Positions 1-64,000 of a DNA stretch of 64,000 bases are shown here, in pieces. The position numbers and the translations under genes are program-made. The stretch is taken from the NCBI RefSeq assembly GCF_000013225.1, contig NC_007776.1, forward strand, positions 2,920,501 through 2,984,500, given 5' to 3'. Numbering within the stretch: the first letter of the stretch is position 1; every line of letters starts with the position of its first letter. Origin of the DNA: Synechococcus sp. JA-2-3B'a(2-13). Its GTDB lineage: Bacteria; Cyanobacteriota; Cyanobacteriia; Thermostichales; Thermostichaceae. The notes below the pieces were generated by a model. That model was not told the origin of the DNA and ran no database searches. It saw only the letters and a program-made list of their open reading frames with translations.

Positions 1-397
1 TGCGCAGGGCTTGACAGAGCAGGCCCGGCCCCGCCGCCGCCCGTGCTGGCTGATTCTGTTTGTTGGCCGGGATCCAGTCTGGCAGGCGATCCAACTGAGC
101 TGCCCGGATCAGAACCGCCGCCGGGATCCCTTCTGGCTCGGTAACGATATTTAGGCAGTGGTAGAGGCCGTAGATGCGATAGATGTAGAGATGCCCTGGC
201 GGGCCAAACATGACCTGGTTGCGTTGGGTCTTGCGGCGGTAGGCATGGCAGGCCGGATCCCCAGCCGTGTAGGCCTCCGTCTCTACGATCTGGGCCCGCA
301 CCTGCAGCCCATCGGCAAATTGCCGCACCAGAACCATGCCCAGCAAGGCAGGTGCCACCAGCGGGGCCGGCTGGCTCAACCACTCCACAGCGTCCAC
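1..397 (-). CDS. DNA-3-methyladenine glycosylase (Mpg/AAG family), 3' end outside window
   Basis: The minus-strand translation matches the alkyladenine DNA glycosylase family, which excises alkylated purines in base excision repair. Visible landmarks in order are a [10 protein letters not shown] strand, the segment [20 protein letters not shown] holding the catalytic Glu of the ETEAY motif, [28 protein letters not shown] and the RAAAGPGLL segment near the window edge. About 132 codons are present and the C-terminus is missing. GTG at 397 is chosen as the start; GTG at 388 is an alternative. It begins 17 bases after the stop of the MoaD-like gene on the same strand, so the two may be co-transcribed. 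The family call is firm; the exact start is not. Confidence 0.85.
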
Positions 398-414
398 GGC
401 AGGCTTGGCAGCCC

Positions 415-690
415 TCAGCCCCCAGCAACGGCAGGGACGATGCTCACCTCATCCCCATCTTGCAGAGGGGTGTCACATCCCTTGAGGAAGCGAATGTCTT
501 CGCTGTTCACATAAAAGTTGACGAAGCGGCGCAATTCCCCCTTCTCATCGCACAGCCGCGCCTTAATCCCCGGACAGCGTTGTTCCAAAGCATCCAACAA
601 TTCGCGGATGGTGGATCCCTCGCAATTCACCACCCCCTGATCCTGGGTGAGCGCCCGCAGCGTGTTGGGAATCAGCACCTTGACTGCCAT
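415..690 (-). CDS. MoaD/ThiS-family sulfur carrier protein (CysO-like)
   Basis: This 91-residue protein has the ubiquitin-like length of small sulfur carriers and ends in AVAGG, the C-terminal Gly-Gly that is adenylated and converted to a thiocarboxylate. The block [16 protein letters not shown] followed by [14 protein letters not shown] is typical of the branch found beside threonine synthase or cysteine synthase genes rather than of canonical MoaD. Threonine synthase lies about 660 bp upstream on the same strand with a FAS1 gene between. No moaE or activating E1 enzyme is in view. A role in cysteine or thio-cofactor supply is inferred from family and neighbourhood, not shown. Confidence 0.85.
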
Positions 691-726
691 AGCCCAATGC
701 CTCGTCCATTAACCAACATCAAAAAA

Positions 727-1248
727 CTAGGGTAGCAGCACCCCATCGATGCCGTGAATCACGCCGTTGGAAACTGGAATATCCGCCAGGTTCACGTTAG
801 CCCCGTTGACCCGGATGCTGCCATCGGATCCCACCTGCACCTGCAGCGGCAGCCCTGCCAAGGTGGTCAGAGTGGTCGATTGGCCGGGCCGCAGGTCAAA
901 CGAGGTAATCCGCCCCGGCACCACATGATACGTGAGAATGCGGGTGAGCTGAGCCCGGCTGGCCGGCTGCAACAGCGTCTCCACCGTACCCGGCGGCAGT
1001 TGCCCAAAGGCCACATCGGAAGGGGCAAAGACCGTGAACGGCCCCGGCCCTGCCAACGCCGTATTCAGGCCCGTCGCCCGCAAAGCTGCCGCCAGCGTCG
1101 AGTAGCTGCTGGGCAAAGTTTCCAGCTCAACGGCAATGGTGTTTAGCCCTTGAGGCTGGGCCGCAGGAGCAAAGACAAGCGGGGCCACTACAGCCGCCAA
1201 CGGGATCCAACGGCGAACAAGGCGTTGAACAGAAGGAAAGATAGGCAT
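727..1248 (-). CDS. Secreted FAS1 (fasciclin) domain protein
   Basis: A 173-residue protein with an N-terminal signal peptide (RRWIPLAAVVAPLVFAPAA, about residues 14-32) and one FAS1 domain. FAS1 hallmarks are [19 protein letters not shown], the YHVVPGR motif and the closing NGVIHGIDGVLLP. FAS1 domains act in adhesion or as accessory domains at cell surfaces. The ATG at 1248 is chosen because GGAG lies nine bases before it; an upstream TTG would add seven residues. A shorter FAS1 protein without a signal peptide (cupS, 56312-56770) belongs to the CO2-uptake operon, so this one is a paralogue probably exported or thylakoid-lumenal. Substrate or partner is unknown. Confidence 0.85.
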   Translation of the reverse strand: MPIFPSVQRLVRRWIPLAAVVAPLVFAPAAQPQGLNTIAVELETLPSSYSTLAAALRATGLNTALAGPGPFTVFAPSDVAFGQLPPGTVETLLQPASRAQLTRILTYHVVPGRITSFDLRPGQSTTLTTLAGLPLQVQVGSDGSIRVNGANVNLADIPVSNGVIHGIDGVLLP

Positions 1249-1352
1249 TGTGCAAAGCTCCTGAGCCAATAGGTCTACGCCAGGGATCTTAACAGTTCTT
1301 CATTAAGATCCTGTTAAGAGGCAGTGGAGAGGGTCTTCCCTGCAAACCGAGT

Positions 1353-2693
1353 TCATACTGATGCCTCTTGCCAGTCCAGCCGCTCTAGGGTGCGGGCGCG
1401 CTCCAAAGCCTGTTCAAAGCTCTCCAGCTTGGGCGAGATCACCAGAGGATGGCCTACGTGGGGTTGAACCGCCTCCTGGGTCTTCAGGCCGTTGCCAGTA
1501 ATGTAGGCTACTGTAACCGCCTCCGGATCGATTTGACCGGATTCTGCCAGGTGTTTGAGCACGGCAATGGTGGTGCCGCCGGCAGTCTCGGTGAAGATGC
1601 CTTCGGTCTCGGCCAAAAGCTTGATGCCGGCAACAATCTCCGGATCGGCAGCCGTCTCGATCTGGCCGCCGGTTTTGCGGGCAATGTCCAGGGCGTAGAT
1701 CCCGTCGGCAGGGTTGCCGATGGCGATGGATTTGGCGATGGTATTGGGCTTAACAGGGCTGACAAAATCCCGCCCCTCGCGAAACGCCTGGGCAATGGGC
1801 GCGCAGCCCTGCGCCTGTGCGCCGTGGAAGGCGACCGGCTTATCCGCCACCAGCCCCACCTTCACAAACTCCTGGAAGCCTTTATAAACCTTGGTGTACA
1901 GGGATCCCGAGGCCAGCGGGATCACCACCTGATCCGGCAGTTGCCAGCCCAGTTGCTCCACCACCTCGTAGGCCAGGGTTTTGGAGCCTTCCGAGTAGTA
2001 GGGGCGCAGGTTGATATTGACGAAGCCCCAGCCGTAGCGATCCGCCACCTCGGCGCAGAGGCGGTTCACCTGGTCGTAGTTGCCCTCCACCGCCATGACG
2101 GTGGGGTTGTAAATCAGGGATCCCAGCACTTTGCCCGCTTCTAAGTCCGCCGGGATGAAGATGGTGCAGTCCAAGCCGGCGTGGGCGGCAATAGCAGCGG
2201 TGGAGTTGGCCAGATTGCCCGTGCTGGCGCAGGAAACGGTGGTAAAACCCAGCTCCTTGGCGCGGGTCAGCGCCACCGACACCACCCGATCCTTGAAGCT
2301 AAGGGTGGGCATGTTGACGGCATCGTTCTTGATGTAAAGATTTTTTAACCCCAGCCGCCGACCCAGCCGCTCCGCCTTAACCAGCGGGGTCATGCCGGTG
2401 CCCACATCGATGGGCTTTTCAGAAGTTACTGGCAGAAAAGGCCGATAGCGCCAGATAGACAGCGGCCCAGCTTGGATGCTCTGCCGGCTGACGCTGTGCC
2501 TCAGCCAGTCGTAGTCATAAACCACTTCCAGGGGGCCGAAACACAGCTCACAAACATGCTTGGCGACCGGCTCATACTCGGCGCCACACTCCCGACAGCG
2601 CAAACGGCTGAAGCCCACCTTGGAGCTGTGCAAGGCAGAGGCCAACGGGGAATCGGCAGGGCTGAGCGGGCGTTCGGAAAGAGTTTGGGACAT
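1353..2693 (-). CDS. thrC: Threonine synthase
   Basis: A PLP enzyme converting O-phosphohomoserine to threonine. The 446-residue product begins with an N-terminal zinc-ribbon-like element (CRECG at about 33-37 and CELC at about 48-51), followed by the fold-type II PLP core. The PLP lysine is in LSFKDRVVSV (about K134), the phosphate loop in ASTGNLANSTAAIAAH, and the C-terminal part contains ETAGGTTIAVLKHL. The ATG at 2693 is preceded by GAGG at good spacing; an in-frame upstream ATG at 2771 would add 26 residues with no family support. The downstream MoaD-like carrier recalls known genomic pairings of such carriers with this enzyme family. Confidence 0.93.
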   Translation of the reverse strand: MSQTLSERPLSPADSPLASALHSSKVGFSRLRCRECGAEYEPVAKHVCELCFGPLEVVYDYDWLRHSVSRQSIQAGPLSIWRYRPFLPVTSEKPIDVGTGMTPLVKAERLGRRLGLKNLYIKNDAVNMPTLSFKDRVVSVALTRAKELGFTTVSCASTGNLANSTAAIAAHAGLDCTIFIPADLEAGKVLGSLIYNPTVMAVEGNYDQVNRLCAEVADRYGWGFVNINLRPYYSEGSKTLAYEVVEQLGWQLPDQVVIPLASGSLYTKVYKGFQEFVKVGLVADKPVAFHGAQAQGCAPIAQAFREGRDFVSPVKPNTIAKSIAIGNPADGIYALDIARKTGGQIETAADPEIVAGIKLLAETEGIFTETAGGTTIAVLKHLAESGQIDPEAVTVAYITGNGLKTQEAVQPHVGHPLVISPKLESFEQALERARTLERLDWQEASV

Positions 2694-3203
2694 GGGCAGC
2701 CTCAAGGTGAAGGAAAGGGTGGGCGCTGGATTGAACTTACCTATCGTTGGGGGGAATCTTATCACTCGCAATCTGCCGCGTCAACTAAACCCGACTAAAA
2801 TAGTCTGGATTAGATCCGGTTGAGGATAATGGAATCGGTGCTTGGCTCTCTCAGGCGGGCTGTCTGGTGTTTGTATGAGCCGCAACATCCCTTGGGCGAC
2901 TCTGCCCTTTCCTCTGGGATCCCCTGCTATCGGCAGCCTTGGGGGAGCTGATCCCAGCGCCCTGAGGTCTCTTCAACTCTTCAATCAGGTGACTTAGGCT
3001 GGGAACTGAGCCTCTACCCAACTTTATTTCCCAGGTTTATTTCCCAGGGCAACAGAAAACTTTCCCTACTGCTCTGCCTGCCTCAGGCCGGTCGCAAATA
3101 ACCCTATCCGTTGCCGCCATCGCTAAGCTGGATAAGCGAGCTGAAATAACCTGAAAATTAAAAGACCGGGGATCCCGGCTATTCATTTTGGAATTGCCAC
3201 CCT
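2694..3203. other. Divergent intergenic region between thrC and mnmG
   Basis: About 510 bp with no credible gene. It must hold the promoters for both divergent genes. Only short open frames are present (for example a 40-codon one from 2829), without ribosome binding sites or recognisable products. Two copies of GGGATCCC are present near 2920 and 3172. Confidence 0.5.
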
Positions 3204-5135
3204 ATGCTCAGAGTTGGACGGGACAGCATTGATTTTCTCGATCACTACGATGTGGTGGTGGTCGGCGGGGGGCACTCCGGCTGTGAGGCAGCATTGGCGG
3301 CAGCGCGGCTGGGCTGTAACACCCTCATGCTGACATTGAATCTGGACAAGATCGCCTGGCAACCCTGTAACCCTGCCGTCGGCGGCCCGGCCAAATCGCA
3401 ACTGGTACACGAAATCGATGCCCTCGGCGGCGAGATGGGCAAAGTTACCGACCGCACCTATTTGCAAAAGCGGGTGCTCAACCGCTCGCGGGGGCCGGCG
3501 GTGTGGGCGCTGCGGGCACAAACCGACAAACGGGAATATGCGCGGGTGATGCGCTCGGTGGTGGAAAACCAGCCTAACCTGACGATTCGCGAGGGCACTG
3601 TCACCGATTTGGTGTTGGGGCGCAACGACGAGGTGGTGGGCGTGGTCACCCATTTCGGCACCATCTTCGGCTGTCGGGCGGTGATCCTGACCACCGGTAC
3701 GTTTTTGGGGGGGCGCATCTGGATTGGTCGCCACTGGCAAGCTGCCGGACGAGCAGGGGAATTTGCCGTGGAAGGGCTGACCGACACCCTGCGCCAACTG
3801 GGCTTTGAAACGGGCCGGCTGAAAACCGGCACCCCTGCCCGCGTGGATCGGCGCAGCGTGGATTTTTCGGTCATGGAGCGGCAACCGGGGGATCCCGATG
3901 TGCGCTGGTTTAGCTTCGACCCCGAGGTGTGGGTGCCAAGGGAGCAGATGGATTGCTACTTGACCCGCACCACCCCAGAGACCCACCGCATCATCCGGGA
4001 AAATCTCCACGAAACCCCTGTCTATGGCGGCTGGGTGGAGGCCAAAGGGCCCCGCTACTGCCCCAGCATCGAAGACAAGATTGTCCGCTTTGCCGACAAG
4101 GAAAGCCATCAGATTTTTATTGAGCCGGAAGGGCGGGATCTGCCGGAGCTCTACATCCAGGGGTTCTCCACGGGGATGCCGGAGAAAATCCAGATCCAGA
4201 TGTTGCGCTCCTTGCCTGGCCTGGAGCGGTGCGTCATGCTGCGGCCTGCCTATGCGGTGGAATACGACTATCTGCCGGCCACCCAGCTCTACCCCACTCT
4301 GATGACCAAAAAGGTGCAGGGGTTGTTTTGCGCCGGCCAGATCAACGGCACCACCGGCTACGAAGAGGCGGCAGCTCAGGGGCTCATAGCCGGGATCAAC
4401 GCCGCCCGCCTGGTTCAAGGCAAGCCCCTGGTCACCCTGCCGCGGGAGTCCAGCTACATCGGCACCCTCATCGACGATCTCTGCACCAAAGAACTGCGGG
4501 AGCCCTACCGCATGCTCACCAGCCGCTCCGAATACCGCCTCATCCTGCGCTCCGACAATGCCGACCAACGGCTCACCCCCCTGGGGCGAGAATGGGGCTT
4601 GATCGATGACCGGCGCTGGGCCCTGTTCCAAGCCAAGCAAGCGCGCATTGCCGCAGAAATCGAGCGCCTGGAAACGCAGCGGGTGAAGGCCCACGACCTG
4701 GCCGGCATCCAACTAAGCCAACTGACGGGGCAGGGGATCAAGGGATCCGCCACCCTGGCCGAGATCTTGCGCCGCAACCAGATTCACTACTCCGATCTCC
4801 TGGAACTGGGGCTGGGGGATGCGGAGCTGGATCCCTTTGAGCAGGAGGCGGCAGAGATTGCCGTCAAATACAGCGGCTACATCCAGCGGCAGCAGAGCCA
4901 AATTGAGCAGGTGAGCAAGCAGTACCACCGCCCTCTGCCCCCCGATCTGGACTACCACTCCATCCCCACCCTCTCCAAAGAGTCGCGGGATAAGCTCTCG
5001 GCGGTGCGCCCGCTAACCGTGGGCCAGGCGGCCCGCATCGGCGGTGTCAACCCCGCCGACATCAACGCGCTGCTCATCTACCTTGAGGTGAGGCAACGTC
5101 AGAGGGCGGCGGATCCCGTCTGTTCTTCTCTGTGA
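3204..5135 (+). CDS. mnmG: tRNA uridine-5-carboxymethylaminomethyl modification enzyme MnmG (GidA)
   Basis: FAD-dependent subunit of the MnmE-MnmG complex that modifies U34 of certain tRNAs. The 643-residue protein has the Rossmann signature [14 protein letters not shown] (G21-G26), the GidA signatures [21 protein letters not shown] and ALRAQTDK, the second FAD-contact region [21 protein letters not shown], and the helical C-terminus with [19 protein letters not shown]. Length is normal. The C-terminal end overlaps by 37 bp the end of tsaD on the other strand, so the last dozen or so residues of both proteins are encoded by the same bases. Confidence 0.96.
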
Positions 5136-6193
5136 GCTCCGCCCCCATCCATGTAGAGGGAAGGGATCCCTTCTAGGGGCATGCGCGAGGCTACCCCCAG
5201 CTCCAGCGGCGAGACCTCCCCCCGCAGCCAGTGGCAGAGCCCAGCTGCCCCAATCATGGCGGCATTGTCGGTGCAGAGGGCTAGAGGCGGGATCACCACC
5301 CGCAACCCCTTTTGCCGGGCTGCTTCCCTGAGGCGGGCCCTCAGCTCCCGATTGGCAGCTACCCCTCCCGTCAGCAGCAGCGTCGAGAGGCCCAGCGCCT
5401 CGGCGCAGGCCACTGCCTTTTCGGTGAGCACATGGGTCAGACAGGCCTGGAAGCTGGCGGCAATGTCGGCAATGGGCAACTCCCGGCCTTGCTGCTGCAA
5501 CTGCTGGACTAGGCGCAACACCGCCGTTTTCAGGCCGCTGAAGCTTGTGTCGTAGGGATGCTCCACTTTGCCCTCGGGCAGGGGAAAGCGCTGCGGATCC
5601 CCCTGCTGGGCCCAACGGTCAATCTGCGGCCCTCCCGGGTAGCCCAGCCCCAACAGCCGCGCCACCTTATCAAATGCCTCGCCGGCAGCATCGTCGCGGG
5701 TGCGGCCCACCGTCTGGTAGTCCCCGTAGTCCTTCATCCAAATCAGGCTGGTGTGGCCTCCCGATACCAAAAGGCATAGGCAGGGGGGGCGCAAATCGGG
5801 CTCTGCCAAGAAGCCGCTGAAGAGATGGCCCTCCAGATGATGCACCCCGATCAGGGGCTTGTCGTAAAGCAAAGCCAGGGTCTTGGCCCCCATCAGCCCC
5901 ACCAGCAGGGATCCCACCAGGCCCGGCGCACAGGTTACGGCAATGGCATCTACCTCGGCCACCTCCAATCCGGCCTGCTGCAGAGCAGCCTCTAGCACAA
6001 AGGGCAGAGTTTCCACATGCTGCCGTGAGGCCACCTCCGGCACCACGCCCCCGTAGGCCGCATGGAGGTCGATTTGGCTGGCCACCACCGAGCTGAGCTG
6101 CCGCGGGGCAAACCCCGGCCAGGCCACATCCGCCGTCACCACAGCCACAGCCGTTTCGTCACAACTGGTTTCGATGGCAAGGACGCGGGGCAT
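5099..6193 (-). CDS. tsaD: tRNA N6-adenosine threonylcarbamoyltransferase TsaD (Gcp/YgjD)
   Basis: Transfers the threonylcarbamoyl group to A37 of ANN-decoding tRNAs, working with TsaB, TsaC and TsaE. The 364-residue product opens with [15 protein letters not shown] (ASKHA phosphate-1 motif), has the metal-binding HHLEGH at about 118-123, the LVSGGHTSL nucleotide loop, the [19 protein letters not shown] segment and the [10 protein letters not shown] motif. The extreme C-terminus (about 12 residues, [12 protein letters not shown]) is read from DNA shared antiparallel with mnmG and is probably a non-conserved tail. It is convergent with mnmG; no partner tsa genes are nearby. Confidence 0.96.
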
Positions 6194-6398
6194 GGGAGAG
6201 CAGGCTGGGCAAAAGGGATAGGAGAGCTTTGGGATACTTGAGATACTTGAATTAAGAATTGTGTGAGCTAAAACCCGGGATCCGTCGGGGCGAGGCGCTC
6301 AGGAGTATGATACTAACCGTTTAGTGCCTGTTTCTGCACTTAGCATCCCTTAGCATTTGGACAGATCTTAGACCCCTACCTCAAGGACACATCCTGCT

Positions 6399-6944
6399 AT
6401 GCGAACCTTTTTAAGCCTTCTTTTGGCCCTTTGCATTGCGCTTGGCCTCGCCCAATCTGTGCAGGCAGAGCCCTTGATCGGTCTGAAACCTTGCAGCGAA
6501 GTTCCCGCTTTTCAGGCTCTGATGAACGAACGCCTGAGCAGCCTAGAGGAGAAGATCCTCAACGCCAGCCCTGCTATGGCTCCCGTCTACCAGCAAAAGC
6601 TGGCCCAAACCAGCAAGCGCTTTGAGCGCTACAGCAAGCTGCTCTGCGGCGAAGAGGGCCTGCCCCACCTGGTTACGGATGGTCGGTTGAACCATGCGGG
6701 CGAGTTTCTCATCCCCGGCTTGCTTTTTCTCTACATCGCCGGTTGGCTGGGCTGGGCAGGGCGCTCTTATCTGATTGCCGTGCGGAATAGCGACGAACCG
6801 GAGATGAAAGAAAGCATCATCGACGTTCCCTTGGCGCTGCGCTGTTTCCTCACGGCTTTGGCTTGGCCTGCTGCTGCTTTCAAGGAGATTGCCAGCGGCG
6901 AAATTCAAGAGCCGGAAGCGGCTGTGCCCATCTCGCCCCGCTGA
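6399..6944 (+). CDS. psaF: Photosystem I reaction centre subunit III (PsaF)
   Basis: Lumen-facing PSI subunit that helps dock plastocyanin or cytochrome c6 and stabilises the core. The 181-residue precursor has a signal peptide of about 23 residues ending in SVQA, then mature EPLIGLKPC. Conserved parts include AFQALMNERLSSLEEKI, KRFERYSKLLCGEEGLPHLVTDGRLNHAGEF, the membrane helix around FLIPGLLFLYIAGWLGWAGR, and ALRCFLTALAWPAAAFKEI near the end. psaJ follows 44 bp downstream on the same strand, the usual cyanobacterial psaFJ arrangement. A possible -10 hexamer TATGAT lies at 6306-6311, with no clear -35. Confidence 0.97.
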   Translation: MRTFLSLLLALCIALGLAQSVQAEPLIGLKPCSEVPAFQALMNERLSSLEEKILNASPAMAPVYQQKLAQTSKRFERYSKLLCGEEGLPHLVTDGRLNHAGEFLIPGLLFLYIAGWLGWAGRSYLIAVRNSDEPEMKESIIDVPLALRCFLTALAWPAAAFKEIASGEIQEPEAAVPISPR

Positions 6945-6988
6945 GCCTGGCTTTCCAACTCGATCTGTTCAACTTTTGAGAGGCATCT

Positions 6989-7108
6989 ATGGCTGATTTC
7001 ACCAAGTTTCTCACCACTGCTCCGGTGGCATTTATCCTGTTTTCCAGCTTTGTTTTTGCCCTGTTCATCGAGATCAATCGCTTCTTCCCCGACATTTTGA
7101 CGTTCTGA
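6989..7108 (+). CDS. psaJ: Photosystem I reaction centre subunit IX (PsaJ)
   Basis: A 39-residue one-helix membrane protein beginning MADFTKFLTTAPV, with a hydrophobic span (about residues 13-29) and ending in EINRFFPDILTF. Length and sequence match PsaJ, which packs against PsaF in photosystem I. GAGAGG precedes the ATG at normal spacing. It is followed at once by a strong terminator-like hairpin, so psaF-psaJ probably form one transcript. Confidence 0.95.
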   Translation: MADFTKFLTTAPVAFILFSSFVFALFIEINRFFPDILTF

Positions 7109-7116
7109 GTGTAGGC

Positions 7117-7164
7117 CAGGGATCCCCAGCGCAACCTACGCCCGGTGGGATCCCTGCTTTTTTT
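7117..7164 (+). terminator. Rho-independent terminator after psaJ, built from two GGGATCCC palindromes
   Basis: CAGGGATCCC (7117-7126) is the exact reverse complement of GGGATCCCTG (7147-7156); the 10-bp stem is followed by C and seven T. Each arm also contains the abundant octamer GGGATCCC. The hairpin separates psaFJ from psaL. Confidence 0.75.
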
Positions 7165-7209
7165 GAGCTTCTTTTCATACCCTTTTGAACCGGACACAGA
7201 GTTGCTGAA

Positions 7210-7689
7210 ATGGTCGAACCCAATGCTAATCCTGCTCCGTTGAATATGGATAAGGGATACGTCACCGTCCCTGAGGGAGATCCGCAAATTGGCGATCTCT
7301 GGACACCGATTAACCACGCACCTGTTGTCCGGCTGTTGATCGACTGGCTGCCCATCAACCGACCGGGATTGAGTTCCATTTGGCGGGGCTTGGAAATCGG
7401 TATGGCCCACGGCTATTGGCTGGTAGGCCCCTTTGCCAAGCTGGGGCCGCTGCGCAACGAGCCCATCGGTCTGCTGAGCGGCTTTTTGGGAGCCTGTGGC
7501 CTGATCCTGATCCTGACGGCGGCCCTTTCTCTCTACGGCTCTGTCACCTCGCAGCGCAACACAGGGCCGGTAAAGGGATCCCAATCTTGGAGCGAATTGG
7601 CTGCCGGCTTCTTGGTAGGGGGTATGGGGGGGGCGGTCGTCGCCTACCTGCTTTTGCTGAATGCAGATCTCCTTGTCCCCGCATCTTAA
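7210..7689 (+). CDS. psaL: Photosystem I reaction centre subunit XI (PsaL)
   Basis: The PSI subunit that forms the trimerisation core. The 159-residue protein shows the N-terminal DPQIGDLWTPINHAPVVRLLI, then RPGLSSIWRGLEIGMAHGYWLVGPFAKLGPLRN, and two hydrophobic helices (about residues 91-110 and 133-152). Length is typical. Downstream there are only six bases before the end of a convergent CsbD-like gene, so there is no room for psaI beside it, although psaI often follows psaL in other cyanobacteria. The terminator at 7117-7164 suggests it has its own promoter. Confidence 0.96.
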   Translation: MVEPNANPAPLNMDKGYVTVPEGDPQIGDLWTPINHAPVVRLLIDWLPINRPGLSSIWRGLEIGMAHGYWLVGPFAKLGPLRNEPIGLLSGFLGACGLILILTAALSLYGSVTSQRNTGPVKGSQSWSELAAGFLVGGMGGAVVAYLLLLNADLLVPAS

Positions 7690-7695
7690 CTGGAG

Positions 7696-7896
7696 CTATT
7701 GGCCATCCGTTGGATCATCCACAACGTCTTTAATCGCTTCTCGAGCATCCTCGACTCCAGGGTGGGTGGCTGCCTTTGTTTGCTCGGCCTTACCTTCCAG
7801 CCTTTCACGCTGATCGCTGGCCAGCTCACCCACAATTTCTTGGATTTTGCTCTCCAGATTCTTGGCAGTAACTCCAACTGGCTTTTCAAGGCTCAT
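7696..7896 (-). CDS. CsbD-like small stress protein
   Basis: A 66-residue hydrophilic protein rich in Lys, Glu and Ala. The order K-NLESKIQEIVGELASDQRERLEGKAEQ is characteristic of the CsbD family, whose members are general-stress proteins of unknown biochemical function. The extra C-terminal stretch AREAIKDVVDDPTDGQ is acidic. AAGGGG lies upstream of the ATG. It is convergent with psaL, separated by six bases. Confidence 0.75.
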   Translation of the reverse strand: MSLEKPVGVTAKNLESKIQEIVGELASDQRERLEGKAEQTKAATHPGVEDAREAIKDVVDDPTDGQ

Positions 7897-8103
7897 AACA
7901 TCAGCCCCTTAACCGGCTTTGCCCTGTCTACTCGATAGCACCTTTTCTCTCTGGGCCTCGTGATCCAAATCACCTGCAAGGGGGGAAAGAGCGCGAGTCA
8001 GGCTAGCAGACCAGAGGAAGCTTGTCTTAGCATGGACTGAATCCTGCAATGAGCCGATGACAGCGGTTCTAGAGATTTTTCTGCCTATCTTTCGTGAGCT
8101 GCT

Positions 8104-8535
8104 GTGAACGATCTGCTGTTCGAGCCCACTTCCGAAAGGCCCTCCTTGGCCGAGATTCGCCGCCTATCGCCCGCAGCCTTGGCCTACTTGGGAGACGCCA
8201 TTTACGAACTGCATGTGCGGCGGCAACGGCTATTTCCTCCGGATCGACTGGAGCGCTATCATCAGCAGGTGGTGAGGCGGGTGCGCGGCTCGGCTCAGGC
8301 TAAGCTGCTGTTGGCCCTGTTGCCCCATCTCAACCCCGAAGAGCAGGAAATTGTCCGCTGGGGTCGCAATGGCTGCGGTCGCCCACCCCGGCATCTGCCT
8401 CTGGCCGATTACCAAAACGCCAGCGGCCTGGAAACAGTTCTGGGCTATCTCTACCTGGCCAATCCCGAACGGCTGCGCCATATCCTCGCCCTCACTGATG
8501 TTTTGGCTGAGACCCTAGGCGAGTGGGAAGGTTAG
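8104..8535 (+). CDS. mrnC: Mini-ribonuclease III
   Basis: A 143-residue RNase III catalytic-domain protein without the double-stranded-RNA-binding domain. In Bacillus the family matures 23S rRNA. Recognisable parts are LSPAALAYLGDAIYELHVRR (the acidic RNase III signature), VRGSAQAKLLLALLPHL, EEQEIVRWGRN and ASGLETVLGYLYL with the second conserved acidic region. GTG at 8104 is the start. The following gene is an rRNA methyltransferase 33 bp downstream on the same strand, so an rRNA-processing operon is likely. Confidence 0.9.
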   Translation: MNDLLFEPTSERPSLAEIRRLSPAALAYLGDAIYELHVRRQRLFPPDRLERYHQQVVRRVRGSAQAKLLLALLPHLNPEEQEIVRWGRNGCGRPPRHLPLADYQNASGLETVLGYLYLANPERLRHILALTDVLAETLGEWEG

Positions 8536-8568
8536 GATAGTCTTTCCGTCTTTCCATCTTCCACGCCC

Positions 8569-9705
8569 ATGCCCAAGACTTCTCAGCGCAAACCTGCTTC
8601 ACGGCTGTCTCGCTCGGGCAAACTGCAGCCGCGAAGGGCAGGGCAATCCGTTAGCAAGCGGGTACAGCGGCCCAAACGCCGAGACGGGGATCCCAAGCTT
8701 GCCCTCCGAGAGGCTCCAGTGAAGCCCATCCGTCGCGACGCGCAACGGCAGTGGCCCCAAGGCAAGATGGCTCCTCAACCAGTAGGCGAGCTGGATCCCG
8801 GCCTCTCCACTGGCGAGACAGGGATCTTGCCAGGGGAAGTTCAGCCTCAGGCCGACGGGAATCCGGAGACCGAGCTGGAGCAAGAGATTATCTACGGTCG
8901 CCAGACAGTACTGGCTGCTTTGAAAAGTCAAGCCACCCTCAATCGGGTTTGGATCTTGCCGAAGTTGCGCTACAGCCCCCAATTTTTATCTCTGTTGGAA
9001 GAAGCCAAAGCGCGGGGCACCGTTATCGACGAAGTGTCTCCAAAGCGGCTGAACGCCCTCACGGCTGGCGCCAACCACCAGGGTATCGCTGCCCAAGCCA
9101 CGCCTTATCAGTACGTGGCCCTGGAGGATTTGGTGGAAAGAAGCCGGCAGGCCGGCCCCAATCCGGTGCTGGTGGTTCTAGACGGGATCCAGGATCCCCA
9201 TAACTTGGGAGCTATTGCCCGTAGTGTAGAAGCTTTTGGCATGCAGGGGATGGTGATCCCCCAGCGGCGGGCAGCAGGGGTAACCTCGACGGTGATGAAG
9301 GTAGCGGCGGGAGCCCTCTCCACCTTGCCGGTGGCGCGGGTGGTGAATTTGAATCGGGCTTTGGAATACCTCAAAGAGCAGGGGTTTTGGGTCTATGGCA
9401 CCACCAGCCGAGGGGCTGACCCCATCTATAGCGCCGATTTTCAGCGGCCCATTGCTTTGGTAGTAGGATCCGAGGGGGAAGGGATTAGCCTGCTCACACA
9501 ACGCCATTGTGACCAACTGCTGTCCATTCCCTTGGCAGGCCGCACTGAAAGCTTGAATGCTTCTGTGGCCGCCGGCATTGCCCTCTACGAAATCCACCGG
9601 CAGCGCTCTCCCCACCACCTCAAACGCCCTGAGGTTGATACATTCCTCAACAAATCGTCAATAAAAGTAGTAGAATCTAGGGGATTGCAAAAGGACATCC
9701 AATGA
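8569..9705 (+). CDS. rlmB: TrmH/RlmB-family 23S rRNA (guanosine-2'-O)-methyltransferase
   Basis: A SPOUT-class methyltransferase of 378 residues. The first 105 residues or so are a basic, Pro/Arg-rich, probably disordered extension. Then come the substrate-binding domain (EQEIIYGRQTVLAALKS onward) and the SPOUT domain with motif 1 PHNLGAIARSVEAFG, motif 2 LVVGSEGEGIS and motif 3 SLNASVAAGIALYE, which form the trefoil knot and SAM site. The likely product modifies G2251 of 23S rRNA, but other TrmH-group specificities are possible. It probably shares a transcript with the mini-RNase III gene. Confidence 0.88.
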   Translation: MPKTSQRKPASRLSRSGKLQPRRAGQSVSKRVQRPKRRDGDPKLALREAPVKPIRRDAQRQWPQGKMAPQPVGELDPGLSTGETGILPGEVQPQADGNPETELEQEIIYGRQTVLAALKSQATLNRVWILPKLRYSPQFLSLLEEAKARGTVIDEVSPKRLNALTAGANHQGIAAQATPYQYVALEDLVERSRQAGPNPVLVVLDGIQDPHNLGAIARSVEAFGMQGMVIPQRRAAGVTSTVMKVAAGALSTLPVARVVNLNRALEYLKEQGFWVYGTTSRGADPIYSADFQRPIALVVGSEGEGISLLTQRHCDQLLSIPLAGRTESLNASVAAGIALYEIHRQRSPHHLKRPEVDTFLNKSSIKVVESRGLQKDIQ

Positions 9706-9727
9706 TTGCTAGACTTGATAATGGGGG

Positions 9728-9985
9728 ATGGATCCCGTGAGCAACCCTTTGGTCAGTCTGTTGGATAAGCTGCGCGGCCTGTCGGTCTGGATCGAGATCA
9801 CCACCGAGGACTGCACCTACTACTACGGCCCCTTCTCCGATGAAGCTGAGGCGGAGCGGCTCAAAGGCCACTACATTGCCGACCTGCAAAAGGAAGGAGC
9901 CAAAAAGATCCAGGCTCTGGTGAAGAAAATGCGCCAGCCACAGTCTCTGACGGTGACCCGTACTCCGTCGGGAGCCCGTTCCTGA
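9728..9985 (+). CDS. DUF1816 protein, cyanobacterial
   Basis: An 85-residue soluble protein. The block VWIEITTEDCTYYYGPFSDEAEA is diagnostic of DUF1816, a small cyanobacterial family of unknown function sometimes found with CpcD-like or regulatory neighbours. ATG at 9728 is used; GTG three codons on is possible. Its stop overlaps the ATG of the ferredoxin gene by one base, which argues for translational coupling with that gene. Confidence 0.8.
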   Translation: MDPVSNPLVSLLDKLRGLSVWIEITTEDCTYYYGPFSDEAEAERLKGHYIADLQKEGAKKIQALVKKMRQPQSLTVTRTPSGARS

Positions 9986-10302
9986 TGTCTGCTACGGCTT
10001 ATCAAGTAACCCTTCATCACCGCGGCCAAACCTACCGCTTCCCTGCCTCTGCGGATCAGACGGTTTTACAAGCTGCTCTGGAGCACGGGATAGAGCTGCC
10101 TTCCTCTTGTCAGGCAGGGGTTTGCACCACCTGTGCGGGGCGGCTGAAGTCGGGATCTGTGACTCAGACAGAGGCAATGGGGATTGGCCCAGAACTGCAG
10201 GCCCAAGGGTTTGTGCTGCTGTGTGTAGCCTATGCTACCTCCGATTTGGAGGTGGAGACCGATCAAGAGGAAGAGGTTTACCGTCTGCAGTTTGGCTCCT
10301 GA
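9985..10302 (+). CDS. Plant-type [2Fe-2S] ferredoxin
   Basis: A 105-residue electron carrier. Cluster ligands are C42, C47 and C50 in SSCQAGVCTTCAG and C80 in LLCVAYA. The acidic C-terminal part (VETDQEEEVYRL) fits docking to partner enzymes. It is translationally coupled to the DUF1816 gene. Whether it is the main photosynthetic ferredoxin or a specialised one cannot be told from the sequence; the C-terminal tail is slightly longer than that of PetF1. Confidence 0.9.
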   Translation: MSATAYQVTLHHRGQTYRFPASADQTVLQAALEHGIELPSSCQAGVCTTCAGRLKSGSVTQTEAMGIGPELQAQGFVLLCVAYATSDLEVETDQEEEVYRLQFGS

Positions 10303-10361
10303 CCGTGCCGGATTTCTGTTCAGGTCTACTTGTTAGCTTATGGGGGGGTGGGGGTAGCTAA

Positions 10362-10575
10362 GCCCCGCACTGTACCCGTAGGGTCATTGCCGGGATACAG
10401 ATACCCCCACATGGTGTATGATAGGAGTAGTTGCACAAAATGGCTTTTGCCGGAATCTGGTGCAACTACGCGGTAGGACATTCCGTGTCTGCTCGTGGAG
10501 GGTTCTTGCGTAGGCTCCCCGATGAAGCGAGAAGCCCGCTCCGTACTGCCAGCAGTCGGGGTCGGGAGTATGTCA
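10362..10575 (+). mobile_element. Miniature derivative of the local IS605/IS1341-type (tnpB) element, no coding sequence
   Basis: The left part, with hairpin 10364-10394 (loop arm ACCCGTAGGGT), matches the left end of the tnpB element at 12918-12948. The right part (about 10528-10575), with CCCGCTCC then an ACTGC/GCAGT hairpin then GTCGGG, matches the right end of that element at 14167-14213. Between them only about 130 bp remain and no tnpB is present. The interior contains a perfect 9-bp inverted repeat (10428-10436 with 10460-10468) enclosing a GGC-TTTT-GCC hairpin. Open frames across it are not credible genes. Confidence 0.75.
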
Positions 10576-10642
10576 CTAGGTGTTGTAGTCATTTCGATTC
10601 AAACTAGGACACTATACCCACAACTAAAACCTTGGTCGCGTC

Positions 10643-10682
10643 TTCGCGTCAGCGTTGCGGAGCAATAGCGTTGCGGAGCAAT
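10643..10682 (+). repeat. Dispersed TCGCG-CAGC / GGA-triloop repeat, with tandem duplication of the hairpin module
   Basis: TTCGCGTCAGC is followed by GTTGC-GGA-GCAA. The 16-bp unit at 10651-10666 is repeated exactly at 10667-10682. Intergenic copy. Confidence 0.8.
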
Positions 10683-10830
10683 AATGCAGGGGCCCAAAAG
10701 GTTTTTCTCAGTAGCCCGGCTGTCTCAGCCTAATCTGAAAATACTACATTAGTTTATATTGTTGGATTCTTAGTGTTAGAAGTTATCGAAAGTAAGTCTG
10801 TTTCCTTGGCGAGATCAGTTCTCGACTCCT

Positions 10831-11037
10831 GTGAAGTTGCATTTGTTGCACCTATCTCTGCCGTTGAGCTCGCCTCTCTCTGCCCCGCAACTGGAGCAAT
10901 CCCTCTGTCAGCAAGTTGACCGGGAGCTGGGCCAGCCGGCTCGGCTTCTGCGCTGGAGCTTGACGGCGGTGGAGGGGGATAGAGCCTGGGTTGAGGTGGT
11001 CGCCACCACTGATGAGGACTACTCGGATTTAGACTAG
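10831..11037 (+). CDS. Small hypothetical protein, probably conserved in cyanobacteria
   Basis: A 68-residue soluble protein starting at GTG 10831. Its LRWSLTAVEGDRAWVEVVATT segment has the alternation of a compact alpha/beta protein and looks like small cyanobacterial proteins of unknown function that I have seen annotated only as hypothetical. There is no clear ribosome binding site. It lies alone between the mini-transposon region and thiD, on the same strand as thiD. No function is proposed. Confidence 0.55.
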   Translation: MKLHLLHLSLPLSSPLSAPQLEQSLCQQVDRELGQPARLLRWSLTAVEGDRAWVEVVATTDEDYSDLD

Positions 11038-11210
11038 GACAACTCACTCTTAGTCAGCTTCTTGACAGACGTCTGCAAGAGTTTTCCCAATACCCCAGTG
11101 GTCTCAGACCAATCGAGAACCAACAGTTTCATTGCTACGTTAAAGAGATGGTTCATATTGATTGATGGAAATGGCTATCGGTACCCTTGCCCATTTTTGT
11201 CGTTTGGCCA

Positions 11211-12077
11211 ATGTCTGTCTCTGCATCTGAACCAACTCCGGCTCCACTGCTGGCCGAGCAGCACCCCCCTGTCGCCCTCACCATCGCTGGATCCGACAGT
11301 GGTGGGGGAGCAGGGATCCAAGCGGATCTGCGCACCTTTGCTTTCCAACGGGTACACGGTACCTCTGCCCTGACCTGCGTGACCGCCCAGAATACCCTTG
11401 GGGTGAGCCGGGTGGATGCGCTGCCCCCCGAAGCCGTAGCCGCCCAAATCGAGGCCGTGGTGCAGGACATTGGGGTGCAAGGGATCAAGACGGGCATGTT
11501 GCTGAATGCCGAGATCGTGCTGGAGGTAGCCCGTCAGGTGGAGCGCTGGGCGTTGCGGCCTCTGGTGGTGGATCCGGTGATGGTGTCCCGCACGGGAGCA
11601 AAGTTGCTGGCAGATGAGGCCATTCAGGCCATCCGCGAGCAGCTGATCCCCTTGGCTCAGGTGCTGACCCCCAACCGCTATGAGGCGCAAATTTTAACGG
11701 GGCTGGAGCTGCAGTCCCTGGCAGATATGCAAACGGCGGCCCAGCAGATTCACGCCTTAGGCTGTGGAGCGGTGTTGGTTAAAGGCGGAGGCATGCCGGG
11801 GGAACTGCAGGGGGTGGATGTGTGGTTCGATGGCGAGCGACTGGAAGTGCTGAAAACAGAGCGGATCCCCACCCGCCACACCCACGGCACCGGCTGTACC
11901 CTCTCGGCGGCCATTGCAGCACAGATGGCCTGGGGCAGGGATCCCTTGGCGGCCACAGTGGCGGCCAAAGCCTATGTAACAGAAGCGCTGCGACATCCTT
12001 TGGCCATCGGGTCAGGGCAGGGGCCAGTGGGGCACTTCTACCCGCTTCTGTCCGGGATTGGCAAACCTGTGCCATAA
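11211..12077 (+). CDS. thiD: Hydroxymethylpyrimidine / phosphomethylpyrimidine kinase
   Basis: Ribokinase-fold enzyme of thiamine biosynthesis that phosphorylates HMP and HMP-P. The 288-residue protein contains [22 protein letters not shown] near the start, the KTGML segment, [26 protein letters not shown] and the catalytic C-terminal [18 protein letters not shown] anion hole and base. ATG at 11211 is chosen; a TTG 24 bases upstream lacks support. No thiamine pyrophosphate riboswitch could be recognised in the 170-bp leader. Confidence 0.95.
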
Positions 12078-12103
12078 GAGAGAGGTCACTCTCTCTGGCT
12101 GCT

Positions 12104-12670
12104 ATGGCTAGCCCGTCGAATCTTTCTCAGAAGGGATCCCTGCCCAAATGGCGGTTTTGGCTACCCCTACTGCTGCAGCTGGGTATCGTTCTGCTGATAC
12201 CGGCTCGGCAAGCGCTGACTCTTGCTGTCGGAACCACGATCTACCTGCAAACGGCCCCTGTGGATCCCTATGACCTTTTGCGGGGCCGGTACGTGACCTT
12301 GGGCTACGTCGTCGCTCGACGCTCCACCCTAGAGCAACTGCCGGGTTGGTTACCTGATTTGGAGACGCCAGGGATCCTTTATCTGCGCTTAGCTCCCCCC
12401 GAAGGGGATCCCACTCAACCTTGGCGAGCAATCGGTGTCAGCCGGGAGATGCCCAAAGATTTGCAGCCTGAAGAGAAAGTGCTGCGAGGCTGGTTTGACG
12501 GGCAGCAGCTCAAGTTGGGAATCGAAGAATTTTTTATTCCCGAAGCGATTGGAGATGCCTTGGAAGAGGATATTCGGCGTTACCCTAAAGCCACGCGGGC
12601 AGAAGTGAAAGTGGATCCCTGGGGCAAGGCAGCATTGGTCGGCCTCTGGGTAGGGGAGCATCGGTACTAA
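12104..12670 (+). CDS. GDYXXLXY-domain membrane-anchored protein
   Basis: A 188-residue protein with one N-terminal membrane segment (FWLPLLLQLGIVLLIPARQAL) followed by an extracytoplasmic domain. The motif DPYDLLRGRYVTLGY is a clear variant of the GDYXXLXY signature that names the family, here with Arg in place of the motif Asp. Function is unknown; relatives often sit beside a DUF2157 membrane protein, absent here. It starts 26 bp after thiD on the same strand and may be co-transcribed. Confidence 0.75.
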   Translation: MASPSNLSQKGSLPKWRFWLPLLLQLGIVLLIPARQALTLAVGTTIYLQTAPVDPYDLLRGRYVTLGYVVARRSTLEQLPGWLPDLETPGILYLRLAPPEGDPTQPWRAIGVSREMPKDLQPEEKVLRGWFDGQQLKLGIEEFFIPEAIGDALEEDIRRYPKATRAEVKVDPWGKAALVGLWVGEHRY

Positions 12671-12973
12671 GTGCTCATTCTGCCCGGCTTTAACGCTTTA
12701 ACAATTAATCACTATATTCTGACATCCGAACCCGAAGGAGAGCCGGAAAACTGAATGGGGCAGGGATCCCTATCACTTGCCCCTCGAAACCCTGAAGATG
12801 GCGAGAACCGGAGCTGTGCCATTGAGGAGCTTGCTAAGTGCTGCACAGCCTTGCTCAACACCTGAATTAGGGTCATCCCAATTGGGTCAAACTTCTTCAG
12901 CTAGAAATCGCAGGAGTCCCGCACTGTACCCGTAGGGTCAGTGTCGGGAGGAATGCGAGGTTACAATAGAACC
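12671..12973 (+). mobile_element. Intergenic region containing the left end of the tnpB element
   Basis: The first 240 bp hold no gene. From about 12915 the left end begins with a three-tier hairpin at 12918-12948: outer CCCG/CGGG, middle CACTG/CAGTG, inner ACCC/GGGT. No tnpA (Y1 transposase) precedes tnpB, so this is a solo tnpB (IS1341-like) unit. Confidence 0.65.
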
Positions 12974-14209
12974 ATGACCCAAGTCCTGACCGTCTCCTGC
13001 AAGCTCAAGGCGTCCCAGTCGCAAGCCGCCAAATTGGACGCGACTTTGGAGGCTTTTGGCCAAGCCTTGAACTGGGTCAACCAAAACACACCCGAGAAAG
13101 TCGCCAACGCCGTTAAGCTCCAGTCTCTGTGCTACCGCGAAATCCGTGCCCGGTTCGGCTTGTCCAGTAACTTGGCAAGGACTACGTCCCGCTTACGCGA
13201 CCAGCAGGTCTGCAGACGGCTGGCCGGCGCCCGTAAAGTTGCCCGACAGAAAAACCGTCCCGTCAAAGCGTTCAAGAGAGGCTTTGCGACCTACGATGCC
13301 CGTATCTTTTCGTTTCGCGAGAAAGACTGGACGGTGTCGCTGACCACGGTGGAGGGTCGGGAGCGCTTTGAGCTGGCGATTGGCCGCTACCAGAGAGAAC
13401 GGCTGGCGGGCTCCAATCCCAAATCTGCCACTCTGGTCAAGCGCAAAGACGGTTCCTACTCTATTCAGATCTGTGTGGAAACGGAACCGTGCCCACCGCA
13501 ACGCACGGGCAGAGTGCTAGGCGTGGATTTGGGCAGGACGGATATTGCTCATACATCGGAAGGAGATAACTGGAATGGACAGCAGTTGAACCGAATCCGA
13601 GACCACTACTCCAAGCTGAGGGCGGCACTCCAACGCAAAGCCAGTAAGGGCACCCGCAGTTCGCGGCGCAGATGCCGTCAACTGTTGCAACGGCTGTCTG
13701 GCAAGGAGAGGCGCTTTCAGGCGTGGGTCAATCATCGCATCTCCAAAGCTATTGTCTCTAGGGCAAAAGCTACCAACAGCGCTATCGCTCTGGAAGACCT
13801 GACAGGGATCCGGGAAAGGGTCAATCAACAGCCGCGCAGCAAAGCCGAGCGGCGCAGGGCCAACAGTTGGGCGTTCTACCAACTACGTCAGTTTCTGGAA
13901 TACAAGGCGAGGGTTGCAGGGGTTTCTCTGATTCTTGTGCCGCCTGCTTACACGTCGCAGACCTGTCACCGGTGCTTACACATCCATTCTGAGCAGGGCA
14001 AGTCCTACCGCAGTGGCAAGTCGTTCAAGTGTGGGCACTGTGGATGGGAAGGGGATGCGGATTTGAATGGTGCGAATGTGATTGCGCTTTTGGGGGCTGT
14101 CGTAAACCAGCCTAGAGGTTCGGGCCTGTTTTGTTCTCTGGTGGAGCAGAGCAGGCTCAGGGCTACCGAAAGCCCGCTCCATACCGCTTCAGCGGTCGGA
14201 GTCGGGTAG
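12974..14209 (+). CDS. tnpB: RNA-guided endonuclease TnpB (IS200/IS605 OrfB), apparently intact
   Basis: A 411-residue TnpB. The RuvC-like triad is present: D185 in VLGVDLGRTDIA, E274 in IALEDLTGI and D363 in GDADLNGANVI. The zinc finger CHRC ... CGHC lies between the last two. The N-terminal helix-turn-helix and WED-like regions (about residues 1-170) are basic. TnpB proteins are programmable nucleases guided by an RNA from the element's right end; here the coding sequence runs into that end, so the last 35 residues are probably encoded by the guide scaffold. The right terminus meets the 3' end of the downstream esterase gene. ATG 12974 is used rather than 12941 because the earlier start lies inside the left-end hairpin region. 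Confidence 0.92.
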   Translation: MTQVLTVSCKLKASQSQAAKLDATLEAFGQALNWVNQNTPEKVANAVKLQSLCYREIRARFGLSSNLARTTSRLRDQQVCRRLAGARKVARQKNRPVKAFKRGFATYDARIFSFREKDWTVSLTTVEGRERFELAIGRYQRERLAGSNPKSATLVKRKDGSYSIQICVETEPCPPQRTGRVLGVDLGRTDIAHTSEGDNWNGQQLNRIRDHYSKLRAALQRKASKGTRSSRRRCRQLLQRLSGKERRFQAWVNHRISKAIVSRAKATNSAIALEDLTGIRERVNQQPRSKAERRRANSWAFYQLRQFLEYKARVAGVSLILVPPAYTSQTCHRCLHIHSEQGKSYRSGKSFKCGHCGWEGDADLNGANVIALLGAVVNQPRGSGLFCSLVEQSRLRATESPLHTASAVGVG

Positions 14210-14213
14210 TTTA
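14167..14213 (+). ncRNA. Right end of the tnpB element, predicted guide-RNA scaffold region
   Basis: A nested hairpin: CCCG/CGGG outside, CTCC/GGAG in the middle, ACCGC/GCGGT around a TTCA loop. The same architecture with changed but still paired bases is present in the miniature copy near 10535-10565. By analogy with known TnpB systems this would be the 3' part of the guide-RNA scaffold, with the guide taken from flanking DNA. Transcription is not shown. Confidence 0.5.
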
Positions 14214-14933
14214 CGTTTTCACTTCCGAATCTCTCCTATCCAACAGGTTTTGCAACCACACCTGAATATCCCGCAGGCTCTCCGGGGAAACTTCATGGCC
14301 CATCTCGTACTCGCGATAGGTAAAGTTCAGTGGCAGCGGGGCAAAATAATCCCGGATCTGACGGCCAAAAGCAATCGGCAAAACAGCATCAGCAGTGCCA
14401 TGAACCACCAGGATGGCCAGGTGTTTCATCCGCTCCGGCTCCACCGCCTCGGCCAGGATCTCTGGAGATAGGCGCCCACTCATTGCCACCACCCCCGCCA
14501 GCTTCTCCGGCTGGGTCAGAGCCAAGTACAGGCTCATGATCGCCCCCTGGCTAAACCCCAGCAAATACACCTGCCTGGGATCCAGGGCAATACCCGGGAT
14601 CCCACTGGGCAGCGTCTGTTCTAGAAAGCGGCTCAGGAGCTGGAGGCTATTGCGCGCTTGCTGGGGATCCCCCACCAGCCCTTCCGGTGTCCAGGCCATT
14701 TCAAACCAGGCAAACCCGCCTCCACTCCAAGGAATAGGGGCTCTCAAGCTGATCACCGCCAACCGAGGATCCAGATAGGGGGCCAACTGGAACAAATCCC
14801 CCTCGTGGCTGCCGATCCCGTGCAGCATTACCAACGCAGGCGCGGGTCCTAAGCCGACCTGTCGAGGCGGCTGAAAGCGGTAGGTGAGGGGCAAAGAAGA
14901 AGGCACGCAGCGGATCCTCAAAGGCGGAGACAA
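14211..14933 (-). CDS. Carboxylesterase / phospholipase-like alpha-beta hydrolase
   Basis: A 240-residue serine hydrolase of the dienelactone-hydrolase / YpfH-like group. Visible are the oxyanion strand LVMLHGIGSHEGDLF, the nucleophile elbow LGFSQGA (Ser), the acid in VVHGTADAVLP (Asp) and the base in EYEMGHEVSPE (His). Substrate is unknown. The stop codon is adjacent to the right end of the tnpB element, so its last residues may have been remodelled by that insertion. hemF lies immediately upstream on the same strand (stop at 14946), suggesting co-transcription. Confidence 0.88.
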   Translation of the reverse strand: MSPPLRIRCVPSSLPLTYRFQPPRQVGLGPAPALVMLHGIGSHEGDLFQLAPYLDPRLAVISLRAPIPWSGGGFAWFEMAWTPEGLVGDPQQARNSLQLLSRFLEQTLPSGIPGIALDPRQVYLLGFSQGAIMSLYLALTQPEKLAGVVAMSGRLSPEILAEAVEPERMKHLAILVVHGTADAVLPIAFGRQIRDYFAPLPLNFTYREYEMGHEVSPESLRDIQVWLQNLLDRRDSEVKT

Positions 14934-14945
14934 GGTATGGCCGGC

Positions 14946-15962
14946 CTACGCCCAATCCTGGGGCTGGCGGAGCACCTGGTAGAGCTTAGCTTCCCACGTG
15001 TCCGGCTGGGGCTCGTAGCCATATTCCCAGCGCACCAAGGGGGGCAAAGACATCAAGATCGACTCGGTGCGGCCCTGGGTCTGGAGTCCAAAGATCGTGC
15101 CCCGGTCGTAGACCAAGTTGAACTCCACGTAGCGCCCGCGACGATAGAGCTGGAATTGCCGTTCTCTCTCCCCCCATTCCATCCCCTGCCGCCGCTCCAC
15201 AATCGGCACATAGGCCGGCAAGAAGGCGTCGCCACAGGTTTGCACCAACTGGAAAAGATGTTCCCAACTGCGGGATCCCACCCGCACCTGTAACGATGGT
15301 GGCTCAGAAGCCAGTTGTTCGGGATCCCCTTCCGCCTGGCCTTCAGGCCGATAGAGCAGCCCAGGGCGTTCATCCTGATAGTCGAAGAAAATGCCGCCAA
15401 CGCCGCGCGCCTCGCCGCGATGAGGTAGGAAAAAGTAGCGATCGCACCAGATCTTGAAAACCGGGTAGTAGGCGGGATCCAAGCGGTCACAGGCTGCCTT
15501 GAGGGTGCGGTGAAAATGGGCCGCATCCTCCTCAAACAGGTAATAGGGGGTGAGATCCATCCCGCCCCCAAACCACCAAACCGGCCCCGCCTCGAAATAG
15601 CGATAGTTCAGGTGTACCGTCGGCACATAGGGGTTGCGAGGATGCAACACCATAGAGGTGCCTGTGGCGTAGAAAGGATGCCCTGCCGCTTCTGGACGCT
15701 GTTTCAGAATCGAAGGGGGCAGATGGGATCCGAACACCTCGGAAAAATTGACTCCCCCCTGCTCAAACACGTCTCCCTGCTGAATGACCCGCGAGCGCCC
15801 GCCCCCTCCTCCAGGGCGTTCCCAACGGTCTTCCCGAAACTTGGCTTTTCCGTCTAGGGCCTCCAGACGGGCACAGATGTCATCTTGTAGGCGCTGCATG
15901 AATTGGCTCACCTGTTGACGGGCATCCACTGGCAGCGCTGTAGGGCTTGAGGCCAGCATCAT
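14946..15962 (-). CDS. hemF: Oxygen-dependent coproporphyrinogen III oxidase
   Basis: Decarboxylates two propionates of coproporphyrinogen III to give protoporphyrinogen IX for haem and chlorophyll. The 338-residue protein shows the family blocks [60 protein letters not shown] and [29 protein letters not shown]. Start is the ATG at 15962 (a second ATG follows directly). Normal length. Confidence 0.96.
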
Positions 15963-16105
15963 AGTCTTCCAATCTCTCGAAACTCGACAAAAACCTCTCC
16001 CGCCCCCATCAAACCTCTCAGACTGGGAGAGCCGAACTGCCAAACTGAAGAGTTCTAACCTGGCCGGGCAAGAAACTCCCTGGAAATCCAGGCCGCTCTT
16101 GGATC

Positions 16106-16348
16106 TTACGTGGGAACCGCCTCATAGGGACGAAGTCGCGCCCATTTGTTCCGTTCCTCGCGAAAGCTCTGGCAGCCCACCACATCCCATTCCATCTCGG
16201 TGCCCCCATTGCGGATATTGACATTGATCTGGGGGCCCTGCGGCTCAAAATCCGGCGTCAGTGTGAGATGAGGTTGCTGATGCTGCGCTTCCACGGCATG
16301 GTAGGTGGTACAGCGATCCACGTAGTAGCAGTGAATACAAATACACAT
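16106..16348 (-). CDS. ycf34: Ycf34 family Fe-S cluster protein
   Basis: An 80-residue protein beginning [20 protein letters not shown], with C2, C4, C7 and C13 in the Ycf34 spacing; these ligate an iron-sulfur cluster in the family. The rest ([32 protein letters not shown]) is also typical. Ycf34 is linked to photosynthetic electron transport regulation in cyanobacteria. The ATG at 16348 is preferred over an upstream TTG that would add five residues. It lies upstream of hemF on the same strand, about 140 bp away. Confidence 0.92.
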
Positions 16349-16562
16349 GGCTGCTGCCTGCAAGAAACGGTTCCCAATCTTGAGGGTAGCATCCTGCCTC
16401 CTTCCAGACGGCGGATCCCCTCTTTCTCAGCCGATTCTTGAGATATTTCTTAGCAAAGAGAGGCATCTCCTCGTCTCTCGTCTAAAATCTCGACATATTT
16501 CTCAGGATGGGGCTTGATCTGTCCTTAGGATCGAACCATCCAGGCTATCCAGAGGAACTGCC

Positions 16563-16859
16563 ATGAACACCCACACCCGCTACCGCTTCACCTGCACCCT
16601 CTCCTTTGGAGATATCTACGGCCAGATCATCGTTTGGCTGATTGTCATCTTTGCCAGCTTGGCCGCTGCCCTCTCCCTGATGAATAGCCCCCTCTACGCT
16701 TTTCTCACCATTGCTCTGATTTTGGTGATCTCCCTGCCTTTCCTGCTCTTCGCCTTCGTGACCACCCTGCTCAATCACATCGAGTTTGCCGTTGTCCCTC
16801 CTGAGGAAGAGGAAAATCGCGCTGCTGCTGCCGCTAAGTCGCCCGTGGCCGTCAGTTAG
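16563..16859 (+). CDS. Small membrane protein, two predicted helices, unknown function
   Basis: A 98-residue protein starting at ATG 16563 after AGAGGA. Two strong hydrophobic segments (about residues 20-40 and 45-72) are separated by a short MNSPLYA loop, and the tail is acidic then Ala-rich (PEEEENRAAAAAKSP). I do not recognise the family. It stands alone, convergent with nothing nearby, followed by transposon debris. Confidence 0.65.
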   Translation: MNTHTRYRFTCTLSFGDIYGQIIVWLIVIFASLAAALSLMNSPLYAFLTIALILVISLPFLLFAFVTTLLNHIEFAVVPPEEEENRAAAAAKSPVAVS

Positions 16860-17035
16860 AAACAACTGGCAGTCGGTTGGCGCTTGTCGGATGGATCCCT
16901 ATTCCTCAAAGGCACCCGTGCTGACTTGAAAAAAACCGCGGCTCTCTTGGTCTAGCGCTTGAGTTGGCCCCTGCAAGGCGAGCAAGCGGGTAGCCTTTTA
17001 TTGGCATTTTATTGGCAATTGTTTTACCAAAAAAT

Positions 17036-17312
17036 TGGGTCTAAAGCCCTGCCGTTCACGGCAGCTTTTGTGCTGCACTCTAGACCAGTAGTAGAGTAGT
17101 CAACCACTTAAAAAACCCGGTAGTCCGGTGACTACGCAAGCAACCTAAATAGGTTTTGCCCTTTCTCTTCAACGGTACTTAAGGCAGAAGGGAACTGCCC
17201 CGCTTGGGGAGATGGGCACCGCTGTCGTAAAGGGGCAACCCGATACGGCAAGTGCTGTCTTGGAACCAAGAGCCAGAATCCTCTGCCTTTGGGCAGGGGA
17301 GTATGGTGACAT
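17036..17312 (+). mobile_element. Remnant of a second IS605-type element: structured region and right end, no coding part
   Basis: At 17050-17065 a perfect hairpin CTGCCG-TTCA-CGGCAG lies inside longer arms GGTCTA/TAGACC; at about 17110-17126 GTAGTC-CGGT-GACTAC forms another. At 17280-17299 CCTCTGCC-TTTG-GGCAGGGG is followed by AGTATG, the usual look of a tnpB-type right end on the plus strand. No transposase or tnpB reading frame remains. Attribution to this family rests on the right-end pattern. Confidence 0.5.
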
Positions 17313-17354
17313 CCTCCCGGCGCTCGTCCTGTGGACAGAGAGCGGGCCACCCTT

Positions 17355-17378
17355 CCCGTCAGCAGGACGGAGTCCTTA
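17355..17378 (+). repeat. Dispersed GGA-triloop repeat copy
   Basis: CCCGTCAGC then GGAC-GGA-GTCC. It lies inside the transposon debris. Confidence 0.75.
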
Positions 17379-17479
17379 CCTCGCGGTCGGGCATTCCTGC
17401 CCCACGCCACTTGTCTGGGTCTACAACCCCCGACAGACCGACTGAACAGGCAGTTTCCCTTCCCCAGCCTCCCTGGCTA

Positions 17480-17735
17480 CTGCCAGCTCGCAAAACAAGT
17501 CTAATCCCAGGGAACGGTGCATCGGCAGACAGGATGGACTCCTGCACCCAGGAACCCCTGTCCACCGGCCAAGCAAGATGCTATCCACTCGTTGATTTCC
17601 GGCAAAGTGTAGTTGTATACGTCCCGGCCAATCTCCAGCCACGCCAACAGCAAGGCCTCCGTCCCGCTGACGCGAGCGGCTTGTTGGGAGGCATCTGGAT
17701 CAATCCGGTGCTTGTAGGTTACACCAGCATAAGTA
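17480..17735 (-). pseudogene. TnpB N-terminal fragment, frameshifted, with an in-frame dispersed repeat
   Basis: On the minus strand the N-terminal TnpB region is recognisable: TYKHRIDPDASQQ, then LLLAWLEIGRDVYNYTLPE and INEWIAS. In another frame it continues as VDRGSWVQESILSADAPFPG, also typical TnpB, so at least one frameshift has occurred. The rest of the gene is missing. Between DASQQ and LLLAW an extra AARVSGTEA is encoded by a copy of the dispersed repeat (17652-17675). The left-end hairpin of the same element family lies just upstream at 17783-17813 on the same strand. Confidence 0.7.
17652..17675 (-). repeat. Dispersed repeat copy inserted in frame in the tnpB remnant
   Basis: Minus strand TCGCGTCAGC then GGGACGGAGGCCTT, reading as RVSGTEAL in the tnpB frame. 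Homologous TnpB proteins normally run straight from the DASQ region into the LLEWLE helix, so the extra residues mark an insertion. Confidence 0.8.
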
Positions 17736-17782
17736 GGTTTTGCTACAGATTTCGCTCAGGGGTATGGCGGGGATCCCTGTAT

Positions 17783-17813
17783 CCCGGTGCTCACCCTGCG
17801 GGTAGAGCGCAGG
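17783..17813 (-). mobile_element. Left end hairpin of an IS605/IS1341-type element (third copy)
   Basis: Minus strand: CCTG, then CGCTC, then TACCCGCAGGGT, then GAGCA, then CGGG. It has the same three-tier layout as 10364-10394 and 12918-12948, but the middle stem is GCTC/GAGC instead of ACTG/CAGT. Confidence 0.7.
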
Positions 17814-17910
17814 ACTGATTGCCCCCGCACCACCGTTAGCTAAATCGTTGAGTTGCTCTGCAAGCTAAGATCGGCAAACCCTGTTCCATCGATGAGGATC
17901 CGCGTCGGCC

Positions 17911-18483
17911 ATGATGACCGTAATGGAGTTTTTCGCCCTCAGTGCTGGGGAGTGGATGTGCCAACGCACCAGCCATCACTTGGCTTTTCGCCGCTCTGAG
18001 GGTGGGAGGTCGCGGCTACAAATTGCCACCCTTGCGGCAACCGATCCAGCAGTCATCCGGGTTTGCGAGTTGTTCAGGGTGGATCCCCGACGAGCTGTGG
18101 GAGCAGCGCGGGTGCGGTGGGATGGCGAGCAGGAGTGGGACAACGAAGAGTACAAGGGAGACGTGGTGCTGGTACCTATCCCCGATGAGACCGATCCCAT
18201 GCGCGGGCAGTTGCTGCGGGATCAGGGCTACGCTGAGAAAGTACCGGTGGCCGGTACCTATGTCATGGGATCCGATGGCGCCCTTACCCTTTACACCCAG
18301 TATGAGATGACTGAGTCGGAAGAGCGCATTTGGTTTGCCAGCCCCAACTTGCGCCTGCGGGCCAGCACTGTCAAGCGGTTCGGTGGCTTCAGCATGGCTT
18401 CTTTCTGCTCCGAGGTGCGTAAACTCTCCGTCGGCCCTTCTCCCACCCCTACGGTGGCCGAATCCAGCTCTTTCCGCAGCTAG
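17911..18483 (+). CDS. cpcS: Phycobiliprotein lyase CpcS/CpeS family
   Basis: A chromophore lyase that attaches phycocyanobilin to phycobiliprotein cysteines. The 190-residue product has [26 protein letters not shown], the [10 protein letters not shown] segment, [19 protein letters not shown] and the strongly conserved C-terminal [23 protein letters not shown]. It ends with about 20 variable residues. Start is ATG 17911, with in-frame ATGs at 17914 and 17923 as alternatives. It implies a phycobilisome-containing organism. Confidence 0.92.
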
Positions 18484-18518
18484 AGCGTTTTCTCCTCAAC
18501 CGCAACACGGGTTGTGCC

Positions 18519-19487
18519 ATGCACCAAGTCTTGGATCTGGGGATTAACCTGCTCCACGCCAATCAACACCAGGCCGACCACAACCGGGAGCATTTTGATG
18601 CCTGGGGAGCATGACTCTAGTCAATAATAAGCTCAACTATACTGAAAATAATGTATAATATGTTCAGTACGGATTACTACCAGTTGATCTTTCTGTTTAC
18701 TTTCGAGTCTGCCAACATGGTAGCCAAAGCAAAGCAGAAAATTGGTAGTAAGACGACACGGAAACTGCGCTTTGGGTATTCTACTCAAAGCTTTGCGGGA
18801 TACCGCCATTCTGTTTGGAAACAAACAGAATGCTATCGCTGCATAGTTGAACAGTGATGTTCAGCAGTGTTCAGCGTAAATGTATCAGTAACCTGTCTGA
18901 ACCTCATGAGCGCGCCGGGGGCGGGTAAGACGTCTTTGCTGGAGAAAACCGTGGTCGCTCTTGCCGGCTCGCTGCGCCTGGCGGTGATCGAGGGAGACAT
19001 GACGACCCAACTGGACGCGGAGCGGTTGCGTCGCTACGGGATCCCGGTGATTGCCATCAACACGGGGCGGGCCTGTCATTTGGATGCGGCCATGGTGGCC
19101 GGGGGCTTGCAGCAATTGGAAGCACTGCTGGATCCCCAACAACTGGATTTGCTGCTGGTGGAAAATGTCGGCAACTTGGTCTGCCCGGCGGAGTTTGAGG
19201 TGGGGGAACACGCCAAGGTAGCACTACTCAGCGTCACAGAAGGGGAAGACAAGCCTCTCAAGTACCCAATCATGTTTCGAGAGGCGGATTGTCTGCTGAT
19301 CACCAAAGTGGATCTGGTTCCTGTGTTGGAGGTGGATTTGGATCGGATCCAGGCCAATATCCGCGAGATCAACCCTTCTGTGCCGATTTTTTGTCTTTCT
19401 GCCAAGACGGGTGACGGGCTGGAGCCCTGGCTGGGCTGGATCCGAGAGCAGATTCTCCTTGCCCAACACCGACGGCAGCCGCAGTGA
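18519..19487 (+). pseudogene. hypB: hypB, hydrogenase/urease nickel-insertion GTPase, interrupted by a 279-bp element
   Basis: The 5' part (18519-18608) encodes a HypB N-terminus, [16 protein letters not shown] through [10 protein letters not shown]. An inserted element (18609-18887) brings a TGA after GGA-GCA. The 3' part (18888-19487) resumes exactly with [20 protein letters not shown] (P-loop), [17 protein letters not shown] and the guanine motif ITKVDL. Removing 279 bp restores a continuous 229-residue HypB. The 3' part could still be translated from a GTG at 18867 inside the element, giving a GTPase domain without its first 30 residues. The His-rich N-terminus of many HypB proteins is absent anyway. 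Whether the allele is null or partly active cannot be told from sequence. Confidence 0.85.
18609..18887 (+). mobile_element. 279-bp non-autonomous element, copy A (inside hypB)
   Basis: Nearly identical to the inverted copy at 26044-26322; I see only two base differences. It carries an ATTCTGTTTG-GAAA-CAAACAGAAT hairpin with a GNRA-type loop and a TTGAACA/TGTTCAG hairpin near its right end. No transposase is present and no clear target-site duplication is seen. The boundaries are set by the hypB reading frame and by the limits of similarity between the copies. Confidence 0.85.
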
Positions 19488-19610
19488 AGGGTATCATACT
19501 GAGCATCTAGCCGTGGAACTCTCCTCACCTGAGCTGGCCAGGCAGGGGATGAGTTAGCACCTCTGGCGGGTCAATTTGCAGATAACTTGTGTGGATGGAA
19601 AATCCCGGCT

Positions 19611-21497
19611 ATGGCCAATTTAAGTGACTTTGTACAGGGCATTGAGCAGTTGATCGAGCTGGCTCAGAAGCTGGACGAGAAAAAGCAAAGTGGAGAGCTG
19701 CGAACCGAAGTCCGCATCCAGGCCCGTCCTCTGGGCAGTTCTATTCCCCCTTCCGGCTCCATCCCCCGCCGCCGCAGCCCTGCCCAAACGGGGGATCCCC
19801 CCTGGAGCAGCGAGCCCCAAGTGATGTCTGCGGTTCGCTTCCAGGAACCGTCCAAGGCCGCTGTGCCCGACCCGCCAGCAACTTCTGCCGACCGCCCAGA
19901 GTCTTGGGCTGGGCCACGCCTCAAGGATGTGGGGGGACTGAGGGAACAGCTCCAAGCGCTGCGGGAGATGGTGGAGATCCCCCTCAAGCGGCCCGATCTG
20001 CTGGCCAAGCTGGGGTTGGATCCGCCCCGCGGCGTGTTGTTGGTAGGCCCCCCCGGCACCGGCAAAACCCTGACGGCCCGCGCCCTGGCCGAGAGCCTGG
20101 GGGTGAACTACATCGCCATTGTCGGCCCGGAGCTGATCGGCAAGTACTACGGCGAGGCGGAGGCGCGCCTGCGGCAACTGTTTGAAAAGGCAGCCAAATC
20201 GGCTCCCTGTCTGGTGTTTATTGACGAAATCGATGCCCTAGTGCCCAACCGCGCCACCGTCGAGGGGGAGGTGGAAAAACGCCTGGTGGCCCAGATGCTG
20301 GGGCTGATGGACGGGTTTGTGGCCCAAAAGGGGATCGTGGTGCTGGCAGCCACCAACCGGCCCGAGGCTCTGGATCCGGCTCTGCGGCGACCGGGGCGCT
20401 TTGATCGGGAGGTGATCTTCAAGGTGCCGGACCGGGAGGGGCGGCGGGAGATCCTGGCCATCCACACCCGCGGCATGCCCTTGGCGGAGGATGTGGATCT
20501 GGACAGCCTGGCGGATCAGACGCTGGGCTTTGTGGGGGCAGATCTGCGGGGCCTGTGCCAGGCAGCAGCCTATGCGGCTTTGCGGCGGCAGGTGCCCGAT
20601 TTGGGATCCCCCATCCCCGAGTCCCTGACGGTAACCGCAGCGGATTTTCAACAGGCTCTGCAACAGGTGAAGCCGGCGGTGCTGCGCTCGGTGGAGATTG
20701 AATCCCCGCAGGTGAGCTGGGATCAAATTGGCGGCCTGGAGCACGCCAAGCAGATTTTGCAAGAGGCCATCGAGGGATCCCTGCTGCACCCTGAGTTGTA
20801 CGAGCAGGCTCAGGCCCAAGCGCCCAAGGGCATCCTCCTCAGCGGCCCCCCTGGCACTGGCAAAACCCTGTTGGCCAAAGCCATCGCTTCCCAGGCCAAG
20901 GCTAACTTCATTGCCGTCTCCGGCCCGGAGCTCTTGAGCAAATGGGTGGGATCCTCCGAGCAGGCGGTACGGGAACTTTTTGCCCGCGCCCGCCAATGCG
21001 CCCCCTGTGTCATCTTCATCGACGAGATCGACACCCTTGCCCCGGCGCGGGGAAGCTACTCCGGGGATAGTGGGGTCAGCGACCGCGTTCTGGGGCAGCT
21101 GCTGGCAGAGCTGGATGGGATCCGCCCCAGCCAAGGGGTATTGGTGGTGGCCGCCACCAACCGCAAGGCCAGTTTGGATCCCGCCCTCACCCGGGCCGGC
21201 AGGTTGGAGCTGCACCTGAGCGTGGAGCTGCCGGATCGCAGCGGGCGACGGGAAATTTTGGCCGTTCACAACCGCAAGCGTCCCCTGGGGCCTGATGTGG
21301 ACTTACAGGGGTGGGCCGAGCAGACCGAAGGTTGGAGTGGTGCCGACCTGGCCCTGCTCAGCAACCGCGCCGCCATTGCCGCCATCCGCCGCCACCGCGC
21401 CACTTCCGAGACGGTGGATGCCAAAACCCTGGTCATCCAACAGGAAGACTTCTGTCGAGCCTTTGCCGAGCTGCAGCAGCAACGCCAAGCCGGCTGA
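19611..21497 (+). CDS. Cdc48/p97-type AAA ATPase with two AAA modules
   Basis: A 628-residue tandem AAA protein. D1 has Walker A GPPGTGKT (about 146-153), Walker B LVFIDEID, and the sensor/Arg-finger region ATNRPEALDPALRRPGRFD. D2 has GPPGTGKT at about 410, CVIFIDEIDTLAP and ATNRKASLDPALTRAGRLE. The N-terminus is not a Cdc48 N-domain: it starts NLSDFVQGIEQLIELAQKLDEKK, a short amphipathic helix of the sort seen at the start of some bacterial Hsp20-like proteins, followed by a Pro-rich linker to about residue 100. Expected role: ATP-driven unfolding or remodelling of proteins. It is flanked by hypB and glcD, with no protease gene nearby. Confidence 0.9.
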   Translation: MANLSDFVQGIEQLIELAQKLDEKKQSGELRTEVRIQARPLGSSIPPSGSIPRRRSPAQTGDPPWSSEPQVMSAVRFQEPSKAAVPDPPATSADRPESWAGPRLKDVGGLREQLQALREMVEIPLKRPDLLAKLGLDPPRGVLLVGPPGTGKTLTARALAESLGVNYIAIVGPELIGKYYGEAEARLRQLFEKAAKSAPCLVFIDEIDALVPNRATVEGEVEKRLVAQMLGLMDGFVAQKGIVVLAATNRPEALDPALRRPGRFDREVIFKVPDREGRREILAIHTRGMPLAEDVDLDSLADQTLGFVGADLRGLCQAAAYAALRRQVPDLGSPIPESLTVTAADFQQALQQVKPAVLRSVEIESPQVSWDQIGGLEHAKQILQEAIEGSLLHPELYEQAQAQAPKGILLSGPPGTGKTLLAKAIASQAKANFIAVSGPELLSKWVGSSEQAVRELFARARQCAPCVIFIDEIDTLAPARGSYSGDSGVSDRVLGQLLAELDGIRPSQGVLVVAATNRKASLDPALTRAGRLELHLSVELPDRSGRREILAVHNRKRPLGPDVDLQGWAEQTEGWSGADLALLSNRAAIAAIRRHRATSETVDAKTLVIQQEDFCRAFAELQQQRQAG

Positions 21498-21558
21498 TCC
21501 CAGCCTGAGGGCTATTCCCATCACGCCAGCGGTTCGGAGCACCTTCAAACTTTCAAAA

Positions 21559-23070
21559 TCAAAAGACTGGGATCCCTTGCCATTCTGGTTGGCTGTGGGC
21601 GTGGGCTGACTCACCGCAGGTGCGGGGGGTGGGAAAGATCTTGCCGGGGTTGGCGATGTGCTGGGGGTCGAACACCTGCCGCACCCATTGCATGCTCTCC
21701 AGATCCGCAGGCGTAAACATTTCCGGCATGTAGCAGCGTTTGTCTGCTCCGATGCCATGTTCGCCGGAGATGCTGCCCCCCAAGCGCACGCAGAGCTTAA
21801 GGATCTCGCCCCCCAGTTTCTCCACCTGCTCCAGGGATCCCGGCACCGACTCGTCGTAGAGGATCAAGGGGTGCAGATTGCCGTCGCCAGCGTGAAACAC
21901 ATTGGCCACCGGATAACCGTACTCACGGCTGAGGCGCTCGATTTCCTTCAAGACAAAGGCTAGCTGGCTGCGGGGGATCACCCCATCCTGAACATAGTAG
22001 TTGGGGCTGAGCTTGCCCATGGCGGCAAATGCTGCCTTACGTCCTTTCCACACCCGCGCCCGCTCTTCCGGGTCGGATGCGACTTGCACCTGTCGCGCCC
22101 CATTTTTGAAGCACAGCGCCCTCACCTGTTGGCTGGCTTCTTCCACCTCCAGTTCCAGCCCATCCACCTCCACCAACAAAATGGCCGCCGCATCCCGCGG
22201 ATAGTAGCCCAACTGCACCACATCCTCCACGGCATTGATGCTGAAGTTGTCCATAATCTCCAGGCCGGCGGGGATGATCCCGGCAGCAATGATGTCGGAG
22301 ACGGTGGATCCCGCCGCTTCCACACTGTCAAAGTCTGCCAGCAAAACCTGCACTTGAGCCGGGGCCTTGAGCAAGCGCAGGGTAATCTCGGTGGCAATGC
22401 CCAGGGTGCCCTCGGATCCCACAAACAGCCCCACCCAGTCGTAGCCGGGCATCTCCGAGATCTTGCCTCCCCAGCACACCACCTCCCCATCCGGCAGCAC
22501 CACCGTCAGGCCGAGAATGTGGTTGGCTGTTACGCCGTACTTGAGGCAGTGGACACCGCCGGAGTTCTCCGCCACATTACCTCCGATGGAGCAAACCGAC
22601 TGGCTAGAGGGATCCGGCGCATAAAAGTAGCCTTGGGCGGCCACGGCCTGGGTAATCCAAGTGTTAATAACCCCCGGCTGCACCACCATGCAGCGGTTGT
22701 CCAGGTCGATTTCCAGGATCTGCTTCATCAGGGTGGTGGCGATGACGACGCTATTTTCCACCGGCAGGGCTCCCCCTGAGAGGCCCGTACCGGATCCCCG
22801 CGCCACGAAGGGCACCCCGTAGCGGCTGCACAGCTTCACCACCTGCGCCACCTCTTCTGTTGTGCGGGGCAGCACCACCAGCGCCGGCCTTTGCCGGTAG
22901 CTGACCAGCCCATCGCATTCGTAAACCAGCAGCTCCTCCGGCTTGCTGATCACCCGCTGGGGATCCAGAATCTTTTTGAGCTCAGCCGTCAGCCTGATCC
23001 AGTCGAAGGTGAGGCCAGTTTGCAGAGGATGAGAAGAAGTTTTTGCGCTGGCAGTGCGGAGCACTTTCAT
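21559..23070 (-). CDS. glcD: FAD-linked oxidase, glycolate/D-lactate dehydrogenase GlcD type
   Basis: A 503-residue flavoprotein. The FAD-binding domain has LVVLPRTTEEVAQVVKLC, GVPFVARGSGTGLSGGALP and SIGGNVAENSGGVHCLKYG; the C-terminal oxidase domain has VFHAGDGNLHPLILYD and SGEHGIGADK, with QHIANPGKIFP near the end. In cyanobacteria such enzymes oxidise photorespiratory glycolate to glyoxylate; D-lactate is another possible substrate. Start ATG 23070 lies inside a dispersed repeat, so the first residues MKVLRTASAK come from the repeat. Confidence 0.9.
   Translation of the reverse strand: MKVLRTASAKTSSHPLQTGLTFDWIRLTAELKKILDPQRVISKPEELLVYECDGLVSYRQRPALVVLPRTTEEVAQVVKLCSRYGVPFVARGSGTGLSGGALPVENSVVIATTLMKQILEIDLDNRCMVVQPGVINTWITQAVAAQGYFYAPDPSSQSVCSIGGNVAENSGGVHCLKYGVTANHILGLTVVLPDGEVVCWGGKISEMPGYDWVGLFVGSEGTLGIATEITLRLLKAPAQVQVLLADFDSVEAAGSTVSDIIAAGIIPAGLEIMDNFSINAVEDVVQLGYYPRDAAAILLVEVDGLELEVEEASQQVRALCFKNGARQVQVASDPEERARVWKGRKAAFAAMGKLSPNYYVQDGVIPRSQLAFVLKEIERLSREYGYPVANVFHAGDGNLHPLILYDESVPGSLEQVEKLGGEILKLCVRLGGSISGEHGIGADKRCYMPEMFTPADLESMQWVRQVFDPQHIANPGKIFPTPRTCGESAHAHSQPEWQGIPVF
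23041..23067 (+). repeat. Dispersed repeat copy overlapping the start of glcD
   Basis: TTTTGCGCTGGCA then GTGC-GGA-GCAC. On the gene strand it encodes VLRTASA directly after the start codon. Confidence 0.75.
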
Positions 23071-23151
23071 GACAGTGGGCCCAGCAGGAGCTTTAGGAGG
23101 GATATTGTCACTATAGTCTTGCTGGTAACCGAGCCAGCCAACAGATAGCCC

Positions 23152-24384
23152 ATGCAGCCCAACTCCCCCAGCGCCGAACAAGTCCTCAACCAAGTGCGGC
23201 AGCTCTACGAGCTCTACCCCTTCCCCCCGCAGCCCGTCGGCACTGTTCCCCCGCCAGGGTGGAATTGGCGCTGGAGCTGGCCCCAGGCCCATGCCTTTTG
23301 TACGGGATCCCATCCGGGTCGGCGCAAGGTGCGCATTCTGGATGCCGGCTGTGGCTCGGGAGTGGGAACGGAATACATTGCCCACCAAAACCCCAACGCA
23401 GAAATCTGGGCCTTTGATCTGAGCAGCCGCGCCCTGGAAATCGCCGAGGCCCGTTGTCGGGCTTCCCAGGCACCGCCGGTGCAGTTTCGCCAGCTCAACG
23501 TCTACGACATCGACCAGCTGCCGGGGCAGTTTGACTTCATCAACTGCGTGGGCGTGCTCCACCACCTGCCCGATCCGCTAGCGGGGCTGCAGGCTTTGGC
23601 CGGCAAATTGGCTCCCGGCGGGCTCTTGCACCTGTTTGTGTATGGTGAGCTGGGCCGCCACGAAATCCGCCTCATGCAAAAGGCCATCCGCCTGCTGGTA
23701 ACGGGTTCTGAACACCAGACCCTTGCCTCGGCGGAGCAATTGCAGAGGGGTCTCCAGGTGGGCCGCCGCCTTTTCGAGATCTTGCCGGAAACCAACCGCA
23801 TCCAGCAGCAAGAACGGGCCCGCTGGGCCATCGAGAACGTGGACGACGAATGCTTCGCCGATATGTACCTGCACCCCCAGGAAGTGGACTACACCATCGA
23901 GACTCTGTTTGAATTAATCCGGGCTTCCGGACTGCAGTTTCTGCGCTTTTCCAACCCGGAGTTTTGGCGGCTGGAACGGGTGTTGGGCCAGGACGAGGCC
24001 CTGCTGGCTCAGGCGGCTCAGCTGCCGGAACCGGAACGCTATCGCCTGATCGAGCTGCTGGATCCGGTGGTAGCCCACTACGAGCTGTTTCTCGGCAAGC
24101 CCCCCATCCGCTGCTGGGAATGGACAAGCCCGGAAAGTGTAGCATCAACCATTGCCCACCTCAGCCCCTGTCTGGGCCTGTGGCCGGGGCGGAGCATTTT
24201 CAACTATGCTTACGAAGCCATCTCCCTGAGCGAAGAAGCCTTCGCCTTTCTCCAACAGGTGGACGGGATCCGCACCGTCCAAGAGATCCAGGCTGGCCTA
24301 GAGTGCCCCCTGAGCTTTGAGCAACTGCAACGCTTGCTGCGCTGGCAAGTGCTGCTGCTGGAGCCTCAAAACTCAGTCTCCTGA
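23152..24384 (+). CDS. Class I SAM-dependent methyltransferase, substrate unknown
   Basis: A 410-residue protein. The Rossmann methyltransferase core starts at about residue 60 with motif I ILDAGCGSGVGTEYIA, then acidic motif II (IWAFDLSS), motif IV FDFINCVGVLHHLPDP and LKLAPGG-type motif. The N-terminal LYELYPFPP resembles methyltransferases with a Tyr-Pro-Phe-Pro preface. The C-terminal 170 residues form an extra domain ending in a helix-rich VDGIRTVQEI region. It is divergent from glcD with an 81-bp gap. No biochemical role is assigned. Confidence 0.8.
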   Translation: MQPNSPSAEQVLNQVRQLYELYPFPPQPVGTVPPPGWNWRWSWPQAHAFCTGSHPGRRKVRILDAGCGSGVGTEYIAHQNPNAEIWAFDLSSRALEIAEARCRASQAPPVQFRQLNVYDIDQLPGQFDFINCVGVLHHLPDPLAGLQALAGKLAPGGLLHLFVYGELGRHEIRLMQKAIRLLVTGSEHQTLASAEQLQRGLQVGRRLFEILPETNRIQQQERARWAIENVDDECFADMYLHPQEVDYTIETLFELIRASGLQFLRFSNPEFWRLERVLGQDEALLAQAAQLPEPERYRLIELLDPVVAHYELFLGKPPIRCWEWTSPESVASTIAHLSPCLGLWPGRSIFNYAYEAISLSEEAFAFLQQVDGIRTVQEIQAGLECPLSFEQLQRLLRWQVLLLEPQNSVS

Positions 24385-24512
24385 GAGTTTCTCGACCCCT
24401 TTCCCTTGCCTCAGCGGGACGAACCTTGGCATTTGCCCTCTTGTTCTTCTATGGCTTATCCTAGAAAGCTGTGACCTTTAGCTCTGGCCCCGCATATTCT
24501 GGGGTTGTCATC

Positions 24513-24713
24513 ATGCCCAAAATCAAAACCCGCAAGGCAGCAGCCAAGCGCTTCCGCCTGACCGGCAGCGGCAAGTTTATGCGTCGCAGGGCCGGGCACA
24601 ACCACTTGCTGGAGCACAAAACCAGCAAGCGCAAACGCAAATTGGCCGGTGTGGCCCTGGTGGACAAGCGGGATGTGGTCAATGTGCGCCTGATGTTGCC
24701 CAACACCCACTAG
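24513..24713 (+). CDS. rpmI: 50S ribosomal protein L35 (bL35)
   Basis: A 66-residue, very basic protein beginning [14 protein letters not shown], with [19 protein letters not shown], all typical of bL35. ATG 24513 is correct for the family. rplT follows 133 bp downstream on the same strand. infC, often first in this operon, is not here. Confidence 0.97.
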
Positions 24714-24846
24714 CCGGGATCCCGCTCGCGCCGGCAAGAAGATTTCAGGGGCTGGCATTGGCGACAGCAGTTCCGATCCCGTTAGCAGGACGGAGTGCTT
24801 CTACCCTTCAGTTTGAGTTTGTTCAAGTTCCTATTGAGTTACTGCC

Positions 24847-25203
24847 ATGAGAGTCAAACGGGGCAATGTCGCCCGCAAGCGCCGCAAAAAGATCCTCAAG
24901 CTGGCCAAAGGCTTTCGGGGAGCTGGTTCAAAGCTGTTCCGCACCGCCAACCAGCAGGTGATGAAGGCTTTGCGCAGCGCCTACCGGGATCGCCGCCGCA
25001 AGAAGCGGGATTTTCGTCGCCTATGGATTACCCGCATCAACGCGGCCACCCGTGCCCAGGGCCTGCGTTACCACGAGTTCATCGATGGTCTCAAAAAAGC
25101 CAATATCCAGCTCAACCGCAAAATGTTGGCCCGCTTGGCTTTCCTGGATCCAGAGGCCTTTACCCAGGTGGTGGAGGCAGCGCGCCAGTCTCGCGCCTCC
25201 TGA
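24847..25203 (+). CDS. rplT: 50S ribosomal protein L20 (bL20)
   Basis: A 118-residue basic protein: [60 protein letters not shown], with the usual length. It is the second gene of rpmI-rplT. A fragment of a dispersed repeat (AGGACGGAGTGCTT) lies in the rpmI-rplT gap near 24787. Confidence 0.97.
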
Positions 25204-25219
25204 GGAGGTTCCGACGGCT

Positions 25220-26014
25220 ATCCAGAAGTCCTTCCTGGCAGCCATTCTGGCCCTCGCCTGCCTGGGGAGAGGGATCCCTACTGTGGCTCGTCCTTGGCCG
25301 GAGATTGTGGATTCTGGACGGCTGCGCGTTGCCGTAAAAGACAACTTGAGGCCGCTGGGGTTTCGCACTCCCCAAGGGGATCTGCAGGGGTTTGAGATCG
25401 AGCTGGCTTGTGAGCTGGGATCCCGGCTGTTGGGCTCGGCAGAGGCTGTGGAGTTGGTGCCGGTCTCGAATGTAGAGCGGCTGCAGGTGCTGGCTGACGG
25501 CCAGGTGGATTTGGCCATTGCTCAGATCGGCATTACCCCGGATCGGGCGCGCCAGGTGGAGTTCACTTCTGCTTACTATCAGGATGGCCCCAGCTTGGTT
25601 GTGGCTCGTTCCCACAACTGGGAAAGCTGGTCGGACTTGCGGGGCGGTCGCGTTGCAGTCTTGCGCGGTTCCAGCGCCATTCCCCTGCTGAATCGATACC
25701 TGCCAGGGGTGGAGTTGGTGCCTGTCGATTCCTACCGAGAAGGGGCGGAACTGCTCCTGAAAGGGGCGGTGCAGGGGTGGGCAGCAGATCGCTCGGTGCT
25801 GGCAGGGTGGCTAGCAGAGCATCCCCGTCGCGAAAGCGCTGCGGAGCAACAGTTTCAATTTCTGGGATCCCCCTTGGCAACGGTGGGGCTGGGCATTGCC
25901 ATGCCCAAGGGGCTGCAGCACGCCGAATTGCGGCTGCGGGTGCGCCGAGAACTGGAGAATTTGCGGGCTGAGGGCTGGCTGGCAGAGCGGGCCAGAGCCT
26001 GGGGGTTGCCCTAA
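25220..26014 (+). CDS. Periplasmic amino-acid-binding-type protein (SBP family 3), start codon unclear
   Basis: About 265 residues of a bacterial extracellular solute-binding protein family 3: VDSGRLRVAVKDNLRPLGF, GFEIELACELG, QVDLAIAQIGITPDRARQVEFTSAYYQDG, DLRGGRVAVLRGSSA and the C-terminal VRRELENLRAEGW. The frame contains a good signal sequence (KSFLAAILALACLG) right after rplT, with GAGGAGG at 25202-25208, but no ATG, GTG or TTG precedes it. ATC at 25220 or ACG at 25214 would be needed; a downstream GTG near 25293 would lose the signal peptide. A non-canonical start or a recent lesion is possible. An in-frame dispersed repeat (25827-25850) encodes RRESAAEQ. No permease gene is adjacent. 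Confidence 0.7.
   Translation: MQKSFLAAILALACLGRGIPTVARPWPEIVDSGRLRVAVKDNLRPLGFRTPQGDLQGFEIELACELGSRLLGSAEAVELVPVSNVERLQVLADGQVDLAIAQIGITPDRARQVEFTSAYYQDGPSLVVARSHNWESWSDLRGGRVAVLRGSSAIPLLNRYLPGVELVPVDSYREGAELLLKGAVQGWAADRSVLAGWLAEHPRRESAAEQQFQFLGSPLATVGLGIAMPKGLQHAELRLRVRRELENLRAEGWLAERARAWGLP
25827..25850 (+). repeat. Dispersed repeat copy, in frame in the binding-protein gene
   Basis: GTCGCGAAAGC then GCTGC-GGA-GCAAC; reads RESAAEQ, the same frame as the RVSGTES copies. Confidence 0.7.
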
Positions 26015-26043
26015 AGTTGAGGATACTTGCTACTCTTTGTCTC

Positions 26044-26322
26044 TGATACATTTACGCTGAACACTGCTGAACATCACTGTTCAACTATGCAGCGATAGCA
26101 TTCTGTTTGTTTCCAACCAGAATGGCGGTATCCCGCAAAGCTTTGAGTAGAATACCCAAAGCGCAGTTTCCGTGTCGTCTTACTACCAATTTTCTGCTTT
26201 GCTTTGGCTACCATGTTGGCAGACTCGAAAGTAAACAGAAAGATCAACTGGTAGTAATCCGTACTGAACATACTATACATTATTTTCAGTATAGTTGAGC
26301 TTATTATTGACTAGAGTCATGC
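26044..26322 (-). mobile_element. 279-bp non-autonomous element, copy B
   Basis: Inverted, nearly identical copy of 18609-18887. It lies between the convergent 3' ends of the binding-protein gene and purH and breaks no gene. One of the two differences from copy A falls in the long hairpin (ATTCTGGTTG in place of ATTCTGTTTG), leaving one mismatch in the stem. Confidence 0.85.
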
Positions 26323-26359
26323 TCTTGGGAAGATTTCTCTCTTGAGCAGAAAGGCGGGC

Positions 26360-28093
26360 TCAGTGCAGAAAGTGACGTATGCCGGTGCAAACCATGGCAA
26401 TACCGGCAGCGTTGGCAGCAGCAATGGAATCGGCATCGCGGATGCTCCCCCCCGGCTGGATGATGGCGCGGATCCCTGCTTGGGCAGCCATCTCCACGCT
26501 GTCGGCAAAGGGGAAGAAGCCATCGCTGGCCAAAACAGCTCCTGCTGCTTGGGATCCCGCCTGCTGGAGAGCGATCTCCGCTGCTCCCACCCGATTCATT
26601 TGTCCGGCTCCGACGCCGAGCGTCTGCCTCTGCTTGGCGACGACAATGGCGTTGGATTTCACATGTTTGCAGACTATCCAGGCAAATTCCAGATCCGCCC
26701 ACTCCTCCGGTGTGGGCTGGCGCTGGGTGACCACTTGCCAAGAAGGGGGGCTGTCGGTTTGCGTCGGTTCCTGGTCGCGACAGCGTTGCAGAGCAACAGG
26801 TGAATCGGCGTCTTGCACCAGAAAGCCCCCGGCCAGGGTGCGGATTGTTTGGGCAGGCCCCACACACAAGTCCGGCAAGATCAAGACCCGCAAGTTCTTT
26901 TTGACTGACAGTAGCTCAGCCGCTTCTGGAGTGCAATCGGGAGCCACCACACACTCCAAAAAAGGCTCCACCAGCCGTCGGGCGGTCTCTGCGTCCAAGG
27001 GTTGGTTGAGGGCGACGATGCCCCCAAAGGCCGAAACTGGATCAGCAGCCAGGGCAGCCTCGAGGGCGGCAGCCGGCGATGGGCGAATGGCCACCCCGCA
27101 GGGGTTGTTGTGCTTAACCACCACCGCCACCGCTTGTTCAGGTTGCAAGAACTCCCTCCGAGCAGAGCCAGAAGACACAGAGCCCTTCCCGTCAGTGGGC
27201 CGCGTCGCATCAGCATTGCGGAGTAACAAGGTTAACTCTGCCGCCAGGGCACGGGCCGCCTCCAGATCCAGCAGGTTGTTGTAGCTCAGCTCCTTCCCCT
27301 GCAACTGCTTAGCCCGGTGCCAGCCGGGGGCAGCCGGATCCGTCACATACCAAGTGGCAGCTTGATGGGGATTTTCCCCGTAGCGCAGGCGTTGCCACAG
27401 GATCCCTTGCAGTTGAAACCTGTCTTCAGCGGCAGCTGCGGAGGACTGGGAGGGACCTGCTAGCTCCAGGCGAGCCAGGTAGGTGACGATGGCGCGGTCG
27501 TAGGCCAGCACCTGCTCAAAGGCCCGACGAGCACACTGGAAGCGAAACGCCAGCCGCTCTGTTTCCCCATAGGCCCCGGAGAGCAGTTGCAAATACCGAG
27601 GGTATTGGCTGGGATCCGTCAGCACCGTAACGTAGGGATAATTTTTGGCTGCCGCCCGCGCCAAAGTGGGCCCGCCGATATCGATCTGCTCAAAAGCTTC
27701 CTCCAGAGACACTCCTGCCTGGGCCACTGTCTGTTCAAAAGGGTAGAAGTTGACCACCACCAGTTGGATGGGAGGGATCCCCAGCGCCTCTAGGTCTGCC
27801 CGGTCTTCGCTGCATTCCAGGCGGGCCAAAATGCCGCCGTGGATGCGGGGGTGCAGCGTCTTCACCCTTCCCCCCAAGATTTCCGGCGCGCCAGTGTGGG
27901 CAGAGACAGGGGTGACCGGGATCCCAGCTTCTGAGAGCGCCTTGGCGGTTCCCCCACTGCTGAGCAGTTGAAAGCCATGCTCTTGCACGAGGGACTGGGC
28001 CAGCGGGATCAGTCCGGTTTTGTCGGATACACTCAACAAAGCCAACGGTACAGAATCCTGTTCGCGACAGCGTTGCGCAGTAGCAAGGGGCAT
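26360..28093 (-). CDS. purH: Bifunctional AICAR formyltransferase / IMP cyclohydrolase
   Basis: The last two steps of de novo IMP synthesis. The N-terminal MGS-like cyclohydrolase domain (LALLSVSDKTGLIPLA, LSSGGTAKAL, KTLHPRIHGGILA, IDIGGPTLARAAAKNY) is followed by the formyltransferase domain (LRYGENPHQAATWY, KELSYNNLLDLEAA, KHNNPCGVAI, SNAIVVAK, SDGFFPFADSVE). At 577 residues it is some 50 longer than usual. The excess maps to three dispersed repeats, all in frame: one at the N-terminus (QRCREQ), one before the KHNNPCG motif (LLLRNADATRP) and one before the CKHVKSNAI motif (LQRCRDQ). ATG 28093 is used. cysE lies upstream on the same strand. Confidence 0.94.
   Translation of the reverse strand: MPLATAQRCREQDSVPLALLSVSDKTGLIPLAQSLVQEHGFQLLSSGGTAKALSEAGIPVTPVSAHTGAPEILGGRVKTLHPRIHGGILARLECSEDRADLEALGIPPIQLVVVNFYPFEQTVAQAGVSLEEAFEQIDIGGPTLARAAAKNYPYVTVLTDPSQYPRYLQLLSGAYGETERLAFRFQCARRAFEQVLAYDRAIVTYLARLELAGPSQSSAAAAEDRFQLQGILWQRLRYGENPHQAATWYVTDPAAPGWHRAKQLQGKELSYNNLLDLEAARALAAELTLLLRNADATRPTDGKGSVSSGSARREFLQPEQAVAVVVKHNNPCGVAIRPSPAAALEAALAADPVSAFGGIVALNQPLDAETARRLVEPFLECVVAPDCTPEAAELLSVKKNLRVLILPDLCVGPAQTIRTLAGGFLVQDADSPVALQRCRDQEPTQTDSPPSWQVVTQRQPTPEEWADLEFAWIVCKHVKSNAIVVAKQRQTLGVGAGQMNRVGAAEIALQQAGSQAAGAVLASDGFFPFADSVEMAAQAGIRAIIQPGGSIRDADSIAAANAAGIAMVCTGIRHFLH
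26775..26797 (+). repeat. Dispersed repeat copy in purH (third from N-terminus)
   Basis: TCGCGACAGC then GTTGC-AGA-GCAAC. On the gene strand it reads ALQRCRD. Confidence 0.8.
27205..27227 (+). repeat. Dispersed repeat copy in purH (second)
   Basis: TCGCATCAGC then ATTGC-GGA-GTAAC; a somewhat decayed stem. On the gene strand it reads LLLRNADA. Confidence 0.7.
28061..28087 (+). repeat. Dispersed repeat copy at the start of purH
   Basis: TTCGCGACAGC then GTTGC-GCAGTA-GCAA, a longer loop than usual. On the gene strand it supplies ATAQRCREQ just after the start codon. Confidence 0.7.
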
Positions 28094-28245
28094 TGGAGGC
28101 GTTATCCAGTAGAGAAGGGCCCAGAGGAAAAAGCTGGCCGGGATACCCAGCCCAGCGCTCTCACAGCATACCCCGAAAGCTGGACCCTCTTGTCCAGCCA
28201 CCTGGTTCAGACAAATCTTCAGATCGTTCGCATCAGCAGGACGGA

Positions 28246-29025
28246 TCAGGAATATTCTGCTTCGCCTCTCACCTGATCCTGCCGGACCTGTTCCCGCTCC
28301 CGGTTAAGGCGGGCCACCTGGGCTTCCAGATCTTGGATACGGTGCAGCAACTGTTCGATAGCCCGTCCCACTGGGTCAGGCATGAGATGGTGATCCAGGT
28401 CAATGCCATGGGCGGGGATGCGGCGCTGATGGGGCGGGATGACCGCACGGCCTGGGATCCCAACCACCGTCATGCCGGGAGCTACATCCTGAATCACGAC
28501 CGCGTTGGCTCCGATACGAGCTTTTTCCCCAATGCGAACCGGCCCCAGAATCTTTGCCCCCGTGCCGACAATCACCCCGTTTTCCAGGGTGGGATGACGT
28601 TTGCCCTTGCTCCAGGAAGTACCCCCCAAGGTGACCCCGTGGTAGAGGGTAACATCATCGCCAATTTCTGCCGTCTCACCGATCACCACCCCACAGCCGT
28701 GGTCAATGAAAAAGCGCCGCCCAATCTTGGCTGCCGGGTGGATTTCAATCAATGTGAAAGAACGAGCCAAGAAGCTGAGCAGCCGCGCTAGGAAAAACCA
28801 GCGCCGTTTCCACAGCCAGTGGGCGATGCGGTGCAAAAACAGAGCATGCACACCGGGATAAGTGAAGATGACCTCCCAGCGATTGCGTGCTGCCGGATCC
28901 CGATCGAAGACACAATCAACATCCTCCCAAAATTGCTGCCAGAACCCCAGTTTTGGCTCCGGATCGCTAGGAGGAATCCCCGTTTTGGGGCTTTCCACCG
29001 CCGACTGCTCGGCCTCCGTCAGCAT
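28246..29025 (-). CDS. cysE: Serine O-acetyltransferase
   Basis: Left-handed beta-helix acetyltransferase that makes O-acetylserine for cysteine synthesis. The 259-residue protein has an N-terminal helical part ([21 protein letters not shown], then [15 protein letters not shown]), then [45 protein letters not shown] with the hexapeptide repeats, and a C-terminal tail of charged helix. ATG 29025 has GGAG eight bases before it. It lies 150 bp upstream of purH on the same strand. Confidence 0.93.
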
Positions 29026-29161
29026 GAATGGTCTCCGTTTAGGAACCTCCACTCCCCTTTTAGCACTTTTTGCCGGCAGCAAGGAGAGATCTCCAATCGC
29101 GCCAAGGGAGCTCCTCGCGCAACTCTCCACTGGGTCGAGCTCAAGCAAATTGCCTTCTGCC

Positions 29162-30679
29162 CTAGCCTTTACTCAACTGCTGAGCCACCAGTTCTCCAAT
29201 GGCTTGCGCGGCTCCCGGCCTTCCCCCCAGCCACTGCAGTTCTGTCTGCATTTGCTGACGGCGCTGGGGATCTTCCAACAGAACTCGCATTTGTGCGGCC
29301 ACGGCCACCGGGCGCAAGTGGCCCCGCAACTCCGGTACCACCTCTCGCCCTGCCCAGATGTTCGGCCAAGCCAAGTGACCTAGCCAACGCAGAGCAATTC
29401 TGTTGACGGCGCGGGCCAGCCAAGTGCCCAAGCCTGGAAGGCGGGTCAACAGGCCAAGAATCCCATCCCAGGCGCGCATTGCCTCCAGCTTGTTGGTAGG
29501 GATCACCACAACCATCGGCACCCCCAAATAGGCCAGCTCGGCGGTGTTGGCGCCAATGGTGGTCAGACAGAGATCACAGTTGGCCAGCACAGAATAGGCA
29601 GGGAAGCTTGTCCACAATTGCACCGTGCTGCCAAAGGGGGTAACAAACTGGGATCCCAGATTGGTCTGCTCCAGAATGGCTGAGGTGCCATAGATCAAAG
29701 CCATATCGGGATTGAGCTTGGGATGGGCATAGGCTGCCAACGACTGGGGGGTTTGTCCTGGGGCCACCGGGATCACAAAGCGGACATTCGGCAGCATCTG
29801 TCGCAGCTCATCGGCCACAGCCAACACCAATGGCACCCCCAAGGAGAGCTTGGCTGGCTTGGAGCCTGGGAGCAGCCCCACCTGATAGTGGGTGCGGTTC
29901 TCATCGCTCAGACGCTGCCAGCCGCGCGGTAGCAATTCTTCAAAGGCCTCCGGCCCGCTTACGCGATCGGTGAAGCGGTTCCCCACTCTCTCTGGCGCAG
30001 TTCTTACAGGCTCCCCCTCGCCGATGGAGCTGGGAGATGCATCTTGGAGCAGGCCAAAGGCTTGGGTTGGGGAAGAAAAGCCTGCCGTGGGTTTGGAGGC
30101 AGCGGCAGGAGATCTGCTGCCAAGCCAGCCGGAAAGGGGCACCCCCGGCAAATAGACAGCGCTGGCTACGCCATCCGCCATCAAATCCCCGACAACGTGC
30201 ATTTTGTGGGCCCAAGGGTGGCCCAGCAGCCGTCCGCCATCGTAGCGGCGTTTGATTGCCTCGGTTCGCACGGCGAAAGCATGTACCCAAGGCCGCCAAC
30301 GGGGTTGATGCTCAGCATAGACCACCAGCCGATAGCGCAAGCGGCGAGCAATCCAGACGGCAAAAAACTGATCCCCCCCCAGAAACAGCACCACCCCTCG
30401 CTTGGCCCAATCCCAGGCTTCTTCGGTTTGGCCGGTAAGCAAAAAAGCCAGAAAAAAATCGGGATCCTGCACCCGATCCACGTCGACGAACGCTTGCGCT
30501 ATCTTCATCTCTTGCCCGGAAGCATGGGGGCAGGGGGACAGCACCAGGGAGAGGCGTGCCTGAGGCAGTTGCTGGCGCAATTCCATCACCACCGGACGCA
30601 CCCAGGTGGTCAGCTCTCCAGGGCCGTTTGAGAGAATAAGAATGTCATAGGGAGGCTCACCGCTGCTCAGTGGGGCCAT
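29162..30679 (-). CDS. Lipid-A-disaccharide-synthase-related protein (cyanobacterial LpxB-like)
   Basis: A GT-B-fold, LpxB-like protein of about 505 residues. It begins [20 protein letters not shown], has [15 protein letters not shown] and, in the C-terminal half, [24 protein letters not shown], then [21 protein letters not shown], which resemble UDP-sugar-binding regions. The cyanobacterial branch is annotated only as lipid-A-disaccharide synthase-related, so the substrate is uncertain. A low-complexity insertion (about residues 190-260) separates the halves and contains the dispersed-repeat peptide [14 protein letters not shown] 30679 is closest to the conserved start; ATG 30712 is possible. 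Confidence 0.75.
29941..29966 (-). repeat. Dispersed repeat copy in the LpxB-like gene
   Basis: Minus strand GATCGCGTAAGC then GGGCCGGAGGCC, a GGCC-GGA-GGCC stem variant. It reads DRVSGPEAF. Confidence 0.75.
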
Positions 30680-30859
30680 CGGAGGCTGGGATCCTGCAAT
30701 TAATCGTCTCATTCTACCGTTTGCCCATGGCCCTGGGTCGATTCCTGCCAGTCCGGAGATTTGTCGGGATCCCTTCCCAAAGAGGCAGCCCCAGCGTCGG
30801 TTGAGGGGCAAGGCGTTCTTCAGAGAGGCATCTGGCCATGCGAGAGGCCAGGGGATCCC

Positions 30860-31762
30860 TCAGGCCAGCAGGGACCCGCCGATCATCCCCGCCAGCAGAA
30901 TAAACCCTTGCACCACATTTTGGCCGAAGATGGCCAGGTACAAGGTGGGAGAGGCATTCCTTTGGTGGAGCTGCCAGGTTTGCCGGCCCCAGAGGACAGT
31001 GACGATGGCCAAGCTGACAAAATAAACTCCATGCAACCGTAGGCTGAGGCCTACCCCCAACAGCGCGATGGCAGTGCCCAAAAAAAATAGCCCTACTGCC
31101 GTCGGCGTCCGCTGCCCGAAAAAACGGGCGCTGGAATGGATCCCGGCCCGCTCATCGTCCTCCCGATCCGCAAGAGCATAGACGGTATCAAATCCCAGTG
31201 TCCACAACACCGTGGCCAGCCACAGCCAGCCCAGCCCCTCTTCCCACAGGGGGGTGTTGGCATCTTGGCCGCTCACCGCCGTCCAACTGATGAGCACGGC
31301 AAATCCCCACGCCAGAGCCAGCACCAACTGCGGCACCGGAAACACCCGCTTGGCCCCTGGATAGAGCAGAATTACCGGCACCGCCGCCACACAGAGGGCA
31401 AAGCTAACCGGGTTGAGAAACAGCGCCAGCCCTGCCGCACAGGCCAAACTCACCACCGCCATCAGGATCCCGACGCCAACGGTCAACTCCCGGCTGGCCA
31501 ACGGGCGATGGCGGGTGCGCTCCACCAGCGGATCCAAATCTCGATCCCAAAGATCGTTGATGACACAGCCTGCCCCACTGGCAGCCAGGCTGCCCAAAAT
31601 GATGATCCCGACCAACGGCCAAGGGGGCGTTCCCCGTCCGGCCAAAAAAGCTCCCCACAGCGCCGGGATCATCAAAATCAATCGCCCTGCCGGCTTATGC
31701 CAGCGCAACAGCCGCAGAATGGCTCCGCCAGTGGCCCAGAGTGCAGAAGGGGAAGCAGACAT
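30860..31762 (-). CDS. ubiA: 4-hydroxybenzoate polyprenyltransferase-type UbiA prenyltransferase
   Basis: Integral membrane prenyltransferase of 300 residues with about eight or nine hydrophobic helices. The first Asp-rich motif is CVINDLWDRDLDPLVERTRHRPLA (D70-D77 region) and the second is DTVYALADREDD. In cyanobacteria this family attaches the prenyl tail in plastoquinone synthesis. The N-terminal RWHKPAGRLILMIPALWGAFLA is typical for the 4-hydroxybenzoate branch. It lies upstream of the LpxB-like gene on the same strand. Confidence 0.9.
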   Translation of the reverse strand: MSASPSALWATGGAILRLLRWHKPAGRLILMIPALWGAFLAGRGTPPWPLVGIIILGSLAASGAGCVINDLWDRDLDPLVERTRHRPLASRELTVGVGILMAVVSLACAAGLALFLNPVSFALCVAAVPVILLYPGAKRVFPVPQLVLALAWGFAVLISWTAVSGQDANTPLWEEGLGWLWLATVLWTLGFDTVYALADREDDERAGIHSSARFFGQRTPTAVGLFFLGTAIALLGVGLSLRLHGVYFVSLAIVTVLWGRQTWQLHQRNASPTLYLAIFGQNVVQGFILLAGMIGGSLLA

Positions 31763-31779
31763 AACCGGTTTCCGGCCAA

Positions 31780-31804
31780 TCGCGACAGCGGGACGGAGTC
31801 CTTA
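31780..31804 (+). repeat. Dispersed GGA-triloop repeat copy upstream of ubiA
   Basis: TCGCGACAGC then GGGACGGAGTCC (GGAC-GGA-GTCC), then TTA. Intergenic. Confidence 0.8.
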
Positions 31805-32086
31805 AAGCGTGAGTTGCCGTTCGCGGGAGGGGTGCAGAGCACCATGAGGCGTGGGTAGGGGCGGCTCCACATTAGAGATCTTAAATCAATCATCCTGAAT
31901 TGCAGGTTTTTGGAATCCTTTCGGTTCCATTCGCCGTCTCAAGGCCCTGTGCAAGTCAGTCCGCCCCTGTTCTCTTTATTGGCCTGCCCTGGAAGTTTGA
32001 TATCCTATCGGGGGGCTGCTGTTGAAGGTGGCGGCACTTGCCCTTCTCACCCTGTGAGGCTGTTATCGCTACGTGACGCTTCCGCG

Positions 32087-32110
32087 TTCGTGACGGCGGT
32101 GCGGAGCACT
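32087..32110 (+). repeat. Dispersed repeat copy in the response-regulator leader
   Basis: TTCGTGACGGC then GGTGC-GGA-GCACT, ending 26 bp before the ATG of the response regulator gene. Confidence 0.75.
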
Positions 32111-32136
32111 TGCGTGCAGGCGCAACGGAGTTCTGT

Positions 32137-32880
32137 ATGGAAGCAACCCTCTCCATGACTGGTTCACTTCCTCAAGCCAAGGAAGCTGCTCCCCATCTGG
32201 AGACCCTGCTGGTGGTGGATGACGAGGATGCCATTCGGGAAACGGTTGCCCTGGCTTTAGAAGAGCAGGGGTATCAGGTTTTACAAGCCGCTGATGGTCG
32301 GCAAGCCCTTGAGATGGTGCATACGGTTGAGCGGCTGGATTTGATGATCTTGGATTTGATGTTGCCCAGCTTGAACGGTCTGGATCTGTGCAGGCTGCTG
32401 CGCAGGGAGGGCAACACGATTCCCATCTTGATGTTGACGGCCAAAAGTAGCGAAACCGACCGCGTGGTGGGCTTGGAACTGGGGGCCGACGATTATCTGA
32501 CCAAGCCCTTCGGCATGCGGGAGCTGATCGCCCGCTGTCGCTCGGTGTTGCGCCGGCAACAACTGGCCCAAGCCAGCGATGCCACGGTGCTCCGTTACGG
32601 GGATCTGTGTATGTTTACCCAGGAGTGCCGCGTGTTGGTGCGGGGCGTTGAGGTGAGTTTTTCCCCCAAGGAATTTCGCCTGTTGGAGCTGTTTATGTCC
32701 AATCCCCGCCGCGTTTGGACGCGGGAACAGCTTCTGGAGCGCATCTGGGGATCCGACTTCATGGGCGACAGCAAGACCGTCGATGTACATATCCGCTGGC
32801 TGCGGGAAAAATTGGAGCTGGATCCCAGTAACCCAGAGTATTTGGTGACGGTGCGCGGCTTCGGCTATCGCTTCGGCTAG
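32137..32880 (+). CDS. OmpR/PhoB-family response regulator
   Basis: A 247-residue two-component regulator. The receiver domain has the acidic pocket D28-D29-E30 (LLVVDDEDA), the phospho-acceptor D73 in MILDLMLPSLNG, T101 and K123 in DDYLTKPFG. The C-terminal winged-helix DNA-binding domain runs from about residue 150 (VSFSPKEFRLLELFM, VWTREQLLERIWG, VDVHIRWLREKLE, VTVRGFGYRFG). GGAG precedes ATG 32137. No histidine kinase is adjacent. It is not RpaA, RpaB or SphR by sequence as I recall them; the exact orthologue is unresolved. Its stop overlaps the convergent CCA-transferase gene by four bases. Confidence 0.92.
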   Translation: MEATLSMTGSLPQAKEAAPHLETLLVVDDEDAIRETVALALEEQGYQVLQAADGRQALEMVHTVERLDLMILDLMLPSLNGLDLCRLLRREGNTIPILMLTAKSSETDRVVGLELGADDYLTKPFGMRELIARCRSVLRRQQLAQASDATVLRYGDLCMFTQECRVLVRGVEVSFSPKEFRLLELFMSNPRRVWTREQLLERIWGSDFMGDSKTVDVHIRWLREKLELDPSNPEYLVTVRGFGYRFG

Positions 32881-34259
32881 TCTTTTTGCTGGCCACGCCA
32901 CCGGCGGGCAAAAGAGAGCGCCTCGGCACGAGTTTGAATCTGCCCCCAAGCCTGCGCCTCCTGGAGGTCTTGCAGCAACTGGCCTACCCAGGGGCCGGGT
33001 TTGGCCCCCAAGCTGTGCAGCAGATCGCGGCCATCCAGCAGGGGCACCAGATGGGCCAGGGGATCCTGGGGGTCTTCGTAGCGTTTGAGCCAAGACTCCA
33101 GCTTTTGAGGGTCGCCGCCCGTAGCCACCGCCAACAGCGCCAGGCCACCGAACAGGGATCCCGCCTGTTGATAAAGCCGCCACTGTTGCGCAGGGGTGGG
33201 GGAGTCCGTCAGGAGAAGCTGAAGCTGAGGCAGAAGATGGTGTAGCTTTTGGATGGCCCGCATTTCCGCTCGGCTGAAGCGCAGCCGCTCCAGCTCGGTT
33301 TCCACCCTTTCTGCCGTTCGCGTCAGCAAGACAGAGTCCTCAGTTCCCGCTGGATCCCACAACAAGGCCGCCAGCACCACTGCCAACAGCCTGCCGCGCC
33401 CTTCGCGTGAGGATGTCAAGGGCTGGGCCAGCTCTGCCAGCGTGCGGGGATAGAGCGGTCGCCAGCGCCCGGCCCACTCCCACACGGCCTGAGCTTGAGG
33501 GAAGCCCGGACTTTCCGGCTTCAGGTGGGGCAGCCAAGCCTGCAGCAACCCCGCCGCCACCGCCGCCTGTAGGTGAGCCAGCCCTGGGATCCCTGCCTCC
33601 AACAGGGCCACTATCTCTGCCCGCACCCGTTCTGCCGCCACATTCGCCAAAAGGGGAGCCCGCTCCCGGATCGCCTCTTGCGTAGCTGGATCCAGCCCAA
33701 ACCCCAGCTGAGCCGCCTGTCGATAACCCCGCAACAGCCGCACCGGATCAGCACTGAGGTTGTCGGGGTGTACCATGCGCATCCGGCTCTGGCGAATATC
33801 GGCTTGTCCGCCTGTGGGATCCAGCAGTTGCTCCCTTTGCAGATCCAAGGCCAGGGCATTGCAGGTGAAGTCCCGCTGCCTCAGATCCTCCTCAGGGGTG
33901 GATCCCGCCTGCAGCCCCACGTCCACGGTCAACTTTGCCAACACAATGCGGGCAATCTGCCGTTCGGGATCCAACACCACAAAGCCCGCCCCCAACCGCC
34001 GTGCCACTGCCGCTGCCCAGCCCACGGGATCCACAGCGCACATCAGGTCCAAATCCACCGACGCTGAGGACTCCATCCCACCGTCGCGAGCGGGATCCCC
34101 AGCAGCACGGCCCTGCAGCCAAGCCAGGTAAGCATCCCGCAGGGATCCCCCTACCCAATAGCTTTTCTGCGGCAGCCACTCTTGGGGGAAAGGCAGCCGT
34201 TGGTAAAAATAGGTCAGCAGCCACTTCGTCAGCAAGGCTTCGCTCGGGCTTAGGGTCAT
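32877..34259 (-). CDS. cca: CCA tRNA nucleotidyltransferase / poly(A) polymerase family
   Basis: Class II nucleotidyltransferase of 460 residues. The catalytic head has YWVGGSLRDAYL (about 35-44) and the metal-binding VDLDLM with D69 and D71; the neck has RQRDFTCNALALDL and MRMVHPDNLSADPVRLLRGYR, typical of CCA-adding or A-adding enzymes. Some bacteria split CC- and A-adding activities between paralogues, so full CCA addition is inferred. A dispersed repeat (33316-33340) encodes DSVLLTRT in the body-tail linker. It is convergent with the response regulator. Confidence 0.9.
   Translation of the reverse strand: MTLSPSEALLTKWLLTYFYQRLPFPQEWLPQKSYWVGGSLRDAYLAWLQGRAAGDPARDGGMESSASVDLDLMCAVDPVGWAAAVARRLGAGFVVLDPERQIARIVLAKLTVDVGLQAGSTPEEDLRQRDFTCNALALDLQREQLLDPTGGQADIRQSRMRMVHPDNLSADPVRLLRGYRQAAQLGFGLDPATQEAIRERAPLLANVAAERVRAEIVALLEAGIPGLAHLQAAVAAGLLQAWLPHLKPESPGFPQAQAVWEWAGRWRPLYPRTLAELAQPLTSSREGRGRLLAVVLAALLWDPAGTEDSVLLTRTAERVETELERLRFSRAEMRAIQKLHHLLPQLQLLLTDSPTPAQQWRLYQQAGSLFGGLALLAVATGGDPQKLESWLKRYEDPQDPLAHLVPLLDGRDLLHSLGAKPGPWVGQLLQDLQEAQAWGQIQTRAEALSFARRWRGQQKD
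33316..33340 (+). repeat. Dispersed repeat copy in the CCA-transferase gene
   Basis: GTTCGCGTCAGC then AAGAC-AGA-GTCCT. In the gene it reads DSVLLTRT. Confidence 0.75.
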
Positions 34260-34342
34260 TCCCAGTCAAAACTCCATGAAGATGAGACACCTGGGGTGGT
34301 AGGAGAACGCTTCTGGGGGTATGAAGTCAGCGTCCTCGTCTG

Positions 34343-34366
34343 GTCGCGTCAGCGTTGCAGAGCAAC
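34343..34366 (+). repeat. Dispersed repeat copy between cca and hemH
   Basis: GTCGCGTCAGC then GTTGC-AGA-GCAAC, followed by a partial tandem copy of the module (GCAGAGCAACAATG). Confidence 0.8.
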
Positions 34367-34404
34367 AATGAGCAGAGCAACAATGAAATGCCTGGCGTTC
34401 TTCC

Positions 34405-35439
34405 CTACCGCTCCAGCAGCGAGCTGCCCACAGCAGCAGGGACAAAGGCAGGAGCTGCCAAGCCCGGAGTGAGCAGATGAGGCCGCACCAGCGCCGCCAA
34501 GCCGGCAATGAACAGAGGGTCGGCATTCAAGGCGGGCACACGGCGAAAATCGGCAATCCCAGCTCGATGGGCCAGCTCCCGATACTCGATGTCGATCTCC
34601 TGCAGGGTCTCGATGTGCTCCGACACAAAGCTAATCGGCACCACCAGCAACTGCTTCACACCTCGGGATCCCAACTCCAGGATGACCCGTTCGGTATAGG
34701 GTTGCAGCCACCGCACCGAACCCACCCGGCTTTGATAGGAGAGGGTGTGGTCATTGGGGCGTCCCACCTGCTTCCAGATCAGCCGCACGCAGGCTTCCAT
34801 TTCCCGTTGGTAGGGATCCCCGGCCTCGGTGACATAGCTTTCGGGAATGCCGTGGGCGCTGAACAGCACATGCACCCCTTCGGGCTCGGCAAATCCATCC
34901 AACTGTTCCCGAATTGCTCTGGCCATCGCCTGCACGTACTGAGGCTGATCGTACCAGGAGCAGATCTGGCGGCGCTCGATGCATGCCAGCTCCGGATCTT
35001 CAGCCCAGAGCCGATCCAGCAGCTTAAAGCTGGATCCCGTCGTGCTGATGGAATACTGCGGGTAGAGCGGCAGCACCACCAAGCGGGTGATCCCATCCGA
35101 CTTGATCTGCTGCACCACCGACTCGATCAACGGATGCCAGTAGCGCATGGCAACATACACCGGCACGTCATAGCCCTCAGCCACCAGGTGGGCCTGCAGT
35201 TCTCGCGCTTGCTCAGCAGTAATGCGCCGCAAGGGGGATCCCCCCCCAATGGCCGCGTAGTTGCGGCGGGATTTTTCGGCCCGCAGTGTGGAGATGGCCC
35301 AGGCGAAGGCCCGCTGCAAGAAGGGAAACGGCAGCCGGATCAGCTCGGGATCGGCAAACAGATTGTAAAGAAAGGGCTGCACATCGGCCTGGGTCTCTGG
35401 CCCCCCCAAGTTCAGTAGGAGCACGCCGCTTTTGGACAT
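34405..35439 (-). CDS. hemH: Ferrochelatase, without the C-terminal CAB domain
   Basis: Inserts Fe2+ into protoporphyrin IX. From ATG 35439 it is 344 residues: [15 protein letters not shown], then [43 protein letters not shown], the [16 protein letters not shown] active-site region and [20 protein letters not shown] with the metal-site His and Glu. The protein ends [11 protein letters not shown] with no hydrophobic helix, whereas most cyanobacterial ferrochelatases end in a membrane-spanning chlorophyll-a/b-binding-like helix. In-frame upstream ATGs (35475 and 35451) would add residues encoded by a dispersed repeat (VLRTANA). Confidence 0.93.
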
Positions 35440-35450
35440 AACAAGGCTCA

Positions 35451-35473
35451 TCGCGTTGGCGGTGCGGAGCACC
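35451..35473 (+). repeat. Dispersed repeat copy at the 5' end of hemH
   Basis: TCGCGTTGGC then GGTGC-GGA-GCACC. On the gene strand it reads VLRTANA after an ATG, the same layout as at glcD. Confidence 0.75.
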
Positions 35474-35606
35474 ATGTTCTTCTTTATCCACTATCCCACA
35501 GCGGGAAAGTGACCTTAAGTTTTTTTGCAGTCTTTCTCAGCTTTCCCCTCACCCCAGGAGAAACCACCCGATCGCAATCTCACCCAAACCCACAAGTCCG
35601 ATCTGG

Positions 35607-35630
35607 GGACTCCGTCCCGCTGTCGCGAAC
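35607..35630 (-). repeat. Dispersed repeat copy, intergenic
   Basis: Minus strand GTTCGCGACAGC then GGGACGGAGTCC. Two GGGATCCC octamers follow at once. Confidence 0.8.
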
Positions 35631-35711
35631 AAAGTCCAAAAAGGGATCCCCGCCCACTGCAGGGATCCCCAGCCTTAAAACTCCACTGTCGTGCAGAGCA
35701 GCAGAGCGGTG

Positions 35712-36179
35712 TTAAAACTCTCGACCTCGGTAAACCCGCTGCAGGGCCGGAGTGACGGGGTAGCGATCAATATCGGCCAGGCTCAACTTCAAGCGCAGCG
35801 TATTGAGGAGTTTCCAGTAGGGGGGCACAAAAGCCTTTTCAGGGATGGGTTGGACGGCAGGAGAGGGATCCCCAGAGCGGGCAACCGTCTCCATGGGGCA
35901 GCCGCGGTAGCGGAGCGGACGGGATCCGAGGTGAGCTGAGCGCAGATCTCGGCTGGGATCCACCGTCAAGCCGCGAAACTGGATTGCCCCCGGACGAGAG
36001 GCTTCCCGATAGCGCAGATAGCCTGCCCACACCTGGGCAATCCACTCCGGCAAAGCTTCGGGCCGAATGTGATAGCGCTCCGGCAACAGACGGTCGTTGA
36101 GAAAACCAATGAGCCCAGACCAAACTTGCCAGAGGAAAGCTCCGACAACGCCAGCAGCGGGAGACAATGAAATCTTCAT
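35712..36179 (-). CDS. Hypothetical protein, 155 residues
   Basis: An open frame with an N-terminal hydrophobic stretch (AAGVVGAFLWQVWSGLIGFL, about residues 8-27) that could be a membrane anchor, a middle region, and a C-terminal block WKLLNTLRLKLSLADIDRYPVTPALQRVYRGREF that looks constrained. I do not recognise a family. No clear ribosome binding site is seen before the ATG. It lies divergent from the Tic20-like gene. Support is length, strand isolation and the ordered C-terminus. Confidence 0.5.
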   Translation of the reverse strand: MKISLSPAAGVVGAFLWQVWSGLIGFLNDRLLPERYHIRPEALPEWIAQVWAGYLRYREASRPGAIQFRGLTVDPSRDLRSAHLGSRPLRYRGCPMETVARSGDPSPAVQPIPEKAFVPPYWKLLNTLRLKLSLADIDRYPVTPALQRVYRGREF

Positions 36180-36458
36180 GGTGGAAGCTGAAAAATGTAG
36201 AGAACCTGAAAAACCGGTGATGCAGCCAGAATTTGCCGTTGATTATATCAGCCTGGATTCATCGGAGCGCTCACTCTGAACGTTTTGGCCTCGAGTTTTT
36301 CTGCTCACTGGAAAGCAGAAGCCAGCTTGCGGCCAAGCGCGTTGAGCCACCCAAATCCATCGACTACAATAAGCCCAAGGCTTGGGTGTTGCTTTCTCTC
36401 TCTGAATCTTTAGCTGGTGAGGATCCTGGAAGCGCACCGACAAGCAAACTTCACTTCA

Positions 36459-36983
36459 ATGACCACTGCACCTAATAGGGATCGACGGATTATGACCTGG
36501 CGCGGCGACATCACTCCCATCAATCGGCTGTGGGGATCCCTTCCCTACCTTCTGCCTTTGGTATCGGCTCTGCCCTTGGGCTTTTTGCCCTCTGGGCTGT
36601 TTCAATCTTTGCCAGGGCTGATCCCCATTTTTGCGCCCCTATTTCGTCTGGTGCCCCTGGCCACGGGCTGGCTGGGAATGGGGGTGTTTTTGGCTCTGCT
36701 GTTCCTGGTGATCCGCAACACCCGCGTAGCCCATTTTGTTCGCTTCAACACCATCCAGGCGCTGTTGCTCAACATTGCCTTGTTCTTGGTGCAGGTGCTG
36801 ATGCAGGTGTTCGGCATGCTCTTTGGCAGCCTTGGCCTGGCAGCGATGGTCAGCATTTTGGCCACCACGGCTCTCTTGGGGGTGATTGCCATCACCGTCT
36901 ACGCCTGGGTGCAAAACATTCGCGGCCACTACGCCGAGGTGCCGGTGCTCTCCGATGCCGCCTATGCCTGGATTCGCTACTAG
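36459..36983 (+). CDS. Tic20-family membrane protein (Ycf60-like)
   Basis: A 174-residue protein with four predicted membrane helices. The pattern [32 protein letters not shown] at the N-terminus, the [21 protein letters not shown]-type middle and the terminal YAWIRY match the cyanobacterial Tic20 family, homologous to the chloroplast import channel component. Its bacterial role is not established. ATG 36459 is chosen; GTG 36417 and ATG 36492 are alternatives. Confidence 0.82.
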
Positions 36984-37075
36984 TTGTCAAGTCCCTGCGG
37001 GTCTGGTTGCCGATTTGCCGACCTCATCGGAGCCTAAGCCAACTCTTCAGCTCTCAAGGATTGTGGGAGGCCGGG

Positions 37076-37627
37076 GTGCCATCGGATTCGAGTTCTAGTC
37101 GCGCCAGCAGGACAGAGTCCTTTGTTGGGCAAGCCCTCACCCACCTGGACGCCTCTGGCCGAGCACAAATGGTGGAAGTGGGACACAAGCCCATGGTTGC
37201 CCGCTTGGCCACTGCCCAAGGACAGGTACGCATGTCAGAAACGACTTTGCAGGCTATTCTGGCCGGTCAAGGGCCCAAAGGGAATGTGGTGGAAACAGCC
37301 CGGCTGGCCGGGATCATGGCTGCCAAGCGCACCGCCGATCTGATCCCGCTGTGTCATCCTCTCCCCTTGAGCAGCGTCACCGTGGATCTGAATCCGGATC
37401 CCCATCTGCCCGGCTTTCTGATCACCGCTACAGTAAAAACCAACGCCCAAACAGGGGTGGAGATGGAGGCTCTGACGGCTGTTTCCGTGGCTGCCCTCAC
37501 CCTATACGACATGGCCAAGGCCTTGGAGAAGACGATGGTGATCGAACACATCCGGCTGCTGCGCAAGTATGGGGGGAAGTCTGGGCCTTTCGAGGCAGAG
37601 GATCGGGATAACGCCGAGAAATGCTGA
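37076..37627 (+). CDS. moaC: Cyclic pyranopterin monophosphate synthase MoaC
   Basis: Molybdenum-cofactor enzyme that, after MoaA, makes cyclic pyranopterin monophosphate. The 183-residue product has [19 protein letters not shown], the [16 protein letters not shown] active-site segment, [24 protein letters not shown] and the lysine-rich KYGGKSGPF end. GTG 37076, with GGGAGG before it, is used. The first 17 residues contain a dispersed repeat reading SRASRTESF, outside the conserved domain. Its stop overlaps the next ATG by seven bases. Confidence 0.92.
37099..37123 (+). repeat. Dispersed repeat copy at the start of moaC
   Basis: TCGCGCCAGC then AGGACAGAGTCC (GGAC-AGA-GTCC), then TTT. It reads RASRTESF. 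Confidence 0.8.
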
Positions 37628-39531
37628 AAGCTTTGCAACAACCAGAGAGGGGTGTTGGGCTAGGGTTGTTGGTGGGCATTGGGGTGCTGCTCTGGCCCAT
37701 GCTGCGCCAGGGCTATCCCATGACTCACTCCACTCACTTCAACCTCAGTTGGGCCTTTCAGTATCAACGACAGTTTTTCGGCGGGCAGTTTTACCCCCGC
37801 TGGCTGGAGTATTCCAACTTCGGCTACGGCAATCCCACCTTTGCCTTTTACCCCCCTCTGTGCATGGTGGCCCCTCTGCCGTTTCGCCTGCTGGAGCTGG
37901 ACATGCCCACCTCTTTGGTGGCCAGCATGGGCTTGGCGATGGCAGTCTTTGGCGCAGGGCTGTATGCCCTTCTCCGGCAACTCATCCCCTGGGCTTGGGC
38001 TCTGGTTTTGGCTCTGGCGGGTATGGCCGGCCCCTATTGGCTGGTGGATATTTACCAACGGGGGGCAATGGGGGAAGTGTGGGCCATTGCTGTCTCTCCC
38101 TGGATTTTCTGGGCCTCAGTCCAGGTGATCTGCCGGCCCCAGTCCCTTTGGCCGATTGTGGCCTTAGCCATTAGCTACGGCCTGTTGGCCCTATCTCACT
38201 TGCCCACTTTGCTGGTCTTTACGCTAACTTGGCTGCCCCTGCTGTGGGTGCTGAGCCGTCGGGATCCCCTCTGGCCCAGGGTGGGGCGCTGCTACTTGGG
38301 GTTTGGGCTGGGGCTGGGGTGGACGGCGTTTTATCTGCTGCCAGCCTTTTGGGATCAGCGCCTCATCCAGGTGGAGTTGGTGAATTTTGTCGAAGAGTAC
38401 ATGCCCCAACATCGCCTGATGCTGAGTGGGCTAACCCGGCTCCAGCCGCAACTGACGCAGCACTGGTTTGAAAGCGGCCTGGTGGGGTACTGGATCTGGA
38501 TGGTGGCCGTTGTCTTGGGTGCTGGGATCCTGGTTTTCTGGGAATGGCTGGCCCGCAGGACAAGGGGGATGACCCCGATCCATTCCGTTCGTGCTGGCGA
38601 GACGGAGTCCTTTGATGCCTTGGGATCCCATGCTCCCCTGGCCAAAGCCATCCTGCTCTACAGCTTGGGGGCCAGCTTGGTGGCCTTGCTGATGATGACG
38701 GATCTGCTGGGTTGGCTCTACGAGTGGGTTTTGCCCCTGCGCCGCATTCAGTTTTCTTGGCGCTGGATGGCGGTGACATCAGTAACGGTGCCCTGGCTGT
38801 TGGGATCCCTGGCCGCCTGGGGGTGGGGGCAAAAGGGCTGGAGGATCCTCTTGATTGTGGGGATAGGTCTGGCAATGGGGATACAAAGCTGGCAGGGCTG
38901 GCAGGTCTTGTCCAGAGCCTGGTTTGACCCGCAAACCATCCAGACTTTTCAAGAGCTGTCTGCCGCCAAGCCATTTCCCAACGAGCCCCAGGAGCGACCG
39001 GGCATTGCTTTTCTCCACATGCACTGGCGCTTTCCCGACGGGCTGGCGCTGGTGGATGTGCTGGAGTACCGACCTCGCCAGGCAACGCTGCCCATGCCGC
39101 CCCCAGAGGTGGATCCGCTGCTGCGGTGGCAAGGCGACATGGTGAACTTTGGACGAGAACAAAGCGATCTGGAGCCACTGTTGGAAGTGGAGCAGTGGCG
39201 CTATGGCTACCGTCGTTTTCGGGCCGTTAACCCCACCGATCAGGATCAATGGGTAGTCCTGCGCACTTTTTACTACCCTGCTTGGTGGGTACAGGTGGAT
39301 GGTCGCCTCACGTCTGCTGAGCACAGCGGAGTGGGGCTGTTGCAGGTGCGGATCCCACCGGGGGATCATCGCGTGCAGGTGCGCTATCTGGGTACTGCAG
39401 CCGAGTGGATGGGGTGGATCTTGACCGGCCTGACGGGGGTGCTGCTGGTGAAGCTGCGGCGGCTGCTTCGTTTATTGAATTTGAACGGAGCGCGGAGACA
39501 AGAAACTCCAGAGGAGGTAACAGCATGCTGA
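37621..39531 (+). CDS. Polytopic membrane protein of GT-C/YfhO-like architecture
   Basis: A 636-residue protein with about ten to twelve hydrophobic helices in residues 10-430 and a soluble C-terminal part. The early loop [43 protein letters not shown] resembles the first periplasmic loop of integral membrane glycosyltransferase-like proteins annotated as 6-pyruvoyl-tetrahydropterin-synthase-related or YfhO-like. The C-terminal [12 protein letters not shown] and [12 protein letters not shown] form a beta-rich domain typical of those proteins. Donor and acceptor are unknown. A dispersed repeat encodes VRAGETESF in a loop at about residue 325. It overlaps moaC at its start and the alpha-E gene at its end. 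Confidence 0.75.
38587..38613 (+). repeat. Dispersed repeat copy in the GT-C-like gene
   Basis: GTTCGTGCTGGC then GAGACGGAGTCC then TTT; reads VRAGETESF. Confidence 0.75.
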
Positions 39532-40529
39532 GTCGCGTGGCCGATTCCATCTACTGGCTCAACCGCTACGTGGAGCGCGCCGAGAACATCGCCCGCTTCA
39601 TCGATGTCAATCTCAACCTCATCCTAGACTTGCCCAGCGGTCCCGCTCAGCAGTGGGATCCCATCGTCTACACCACCGGGGATCAGGAGCTGTTTTACCA
39701 ACGCTATGGCCAGGCAACCCAAGAAACGGTCATCCAGTTCCTGGCTTTTGATAGGGATTACCCCAACTCCATCCTTTCCTGTTTGCGGCTGGCGCGGGAA
39801 AATGCCCGTTCTGTGCGGGAGGTCATTTCTTCAGAAATGTGGGAGCGGGTCAACCGCTTTTATTTGATGGTCAAAGAAGCGGCTCAGCAAGGCCCCCACC
39901 TGAGTCAGCTCCACGATTTTTTCACGGAAGTGAAGCTGGCCAGTCACCTATTCGCCGGGGTGATGGATGCCACCATGACCCATGGGGAAGGATGGCATTT
40001 TGGCCAGATTGGCCGTCTTTTGGAGCGGGCAGACAAAACGGCGCGCATTTTGGACGTTAAGTATTTTATCTTGCTGCCCTCTCTGCAGTATGTGGGTACG
40101 GCTTTGGATGAGCTGCAGTGGATCGCCTTGCTGAAGTCGGCCAGTGCTTATGAAATGTACCGGAAATACAGCCGCCAGCACCGCATCAATCCCAGGGAGG
40201 TGGCCTCTTTCCTGATTTTGGATCGGCAATTTCCCCGCTCCATTCAGTTTTGTCTTATTCATGCGGATCGATCCCTGCACCAGATCACCGGCACCCCAGC
40301 CGATACCTGGCGGGATCCCAGCGAGCGAGCTTTGGGCCGCCTGCGTTCTGAGCTGGACTACCTGACCATCGACGACATTATGGAGCAGGGCTTACATGAG
40401 TTTCTCGACAAATTGCAGCTACAAATGAACCACGTTGGCGATTGCATCTACGAAACTTTCTTTGCCACTCGCCCCTTGCAACCGTCTGAATCCTCTCTAC
40501 TCTCTCAACGTCAAGCCCAACTGACATGA
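39525..40529 (+). CDS. Alpha-E domain-containing protein (DUF403)
   Basis: A 334-residue helical protein: [29 protein letters not shown] is the classic alpha-E opening, followed by ENARSVREVISSEMWERVN, GWHFGQIGRLLERADKTARILDVKY and RQFPRSIQFCL. The family usually sits beside circularly permuted ATP-grasp genes and is thought to help peptide-bond-forming modification systems. GAGGAGG before ATG 39525 fixes the start, which overlaps the upstream gene by seven bases. The ATP-grasp partner is nearby at 41128-42585 but on the opposite strand. Confidence 0.88.
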   Translation: MLSRVADSIYWLNRYVERAENIARFIDVNLNLILDLPSGPAQQWDPIVYTTGDQELFYQRYGQATQETVIQFLAFDRDYPNSILSCLRLARENARSVREVISSEMWERVNRFYLMVKEAAQQGPHLSQLHDFFTEVKLASHLFAGVMDATMTHGEGWHFGQIGRLLERADKTARILDVKYFILLPSLQYVGTALDELQWIALLKSASAYEMYRKYSRQHRINPREVASFLILDRQFPRSIQFCLIHADRSLHQITGTPADTWRDPSERALGRLRSELDYLTIDDIMEQGLHEFLDKLQLQMNHVGDCIYETFFATRPLQPSESSLLSQRQAQLT

Positions 40530-40545
40530 ACGGCCTCGACTCTGA

Positions 40546-41106
40546 ATGCAACGAGAAAAACAGGACACCTGGCCAATTGGGCTGGATCGGCAGCCGACGG
40601 GAGTAGATGAGGCAGCCTTTATTGCCGCCAATGCCATACTGATCGGCGATGTCCATCTTTCGGAAGCGGTGAGCATCTGGTACGGGGCTATCCTGCGCGG
40701 GGATCTCTCGCCCATTGTGATTGGCCGCCGCAGCAACATCCAAGATGGAGCCATCCTGCACGGGGATCCCGGACAGCCGACCCTGGTTGGCGAGGAAGTG
40801 ACCGTAGGCCATCGAGCGGTCATCCACAGTGCCCACATCGAGGGGGGATGTCTGATCGGGATTGGGGCCATTATCTTGAACGGGGTCACCATCGGGGCAG
40901 GCAGCATGGTGGGAGCTGGAGCGGTGGTCACCCGGTCTGTGCCACCCCACTCTTTGGCGGCGGGGATCCCGGCCAAGGTTATCCGCACCCTCACCGAGGA
41001 AGAGGTCAAGCAACTGCGCCTTCACGCCCAGCACTACGTGGATTTGGCGCTTCAGCATGCCAGCCGCTTTGGCCGGTGGAGCAGAGGTTCGGGCGAGCGG
41101 CTCTGA
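40546..41106 (+). CDS. Gamma-carbonic-anhydrase-family hexapeptide protein
   Basis: A 186-residue left-handed beta-helix protein. LIGDVHLSEAVSIWYGAILRGD, IGRRSNIQDGAILH, VTVGHRAVIHSAHIEGGCLIGIGAIILNGVTIG and GAVVTRSVPPHSLAAGIPAKV are the family marks; metal-binding His residues at the expected repeats are present. It is a single-domain member, without the RuBisCO-small-subunit repeats of CcmM, so carbonic anhydrase activity is uncertain. It lies 16 bp after the alpha-E gene. Confidence 0.87.
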   Translation: MQREKQDTWPIGLDRQPTGVDEAAFIAANAILIGDVHLSEAVSIWYGAILRGDLSPIVIGRRSNIQDGAILHGDPGQPTLVGEEVTVGHRAVIHSAHIEGGCLIGIGAIILNGVTIGAGSMVGAGAVVTRSVPPHSLAAGIPAKVIRTLTEEEVKQLRLHAQHYVDLALQHASRFGRWSRGSGERL

Positions 41107-41127
41107 ACCTATTTTGCAAGCCGTCTC

Positions 41128-42585
41128 TCAACAGCCGGGATCCGCGCAGAGCACCCAGGTATCTTTGCTGCCGCCCCCCTGGGAGGAGTTCACCACCAGA
41201 GATCCCTTCTTGAGGGCGACGCGGGTCAGCCCCCCTGGGTGAACATAAATGTCCTTGCCATAGAGGATGTAGGGCCGCAAGTCCACATGACAGGGCTCCA
41301 GACAGGGGCCTTCTCCCCGATCCACCAAGGTGGGCACGCGAGAAAGGCACAGGGTGGGTTGGGCGATGTAGTTGCGCGGCTGGGCGCGGATTTTCTCGGC
41401 AAAAGCAGACCGCTCTTCCGGTGTGGCCTGGGATCCCATCAGCATGCCATAGCCGCCTGACTCGTTGGCTGCCTTCACCACCAGCTTGTCGAGGTTCTCC
41501 AGCACATACGCCTGATCCTTGGGATCCCAGCAGAGGTAGGTGGGCACGTTGGGCAAAATGGCTTCCTCTCCCAGATAGTAGCGGATCATCTGGGGCACAT
41601 AGGCGTAGATCACCTTGTCGTCCGCCACCCCTGTTCCCAAAGCGTTGGCAATCGCCAGCCGCCCCGACCGGTAGACCTCAAACAGGCCGGGTACCCCCAA
41701 GAGGGAATCAGGGCGAAAAGCAAGGGGATCGATGAAGTCATCGTCGATGCGGCGGTAGATCACATCCACCCGCTGCAGCCCTTTGGTGGTGCGCATTTGC
41801 AAATAGCCATCGGCCACCACCAGATCCCGCCCTTCCACCAGCTCCACCCCCATCTGCTGGGCGAGGAAAGAATGCTCGAAGTAGGCGGAGTTGTAGATGC
41901 CGGGGGTGAGCACCACCACCGTTGGGTTGGCTAGGTGCGGCACCAGGTTAAGCAGAGTATCCAACAAATGGCTAGGGTAGTCGTCCACCGGGCGGATCCC
42001 CATGGTGTTGAACAGGGAGGGAAAGGTGCTTTTCATCACCCGCCGATTTTCCAGCACATAAGAGATTCCCGACGGACAGCGCAGGTTATCTTCCAACACG
42101 TACCAAGTCCCGTCCCGATCCCGCACCAGGTCGGTGCCGGTGACGTGGCACCAAATTCTCCCCGGCGGGTTGAGCCCCACACAGGGCCGCAGAAATCCCT
42201 TGGCCGTTTCGATCAGCTCGGCAGGGATCACCCCATCCTTAAGGATCTTCTGGTCGTGATAGACATCGTCGATGAACAGGTTGAGGGCGTGGATGCGCTG
42301 CTTGAGACCCTTCTCCAGCCGCTGCCACTCGGAAGCCGAGACGATGCGGGGAATGATGTCAAAGGGGAAAATTCGCTCCGTGCCCTGGCTATCGCCATAG
42401 ACGTTGAAGGTCACCCCCATCTGAAAGAGGGCCGCCTGTGCTGCCGCTTGCCGCTGCTGCAGTTCCCCTTCTTCCAGAGAATGAATGCGCTCAATCAGCG
42501 GGATCGCCTCAGGACGGGGCTGGTTACGCCCCAAAAACAGCTCGTCGTAAAACCCCTCGCCCGGGTCGTAGGCATCAAAACGCAC
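41128..42585 (-). CDS. Circularly permuted ATP-grasp protein
   Basis: A 485-residue protein of the DUF404/DUF407 (CP_ATPgrasp) group. Segments include [111 protein letters not shown] and the ATP-binding [17 protein letters not shown]. Such enzymes pair with alpha-E proteins. Here the pair is separated by the carbonic-anhydrase-like gene and the two genes converge instead of forming an operon. Confidence 0.88.
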
Positions 42586-42691
42586 GTCTGGGATCCCTGG
42601 AACGCTATCATCTTCTTCTACTTCTTCTACTGTTGGCGGCTCTGGATCTGCATAGTGTGCTTTCAGCTACTTTTAGCCTGGTAAAAAGAAA

Positions 42692-42733
42692 GGACTCCGT
42701 CCCGCTGACGCGAAAGGACTCCGTCCCGCGAAC
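42692..42733 (-). repeat. Dispersed repeat, two adjacent copies
   Basis: On the minus strand, GTTCGC-GGGACGGAGTCC (42716-42733) and TTCGCGTCAGC-GGGACGGAGTCC (42692-42714) lie side by side, the first lacking the CAGC part. Intergenic. Confidence 0.8.
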
Positions 42734-42761
42734 AGTGGGTTGGCCAAACCAGGGGGGAGCT

Positions 42762-44585
42762 CTAGGGATCCACCACCTCAAAGGCCCATAGCCCCCGCTC
42801 GGCAGGGATCCGATGCAACTGCCCCTTGGGAAAGCGCCGTTGCAGCTCTGCCCCCTGCTGATCCCATACCCACTCGTTCATGAACAGGGTAAACGGTGGC
42901 TCCAGCGCCTGGATGGGCAACACCTCAGGGGAAAACACCGCTACCTTTTGTTCCCGTCCGGCAAAAAATTGGATCCAGCTTTGCCAATAGTGGGGTTCCC
43001 CCCAGCCGAAATAGGGGTAGGCAGTGCTGGCGGCCAGATAGAAGCGGTAGTCGGGATCCCCTTGGCGAGCTGCCACATAGCGCCCGGTAGCCCCCACATC
43101 GTTGCCCTGCGTCCAGCCTTTGTGGACAAAGTCTCCAAAAATGGCCAGGTTCCACCCCCCAATCAGCAGGATTGCCCCCGCCATCGCCGCCGCCGGCAGC
43201 CAACTCCCGGCCCGGGATCCCCAGCGTTCCAGGAGACCTGCCAGCACTTGGATCCCTTCCAAGGTTAGATAGGCTACAAAGGGCAGAATGACCAGCAGGC
43301 GGGTGTAGTTGGGGGCTTTGGTGATGGCCAAGCTAAACAGCAGGTAAAGAAACAGGAAACTGCCGATACACAGCCAGTCGTGGGGTTGGCTGCGCTTCTT
43401 GAAAAGGCGGTAGAGGCCGGATCCCAGCCCCAGCCAGATCAAAGCCCCCGTCAAGGGATCCACAAAAGCATGGCCGTAGTTGGGATAGATGTAGCCGCGG
43501 TCGTGCTGGCCGGGGTCGTTGAACATGCTGAGGCCGTTGAAGATGTTGCGCCAGACCGCCTCCTCTGGCGTAGCCGCATTCACCCACATCTGTTGTAACG
43601 CCCGCCCTTCCGGGAAAAAGAGAAATTGTTGGCGAGAGTACTCGGCGCTCACCGCAGGTGCTGTGACCGTGGCCACCAGAATGGGCCCAGCCACCAGAAA
43701 AAAGCCCAGCGCCGCGGGCACCGTCAGCTTAGCCAGGACCCAGAGGGGATTAGCTTGCTTGTTTTCTCCTCGGAGATCCTCCCGGCCCAGGAGCAGGTAC
43801 AGAACTCCAAACAGCAACCCCAGCAGGATCACCACCCGCCCCGGCAAATAGCCGTAGAGGGAGAAAGCCGCCGCTCCTCCCCCCAGATAGAGCAACAGGG
43901 GATTTTTTTCCCGCACGCCCTTGAGGAGCAAGGCCAGGGCCGCACACTCTACCAGCACAATCAGGTTTTCCCGCATGGCCATGCGGCTGATGCCCAGCAA
44001 GGCGTGGTTGGATCCCAAGAGGGCTGCCCCCGCCAAAGCCAGCCGGGATCCCCAAAATGCCCGAAAAAACCCGTAGGCCACCAGAATGGTGACGACCCCG
44101 AAGGCGGCATGTACCGTGCGCACATTGAGCAGCGTGACTCCCCCCATCAGCCGCGTCAGGCCGCCGAAGAGGCTGAACATGAAGCGGGGGAAATAGAAAT
44201 ACTCCGGCATCAGCCCAAAGATATCGGGATAGCGCACCCCTGAGGCGCGACGGGCCATGGAGGTGATCACAATCTCGTCAGTATTGATCTGAAAAGGGAT
44301 GTTGGGCAGGTCGCAGAGGTAGATCGGGGCAAAGACCAACACCAACAGCCCCAGGTGCAACAGCTCCTGTTGCCAGCGCAGCCGCGTCGGATCCCAAGGG
44401 GGTTGAGCCGGGGAAAACTGCGCCCAATACAACCCCACCAGCAGGATGCTCAGCAGCCAGAGGCCAATCTGCAGCACGTGGTAGCCAAACACCCCGTACC
44501 AGAGGATCAGGGCTACCCCCAAGCCCAAGCCGGATCCCAGCAGGGGCAGATGCCGGGAGGTCATCACCCTATCCCAAACCGCCAT
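42762..44585 (-). CDS. Membrane glycosyltransferase, family 39-like (GT-C fold)
   Basis: A 607-residue polytopic protein with about eleven helices. The first large loop NIPFQINTDEIVITSMARRASGVRYPDIFGLMPEYFYFPRFMFSLFG carries the acidic residues placed like the catalytic Asp-Glu of GT-C transferases, and NVRTVHAAFGVVTILVAYGFFR and GISRMAMRENLIVLVECAALALLL follow as in PMT/ArnT-like enzymes. The soluble C-terminal domain starts at about residue 470. The sugar and acceptor are unknown. ATG 44585 is used; ATG 44564 is possible. Confidence 0.75.
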   Translation of the reverse strand: MAVWDRVMTSRHLPLLGSGLGLGVALILWYGVFGYHVLQIGLWLLSILLVGLYWAQFSPAQPPWDPTRLRWQQELLHLGLLVLVFAPIYLCDLPNIPFQINTDEIVITSMARRASGVRYPDIFGLMPEYFYFPRFMFSLFGGLTRLMGGVTLLNVRTVHAAFGVVTILVAYGFFRAFWGSRLALAGAALLGSNHALLGISRMAMRENLIVLVECAALALLLKGVREKNPLLLYLGGGAAAFSLYGYLPGRVVILLGLLFGVLYLLLGREDLRGENKQANPLWVLAKLTVPAALGFFLVAGPILVATVTAPAVSAEYSRQQFLFFPEGRALQQMWVNAATPEEAVWRNIFNGLSMFNDPGQHDRGYIYPNYGHAFVDPLTGALIWLGLGSGLYRLFKKRSQPHDWLCIGSFLFLYLLFSLAITKAPNYTRLLVILPFVAYLTLEGIQVLAGLLERWGSRAGSWLPAAAMAGAILLIGGWNLAIFGDFVHKGWTQGNDVGATGRYVAARQGDPDYRFYLAASTAYPYFGWGEPHYWQSWIQFFAGREQKVAVFSPEVLPIQALEPPFTLFMNEWVWDQQGAELQRRFPKGQLHRIPAERGLWAFEVVDP

Positions 44586-44780
44586 AGAACCGATACGACT
44601 GGAATCAGGAACGAATCGATCCCTCTCAGCCTACCAGGCGCAAGATGCTCGACAAAACCAGAACTCAGTCAGCGCCCTCCCCCCTAGTCTTTCTCCCAAG
44701 GGGCGAGGAGAGATCAGAAAAGGTTGGAATCAAAACTTTGCCCCACCTGTTCTAGGGATCGCCAACAGGGATTCACAAAA

Positions 44781-45041
44781 TCAATAACCCCGCATCGGCT
44801 CCGCCTCTGGCTCCAATTCCGGATCTATGAAGTTGGACGGATCGTAGAGGAAGCGGTTGACCTCGTCCTCAATGCGATAGATCTCGAAGGGCTCCAATTG
44901 TTTGCCAGTTCGCAAGGCCAGCAGGTAGCCATCCACCAGCAGACGTAGCTCATCGGTGCGCCGGTAGCCCCGCTGCCAGGTATCCACCAGAGCATCGGTC
45001 AAAGCCTGATAGTGCCGGATCAACTTTGGGTCTTGCAACAT
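44781..45041 (-). CDS. Small conserved cyanobacterial protein (DUF6761-like)
   Basis: An 86-residue soluble protein: MLQDPKLIRHYQALTDALVDTWQRGYR, then LRLLVDGYLLALRTGKQLEPFEIYRIEDEVNRFLYDPSNF. This pattern is one I associate with a short cyanobacterial family of unknown function, recently numbered DUF6761; the number is from memory. Predicted mostly helical. Isolated gene. Confidence 0.7.
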   Translation of the reverse strand: MLQDPKLIRHYQALTDALVDTWQRGYRRTDELRLLVDGYLLALRTGKQLEPFEIYRIEDEVNRFLYDPSNFIDPELEPEAEPMRGY

Positions 45042-45139
45042 GGTGTTCCCTTGCCCTGCCTGTTTCTATCCTAACGTTTGGTGTCTCTTTGTAAGCGGGG
45101 ATTGCGAACGGGATCCCGAAGCTTGGTCTCTTCTTGGCT

Positions 45140-46762
45140 TCAAGCCATGGGCAGGTGCAGCCGCGAAGACGTCTCGCCGCCGCTGTGGAGAGTGATGGTG
45201 AGAATGCGGGCCTCAATCAGCCGCTCTTCCCGCATTCCCGTGCCTGTGTTGACAGGATAGGCCGGAAAACAAGCCGCGCTAAGGCTGAGGCGCAGAGCAT
45301 GACCGCAAGGAATGCGAATACAGGTGGGCTGACAGGGAATCAGAATGGGGGTACCAGGCTGGGGATCCCGTAGGCGACAATAGCCTTGGGAAAAGTTATA
45401 CACCTGCCCATCGGGCCTTACCACCGAGAGCACAGCGCAAAGATCGAAACTGGGGCTGTCGGCCTCCGCGTACACCTCCACAGCAATGTCCCCGACCAGA
45501 ACCAGCTCGGCTTGCAGCGGCGGAGTGGTATAGGTCAGGACATCGGTGCGGCAGTCGAGGGCGGAGCGCTCTTGCGGCCCGGCAGGCTGAACTAGGTGGC
45601 CCCCCAAGGCCGGCACCGGTCGCCAGGGATCGTGAACAAAGGTATCCGATTGTTGCGTCGGCGAGGGTTCAGGGCGAAGGGATCCCTCTGCTTCTGAAAG
45701 GGCAGCCAAGCCGGTGCTGTGTAGGTAAAAAGCTTTTGGCTCAGGGGTAGGCCAAGCATCAAAGCCGCGCCAGCGGTTGGATCCCATCTCGAACAGGCGT
45801 ACCGGCGGCTCCTGGAGGATCCCTGTATCTTTGCCTTTGAGGAACTGGTCAAACCAGCGCACCTGCAGCCGATCGATGGGGCTGACAGCCTCTGGGCCAA
45901 AGTCCAACGCCCCCACTTTGCGCCCCCAAGGGAGATGGATCCAAGGGCCGATGATCAGGTATTGAGGGTTCTGGCTGCGGGCGCTCATTTCCTTGTAGAG
46001 GCGCAGGCTACCACTCAGGTAGCTGTCAAACCAGCCGGCAATGTGTAGCATCGGCAGATCCACCACCTCTAGACGGGGAGAGAGCTTGCGCCAGTATTCA
46101 TCCGGCTCGCTGTGCTCCAGCCAGTCGAAGTAATAGGATTGGGGGGCATACTGCTGCAACACCCCCGGCTTGAGGGGGATAGGGTCGTAGAGGGGGAGAT
46201 TGCGGGCAGCTTTCAAAAGCGCTTGGTAGGCATTGGCATCCCCCCTGAGACGCGCCCCTTCGGTCTCCAGTTGCAAGGCCCAACTGAGGTTGTTGTAGAA
46301 GGCAAAGGCCCCCCCTGGGTAAGCGGCATCGGCATAGAGATCGTAAGGCAGCATCGCCGGGCAGATGGCCTTCAAGGCGCTGGGACGGGTAGAAGCCGCA
46401 TACAGCTGGGTCATGCCCTGATAAGAGAAGCCGTACATGCCCACTACGCCGTTGCTCCCCGGCAAGGCAGCCGCCCAATTGACGGCGTCAAACCCGTCTT
46501 CCACCTCATGGCGGAAAGGGTAGAAGGATCCCTTGGAAGTTCCCCGTCCGCGCACATCCTGGATGACCACAATGTACCCCTGGGCCGCATACCACCTGGG
46601 ATGGGCATACACCACCGTCGAGGCAATGGCCCGCCCATAGGGCTGCCGCATCAGCAAAACCGGGTAGCTCCCCTCCCCTTGCGGGCGATAGACATCCGCG
46701 TCCAGTTGGATCCCGTCGCGGGTGAACATGGAAACAGTTTCGCGGGGGCGAACGGGCAACAT
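45140..46762 (-). CDS. CocE/NonD-family hydrolase (X-Pro dipeptidyl-peptidase S15-like)
   Basis: A 540-residue alpha/beta hydrolase with a C-terminal beta-sandwich. LDADVYRPQGEGSYPVLLMRQPYG, the VVIQDVRGRGTSKG strand, the nucleophile elbow GMYGFSYQGMTQLYAA (Ser), acid and base in the MLHIAGWFDSYLSGSLRLY and LIIGPWIHLPWG segments, then the jelly-roll domain. Relatives include cocaine esterase and acylases; substrate unknown. ATG 46762 is the first standard start; a TTG at 46813 would add 17 residues. Confidence 0.87.
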   Translation of the reverse strand: MLPVRPRETVSMFTRDGIQLDADVYRPQGEGSYPVLLMRQPYGRAIASTVVYAHPRWYAAQGYIVVIQDVRGRGTSKGSFYPFRHEVEDGFDAVNWAAALPGSNGVVGMYGFSYQGMTQLYAASTRPSALKAICPAMLPYDLYADAAYPGGAFAFYNNLSWALQLETEGARLRGDANAYQALLKAARNLPLYDPIPLKPGVLQQYAPQSYYFDWLEHSEPDEYWRKLSPRLEVVDLPMLHIAGWFDSYLSGSLRLYKEMSARSQNPQYLIIGPWIHLPWGRKVGALDFGPEAVSPIDRLQVRWFDQFLKGKDTGILQEPPVRLFEMGSNRWRGFDAWPTPEPKAFYLHSTGLAALSEAEGSLRPEPSPTQQSDTFVHDPWRPVPALGGHLVQPAGPQERSALDCRTDVLTYTTPPLQAELVLVGDIAVEVYAEADSPSFDLCAVLSVVRPDGQVYNFSQGYCRLRDPQPGTPILIPCQPTCIRIPCGHALRLSLSAACFPAYPVNTGTGMREERLIEARILTITLHSGGETSSRLHLPMA

Positions 46763-47330
46763 GGCCTGGGTTGGGCTAGCGGATCTTGCCAAAGGGATAC
46801 CAACCAAGGACAACCTAAGGGATCCCTGGGTGGATTCTTCCTAAGATAAAACAGAAGCCCTTATGAGAGGGAGAAACTCCCACCAGAGTTTGAGCCCCTT
46901 CCCTGGTATTGCCCTTGATCTCCGGCCTGCTGGCGCAAACGCAGCCCCCTCCAGACCCCTCTTTTATGGCTTTTATGGATTTATGGAAACAGAGACCCTG
47001 GGAAAAGATTTGTCGGAGCATGCCTCTAACCCCCAAAACCCTGAACTTTGCTGAATTTACTGAGCTTTAGGCGGTTTGGCAAAAGTCATTGAGAGGGATA
47101 TAGTAGACCAAGTTTCCCCCTGATCCTTGAGTCCACCGCAACGGTTGCCGGGAAGTGAAGGGGGAAAGCGCTCGGGGGGTATTCCTCAGGGCTTTGCGGG
47201 ATACCGCCTTCCTGCTCAGAGATAGGCAGGATGCGATCGCTTCTTTCCTGAACCATGTTCAGGAGAGTTCAGCGTGAATGTATCAGTACCCCTGACTTCC
47301 AACCTCTACAGCTCCCAGAGCCATTGAGGC
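46763..47330. other. Intergenic region with a diverged relative of the 279-bp element
   Basis: About 570 bp without a gene. The stretch 46967-46986 contains a short TTTTATGG tandem. From about 47190 to 47282 the sequence matches the right third of the 279-bp element (next entry). Confidence 0.5.
47190..47282 (+). mobile_element. Diverged right-end fragment of the 279-bp element family
   Basis: It shares GCTTTGCGGGATACCGCC and GTTCAGCGTGAATGTATCAG-type ends with copies A and B. The intervening hairpins differ in sequence yet still pair: TCCTGC/GCAGGA replaces the CTGTTTG/CAAACAG stem, and CCTGAAC-CAT-GTTCAGG replaces TTGAACA/TGTTCAG. It contains one of the few GCGATCGC octamers in the window. 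Confidence 0.7.
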
Positions 47331-47795
47331 CTAAGCCTCAGCAAATGCCCTTCTCCAGCCCCCCGACAGCACCTGCAAATCCTCCTCATCCAAGTCCGCA
47401 GGAGTGCCGGAGCGGATGAGCTCGGCAAAATCTTCGTTGGGCACCATGAAGCAGAGGGCGTAGAGGCGGCCTGGGCCGGTATTGTGGATTTCATGTACAC
47501 CGGTCGGCGGTACCAGAATGCTATCTCCAGTTTTGATGGGGGCCGCTTTTCCATCGCAAATGGCCAGGCCTTCCCCCTTGAGAACAAAAAACATTTCCAC
47601 AGCCATTTGATGGCGATTTGGAGGGGTTTTGCCTCCCTCATCGAAGATCTCCACACAAAAGGTTAGAGAAATCTGAGCATGAGAAGGATCGAACACGATG
47701 GCCAGGCGATTGGTATCGTGGGGGCTGATGCGAAAAGCCTGATAATCGGCAGGGGTTTTAACAATTGGAATCACGCAGCGGGAAAGCGTTTGCAT
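47331..47795 (-). CDS. Cupin-domain protein
   Basis: A 154-residue single-cupin protein. The two cupin motifs are recognisable (GGKTPPNRHQMAVEMFFVLKGEG and PTGVHEIHNTGPGRLYALCF), with His and Glu residues that could bind a metal. GGAGG precedes ATG 47795. It follows the cysteine-hydrolase gene by 45 bp on the same strand, and the two probably form an operon. Function unknown; a role in a small-amide pathway is a guess from the neighbour. Confidence 0.82.
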   Translation of the reverse strand: MQTLSRCVIPIVKTPADYQAFRISPHDTNRLAIVFDPSHAQISLTFCVEIFDEGGKTPPNRHQMAVEMFFVLKGEGLAICDGKAAPIKTGDSILVPPTGVHEIHNTGPGRLYALCFMVPNEDFAELIRSGTPADLDEEDLQVLSGGWRRAFAEA

Positions 47796-47840
47796 CCGGA
47801 TCCTCCGCTCAAGAGATGAGGGGTGAATAGTGGGCAAGTG

Positions 47841-48620
47841 CTAACAGGGGAGAGCCGCGAGCAAATCTGAGGAGGAGGCGACAAAGCCAAAGCACTGCTT
47901 GACGTTGTAGAGGGTAGCTAGCAAACAGTATTCAGGAGAGGTGGTGGCGGCGCAGTCTTCCAGCAAAATGCAGTCGTAGCCGAGGAAATTGGCATCTTGC
48001 AGCGTGGTCATGACGCACTGGTCGATGTTCACGCCGGCAAAAAAGAGGGTGGTGCGCCCCAGGTTTCTGAGAATGCTATCGAGAGGGGTATCCCAAAAGC
48101 CGCTCATGCGGAACTTATCCACCCAGATATCCTCGGGCTTGACCTCCAGTTCCTCCACCACAGCAGCGCCCCAACTGCCCCGCGTGAGGACCAAAGACCC
48201 GTTCTTAGGCAAGGGATCCCCCAGCCCTACTCCCTCTCCGGTGGGGTTGTACACATGTCGCAAGCCGGCGCTGATGTTGAGCAAGTCAGGGCGATTGCCC
48301 CAGTTCACCCACACAATCGGCACTTGAGCTTGTCGCAGGCGGGGCAGCAGGGCTTTTAGAGGGCCGATGGGAGCCCGTGCAGGTGTAACATCGACGCCAA
48401 TGCTGGCCAGCCAACCGTCGGGATGACAAAAGTCGTTTTGCATGTCGATCACCAACAACGCCGCTTTGGCCAGATCCAAGCGCAGGGTTTTGCTGGAGGT
48501 GGGTAGCAGGATGGGCCGGGGATCCAAGGGCGGACGGGTGAGGTCGGCCATTTCGGCATTCACAGCCCAGGCATTGGGAGGGATCCCAAGGGTCTTCAAG
48601 GGGCGATTGGGGGTGCTCAT
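47841..48620 (-). CDS. Isochorismatase-family cysteine hydrolase (RutB/biuret-hydrolase-like)
   Basis: A 259-residue amidohydrolase with the full catalytic triad: D59 in LLVIDMQNDF, K169 in WVDKFRMSGFWDTPL and C202 in GVNIDQCVMTTL; the cis-peptide GVN precedes the Cys. The extended insert RHVYNPTGEGVGLGDPLPKNGSLVL is typical of the branch that acts on carbamoylated amides (ureidoacrylate, biuret, N-carbamoyl compounds). The substrate is not known. GGAG precedes ATG 48620. It is first gene of a likely two-gene operon with the cupin. Confidence 0.85.
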   Translation of the reverse strand: MSTPNRPLKTLGIPPNAWAVNAEMADLTRPPLDPRPILLPTSSKTLRLDLAKAALLVIDMQNDFCHPDGWLASIGVDVTPARAPIGPLKALLPRLRQAQVPIVWVNWGNRPDLLNISAGLRHVYNPTGEGVGLGDPLPKNGSLVLTRGSWGAAVVEELEVKPEDIWVDKFRMSGFWDTPLDSILRNLGRTTLFFAGVNIDQCVMTTLQDANFLGYDCILLEDCAATTSPEYCLLATLYNVKQCFGFVASSSDLLAALPC

Positions 48621-48870
48621 GGATTCTCCGCTCGCGTCGCGCAGCAGTGGGATCAGGTTGGGCAGTTGAGTGATGACCCACAACTACGCTCGACCTTAAT
48701 GCACAGCTGACCTGACTTTGGAATCATAGGCTACACTTTCTCACCTTATTAACGCATGGGATCCCCCAGGGTCAGTTGATAGGGATTGAGATGAGGATGA
48801 TCCGAAAGGGTACCCAGGGATCCCTCCCTGCACGCTATGCTGTAGAAACTTGAAATGATTATGTAGAAGC

Positions 48871-49029
48871 ATGAGCATCCTGCGGCAATATATCTTTCCC
48901 GCTCTCATCCTGCTGGTGTTTCTGTTTACCCTGGTGGTGGTGAGCATTCGCTCGTTTCTGCCGGAGGATATGGCCCAGCCTGCCCCTCTAGAAGAAGCGA
49001 CGCCTGTGGCCCTTTCTGCAAATGCCTGA
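48871..49029 (+). CDS. 52-residue single-helix membrane protein
   Basis: A short frame starting MSILRQYIFPALILLVFLFT, with a hydrophobic helix (about residues 8-28), then RSFLPEDMAQPAPLEE and a short tail. Similar one-helix proteins occur widely in cyanobacteria without known function. It ends two bases before the ATG of the acetyltransferase gene, which supports real translation. Confidence 0.65.
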   Translation: MSILRQYIFPALILLVFLFTLVVVSIRSFLPEDMAQPAPLEEATPVALSANA

Positions 49030-49031
49030 GG

Positions 49032-49568
49032 ATGGCTGAACAAGGGATCCCTCTGCCTGTGGGTTATCGTTGGCGCATCGGTTCAGCCTGGGATCGGCCC
49101 TGGGTGCGACGAGGATTGCAGGCCACGTTGCAGGAATCTTTTCCAGAGCAAAGCAACTGGGATCACCTAGAAGAGACGCTGGATCGCCTCTTCGACCCAC
49201 CCCGCACCCCCTGCTGGTGGATCTTGAAAGAAGAAACTGCAGAGCCGGTGGGCTGTGTTTGGGCCGGCATCTCCACCGATCAAGCCACCCATCGGCGGGT
49301 AGCCTACATTTTTCTGCTCTGGGTGGATCCCGCCCATCGCCGGCAGGGCCTGGGCAGAGCTTTGATGCAACAGGTGGAACGCTGGGGATCTCAGCAGCAG
49401 CTGGCGGCCATTACCCTGCAGGTTTACCATCACAACCAAGCCGCCCTCCATTTCTATCAGCAGGCTCACTTTGCTGTACAAGGCTACTGGTTGTACAAGC
49501 CGCTCAGCCCCGCGCCCATAGACGCGCATGTAGAAGAGCATGAATACAAAGGTCATGAAGTTTTGTGA
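49032..49568 (+). CDS. GNAT-family N-acetyltransferase
   Basis: A 178-residue acetyltransferase. The acetyl-CoA-binding signature is in AYIFLLWVDPAHRRQGLGRALMQQVERWG (R/Q-x-x-G-x-G/A) and ALHFYQQAHFAVQGY closes the fold. The target is unknown; the C-terminus is His/Glu-rich. It follows the 52-residue membrane protein directly. Confidence 0.85.
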   Translation: MAEQGIPLPVGYRWRIGSAWDRPWVRRGLQATLQESFPEQSNWDHLEETLDRLFDPPRTPCWWILKEETAEPVGCVWAGISTDQATHRRVAYIFLLWVDPAHRRQGLGRALMQQVERWGSQQQLAAITLQVYHHNQAALHFYQQAHFAVQGYWLYKPLSPAPIDAHVEEHEYKGHEVL

Positions 49569-49646
49569 ATAAGCCGGGATCCGCTCTCAGTTGCTCCTTT
49601 GATGAAAGCGTGATGAAAACGATGGCATCGACCGGAGGGAACGCCC

Positions 49647-49937
49647 ATGTCCAGACCCGTCAAGCTAAGTGAAGCCGAGATCCAGGCCAAGCTGGAGAAA
49701 CTGCCGGGCTGGTCTTTGCGGGAGGGAAAGCTGCATCGCCAATTTCAGTTTGGTTCCTTTGTCGAAGCCTTTGGCTGGATGAGCAGTGTGGCCTTGGTGG
49801 CCGAAAGCATGGGGCACCACCCCGAATGGAGCAATGTCTACAACCGCGTGCGGGTGGATCTCACCACCCACGATGCCGGGGGCATTACAGAACTGGACTT
49901 TACCCTGGCGCAACGCATGAACGAGCTGGCCAGCTAG
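49647..49937 (+). CDS. Pterin-4a-carbinolamine dehydratase
   Basis: A 96-residue PCD/DCoH-like protein. The motif SMGHHPEWSNVYNRVRVDLTTHDAGGIT contains the active-site His-His and trailing His; GWSLREGKLHRQFQFGSF and LDFTLAQRMNELA are also typical. It would recycle 4a-hydroxytetrahydropterin. No phenylalanine hydroxylase is nearby. Confidence 0.92.
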   Translation: MSRPVKLSEAEIQAKLEKLPGWSLREGKLHRQFQFGSFVEAFGWMSSVALVAESMGHHPEWSNVYNRVRVDLTTHDAGGITELDFTLAQRMNELAS

Positions 49938-50077
49938 ACGCTTCAGTACCCAACTTTGGGGATCCCTCAAAGCCGGCTTGGCAGAGGATCCCCATTGGTT
50001 TGTTGCTGCCTCTAAGGTTGTGTCGGGAGTTGCGCTGGTCTGATAGACTAAGCCTAAGGTTAAGAAATGATAATTTT

Positions 50078-51034
50078 ATGAACGTGCTGGTTGTGGGGGC
50101 GACGGGAACGCTGGGCCGTCAAGTGGTACGCCGAGCCATCGAAGAGGGACACCAAGTTACCTGTCTGGTGCGAAATCCGGCAAAGGCTGCTTTCTTAAGT
50201 GAATGGGGCGCTCACCTGAAGGTGGGAAACCTGCTTCAGCCCAGCACCCTCAACTCCGCGATGGAAGACATCGAGGCGGTGCTCGACTGTGCTACGGTGC
50301 GGGTGACCGACACCCTCAGCGCCCGTCAGGTGGACTGGGATGGCAAGGTTGCCCTGATCAATGCGGCACGGGCTGCCCAGGTAGGGCATTTTATCTTTTT
50401 CTCCATCATGGGCGCCCACCACGAGTATCCCAATGTGCCCCTGATGAATTTCAAGCATCACATTGAGAAGTATTTGATCGGATCCCAGATGCCCTACACC
50501 ATTTTCCGGCCAGCGGGCTTTATGCAGGGGTTGATTGGCCAGTACGCCATCCCCATCTTGGAAGAACAAATCGTCTGGGTAACCGGCGAGGGCATGCCAA
50601 CGGCCTACCTAGACACCCTAGATGCAGCCCGGTTTGCGGTGCGAGCTCTCACTGTAGAAGCTGCCAAGCAGCAAATCTTTCCCTTGGTGGGGCCCAAGGC
50701 TTGGACGGCTCGAGAAGTCATTGCCTTGTGCGAGCAGCTCTCCGGCAAAAAGGCCAAAGTCAGCACCATGCCGCTGGGACTGCTGAGAGGGGCGCGCAAG
50801 GTGGCGCAGTTTTTTCAGTGGAGCTGGAACATTGCCGACCGGCTGGCGTTTGTGGAGGTGATCGCGGCCAAAGAACCCATGCACGCCGATATGACGCCTG
50901 TATGCGAAACCCTGGGGATTGAACTGGCCTCTCTGACCTCTCTTGAGGACTACCTGGCGGAGTATTTCCAGAAGATGTTGAAACGGATTCGCGAGCTGAA
51001 GGTCAAGCAACCTAAAGTCAAAACGCCCTTCTAG
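50078..51034 (+). CDS. ycf39: Ycf39-like NmrA-type SDR protein (photosystem II assembly)
   Basis: A 318-residue atypical short-chain dehydrogenase. The N-terminal nucleotide-binding motif is MNVLVVGATGTLGRQVVRRA; VTCLVRNPAKAAFL, VLDCATVRVTDTL, IFFSIMGAHHEYPNVPLMNFKHHIEKYL and the C-terminal HADMTPVCETLGIELASL match Ycf39, which in Synechocystis works with HliD in chlorophyll delivery to nascent D1. Length and start (ATG 50078) fit. Confidence 0.88.
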   Translation: MNVLVVGATGTLGRQVVRRAIEEGHQVTCLVRNPAKAAFLSEWGAHLKVGNLLQPSTLNSAMEDIEAVLDCATVRVTDTLSARQVDWDGKVALINAARAAQVGHFIFFSIMGAHHEYPNVPLMNFKHHIEKYLIGSQMPYTIFRPAGFMQGLIGQYAIPILEEQIVWVTGEGMPTAYLDTLDAARFAVRALTVEAAKQQIFPLVGPKAWTAREVIALCEQLSGKKAKVSTMPLGLLRGARKVAQFFQWSWNIADRLAFVEVIAAKEPMHADMTPVCETLGIELASLTSLEDYLAEYFQKMLKRIRELKVKQPKVKTPF

Positions 51035-51439
51035 GTCGTTGTTCTCAATCTTCATCTTCTTGGCAATTTCACAGGGACTTACGATGGTAGCCTTGGGATG
51101 AAGAGGTGAATGGGATCCTGCTTGCGTTAGCCTATCGAAGACCGGAAGTAGGGCAGCAGAACTTCGGGGATGTCCTAGAGCCATTCACGGTATCTGCGCA
51201 GCCGGGGATCCTGAGTTCCCAAGGAGTTTATTCCCATCTACGCTTTAGAGAGTGAGGTGGTGACAACAAGAGAGTAACCTCTGTTGCCCCTTGCTAAGGT
51301 ATAGACTTTTGTCTATAGATCTCATCGAGAAGTTCAATTTTTATCTATCCTAATTTGCAGCTAAGATGCTGCTTAAGATTTTTTACAGGATCTCAGCAAG
51401 TGTTCCAGTTTGGCCAAGATCCCTGGCCGAAGGAGGATT
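51035..51439 (+). other. Upstream region of the ndhF3 operon
   Basis: About 405 bp with no gene. It contains one perfect inverted repeat (next entry). No clear match to TCAATG-N10-ATCAAT, the motif I recall for the LysR regulator NdhR/CcmR, was found; a diverged site cannot be excluded. Confidence 0.5.
51300..51317. promoter_or_regulatory. Perfect inverted repeat TATAGAC-TTTT-GTCTATA, candidate operator
   Basis: Two perfect 7-bp arms around TTTT, about 120 bp before the ATG of ndhF3, in an AT-rich stretch. It could be an operator or a transcript hairpin. No binding protein is assigned. Confidence 0.45.
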
Positions 51440-53275
51440 ATGAGCTTGAACGGGCTGGTCACAACTGCATGGCTGATTCCCCTCTACGCTTTGGTGGCGT
51501 GGGCGGGAGCGCTGATCTGGTCCCCAGGAATCACCCGGCGCACGGGACCACGTCCGGCAGGTTATTTGAATGCCCTGCTGACCTTAGTGGCTTTCCTTCA
51601 CAGTGTGGGAGCGCTGGTGGCGATTTGGGATCAGCCGGCGCAGGTCATTCGGTTGCCTTGGCTGCAGGTGGGGGATCTAATGTTAGAGCTGCCGCTGCAG
51701 GTGTCATCGGTAACTCTGGGGGCCTGCGCTGTGGTGACGGGTCTGAACCTGGTGGCCCAGATCTACGGCTTTGGCTACATGGAAATGGACTGGGGCTGGG
51801 CGCGGTTTTTCTCCCTGCTGGGCCTGTTTGAGGGGGGGATGTGTGCCTTGGCTTTGTGCGACTCCCTCTTTTTCAGCTACGTGATCCTGGAGATTTTGAC
51901 CCTGGGCACTTACCTGTTGGTGGGCTTTTGGTTCAACCAATCGCTGGTGGTGACGGGAGCGCGGGATGCTTTTTTAACCAAGCGCATCGGCGACCTGTTG
52001 CTCTTGATGGGGGTAATCGCCATCTATCCCCTGACCGGCTCCTGGGAGTTTGAGGATTTGGCGGCTTGGGCTGAGGCGGTGCAGGCAGGATCTGTCACTG
52101 TGGATCCCACCCTGCTGGCCCTGGTAGGGCTGGGGTTGCTGGCCGGCCCCGTAGGCAAGTGTGCCCAATTTCCTCTGCACCTGTGGCTGGATGAGGCGAT
52201 GGAAGGGCCGATCCCCTCGACGATCTTGCGCAATGCGGTGGTGGTGGGCACAGGGGCCTGGGTGTTGATTCGCCTGCAACCCCTCTACGAGCTTTCCCCA
52301 ACGGTGCTGAAGGTGATGCTGACTATCGGCAGCTTGACGGCGGTGGGGGGATCCCTAGTGGCCTTGGCCCAGATCGATGCCAAGCGGGCCCTGTCTTATC
52401 TGGTGAGCGCCTACATGGGCTTGATCTTTGTGGCGGTGGGCACCGGTCATCCCCAGCAAGCCTATGGGTTGCTGCTGACCTATGCGCCCGCGATGGCCCT
52501 GTTGGTGATGGCGCTGGGCATGGTGATCTGGAACAGCATTACCCAGGATCTGCGCTATCTAGGAGGCTTGTGGTCGCGGCGCCCTATCTCGGGGCTGTGC
52601 TTCTTGACCGGGATGGCTGGAATCATCGCTTTGCCTCCCTTCGGCTCCTTTTGGGTGCTGACGGATCTCTGGCAGCAGTTGGTGCAACCGGGGCAGGGGT
52701 TGTGGGCGGCAGTTGTGCTGGTTACCAATGCGGTGACGGCGCTGGGGCTAACGCGGGTATTTGGCCTTGTTTGGGGGGGCAAACCGCAGCAGATGAGCGA
52801 GCGCTCGCCAGAGGTGCATTGGCCGATGATGTTGCCCAGCACCGCCATGATGGGGGTAACGCTGCACATGCCCATGATCCTATCGGCACTAGGTCTGATT
52901 CCCGCTCTGGAAGGGATCCCTGTTGGGGTAATGACGGGCTCCAGCTTGACAGGCATTGCCTTGGGAGCCTGGCTGTATCTGCGTCCGCAGCGGCAGCCGG
53001 TGGACTGGGCCTTCTTGGCCGACTGGCAGGATTTGTTGGCCAACGACTTCTACACCCCCAAGCTCTACCGGGCCAGTGTGGTGTTTGCGGTACGCATCAT
53101 CTCTGAGGTTACAGCCTTGTTCGACCGCTATGTGGTAGACGGCTTGGTAAATTTGACCAGCTTGGCGGTATTGGCGGGTGGACAGGTTTTGAAATACACC
53201 ACCTCTGGCCAGTTGCAAGCCTACGTGCTGACGATTGTGGTGGGGGTGGCCCTGCTGGGCTGGCTGATTCTCTAG
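51440..53275 (+). CDS. ndhF3: NAD(P)H dehydrogenase subunit 5, CO2-uptake type (NdhF3)
   Basis: Membrane subunit of the NDH-1MS complex. The 611-residue protein has about sixteen helices and the antiporter-like core: GPVGKCAQFPLHLWLDEAMEGPIPSTILRNAVVVG (transmembrane Lys and the conserved Leu-Pro-Ala-type loop in variant form), AQIDAKRALSYLVSAYMGLIFVAVG and ALPPFGSFW. Length and order with ndhD, cupA and a FAS1 gene identify the NdhF3 rather than NdhF1 or F4 subtype. AAGGAGG precedes ATG 51440. Confidence 0.88.
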   Translation: MSLNGLVTTAWLIPLYALVAWAGALIWSPGITRRTGPRPAGYLNALLTLVAFLHSVGALVAIWDQPAQVIRLPWLQVGDLMLELPLQVSSVTLGACAVVTGLNLVAQIYGFGYMEMDWGWARFFSLLGLFEGGMCALALCDSLFFSYVILEILTLGTYLLVGFWFNQSLVVTGARDAFLTKRIGDLLLLMGVIAIYPLTGSWEFEDLAAWAEAVQAGSVTVDPTLLALVGLGLLAGPVGKCAQFPLHLWLDEAMEGPIPSTILRNAVVVGTGAWVLIRLQPLYELSPTVLKVMLTIGSLTAVGGSLVALAQIDAKRALSYLVSAYMGLIFVAVGTGHPQQAYGLLLTYAPAMALLVMALGMVIWNSITQDLRYLGGLWSRRPISGLCFLTGMAGIIALPPFGSFWVLTDLWQQLVQPGQGLWAAVVLVTNAVTALGLTRVFGLVWGGKPQQMSERSPEVHWPMMLPSTAMMGVTLHMPMILSALGLIPALEGIPVGVMTGSSLTGIALGAWLYLRPQRQPVDWAFLADWQDLLANDFYTPKLYRASVVFAVRIISEVTALFDRYVVDGLVNLTSLAVLAGGQVLKYTTSGQLQAYVLTIVVGVALLGWLIL

Positions 53276-53287
53276 GCTTGGGCAAGG

Positions 53288-53306
53288 TAGCGGGACGGAG
53301 TCCTTA
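53288..53306 (+). repeat. Dispersed repeat (partial) between ndhF3 and ndhD3
   Basis: TAGC then GGGACGGAGTCC then TTA; the TCGCG core is replaced by GGTAG. It lies 20 bp before the ndhD3 ATG. Confidence 0.65.
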
Positions 53307-53325
53307 GATAAAGAGGGAAAAGACC

Positions 53326-54861
53326 ATGCTGAGTGCCTTGATTGTGTTGCCGATCTTGGGATCCCTGCTCCTGTTCTTAGGCTTGGGGGGGCGAAAGCTG
53401 GCGGTGGCCTTGGCCGGGATCCTGCTGGGGATCTCGCTGCTGCTGTTTGCCAACTTTGACCTGCAAGCGGAAGGGCTGCAGTGGGTGCAGCGGTGGGATT
53501 GGATCCCGGCAATTGGGCTGAGCTACTCCCTGGGCCTGGACGGGTTTTCCCTGCTGATGGTGGCTTTGAATGGGCTGCTCACGCTGATTGCGGTGCTGAC
53601 AGCTGAGCCAGAGGTGAAGCGGCCCAACCTCTTATACGGCTGCATTTTGTTCATGAGCGGGTCGGTCAACGGGGCTTTTGTTGCCCAGAACCTGCTTTTG
53701 TTCTTCTTGTTTTACGAGCTGGTGCTGATCCCGATCTACCTGCTCATCTCCATTTGGGGCAGCCCCAAGCGGGATTATGCTGCCATCAAGTTTTTGATTT
53801 ACACCGCCGTTTCCGCCATCTTTCTGTTGGGGGCCTTTTTGGCCATCTACTGGCTGGGGGATCCCCATAGCTTTGAGCTGCTGGAGATCCGCATCACCTC
53901 TCTCAGCCCTGTTGCCCAGACCTTGACGCTGTTGGCCTTGATCGTGGCTTTCGGCATTAAGATGCCGCTGATCCCCTTCCACACCTGGTTGCCTGATGCA
54001 TACGGGGAGTCGTCGCCGCCAGTGGCCATCCTCCTGGGAGGGATCCTCTCCAAGTTAGGCACGTACGGTCTGTTTCGCTTTGGGCTGCAGTTGTTTCCCC
54101 AAGCTTGGGCCGACCTGGGCGGGATCCTAGCCTGGTGGGGAGCCATTGCCGTGTTGTCCGGGGCTTTGGCAGCCATCGCCCAAAAAGACATCAAGCGCAT
54201 GGTGGCCTACAGCTCCATTGGCCACATGGGCTACATCTTGCTGGGCATGGCGGCAGCCACCCCCATTAGCCTGACCGGGGCGATGGTGCAGATGGTCTCC
54301 CATGGTCTCATCTTGGCGCTGCTGTTCGATTTGGTGGGCTTGGTGGAGCGCAAAGTGGGAACCCGCGATCTGGATGTGCTCAACGGCCTGCTCAACCCCT
54401 TGCGGGGCTTGCCCACGGTGAGTGCTCTGCTCATCTTGGGGGGGATGGCCAGCGCCGGGATCCCTGGCCTGGTGGGCTTTGTGGCGGAGTTTTTGATCTT
54501 CCAGGGCAGCTACCAAGATTTTCCTCTGCCCACTTTGATCAGCATCTGTGGCACCGGCTTGACGGCGGTGTACTTTGTGATTTTGCTGAACCGCACCTGC
54601 TTTGGCAGGTTGGACAACCGCACCGCCTACTACCCGCGCGTGCATGGCTGGGAGCGGATCCCGGGGCTTATTTTGACGGCCTTGATCGTTTGGTTTGGGA
54701 TCCAGCCCATGAGCCTGGTGAAATGGCCACAACCCTTGGCGTTTACCCTATCCACCCAGGTGGCTCAAGCGCAAACGCTTATCCTGGCATCAGCCGGTGA
54801 CCTTGCCCCCATCACCCTCTCTGGAGCCGATCCAGGCAAGCGGGAAACTCCCAGGAATTGA
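53326..54861 (+). CDS. ndhD3: NAD(P)H dehydrogenase subunit 4, CO2-uptake type (NdhD3)
   Basis: A 511-residue proton-pumping membrane subunit with about fourteen helices. Marks include FFLFYELVLIPIYLLISIWG with the conserved Glu, AFGIKMPLIPFHTWLPDAYGESSPPVAILLGGILSKLGTYGLFRF, AIAQKDIKRMVAYSSIGHMGYILLG and SAGIPGLVGFVAEFL. The second gene of the ndhF3-ndhD3-cupA-cupS operon. Confidence 0.9.
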   Translation: MLSALIVLPILGSLLLFLGLGGRKLAVALAGILLGISLLLFANFDLQAEGLQWVQRWDWIPAIGLSYSLGLDGFSLLMVALNGLLTLIAVLTAEPEVKRPNLLYGCILFMSGSVNGAFVAQNLLLFFLFYELVLIPIYLLISIWGSPKRDYAAIKFLIYTAVSAIFLLGAFLAIYWLGDPHSFELLEIRITSLSPVAQTLTLLALIVAFGIKMPLIPFHTWLPDAYGESSPPVAILLGGILSKLGTYGLFRFGLQLFPQAWADLGGILAWWGAIAVLSGALAAIAQKDIKRMVAYSSIGHMGYILLGMAAATPISLTGAMVQMVSHGLILALLFDLVGLVERKVGTRDLDVLNGLLNPLRGLPTVSALLILGGMASAGIPGLVGFVAEFLIFQGSYQDFPLPTLISICGTGLTAVYFVILLNRTCFGRLDNRTAYYPRVHGWERIPGLILTALIVWFGIQPMSLVKWPQPLAFTLSTQVAQAQTLILASAGDLAPITLSGADPGKRETPRN

Positions 54862-54919
54862 GATCCCAGCAGATGCCCCCTATGGAGCCAGGACTTTTGA
54901 AGAGTTGGAGACTTCTTCC

Positions 54920-56230
54920 ATGACGACAACCCTTACAACCCGCAAGCTTCCCCCTTCTACCCACCCTTTTGCGGATGTAGTCCACCGCTTGGAGGCTGGG
55001 GGATCGATGCTGCCGGATACGCCGGAAAACCTGATGCAAATTATCGGCCTCTACAAAGCCTATGCGGTGCCGATGGACTTTTACTGGCGCGATCTGCTCT
55101 ACATTGCCGAGCAGGTGTTTGTGGATCCCTTGCCCTTTTTTAAGTTCATCATTCCCGAAGAATATTTGAAGCTGGCCAACCACTACGCGGGGGATAATGC
55201 CGATTTGCGCATTTGGCGCGGCCCCGCTACGGCCCACCCGGAACTGCTGGAGTTCATGGAAAAAGGGGAGCTCAAGCGCAAGCTGCCGCGGATTTTGCAT
55301 CACCTTTGGCATGACCGCATCAACATGGAATTTGCCGAAGAATGTATGCGGGCCATGCTCTGGCACCGGGATATGGGGGGCTTGCTGGATCCCTACATGG
55401 ATTCCGAAGAATACAAGCAAAATGCCGACCGCGCCATCCGCGCCTATTGCCAGGGCAACCCCTTGTTGATGGGGCTATACAAGCTCTTCCCCGATATGTT
55501 TTTGGAGCTGTGCCGCCAGGCCACCATGTACTCGGTGTTGGGCCTGTTTTGGGAGGTGATGGCTCCGGTCTTTTTTGAGATGAGCGATCTCTACGATGAA
55601 GGCAAAATTACCAGCGTGCCGGAGGCGATGAACTTTCTGGTCAACGGGATCTTCGCCATTGCCGGACGACCCATCTACCATCGCGTGCGCATTCGGGGAG
55701 AATGGTACGATATTGTGCCCAAATCCAAGGGATTTACCTGGCTATATGAGGCCGCTTTCCCCTATGTAGAGGCCGTGTTTTATCGCACCTCTCCTTTCCG
55801 CGGCACCAAGTCCTACAACGCTCAGGCCAACGAAGTTCCCACCAACCAGTTGGACTTTCACTACGGGATCCTCTACGCCGATAAGTTTCCGGTGGGCACC
55901 GCCGGGATCCCGCCCACGCTCTTGCACCAGGATATGTACCACTTTTTGCCCCAGTATTTGGTGGAGTATTATCGCAAGCATTGCCGCGGCGAAGAGGACA
56001 TGCTGATTCAATTGGGGGTTAGCTTCCAGCGCTCCATGTACAACGTCACCTCAGCCGTGATTCAGGCGGGAAGGGCCGCTTTCTTGTATCCCCTTGATGA
56101 TCCAAATCCACGGCACTTGATGATGAACCGCCGTTATTTTGAGGGACAACTCAATCGCTTCACCCGACCGGAATATGGGATCCGGGAAGCAGCCCGCCTC
56201 GCCTACATTCAGGATCAGAATTATCGCTAG
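54920..56230 (+). CDS. cupA: CO2 hydration protein CupA (ChpY)
   Basis: A 436-residue soluble protein of the NDH-1MS complex, thought to hydrate CO2 to bicarbonate while coupled to electron transport. Conserved stretches include FADVVHRLEAGGSMLPDTPENLMQIIGLYKAYAVPMDFYWRDLLYIAEQVF, ILHHLWHDRINMEFAEECMRAMLWHRDMGG and LDDPNPRHLMMNRRYFEGQLNRF. His and Cys residues possibly binding zinc are present. ATG 54920 lies 59 bp after the ndhD3 stop. The CupA rather than CupB subtype follows from the operon. Confidence 0.9.
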   Translation: MTTTLTTRKLPPSTHPFADVVHRLEAGGSMLPDTPENLMQIIGLYKAYAVPMDFYWRDLLYIAEQVFVDPLPFFKFIIPEEYLKLANHYAGDNADLRIWRGPATAHPELLEFMEKGELKRKLPRILHHLWHDRINMEFAEECMRAMLWHRDMGGLLDPYMDSEEYKQNADRAIRAYCQGNPLLMGLYKLFPDMFLELCRQATMYSVLGLFWEVMAPVFFEMSDLYDEGKITSVPEAMNFLVNGIFAIAGRPIYHRVRIRGEWYDIVPKSKGFTWLYEAAFPYVEAVFYRTSPFRGTKSYNAQANEVPTNQLDFHYGILYADKFPVGTAGIPPTLLHQDMYHFLPQYLVEYYRKHCRGEEDMLIQLGVSFQRSMYNVTSAVIQAGRAAFLYPLDDPNPRHLMMNRRYFEGQLNRFTRPEYGIREAARLAYIQDQNYR

Positions 56231-56311
56231 CCCGTGGCAACTTTAATGATCTCAAAGCCTTTCGAGCAGCAATCCAGTTAGCAACAACTTCACAGCAAAA
56301 GGATCCCGGCC

Positions 56312-56770
56312 ATGCCCGATATTGTCGATATTGCGGTCTCTGCTGAGGGTTTTTCCACCTTGGTAACTGCCGTTAAAGCGGCAAACCTGGTAGACACTCT
56401 CAAAAGCCCTGGCCCCTTTACCGTTTTTGCCCCCACCGATGGGGCTTTTGCCAAGCTGCCTCCTGGCACCATCACCACCCTGGTGCAAAATATCCCCCAA
56501 CTGACTCGCATCCTGTGTTACCACGTGGTGCCCGGCCGCTTGAAAAAGGCAGATTTGGCCAAGTACCAAAGTGTGGGCTCGGTAGAGGGATCCCCCATCG
56601 ACTTGTTGATCGAAGGGGACGTTTTCGAGGTCAATAACGCCACCGTTATCCAAGCGGACATCGAAGCCGATAACGGCATCATCCACGTCATTGACACCGT
56701 CATCCTGATGCGGCCCCACTGGTTCTGGCCGATCATGAACTCTGCTTTGGCCGCCTCGGCCAGAGGATAA
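56312..56770 (+). CDS. cupS: CupS, FAS1-domain subunit of the NDH-1MS CO2-uptake complex
   Basis: A 152-residue single FAS1 domain without a signal peptide: [30 protein letters not shown], the YHVVPGR motif and [14 protein letters not shown]. In known ndhF3-ndhD3-cupA operons the fourth gene encodes such a FAS1 protein, CupS, part of the cytosolic/stromal face of the complex. Position, 82 bp after cupA, fits. Confidence 0.88.
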
Positions 56771-56884
56771 ACGGATCCATCCTGAACGGAGGTTGGGGAA
56801 AGTGCCTTGGTGAACACTCTCCCCGGCTATGCCTTCCAATGGGTACGGTCAGAGATTTCTGCTCCGCGTGCAGTCTACACCATC

Positions 56885-56911
56885 CCCCAACCCCCACAGG
56901 GTAGGGGCTTT
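56885..56911 (+). terminator. Terminator-like hairpin after cupS
   Basis: CCCCAACCC (56885-56893) and GGGTAGGGG (56899-56907) pair with one A-A mismatch, followed by CTTTT. It lies about 115 bp past the cupS stop. Confidence 0.5.
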
Positions 56912-57120
56912 TGTCTCTTGGTAGCGGGGATTTTGCCATCTTTTAAACCCAGAGATGAATCCGAAGCTTGGCCTGATACGTAACTTATTTGGCCTGTTCT
57001 CTGACCGAGGAGCTTTTTCCATGTTGTTGATCGGTTTTGCCCTTCGGCCTCGTTCAATTTTCGAGGCTTTTTGCGGCTTTTGCCTGGTTGCTGTCTTGTT
57101 TCTCAGCGGTTAAGGAAGCT

Positions 57121-57407
57121 TTACAAATCTCACAACCCCACTTCTACCCATTGCTGATTTTGGCCCTGGGCACATTCACATTGCTCAGCCGCAGCCAGGA
57201 CAATCTTTCGCCCAGGCCACAGGGCCGGTGGTCTTTGTCTTGAACATGTTGCCGAATCCAGGCAATCAGTCGGGGAATTTCCGACTGGAAGCCAACCTCA
57301 CCCCTGAGCAAGTCTCCAGCTTTTTGGCCGGAGCTTACTACATCAACATTCACACGCAGGCCAACCCGCCGGGCGAGTTGCGAGCCCAGGTGGTTTTCCC
57401 TCGCTAA
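57121..57407 (+). pseudogene. CHRD-domain protein, N-terminally broken fragment
   Basis: The frame ending at TAA 57405-57407 reads GHIHIAQPQPGQSFAQATG, PVVFVLN and FRLEANLTPEQVSSFLAGAYY followed by INIHTQANPPGELRAQVVFPR, the second half of a CHRD domain (HIH motif, NIHT-x-x-NP-GE-R). A TAA lies just upstream (about 57111) and the first half of the domain is missing. An upstream frame with a signal-like RLFAAFAWLLSCFSA at 57065 may be its displaced start, which would imply a frameshift. Confidence 0.65.
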
Positions 57408-57429
57408 GGTTTGATCCAGTACCCCATCT

Positions 57430-57463
57430 GGGATCCCCGCAGGTGAGGGGATCCCTAATTTTT
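57430..57463 (+). terminator. Terminator-like hairpin made of GGGATCCC palindromes
   Basis: GGGATCCCC (57430-57438) pairs with GGGGATCCC (57447-57455), then TAATTTTT. It follows the CHRD fragment by 22 bp. Same design as the hairpin after psaJ. Confidence 0.6.
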
Positions 57464-57641
57464 GCGGACGGATTGGCTGTTCTGTGAACTCCCCCACGGT
57501 CAGTCGGGCCGGCAGGACAGAGTTTCTGTGTAGCTCCTGGCCAGCAGCTTTCGGTAGTCCTGGAGCTGGCCTGCCAGTCCCCTTTACAGAGCGAGCTGTA
57601 GGCTTCACCTCTGGGCTAGCTGTGGAGCGCCAAGGGAATAA

Positions 57642-59033
57642 CTACACAGGTTGCTGTCCGCCCACAATGGCCCGACAGCGAATGTAGGGGCCGCCTGCAT
57701 CCACCTTGGCCGGTTGACCCTTGCCACAATGGCCGGATCCCAAGTCCCACAGGAAGTCCCGCGAGACGGCATCCACCGATTGCAGCACCTCAAAAGCATT
57801 GCCGGTGATGGTGACACCGCGCAGCAACTCCGCCAGCTTGCCATCGCGAATGCGGTAGGCCCGCTCTACCCCAAACATAAACTCGCCGGTGGAGTCCGCC
57901 TGCCCGTTCCTGGCCCCATCCAGGAAGTAGCCATCGGGAGTGCTGGCGATGATTTCCTCTAGCGTTTGGGATCCGGGCTCGATGAAGGTGTTGCGCATGC
58001 GGATCAAAGGCTCATCGGCGTATTCCCAGGCGCGGGCATTGCCGGTGGGCTCCACCCCAAAGTGGGCGGCAGTTTCGCGGTTGTGGAGATAGCTGACCAG
58101 AATGCCGTTTTGGATGATGGTGGTGCTTTGGGTAGGAACGCCCTCGTCGTCCACAGGAAGGGTTCCCCCTGCCCCTGGCATAAACTCCGAATGGCCGGAG
58201 TCTTTGAGAGTAACCAAGTCGCTGGCCACCCGCTGCCCCAGCTTGCCGGCAGCCACAGAACCCGCCAGGACAAAATCCGCTTCGACAGTGTGGCCAATGG
58301 CCTCGTGCACCAATAGCCCCACGATGGAAGGCGACAGAATAACCGTGGCCCATCCCCCTTCCGCGTAGCCTGCGGACAACAAGTCAACAGCGGTAGCAGC
58401 CGCCTTTTCCGCCATCTGCAAGGGATCCGAGCGGAACAGGCAATCCCATCCCCCCGTTACCCCAATGGCCTCGGAGCCACTGCTGAGCTGGCCGGCAGCT
58501 TCGGCCACCGCCTGAACTCGCAGCTCGGGGCGCACCAGACGAAAGGCCACATCCGCCCCATCGGTGGTGACAATGGCTTTTTCCTCGTAGATCTCGTTGT
58601 AGGTGCAACTGGCGGAGCTAATTTGGCGAGAGGCCTGCCGGGCCTGCGCCTCGGTTTCCAAAGCCAACTGGATCTTCGCCTCCAGCGGTTTGTTCAACAC
58701 CTCCTCCACACCGGGCTCGCAGAACTCCCCTTGGGCCAGCCGCACACTGGGCAGGGATCCCAGCTTTTGCTTGCGGTAGTCGGCGCTGGCTTGGGCGGCA
58801 CGGCGAGCTTCAGCGATGGCCTCCCGAATGGCAGCCGGCGAGGGATCCCCGGTGGCAGCAAAGCCCCAAGTGCCGGCCTCCAACACCCGCACCCCCACTC
58901 CGGAACGGCGACGAACCGCGGTGCGCTCAAGGCGGCCCTTCTCGGCAGTGATGCTGCGAAACACCTTGCCGTGGTAGCGCAGTTCCACAAAGCCAGAGCA
59001 GTCCCGAAGGATGTCGCGCAGAAGGTCTCGCAT
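57642..59033 (-). CDS. tldD: TldD/PmbA-family metalloprotease, TldD subunit type
   Basis: A 463-residue protein with the TldD zinc motif LLVHEAIGHTVEAD (H243-E-A-I-G-H248), the upstream VEAD-type Glu, and PDGYFLDGARNGQADSTGEFMFGVERAYRIRDGKL near the C-terminus. TldD-TldE processes modified peptides and degrades unfolded ones. The partner tldE/pmbA is not in the window. ATG 59033 is the first good start; upstream sequence is not family-like. Confidence 0.92.
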   Translation of the reverse strand: MRDLLRDILRDCSGFVELRYHGKVFRSITAEKGRLERTAVRRRSGVGVRVLEAGTWGFAATGDPSPAAIREAIAEARRAAQASADYRKQKLGSLPSVRLAQGEFCEPGVEEVLNKPLEAKIQLALETEAQARQASRQISSASCTYNEIYEEKAIVTTDGADVAFRLVRPELRVQAVAEAAGQLSSGSEAIGVTGGWDCLFRSDPLQMAEKAAATAVDLLSAGYAEGGWATVILSPSIVGLLVHEAIGHTVEADFVLAGSVAAGKLGQRVASDLVTLKDSGHSEFMPGAGGTLPVDDEGVPTQSTTIIQNGILVSYLHNRETAAHFGVEPTGNARAWEYADEPLIRMRNTFIEPGSQTLEEIIASTPDGYFLDGARNGQADSTGEFMFGVERAYRIRDGKLAELLRGVTITGNAFEVLQSVDAVSRDFLWDLGSGHCGKGQPAKVDAGGPYIRCRAIVGGQQPV

Positions 59034-59124
59034 AGCAACAGGGAGATGGGTGTAGTCCTCAGTCCAGCATAGCCCGATCCTGGAAAGTCGATGAGCTGCC
59101 ACGCCGAGTGAAAGCCCCGATCCC

Positions 59125-59151
59125 GTTCGTGTCAGCAGTGCGGAACATTTT
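59125..59151 (+). repeat. Dispersed repeat copy between tldD and leuS
   Basis: GTTCGTGTCAGC then AGTGC-GGA-ACATT, a partly decayed stem. Confidence 0.65.
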
Positions 59152-59165
59152 GGCCAGGCCCGCCG

Positions 59166-61814
59166 TTAGAGGACAAAGTTAACCAGCTTTTTCGGCACCA
59201 CCACCACTTTTTTGGGTGTTGCCCCCTCCAGGTATTTCTGCGCTGCTTCTGACCGAAGGGCCAACTGTTCCTGCTCCTCCGGCGTTACCTCGGCAGGGGC
59301 CTCAAACGAGCCGCGCAATTTGCCGTTCACCTGAATCACAATGGTCACCGTGTCGGCCACCAGCGCTGCCGGGTCATAGCTGGGCCAAGACTGCCGATGC
59401 ACCGAGTCTGCGCCCCCCAGCGCCTGCCACAGCTCCTCCGCAATATGGGGGGCAAAAGGCGCCATCAGCAACACCAGCGTGCGGATCCCCTCTGCATAGA
59501 CCGGCGAATCCGGGATCCCGGCCTCCCCCAGAGCATTGCTCAGCTTCATCAGCTCGGCAATGGCGGTGTTGAATTGATAATCGTTTTCCAGATCTTCGCT
59601 GACTTCCTTGATGGCGGTGTGGATGGCCCGGCGCAGATCTTTTTCCGCCTTGGTCAGGGATCCCACCTCGACCTTGGCCGGCAACAGCTCTGAGACCCTG
59701 CCCCGCCAGGACTCCGTCCCGCCACCGCGAACGACAAACTCGTACACCTGCCGCCAGACGCGGTTGAGAAAGCGAAATTGCCCCTCCACATCGGCATCGT
59801 CCCACTCCAGATCCTTCTCCGGCGGGGCCTTGAAGAGGATAAACATGCGGGCCGTATCCGCCCCGTAGTGGGCCAGCACCTCCTCGGGATCCACGCCGTT
59901 GCCCTTGGATTTGGACATGGTGGCATAGATCACTTCCAGGGGTTCGCCGGTCTCCGGATCTGTGGGGTTGTCGGGATCCTTCACCAGAGCTGCCGGGATC
60001 CAGCGATCCTTGCCGGACTTGTTGGGGTTGTAGTAAGTGCGCCCTTGCACCATCCCCTGGGTGAGCAGACGCAGGAACGGCTCGTCAAAATCCAGCAGCC
60101 CCCGATCCCGCAACACCTTGGTAAAAAAGCGGGAATAGAGCAGGTGCAGGATGGCGTGCTCGATGCCGCCCACGTACTGATCCACCGGCAGCCAGGCGTT
60201 CACCCGGTCTTTGCGGAAGATCTCTCGGTCGTTGCGGGCATCGCTAAAGCGCAGGAAGTACCACGACGAGCAGATGAAGGTGTCCATGGTATCGGTTTCC
60301 CGGCGAGCCTCCGCGCCACAGGTGGGGCACTTCACCTTCACCCAGTCCTCCAACTGGGCCAACGGGGATCCCCCTCGCCCCGTCAGCTCCACATCCTCCG
60401 GCAAGAGCACCGGCAGATCCTTCTCCGGCACCGGCACAATGCCACAGTGGGGACAATGGATCACCGGGATGGGACAACCCCAGTAGCGCTGCCGCGAGAT
60501 CAGCCAATCCCGCAGGCGGTAGTTGATCTGCTTTTCCCCCAGCCCCTGGGCTTCCAGCCAGGCGATGGCTCTTTCCACGCTTTGCCCTGGGCCTTTGCCC
60601 ACCGGGATCCCGTCTAGGGGGCCAGAGTTGATCATCACCCCTTCCCCCGTCCAGGCAGCCTGCAGTTCTGAGGACTCCGTCCCGCTGGCGCGATCCGTCG
60701 AGGATAAGGAACCCTCCGGCGGCTGCACCACCCGCTTGATGGGCAGGCCGAACTTGCGGGCAAACTCGAAATCCCGCTGGTCGTGGGCAGGCACGGCCAT
60801 AATGGCCCCCGTACCGTAGCCCATCAGCACATAGTCGGCAATCCAGATGGGGATTCGCTCTTGGTTGACGGGGTTGATGGCGTAGGATCCCGTCCAAACC
60901 CCTGTCTTTTCCCGGTCTTCAGCGCTGCGCTCGATCTCGCTGCGGGCAGCGGCCTGGGCTTGATAGGCTCTGACGGCCTGCAGTTGCTCGGCAGTGGTGA
61001 GCTTGTCCACCAAGGGGTGCTCCGGCGACATCACCATGAAGGTGGCCCCCCAGAGGGTATCGGGCCGGGTGGTGAACACTGCCAGCTCGTCCCCCGCCTC
61101 GGTTTTGAAAATCACCTTAGCCCCCACCGATTGGCCAATCCAATTCTCCTGCATGGTGCGCACCCGCTCCGGCCAGCCGGAGAGCTTTTCCAGATCCGCC
61201 AGCAGTTGGTCGGCATAGGCGGTGATTTTGAAAAACCACTGCTTGAGCATGCGCTTTTCCACCAGGGCGCCGGATCTCCAGGAACGCCCCTCCGCATCCA
61301 CCTGCTCGTTGGCCAACACCGTCTGATCCACCGGATCCCAGTTCACTGGCGCTTCCTTCTGGTAGGCCAGGCCGGCCTTGAAAAATTGCAGGAAGAGCCA
61401 CTGCGTCCACTTGTAGTAGTCGGGGGCGCAGGTGGTGATCTCCCGCTCCCAGTCGTAGGAGAGCCCCAGCCGCTGCAGTTGCTCCCGCATCTGGGCAATG
61501 TTTTGGTAGGTCCACTTGGCCGGTGGGATCCCCCGGTCGATGGCGGCATTCTCCGCCGGCAGGCCAAAGGCATCCCAGCCCATCGGGTGCAACACCGCGT
61601 ATCCCTGCATTCGTTTGTGGCGGGCAATTACATCGGTGATGGTGTAATTGCGCACATGCCCCATGTGCAGGTTGCCGCTGGGATAGGGGAACATGGACAG
61701 AGCATAAAATTTGCGGCTCCCGTCCTTCAGCTCTGGGGTGCGATCCAGCCCGATTTCACGCCAGTGGGCTTGCCACTTGCTCTCGATGGCCTGGGGATTG
61801 TAGCGCGCGTCCAC
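59166..61814 (-). CDS. leuS: Leucyl-tRNA synthetase
   Basis: Class I synthetase of 882 residues. [15 protein letters not shown] holds the HIGH signature (HMGH, about 50-53), then the [17 protein letters not shown] block, the CP1 editing domain ([19 protein letters not shown]), [15 protein letters not shown], and [14 protein letters not shown] with the KMSKS lysines. GTG 61814 fits the family start ([13 protein letters not shown]) and has AGGAG at nine bases. Two dispersed repeats are read through in frame (DRASGTESS after the editing domain region and VRGGGTESW near the anticodon-binding domain), which explains part of the extra length over usual cyanobacterial LeuS. Confidence 0.96.
59709..59732 (-). 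repeat. Dispersed repeat copy in leuS (C-terminal)
   Basis: Minus strand GTTCGCGGTGGC then GGGACGGAGTCC; reads VRGGGTESW. Confidence 0.8.
60672..60692 (-). repeat. Dispersed repeat copy in leuS (middle)
   Basis: Minus strand TCGCGCCAGC then GGGACGGAGTCC; reads RASGTESS. Confidence 0.8.
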
Positions 61815-61954
61815 GGTTCGATGCTCCTGGGAAAAAAGCGCATACGCTGGGAGATAGAAGCATTTTGACATACTCCCCACGCCAGTGCTCTCAAGCAAGG
61901 AACGGGATCCCTATTGGCGCTGACAAACCGACAAGCAGGGATCACAAGCAGGGA

Positions 61955-62845
61955 TCAGTAGGTTTCTTCGTGCCACCTGTCTGCTTTCTTCAGTTCCTTC
62001 TGGAACTTGCTCCAATCCTGACCGGCTTGTTCCGCCAAAGGCCCCATGACGTTGTTGATCCCGTCCTCCATCCCCTTGAGGCCGCAGATGTAGGTGTAGG
62101 TGTTGGGCTGTTGCAGCATCTCCCACAGCTCGGCGCCGTACTCGGCCATGCGGTTTTGCACGTACATTTTCTTGCCATCGGGGGTTTGTTGCTCGCGGCT
62201 GATGGCGTAATCGACGCGGAAGCGATCCCCGTACTGGGCTTTCCAGGCCTCCAGATCCCCGTGGTAGAGCAAGGTGGAGGTGGTGGGCACCCCAAAGAAC
62301 AGCCAGATCTTGCCCTGATAGTTGGGATCCTCCTCAAACAGGTGCTTGATGAAAGCGCGAAAAGGGGCAATGCCGGTGCCGGTGGCGATCAAGATCAGGT
62401 TGGCATTCTCATCTTCGGGCAGTAGGAAGGTTTTCCCCGATGGCCCCGTGATCATCACCTCGTCGCCTGCCTTCAAATCGGTGAGGAAGCCGGAGCAGAC
62501 CCCCACCCCCGGCTGGCCTGTCTCTCTATCGACATATTCGGCCCGCTTCACGCTCAAAGAGACGGTGCGCCCCTCGCCATCATCGCCAAAGCGGGTGGAA
62601 GCAATCGAGTAGAGGCGGGGCTTGTGGGGCTTGCCCTTGGCATCTTCGCCAGGAGGGATAATGCCAACGCTTTGCCCTTCTAGGTAGCGGTAGTTGGGAT
62701 CCGGCAAGCTGAGCACAATGTGCTTAGTCAGTCCGGGTGCTCCTTCACCGACAATGGAGTAGGTCTCCACGCAGTGGCCGATCAACGGTGCGTTGGGACG
62801 ATACAGATTGACGACAACCTCTCGCTTTTCTGCGCTGGCAACCAT
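61955..62845 (-). CDS. petH: Ferredoxin-NADP+ reductase, short form without the CpcD-like domain
   Basis: A 296-residue flavoprotein reducing NADP+ with photosynthetic ferredoxin. The FAD domain has KPRLYSIASTRFGDDGEGRTVSLSVKR, then GVCSGFLTDLKAGDEV; the NADP domain has LIATGTGIAPFRAFI and YICGLKGMEDGI, ending WHEETY with the C-terminal aromatic. The first residues MVASAEKREVVVNLYRPN lead straight into the FNR fold. The N-terminal CpcD-like phycobilisome-binding domain of the usual cyanobacterial large isoform is absent and no such frame lies upstream. AGGAG precedes ATG 62845. It is divergent from prk. Confidence 0.94.
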   Translation of the reverse strand: MVASAEKREVVVNLYRPNAPLIGHCVETYSIVGEGAPGLTKHIVLSLPDPNYRYLEGQSVGIIPPGEDAKGKPHKPRLYSIASTRFGDDGEGRTVSLSVKRAEYVDRETGQPGVGVCSGFLTDLKAGDEVMITGPSGKTFLLPEDENANLILIATGTGIAPFRAFIKHLFEEDPNYQGKIWLFFGVPTTSTLLYHGDLEAWKAQYGDRFRVDYAISREQQTPDGKKMYVQNRMAEYGAELWEMLQQPNTYTYICGLKGMEDGINNVMGPLAEQAGQDWSKFQKELKKADRWHEETY

Positions 62846-63196
62846 ACCTGCGATCTGCTCCTGGCACTGGGAGGAAATGAGTTTACATATAGCAAAATAG
62901 CAAACACCACAGCAGCCCGGCTGCTCAAATGGAACTTGTCAGAGGAGAAGCAGACGACCTTCGCCAGCCCCCCAGGCCGTCCTGAGAGCGGCAACCCCGG
63001 AAAAATAATCCCGGCCAAGCTCATCGGCCAAAAATATGGATTTTTTGTTAAATTGTTGCTTGTGGTGCCCACAGCTCTGGCCTGCCAGCGGCTTGTGATG
63101 TAACGGCTTTATTTGGTATCATGCAAGGCCGTAACAGTTGGTAACTTTCTAGAGCCTTTTTCTCAGTTTTGCCCTGCCCGTCCCCAAGGAGTTCCC
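62846..63196. other. Divergent intergenic region between petH and prk
   Basis: About 350 bp with no gene. It holds the promoters of two genes for NADPH and RuBP supply; a candidate for prk is listed separately. Confidence 0.5.
63093..63122 (+). promoter_or_regulatory. Candidate sigma-70-type promoter for prk
   Basis: TTGTGA (63093-63098) and TATCAT (63117-63122) are separated by 18 bp, about 75 bp before the prk ATG. Sequence match only. Confidence 0.4.
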
Positions 63197-64000
63197 ATGG
63201 CAAGCAGTCCTGATCGTGTTGTGATGATTGGTGTCGCCGGAGATTCTGGCTGTGGCAAGTCCACCTTTTTACGCCGGCTGGGGGATCTATTTGGCCGGGA
63301 TCTGATTACCACCATCTGTCTGGATGACTATCACTCCTTGGATCGCTACCAGCGCAAAGAGAAGGGCATCACGGCGCTGGATCCCCGCGCCAACAACTTC
63401 GACCTGATGTACGAGCAGGCCAAGGCGCTCAAGAACGGCCAAAGCGTGATGAAGCCCATCTACAACCACGAGACGGGGATGATTGACCCGCCGGAGCTGG
63501 TGGAGCCCAACCGCATCATCGTCCTAGAGGGGCTGCATCCCATGTATGACGAGCGGGTGCGCGAGCTGCTGGACTTTAAGGTGTACTTGGATCTGGCGCC
63601 GGAGATCAAGATTGCTTGGAAGGTGAAGCGGGACATGGCCGAGCGGGGCCACACCTACGAAGATGTGTTGCGCTCAATCGAGGCTCGCCGCCCGGACTTT
63701 GAAGCCTATGTCGATGTGCAGAAGCAGTACGCCGATGCCGTCATTGAGGTTTTGCCTACCCAGTTGTTGCCGGAGCTGGATCCAGAGCACAAAGTACTGC
63801 GGGTGCGGCTGATCCAGCGGGAAGGGGTGAAGTACTTCGACCATGTCTATCTCTTTGACGAAGGCTCCACCATTGATTGGATCCCCTGCGGCAAAAAGCT
63901 GACTTGTTCCTATCCAGGGATCCGCCTCCACTATGGCCCTTCCACCTACTTCGAGCACCCGGTTTCGATTCTGGAGATCGACGGCACCTTCGACAAGCTG
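63197..64000 (+). CDS. prk: Phosphoribulokinase, 3' end outside window
   Basis: Calvin-cycle kinase making RuBP from ribulose 5-phosphate and ATP. 268 codons are present without a stop. The P-loop is GVAGDSGCGKSTF (about 13-24) and CLDDYHSLDR follows. C19 (in the P-loop) and C41 match the redox-sensitive pair of photosynthetic PRK that is oxidised in the dark and binds CP12. Later blocks NNFDLMYEQAKALKNG, PIYNHETG, IIVLEGLHPMYDERVR and RRPDFEAYVDVQK are typical. AAGGAG precedes ATG 63197. Confidence 0.97.
   Translation, partial: MASSPDRVVMIGVAGDSGCGKSTFLRRLGDLFGRDLITTICLDDYHSLDRYQRKEKGITALDPRANNFDLMYEQAKALKNGQSVMKPIYNHETGMIDPPELVEPNRIIVLEGLHPMYDERVRELLDFKVYLDLAPEIKIAWKVKRDMAERGHTYEDVLRSIEARRPDFEAYVDVQKQYADAVIEVLPTQLLPELDPEHKVLRVRLIQREGVKYFDHVYLFDEGSTIDWIPCGKKLTCSYPGIRLHYGPSTYFEHPVSILEIDGTFDKL

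Follow-up and report, generated by a model that had tools for sequence, protein, structure and literature searches.

The dead tnpB gene in this stretch of Synechococcus sp. JA-2-3B'a(2-13) carries a fixed 24-nt mobile unit, which belongs to a genus-wide repeat family and is defined by exact pairs of filled and empty sites. These pairs comprise two sites in the dead tnpB element, one in elements of genome G005, three in a family of live-looking tnpB genes, and sites in host genes, and the 24-nt inserts are without evident target duplication. The window (the whole 64,000-nt stretch of DNA analysed) is C1:2920501-2984500 of the 3,046,682-bp single-contig genome (G000), and our census sample joined it to 39 evenly spaced 20-kb stretches to give 844 kb. 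This sample held 218 copies of the repeat, while the same scan found none in shuffled sequence. The features discussed below are collected in Table 1.

Table 1. Positions in the window of the dead tnpB element, its inserts and lesions, and other genes carrying the repeat
Feature	Position	Strand	Remarks
Dead, internally deleted tnpB-only element (IS200/IS605 superfamily, IS1341-like)	17306..17842	-	Left end 17842, right end 17306; homology of copies ends approximately there, flanks differ
Remaining tnpB N-terminal reading frame (AKSVAKPTYAG..., 84 aa)	17504..17755	-	Insert inside
24-nt repeat in tnpB N-terminal remnant (AARVSGTE+A)	17654..17680	-	22-nt motif 17654-17675; 24-nt gap in intact homologues; same insert in L009 and L010
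2-nt deletion frameshift	17571..17575	-	Window copy only; bases kept in L009 and L010
Internal-deletion junction, TTCCCT/GTGGATTAGA	17506..17512	-	Common to window, L009, L011 and L012; L010 keeps tnpB body
Second repeat copy in right end of dead element (motif 17354-17375)	~17348..17377	+	Non-coding, opposite orientation; 24-nt gap in intact elements
Live-looking TnpB of multicopy family, insert at site A (LA^RTTSRLRD^QQ, 13178-13201)	12941..14209	+	Intact ORF, PF01385, PF07282
Genic copy (RRESAAEQ)	25828..25849	+	G001 orthologue has 24-nt empty site
Genic copy (DRVSGPEA)	29945..29966	-	G004 orthologue (about 91% identical) has exact 24-nt empty site
leuS with two repeat copies in favoured frame (motifs 59709-59730, 60672-60693)	59166..61898	-

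Insertion in the dead tnpB element and its dating

The host element falls among the tnpB-only (IS1341-like) elements of the IS200/IS605 superfamily and their deleted derivatives, and consists of a left end, the tnpB N-terminus and a right end. The N-terminus of its intact homologue matches PF12323 (Pfam), with PF01385 at the same locus, and copies share conserved ends between unrelated flanks, while the ORF of the near-identical copy L009 gave no Pfam match. It is otherwise ordinary, its two repeat inserts being the sole unusual feature. The interval 17480-17735 outlined in the preliminary description covers only part of this element.

The minus-strand remnant frame reads YKHRIDPDASQQ-AARVSGTE-ALLLAWLEIGRDVYNYTLPEINEW, with AARVSGTEA encoded at 17680-17654. 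These nine residues had been put forward as an insertion at a point where homologous TnpB proteins are continuous. The insertion is real and without counterpart in intact relatives, but the net gain is eight residues rather than nine, because one Ala of AARVSGTEA is common to the flank; its boundary is ambiguous by a few nt. We looked for relatives without the repeat and found the site empty in intact homologues from the same genome, G005 and G014, which are continuous across it as YRIYPDAAQQAKLRSWLE in the own genome, YRIYPDAAQQTQLLEWLE and YPSATQQAQLLEWLE in G005, and YPDVTQQTELLEWLE in G014. These uninterrupted TnpB relatives are L053 (own genome, 426 aa), L059 (G005, 425 aa), L065 (G005, 206-aa frame) and L060 (G014), and at the DNA level a clean 24-nt gap lies at the insert site in the own intact copy (L016/L053) and in L059 and L065. 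Three dead copies (window, L009 and L010) carry the repeat at the identical codon, and since two paralogous copies thus share the insert of the window remnant, its presence there is not due to chance. Searches of the element against a plasmid collection, and of both window and element against Rfam, gave no match.

Six copies (window and L009, L010, L011, L012 and L013) were aligned for the order of events, with L009 and L010 being 97% and 89% identical to the window copy, respectively. The insert site falls within deletions in L011, L012 and L013, which are uninformative on the repeat. The internal-deletion junction can also be written TTCCCT/GTGGATTAG, and the window copy has lost one further base there. 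L010 lacks this deletion and both window frameshifts, retains more of the tnpB body and has a private +1 T, while L009 lacks the window frameshifts (the 2-nt deletion and the extra 1-nt loss). By parsimony the repeat is therefore older than all three lesions, which answers the question of relative dating raised in the preliminary description, and the simplest order would be repeat entry, splitting of the L010 lineage, internal deletion and finally the window frameshifts. Homology between the window copy and L009 stops at the element ends and their flanks differ, and the truncated form therefore moved after the repeat had arrived.

The repeat could nevertheless have come in after tnpB had lost its function, with the element mobilised in trans. 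Substitutions among the repeat-bearing copies fall 5/7/6 at codon positions 1/2/3 (dN/dS 0.62, p = 0.39), so no constraint is visible after repeat entry, and these copies, which diverge from a repeat-bearing ancestor without codon-position bias, offer no hint that a TnpB bearing the insert was functional. Arguing the other way, the N-terminal reading frame of the ancestor was open through the insert, the more ancient substitutions that separate these copies from the intact relative show a modest third-position excess (17/12/24), and every lesion that can be ordered is later than the insert. We regard entry into an already non-functional gene as possible though somewhat doubtful, and prefer entry of the repeat ahead of the deletion of the tnpB body.

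The second copy, in the right end, was present in 8/8 dead copies compared and absent from four intact elements, where it is matched by the gap, and an independent 24-nt copy, TCGCGCTAGCG-GCGC-GGA-GCGC, lies elsewhere in the right end of the two G005 elements. These right-end inserts are non-coding yet exactly 24 nt, which indicates that the length was not made by selection on reading frame and that frame preservation comes with the element itself.

Phase preference of genic copies

Both copies in leuS translate as R-x-x-G-T-E-S, and the earlier statement that the tnpB insert lies in the same frame as in leuS is correct. Host-gene sites were compared against five congeneric genomes, with the leuS copy at 59709 common to G004 and G001, that at 60672 common to G004, and empty orthologous sites observed for two other genic copies (Table 1). 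At the G004-shared sites 33318, 37099, 34068 and 59709 (compared with L088 and L106) the interior of the repeat is far less conserved than the sequence on either side, hinting at fast turnover, rewriting or conversion of copies.

Genic copies were assigned to phases using codon-bias gene calls made in this analysis rather than curated annotation, and duplicated contexts were counted once. Sense copies were distributed 7/12/45 over phases 0/1/2 (n = 64), with phase 2 reading R-x-S-G-T-E-S, while antisense copies were distributed 15/18/18 and displayed no preference. With stricter gene criteria these counts were 5/7/33 and 11/14/11, respectively. In a second species (G001), using the same sampling, sense copies gave 3/0/11 (11/14 in phase 2) and antisense copies 2/1/5, and when the sense copies of G000 and G001 were pooled, 56/78 were in phase 2. 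As the consensus is open in all three sense frames, stop codons do not account for this preference.

The preference might instead arise at insertion, either because the target trinucleotide is phased by codon usage or because the enzyme senses translation or transcription. Consistent with this, a YYR/CCG-like target precedes the unit, the favoured phase is where CCG is commonest (0.42), and the pattern is one of a surplus in the sense phase-2 class over all other classes, not simply of depletion in these. However, a simple target model, derived from at most 74 intergenic copies, some of them perhaps inside pseudogenes or genes missed by the calls, predicted 0.22/0.37/0.42 for sense phases 0/1/2 when applied to 417 genes, and its value for the favoured phase (0.416) falls well below the 0.70 observed (p = 3e-6). 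Antisense copies, which have the same target, show no bias. The phase bias thus comes only partly from target sequence.

Further evidence comes from the live tnpB family, of which the loci examined hold over 20 intact copies, with insertion polymorphic at site A, site B (RRFQ^SRQRCVAK^TW) and site C (VIAL^WCSAPLTR^LGA). These are filled singly or together, and each is an exact 24-nt addition relative to nearly identical copies of the same genome that lack the insert. Site A is in antisense phase 1, B in sense phase 0 and C in antisense phase 2; none is in the leuS frame, which again speaks against a preference set at insertion, with three sites being too few to show that bias is absent (p about 0.23). 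The inserts form a mosaic among live copies (window 12941-14209; L119, L127, L130, L137, L150 and others), which suggests recombination or conversion between IS copies.

Because antisense copies are without bias and the target model falls short, the phase excess is best explained by selection on the translated peptide, and an origin at insertion is unlikely. The preliminary description had proposed that the timing of insertion relative to the death of tnpB would separate insertion mechanism from constraint, but one favoured-phase site cannot tell the two apart, since a sense insert has about a 42% chance of the favoured phase anyway and a 24-nt unit leaves the frame open with or without selection. 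The question is better answered by the sense-only bias of the census and the polymorphic inserts in live tnpB genes, and from this broader evidence it is more likely that a fixed 24-nt unit inserts without regard to frame and that selection on phase acts later.

Structure and distribution of the repeat family

When aligned, the 24 copies in the window show a pair of hairpins: the first is CGC-NNNN-GCG, and the second has a 4-bp stem and the loop GGA. The second stem occurs as GGAC/GTCC, TTGC/GCAA, GTGC/GCAC and other variants and covaries, with 25 cells changed on both sides compared with 9.2 in shuffled data and a covariation score of 0.434 versus 0.172, reached by 0/500 shuffles. Its paired cells, two-sided changes and covariation score all exceed 500 shuffles and slid controls, while variation in the first stem is mostly one-sided. 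The logo of 166 copies reads YYR N TCGCG..., with the YYR-like target (C/T, C/T, G/A) ahead of the unit and T-rich sequence behind. The genome has no usable GC skew against which insertion orientation and replication strand could be compared.

Using a covariance model genome-wide, about 150 of 1754 first-look candidates were scored, nearly all of them strong, and the density of the repeat was 68 sites per 200 kb versus 0 in shuffled sequence. Every genome of the genus held at least 48-59 matches, two same-family genomes in the class sample held 3-8, and in the rest of that sample the repeat was sparse or absent. None of the literature searched describes this repeat from these strains. Tandem arrays with 24- or 48-nt spacing were observed at L144:2254-2371, window 42681-42729 and L147:309-426, encoding peptides such as RGSGPEAFRGSGPEAF.

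Spread by tandem slippage and gene conversion, rather than by true transposition, could draw on the occurrence of such arrays and on a quicker divergence of loops than of flanks when several shared sites are compared across species, but unrelated sites hold single, clean 24-nt inserts whose counterparts elsewhere are empty, which makes it quite improbable as the origin of the copies. That the AARVSGTEA residues are ancestral to the TnpB lineage and were lost elsewhere, as the preliminary description would have concluded had intact members all contained them, is extremely improbable and already contradicted, for although all three dead copies that retain the site have the residues, the intact relatives compared over it lack them, no intact close relative bearing them was found (in a scan of GTDB species genomes, no closely related protein was confirmed for the TnpB that carries the repeat), and the inserted sequence is a member of a repeat family present at hundreds of unrelated sites.

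Other repeats are also present in the window. The octamer GGGATCCC is strongly repeated at many sites (e.g. 7113, 27768, 35859 and 43208) and is a HIP1 derivative over-represented in Synechococcus JA-3-3Ab and JA-2-3B (PMC4390886). An 86-nt dispersed repeat, unlike the 24-nt family, occurs at 18767-18852 and 47168-47253 (the pair being 71% identical), and an element of roughly 283 bp (about 26043-26326), likely a MITE or short IS, recurs dozens of times in G000 and G001 at 91-100% identity.

Known systems and proposed course of events

The small dispersed repeats (SDRs) of cyanobacteria studied by Elhai et al. (2008) are reportedly about 21-27 nt long, with many copies, hairpin potential and sites inside genes and other repeats. 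The present family resembles them in being very short, with many dispersed copies, hairpin potential, sites in genes and repeats, and a cyanobacterial host. Its size and copy number (24 nt; 218 copies in 844 kb) agree with that kind, as does its mobility, seen from occupied and empty sites, a likeness of general description. Documented here are the exact 24-nt unit, the covarying stem and the phase census. Passages of PMC3116915 and PMC4390886 cite the SDR study.

As to in-frame insertion inside protein genes, the present repeat resembles the Rickettsia palindromic elements (RPE), which are inserted in this manner but are around 100-150 bp in size and therefore far from a 24-nt unit. Some RPEs have been classed as CGTC repeats (PMC3733652). 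REP/REPIN sequences are short palindromic non-autonomous repeats with RAYT (TnpA-REP) transposases (PMC3116915, PMC3733652, PMC6006769), and some cyanobacterial REPs sit inside tnpA-REP genes (PMC6006769). The present repeat is likewise short, palindromic and non-autonomous, but the logo of 166 copies has no unpaired terminal GTAG or CGTC tag, the CGTC letters of the consensus falling within stem 1 and its loop, and no RAYT was identified here, the one intact Y1 transposase (544340) adjoining a tnpB.

The only intact TnpA-bearing IS605-type element (L120:2150-2420 and 3900-4250; G000:C1 around 544.2-546.2 kb) has repeat copies in the loops of apparent subterminal hairpins at both ends. The repeat being a native end hairpin of this element is unsupported, as about 24 nt are missing from the right end of L072, a relative in G001.

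In the course of events that we propose, a unit composed of N-TCGCG-NNA-GCG, a 4-bp stem closed by loop GGA, and then T, would insert behind a YYR-like target without evident target duplication; a single-strand mechanism is a guess. An ancestral tnpB element would have received one repeat in its N-terminal coding part and a second in its right end, after which the element would have lost the tnpB body and several copies, truncated ones included, would have reached new sites. As the unit is 24 nt, any genic insertion adds eight codons and never shifts the frame, and the frame seen in living genes would reflect partly target sequence and mainly later selection, which would best keep the polar peptide R-x-S-G-T-E-S. 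We consider this account as a whole, with its two-hairpin 24-nt repeat, pre-deletion entry and selected frame, to be probable. More tentatively, and as a serious possibility, the repeat may be an undescribed, gene-less 24-nt mobile element with two hairpins (one clearly covarying), present genus-wide and also in live transposon genes, that seeds eight-residue R-x-S-G-T-E-S modules kept in one frame by selection.

Almost identical transposon copies, some holding the repeat and others empty, provide exact insertion junctions, which are rarely available from old chromosomal copies. These junctions reveal a 24-nt unit without evident duplication and explain why it is tolerated in essential genes such as leuS, and why one frame predominates becomes a testable question, that of selection on an eight-residue insert.
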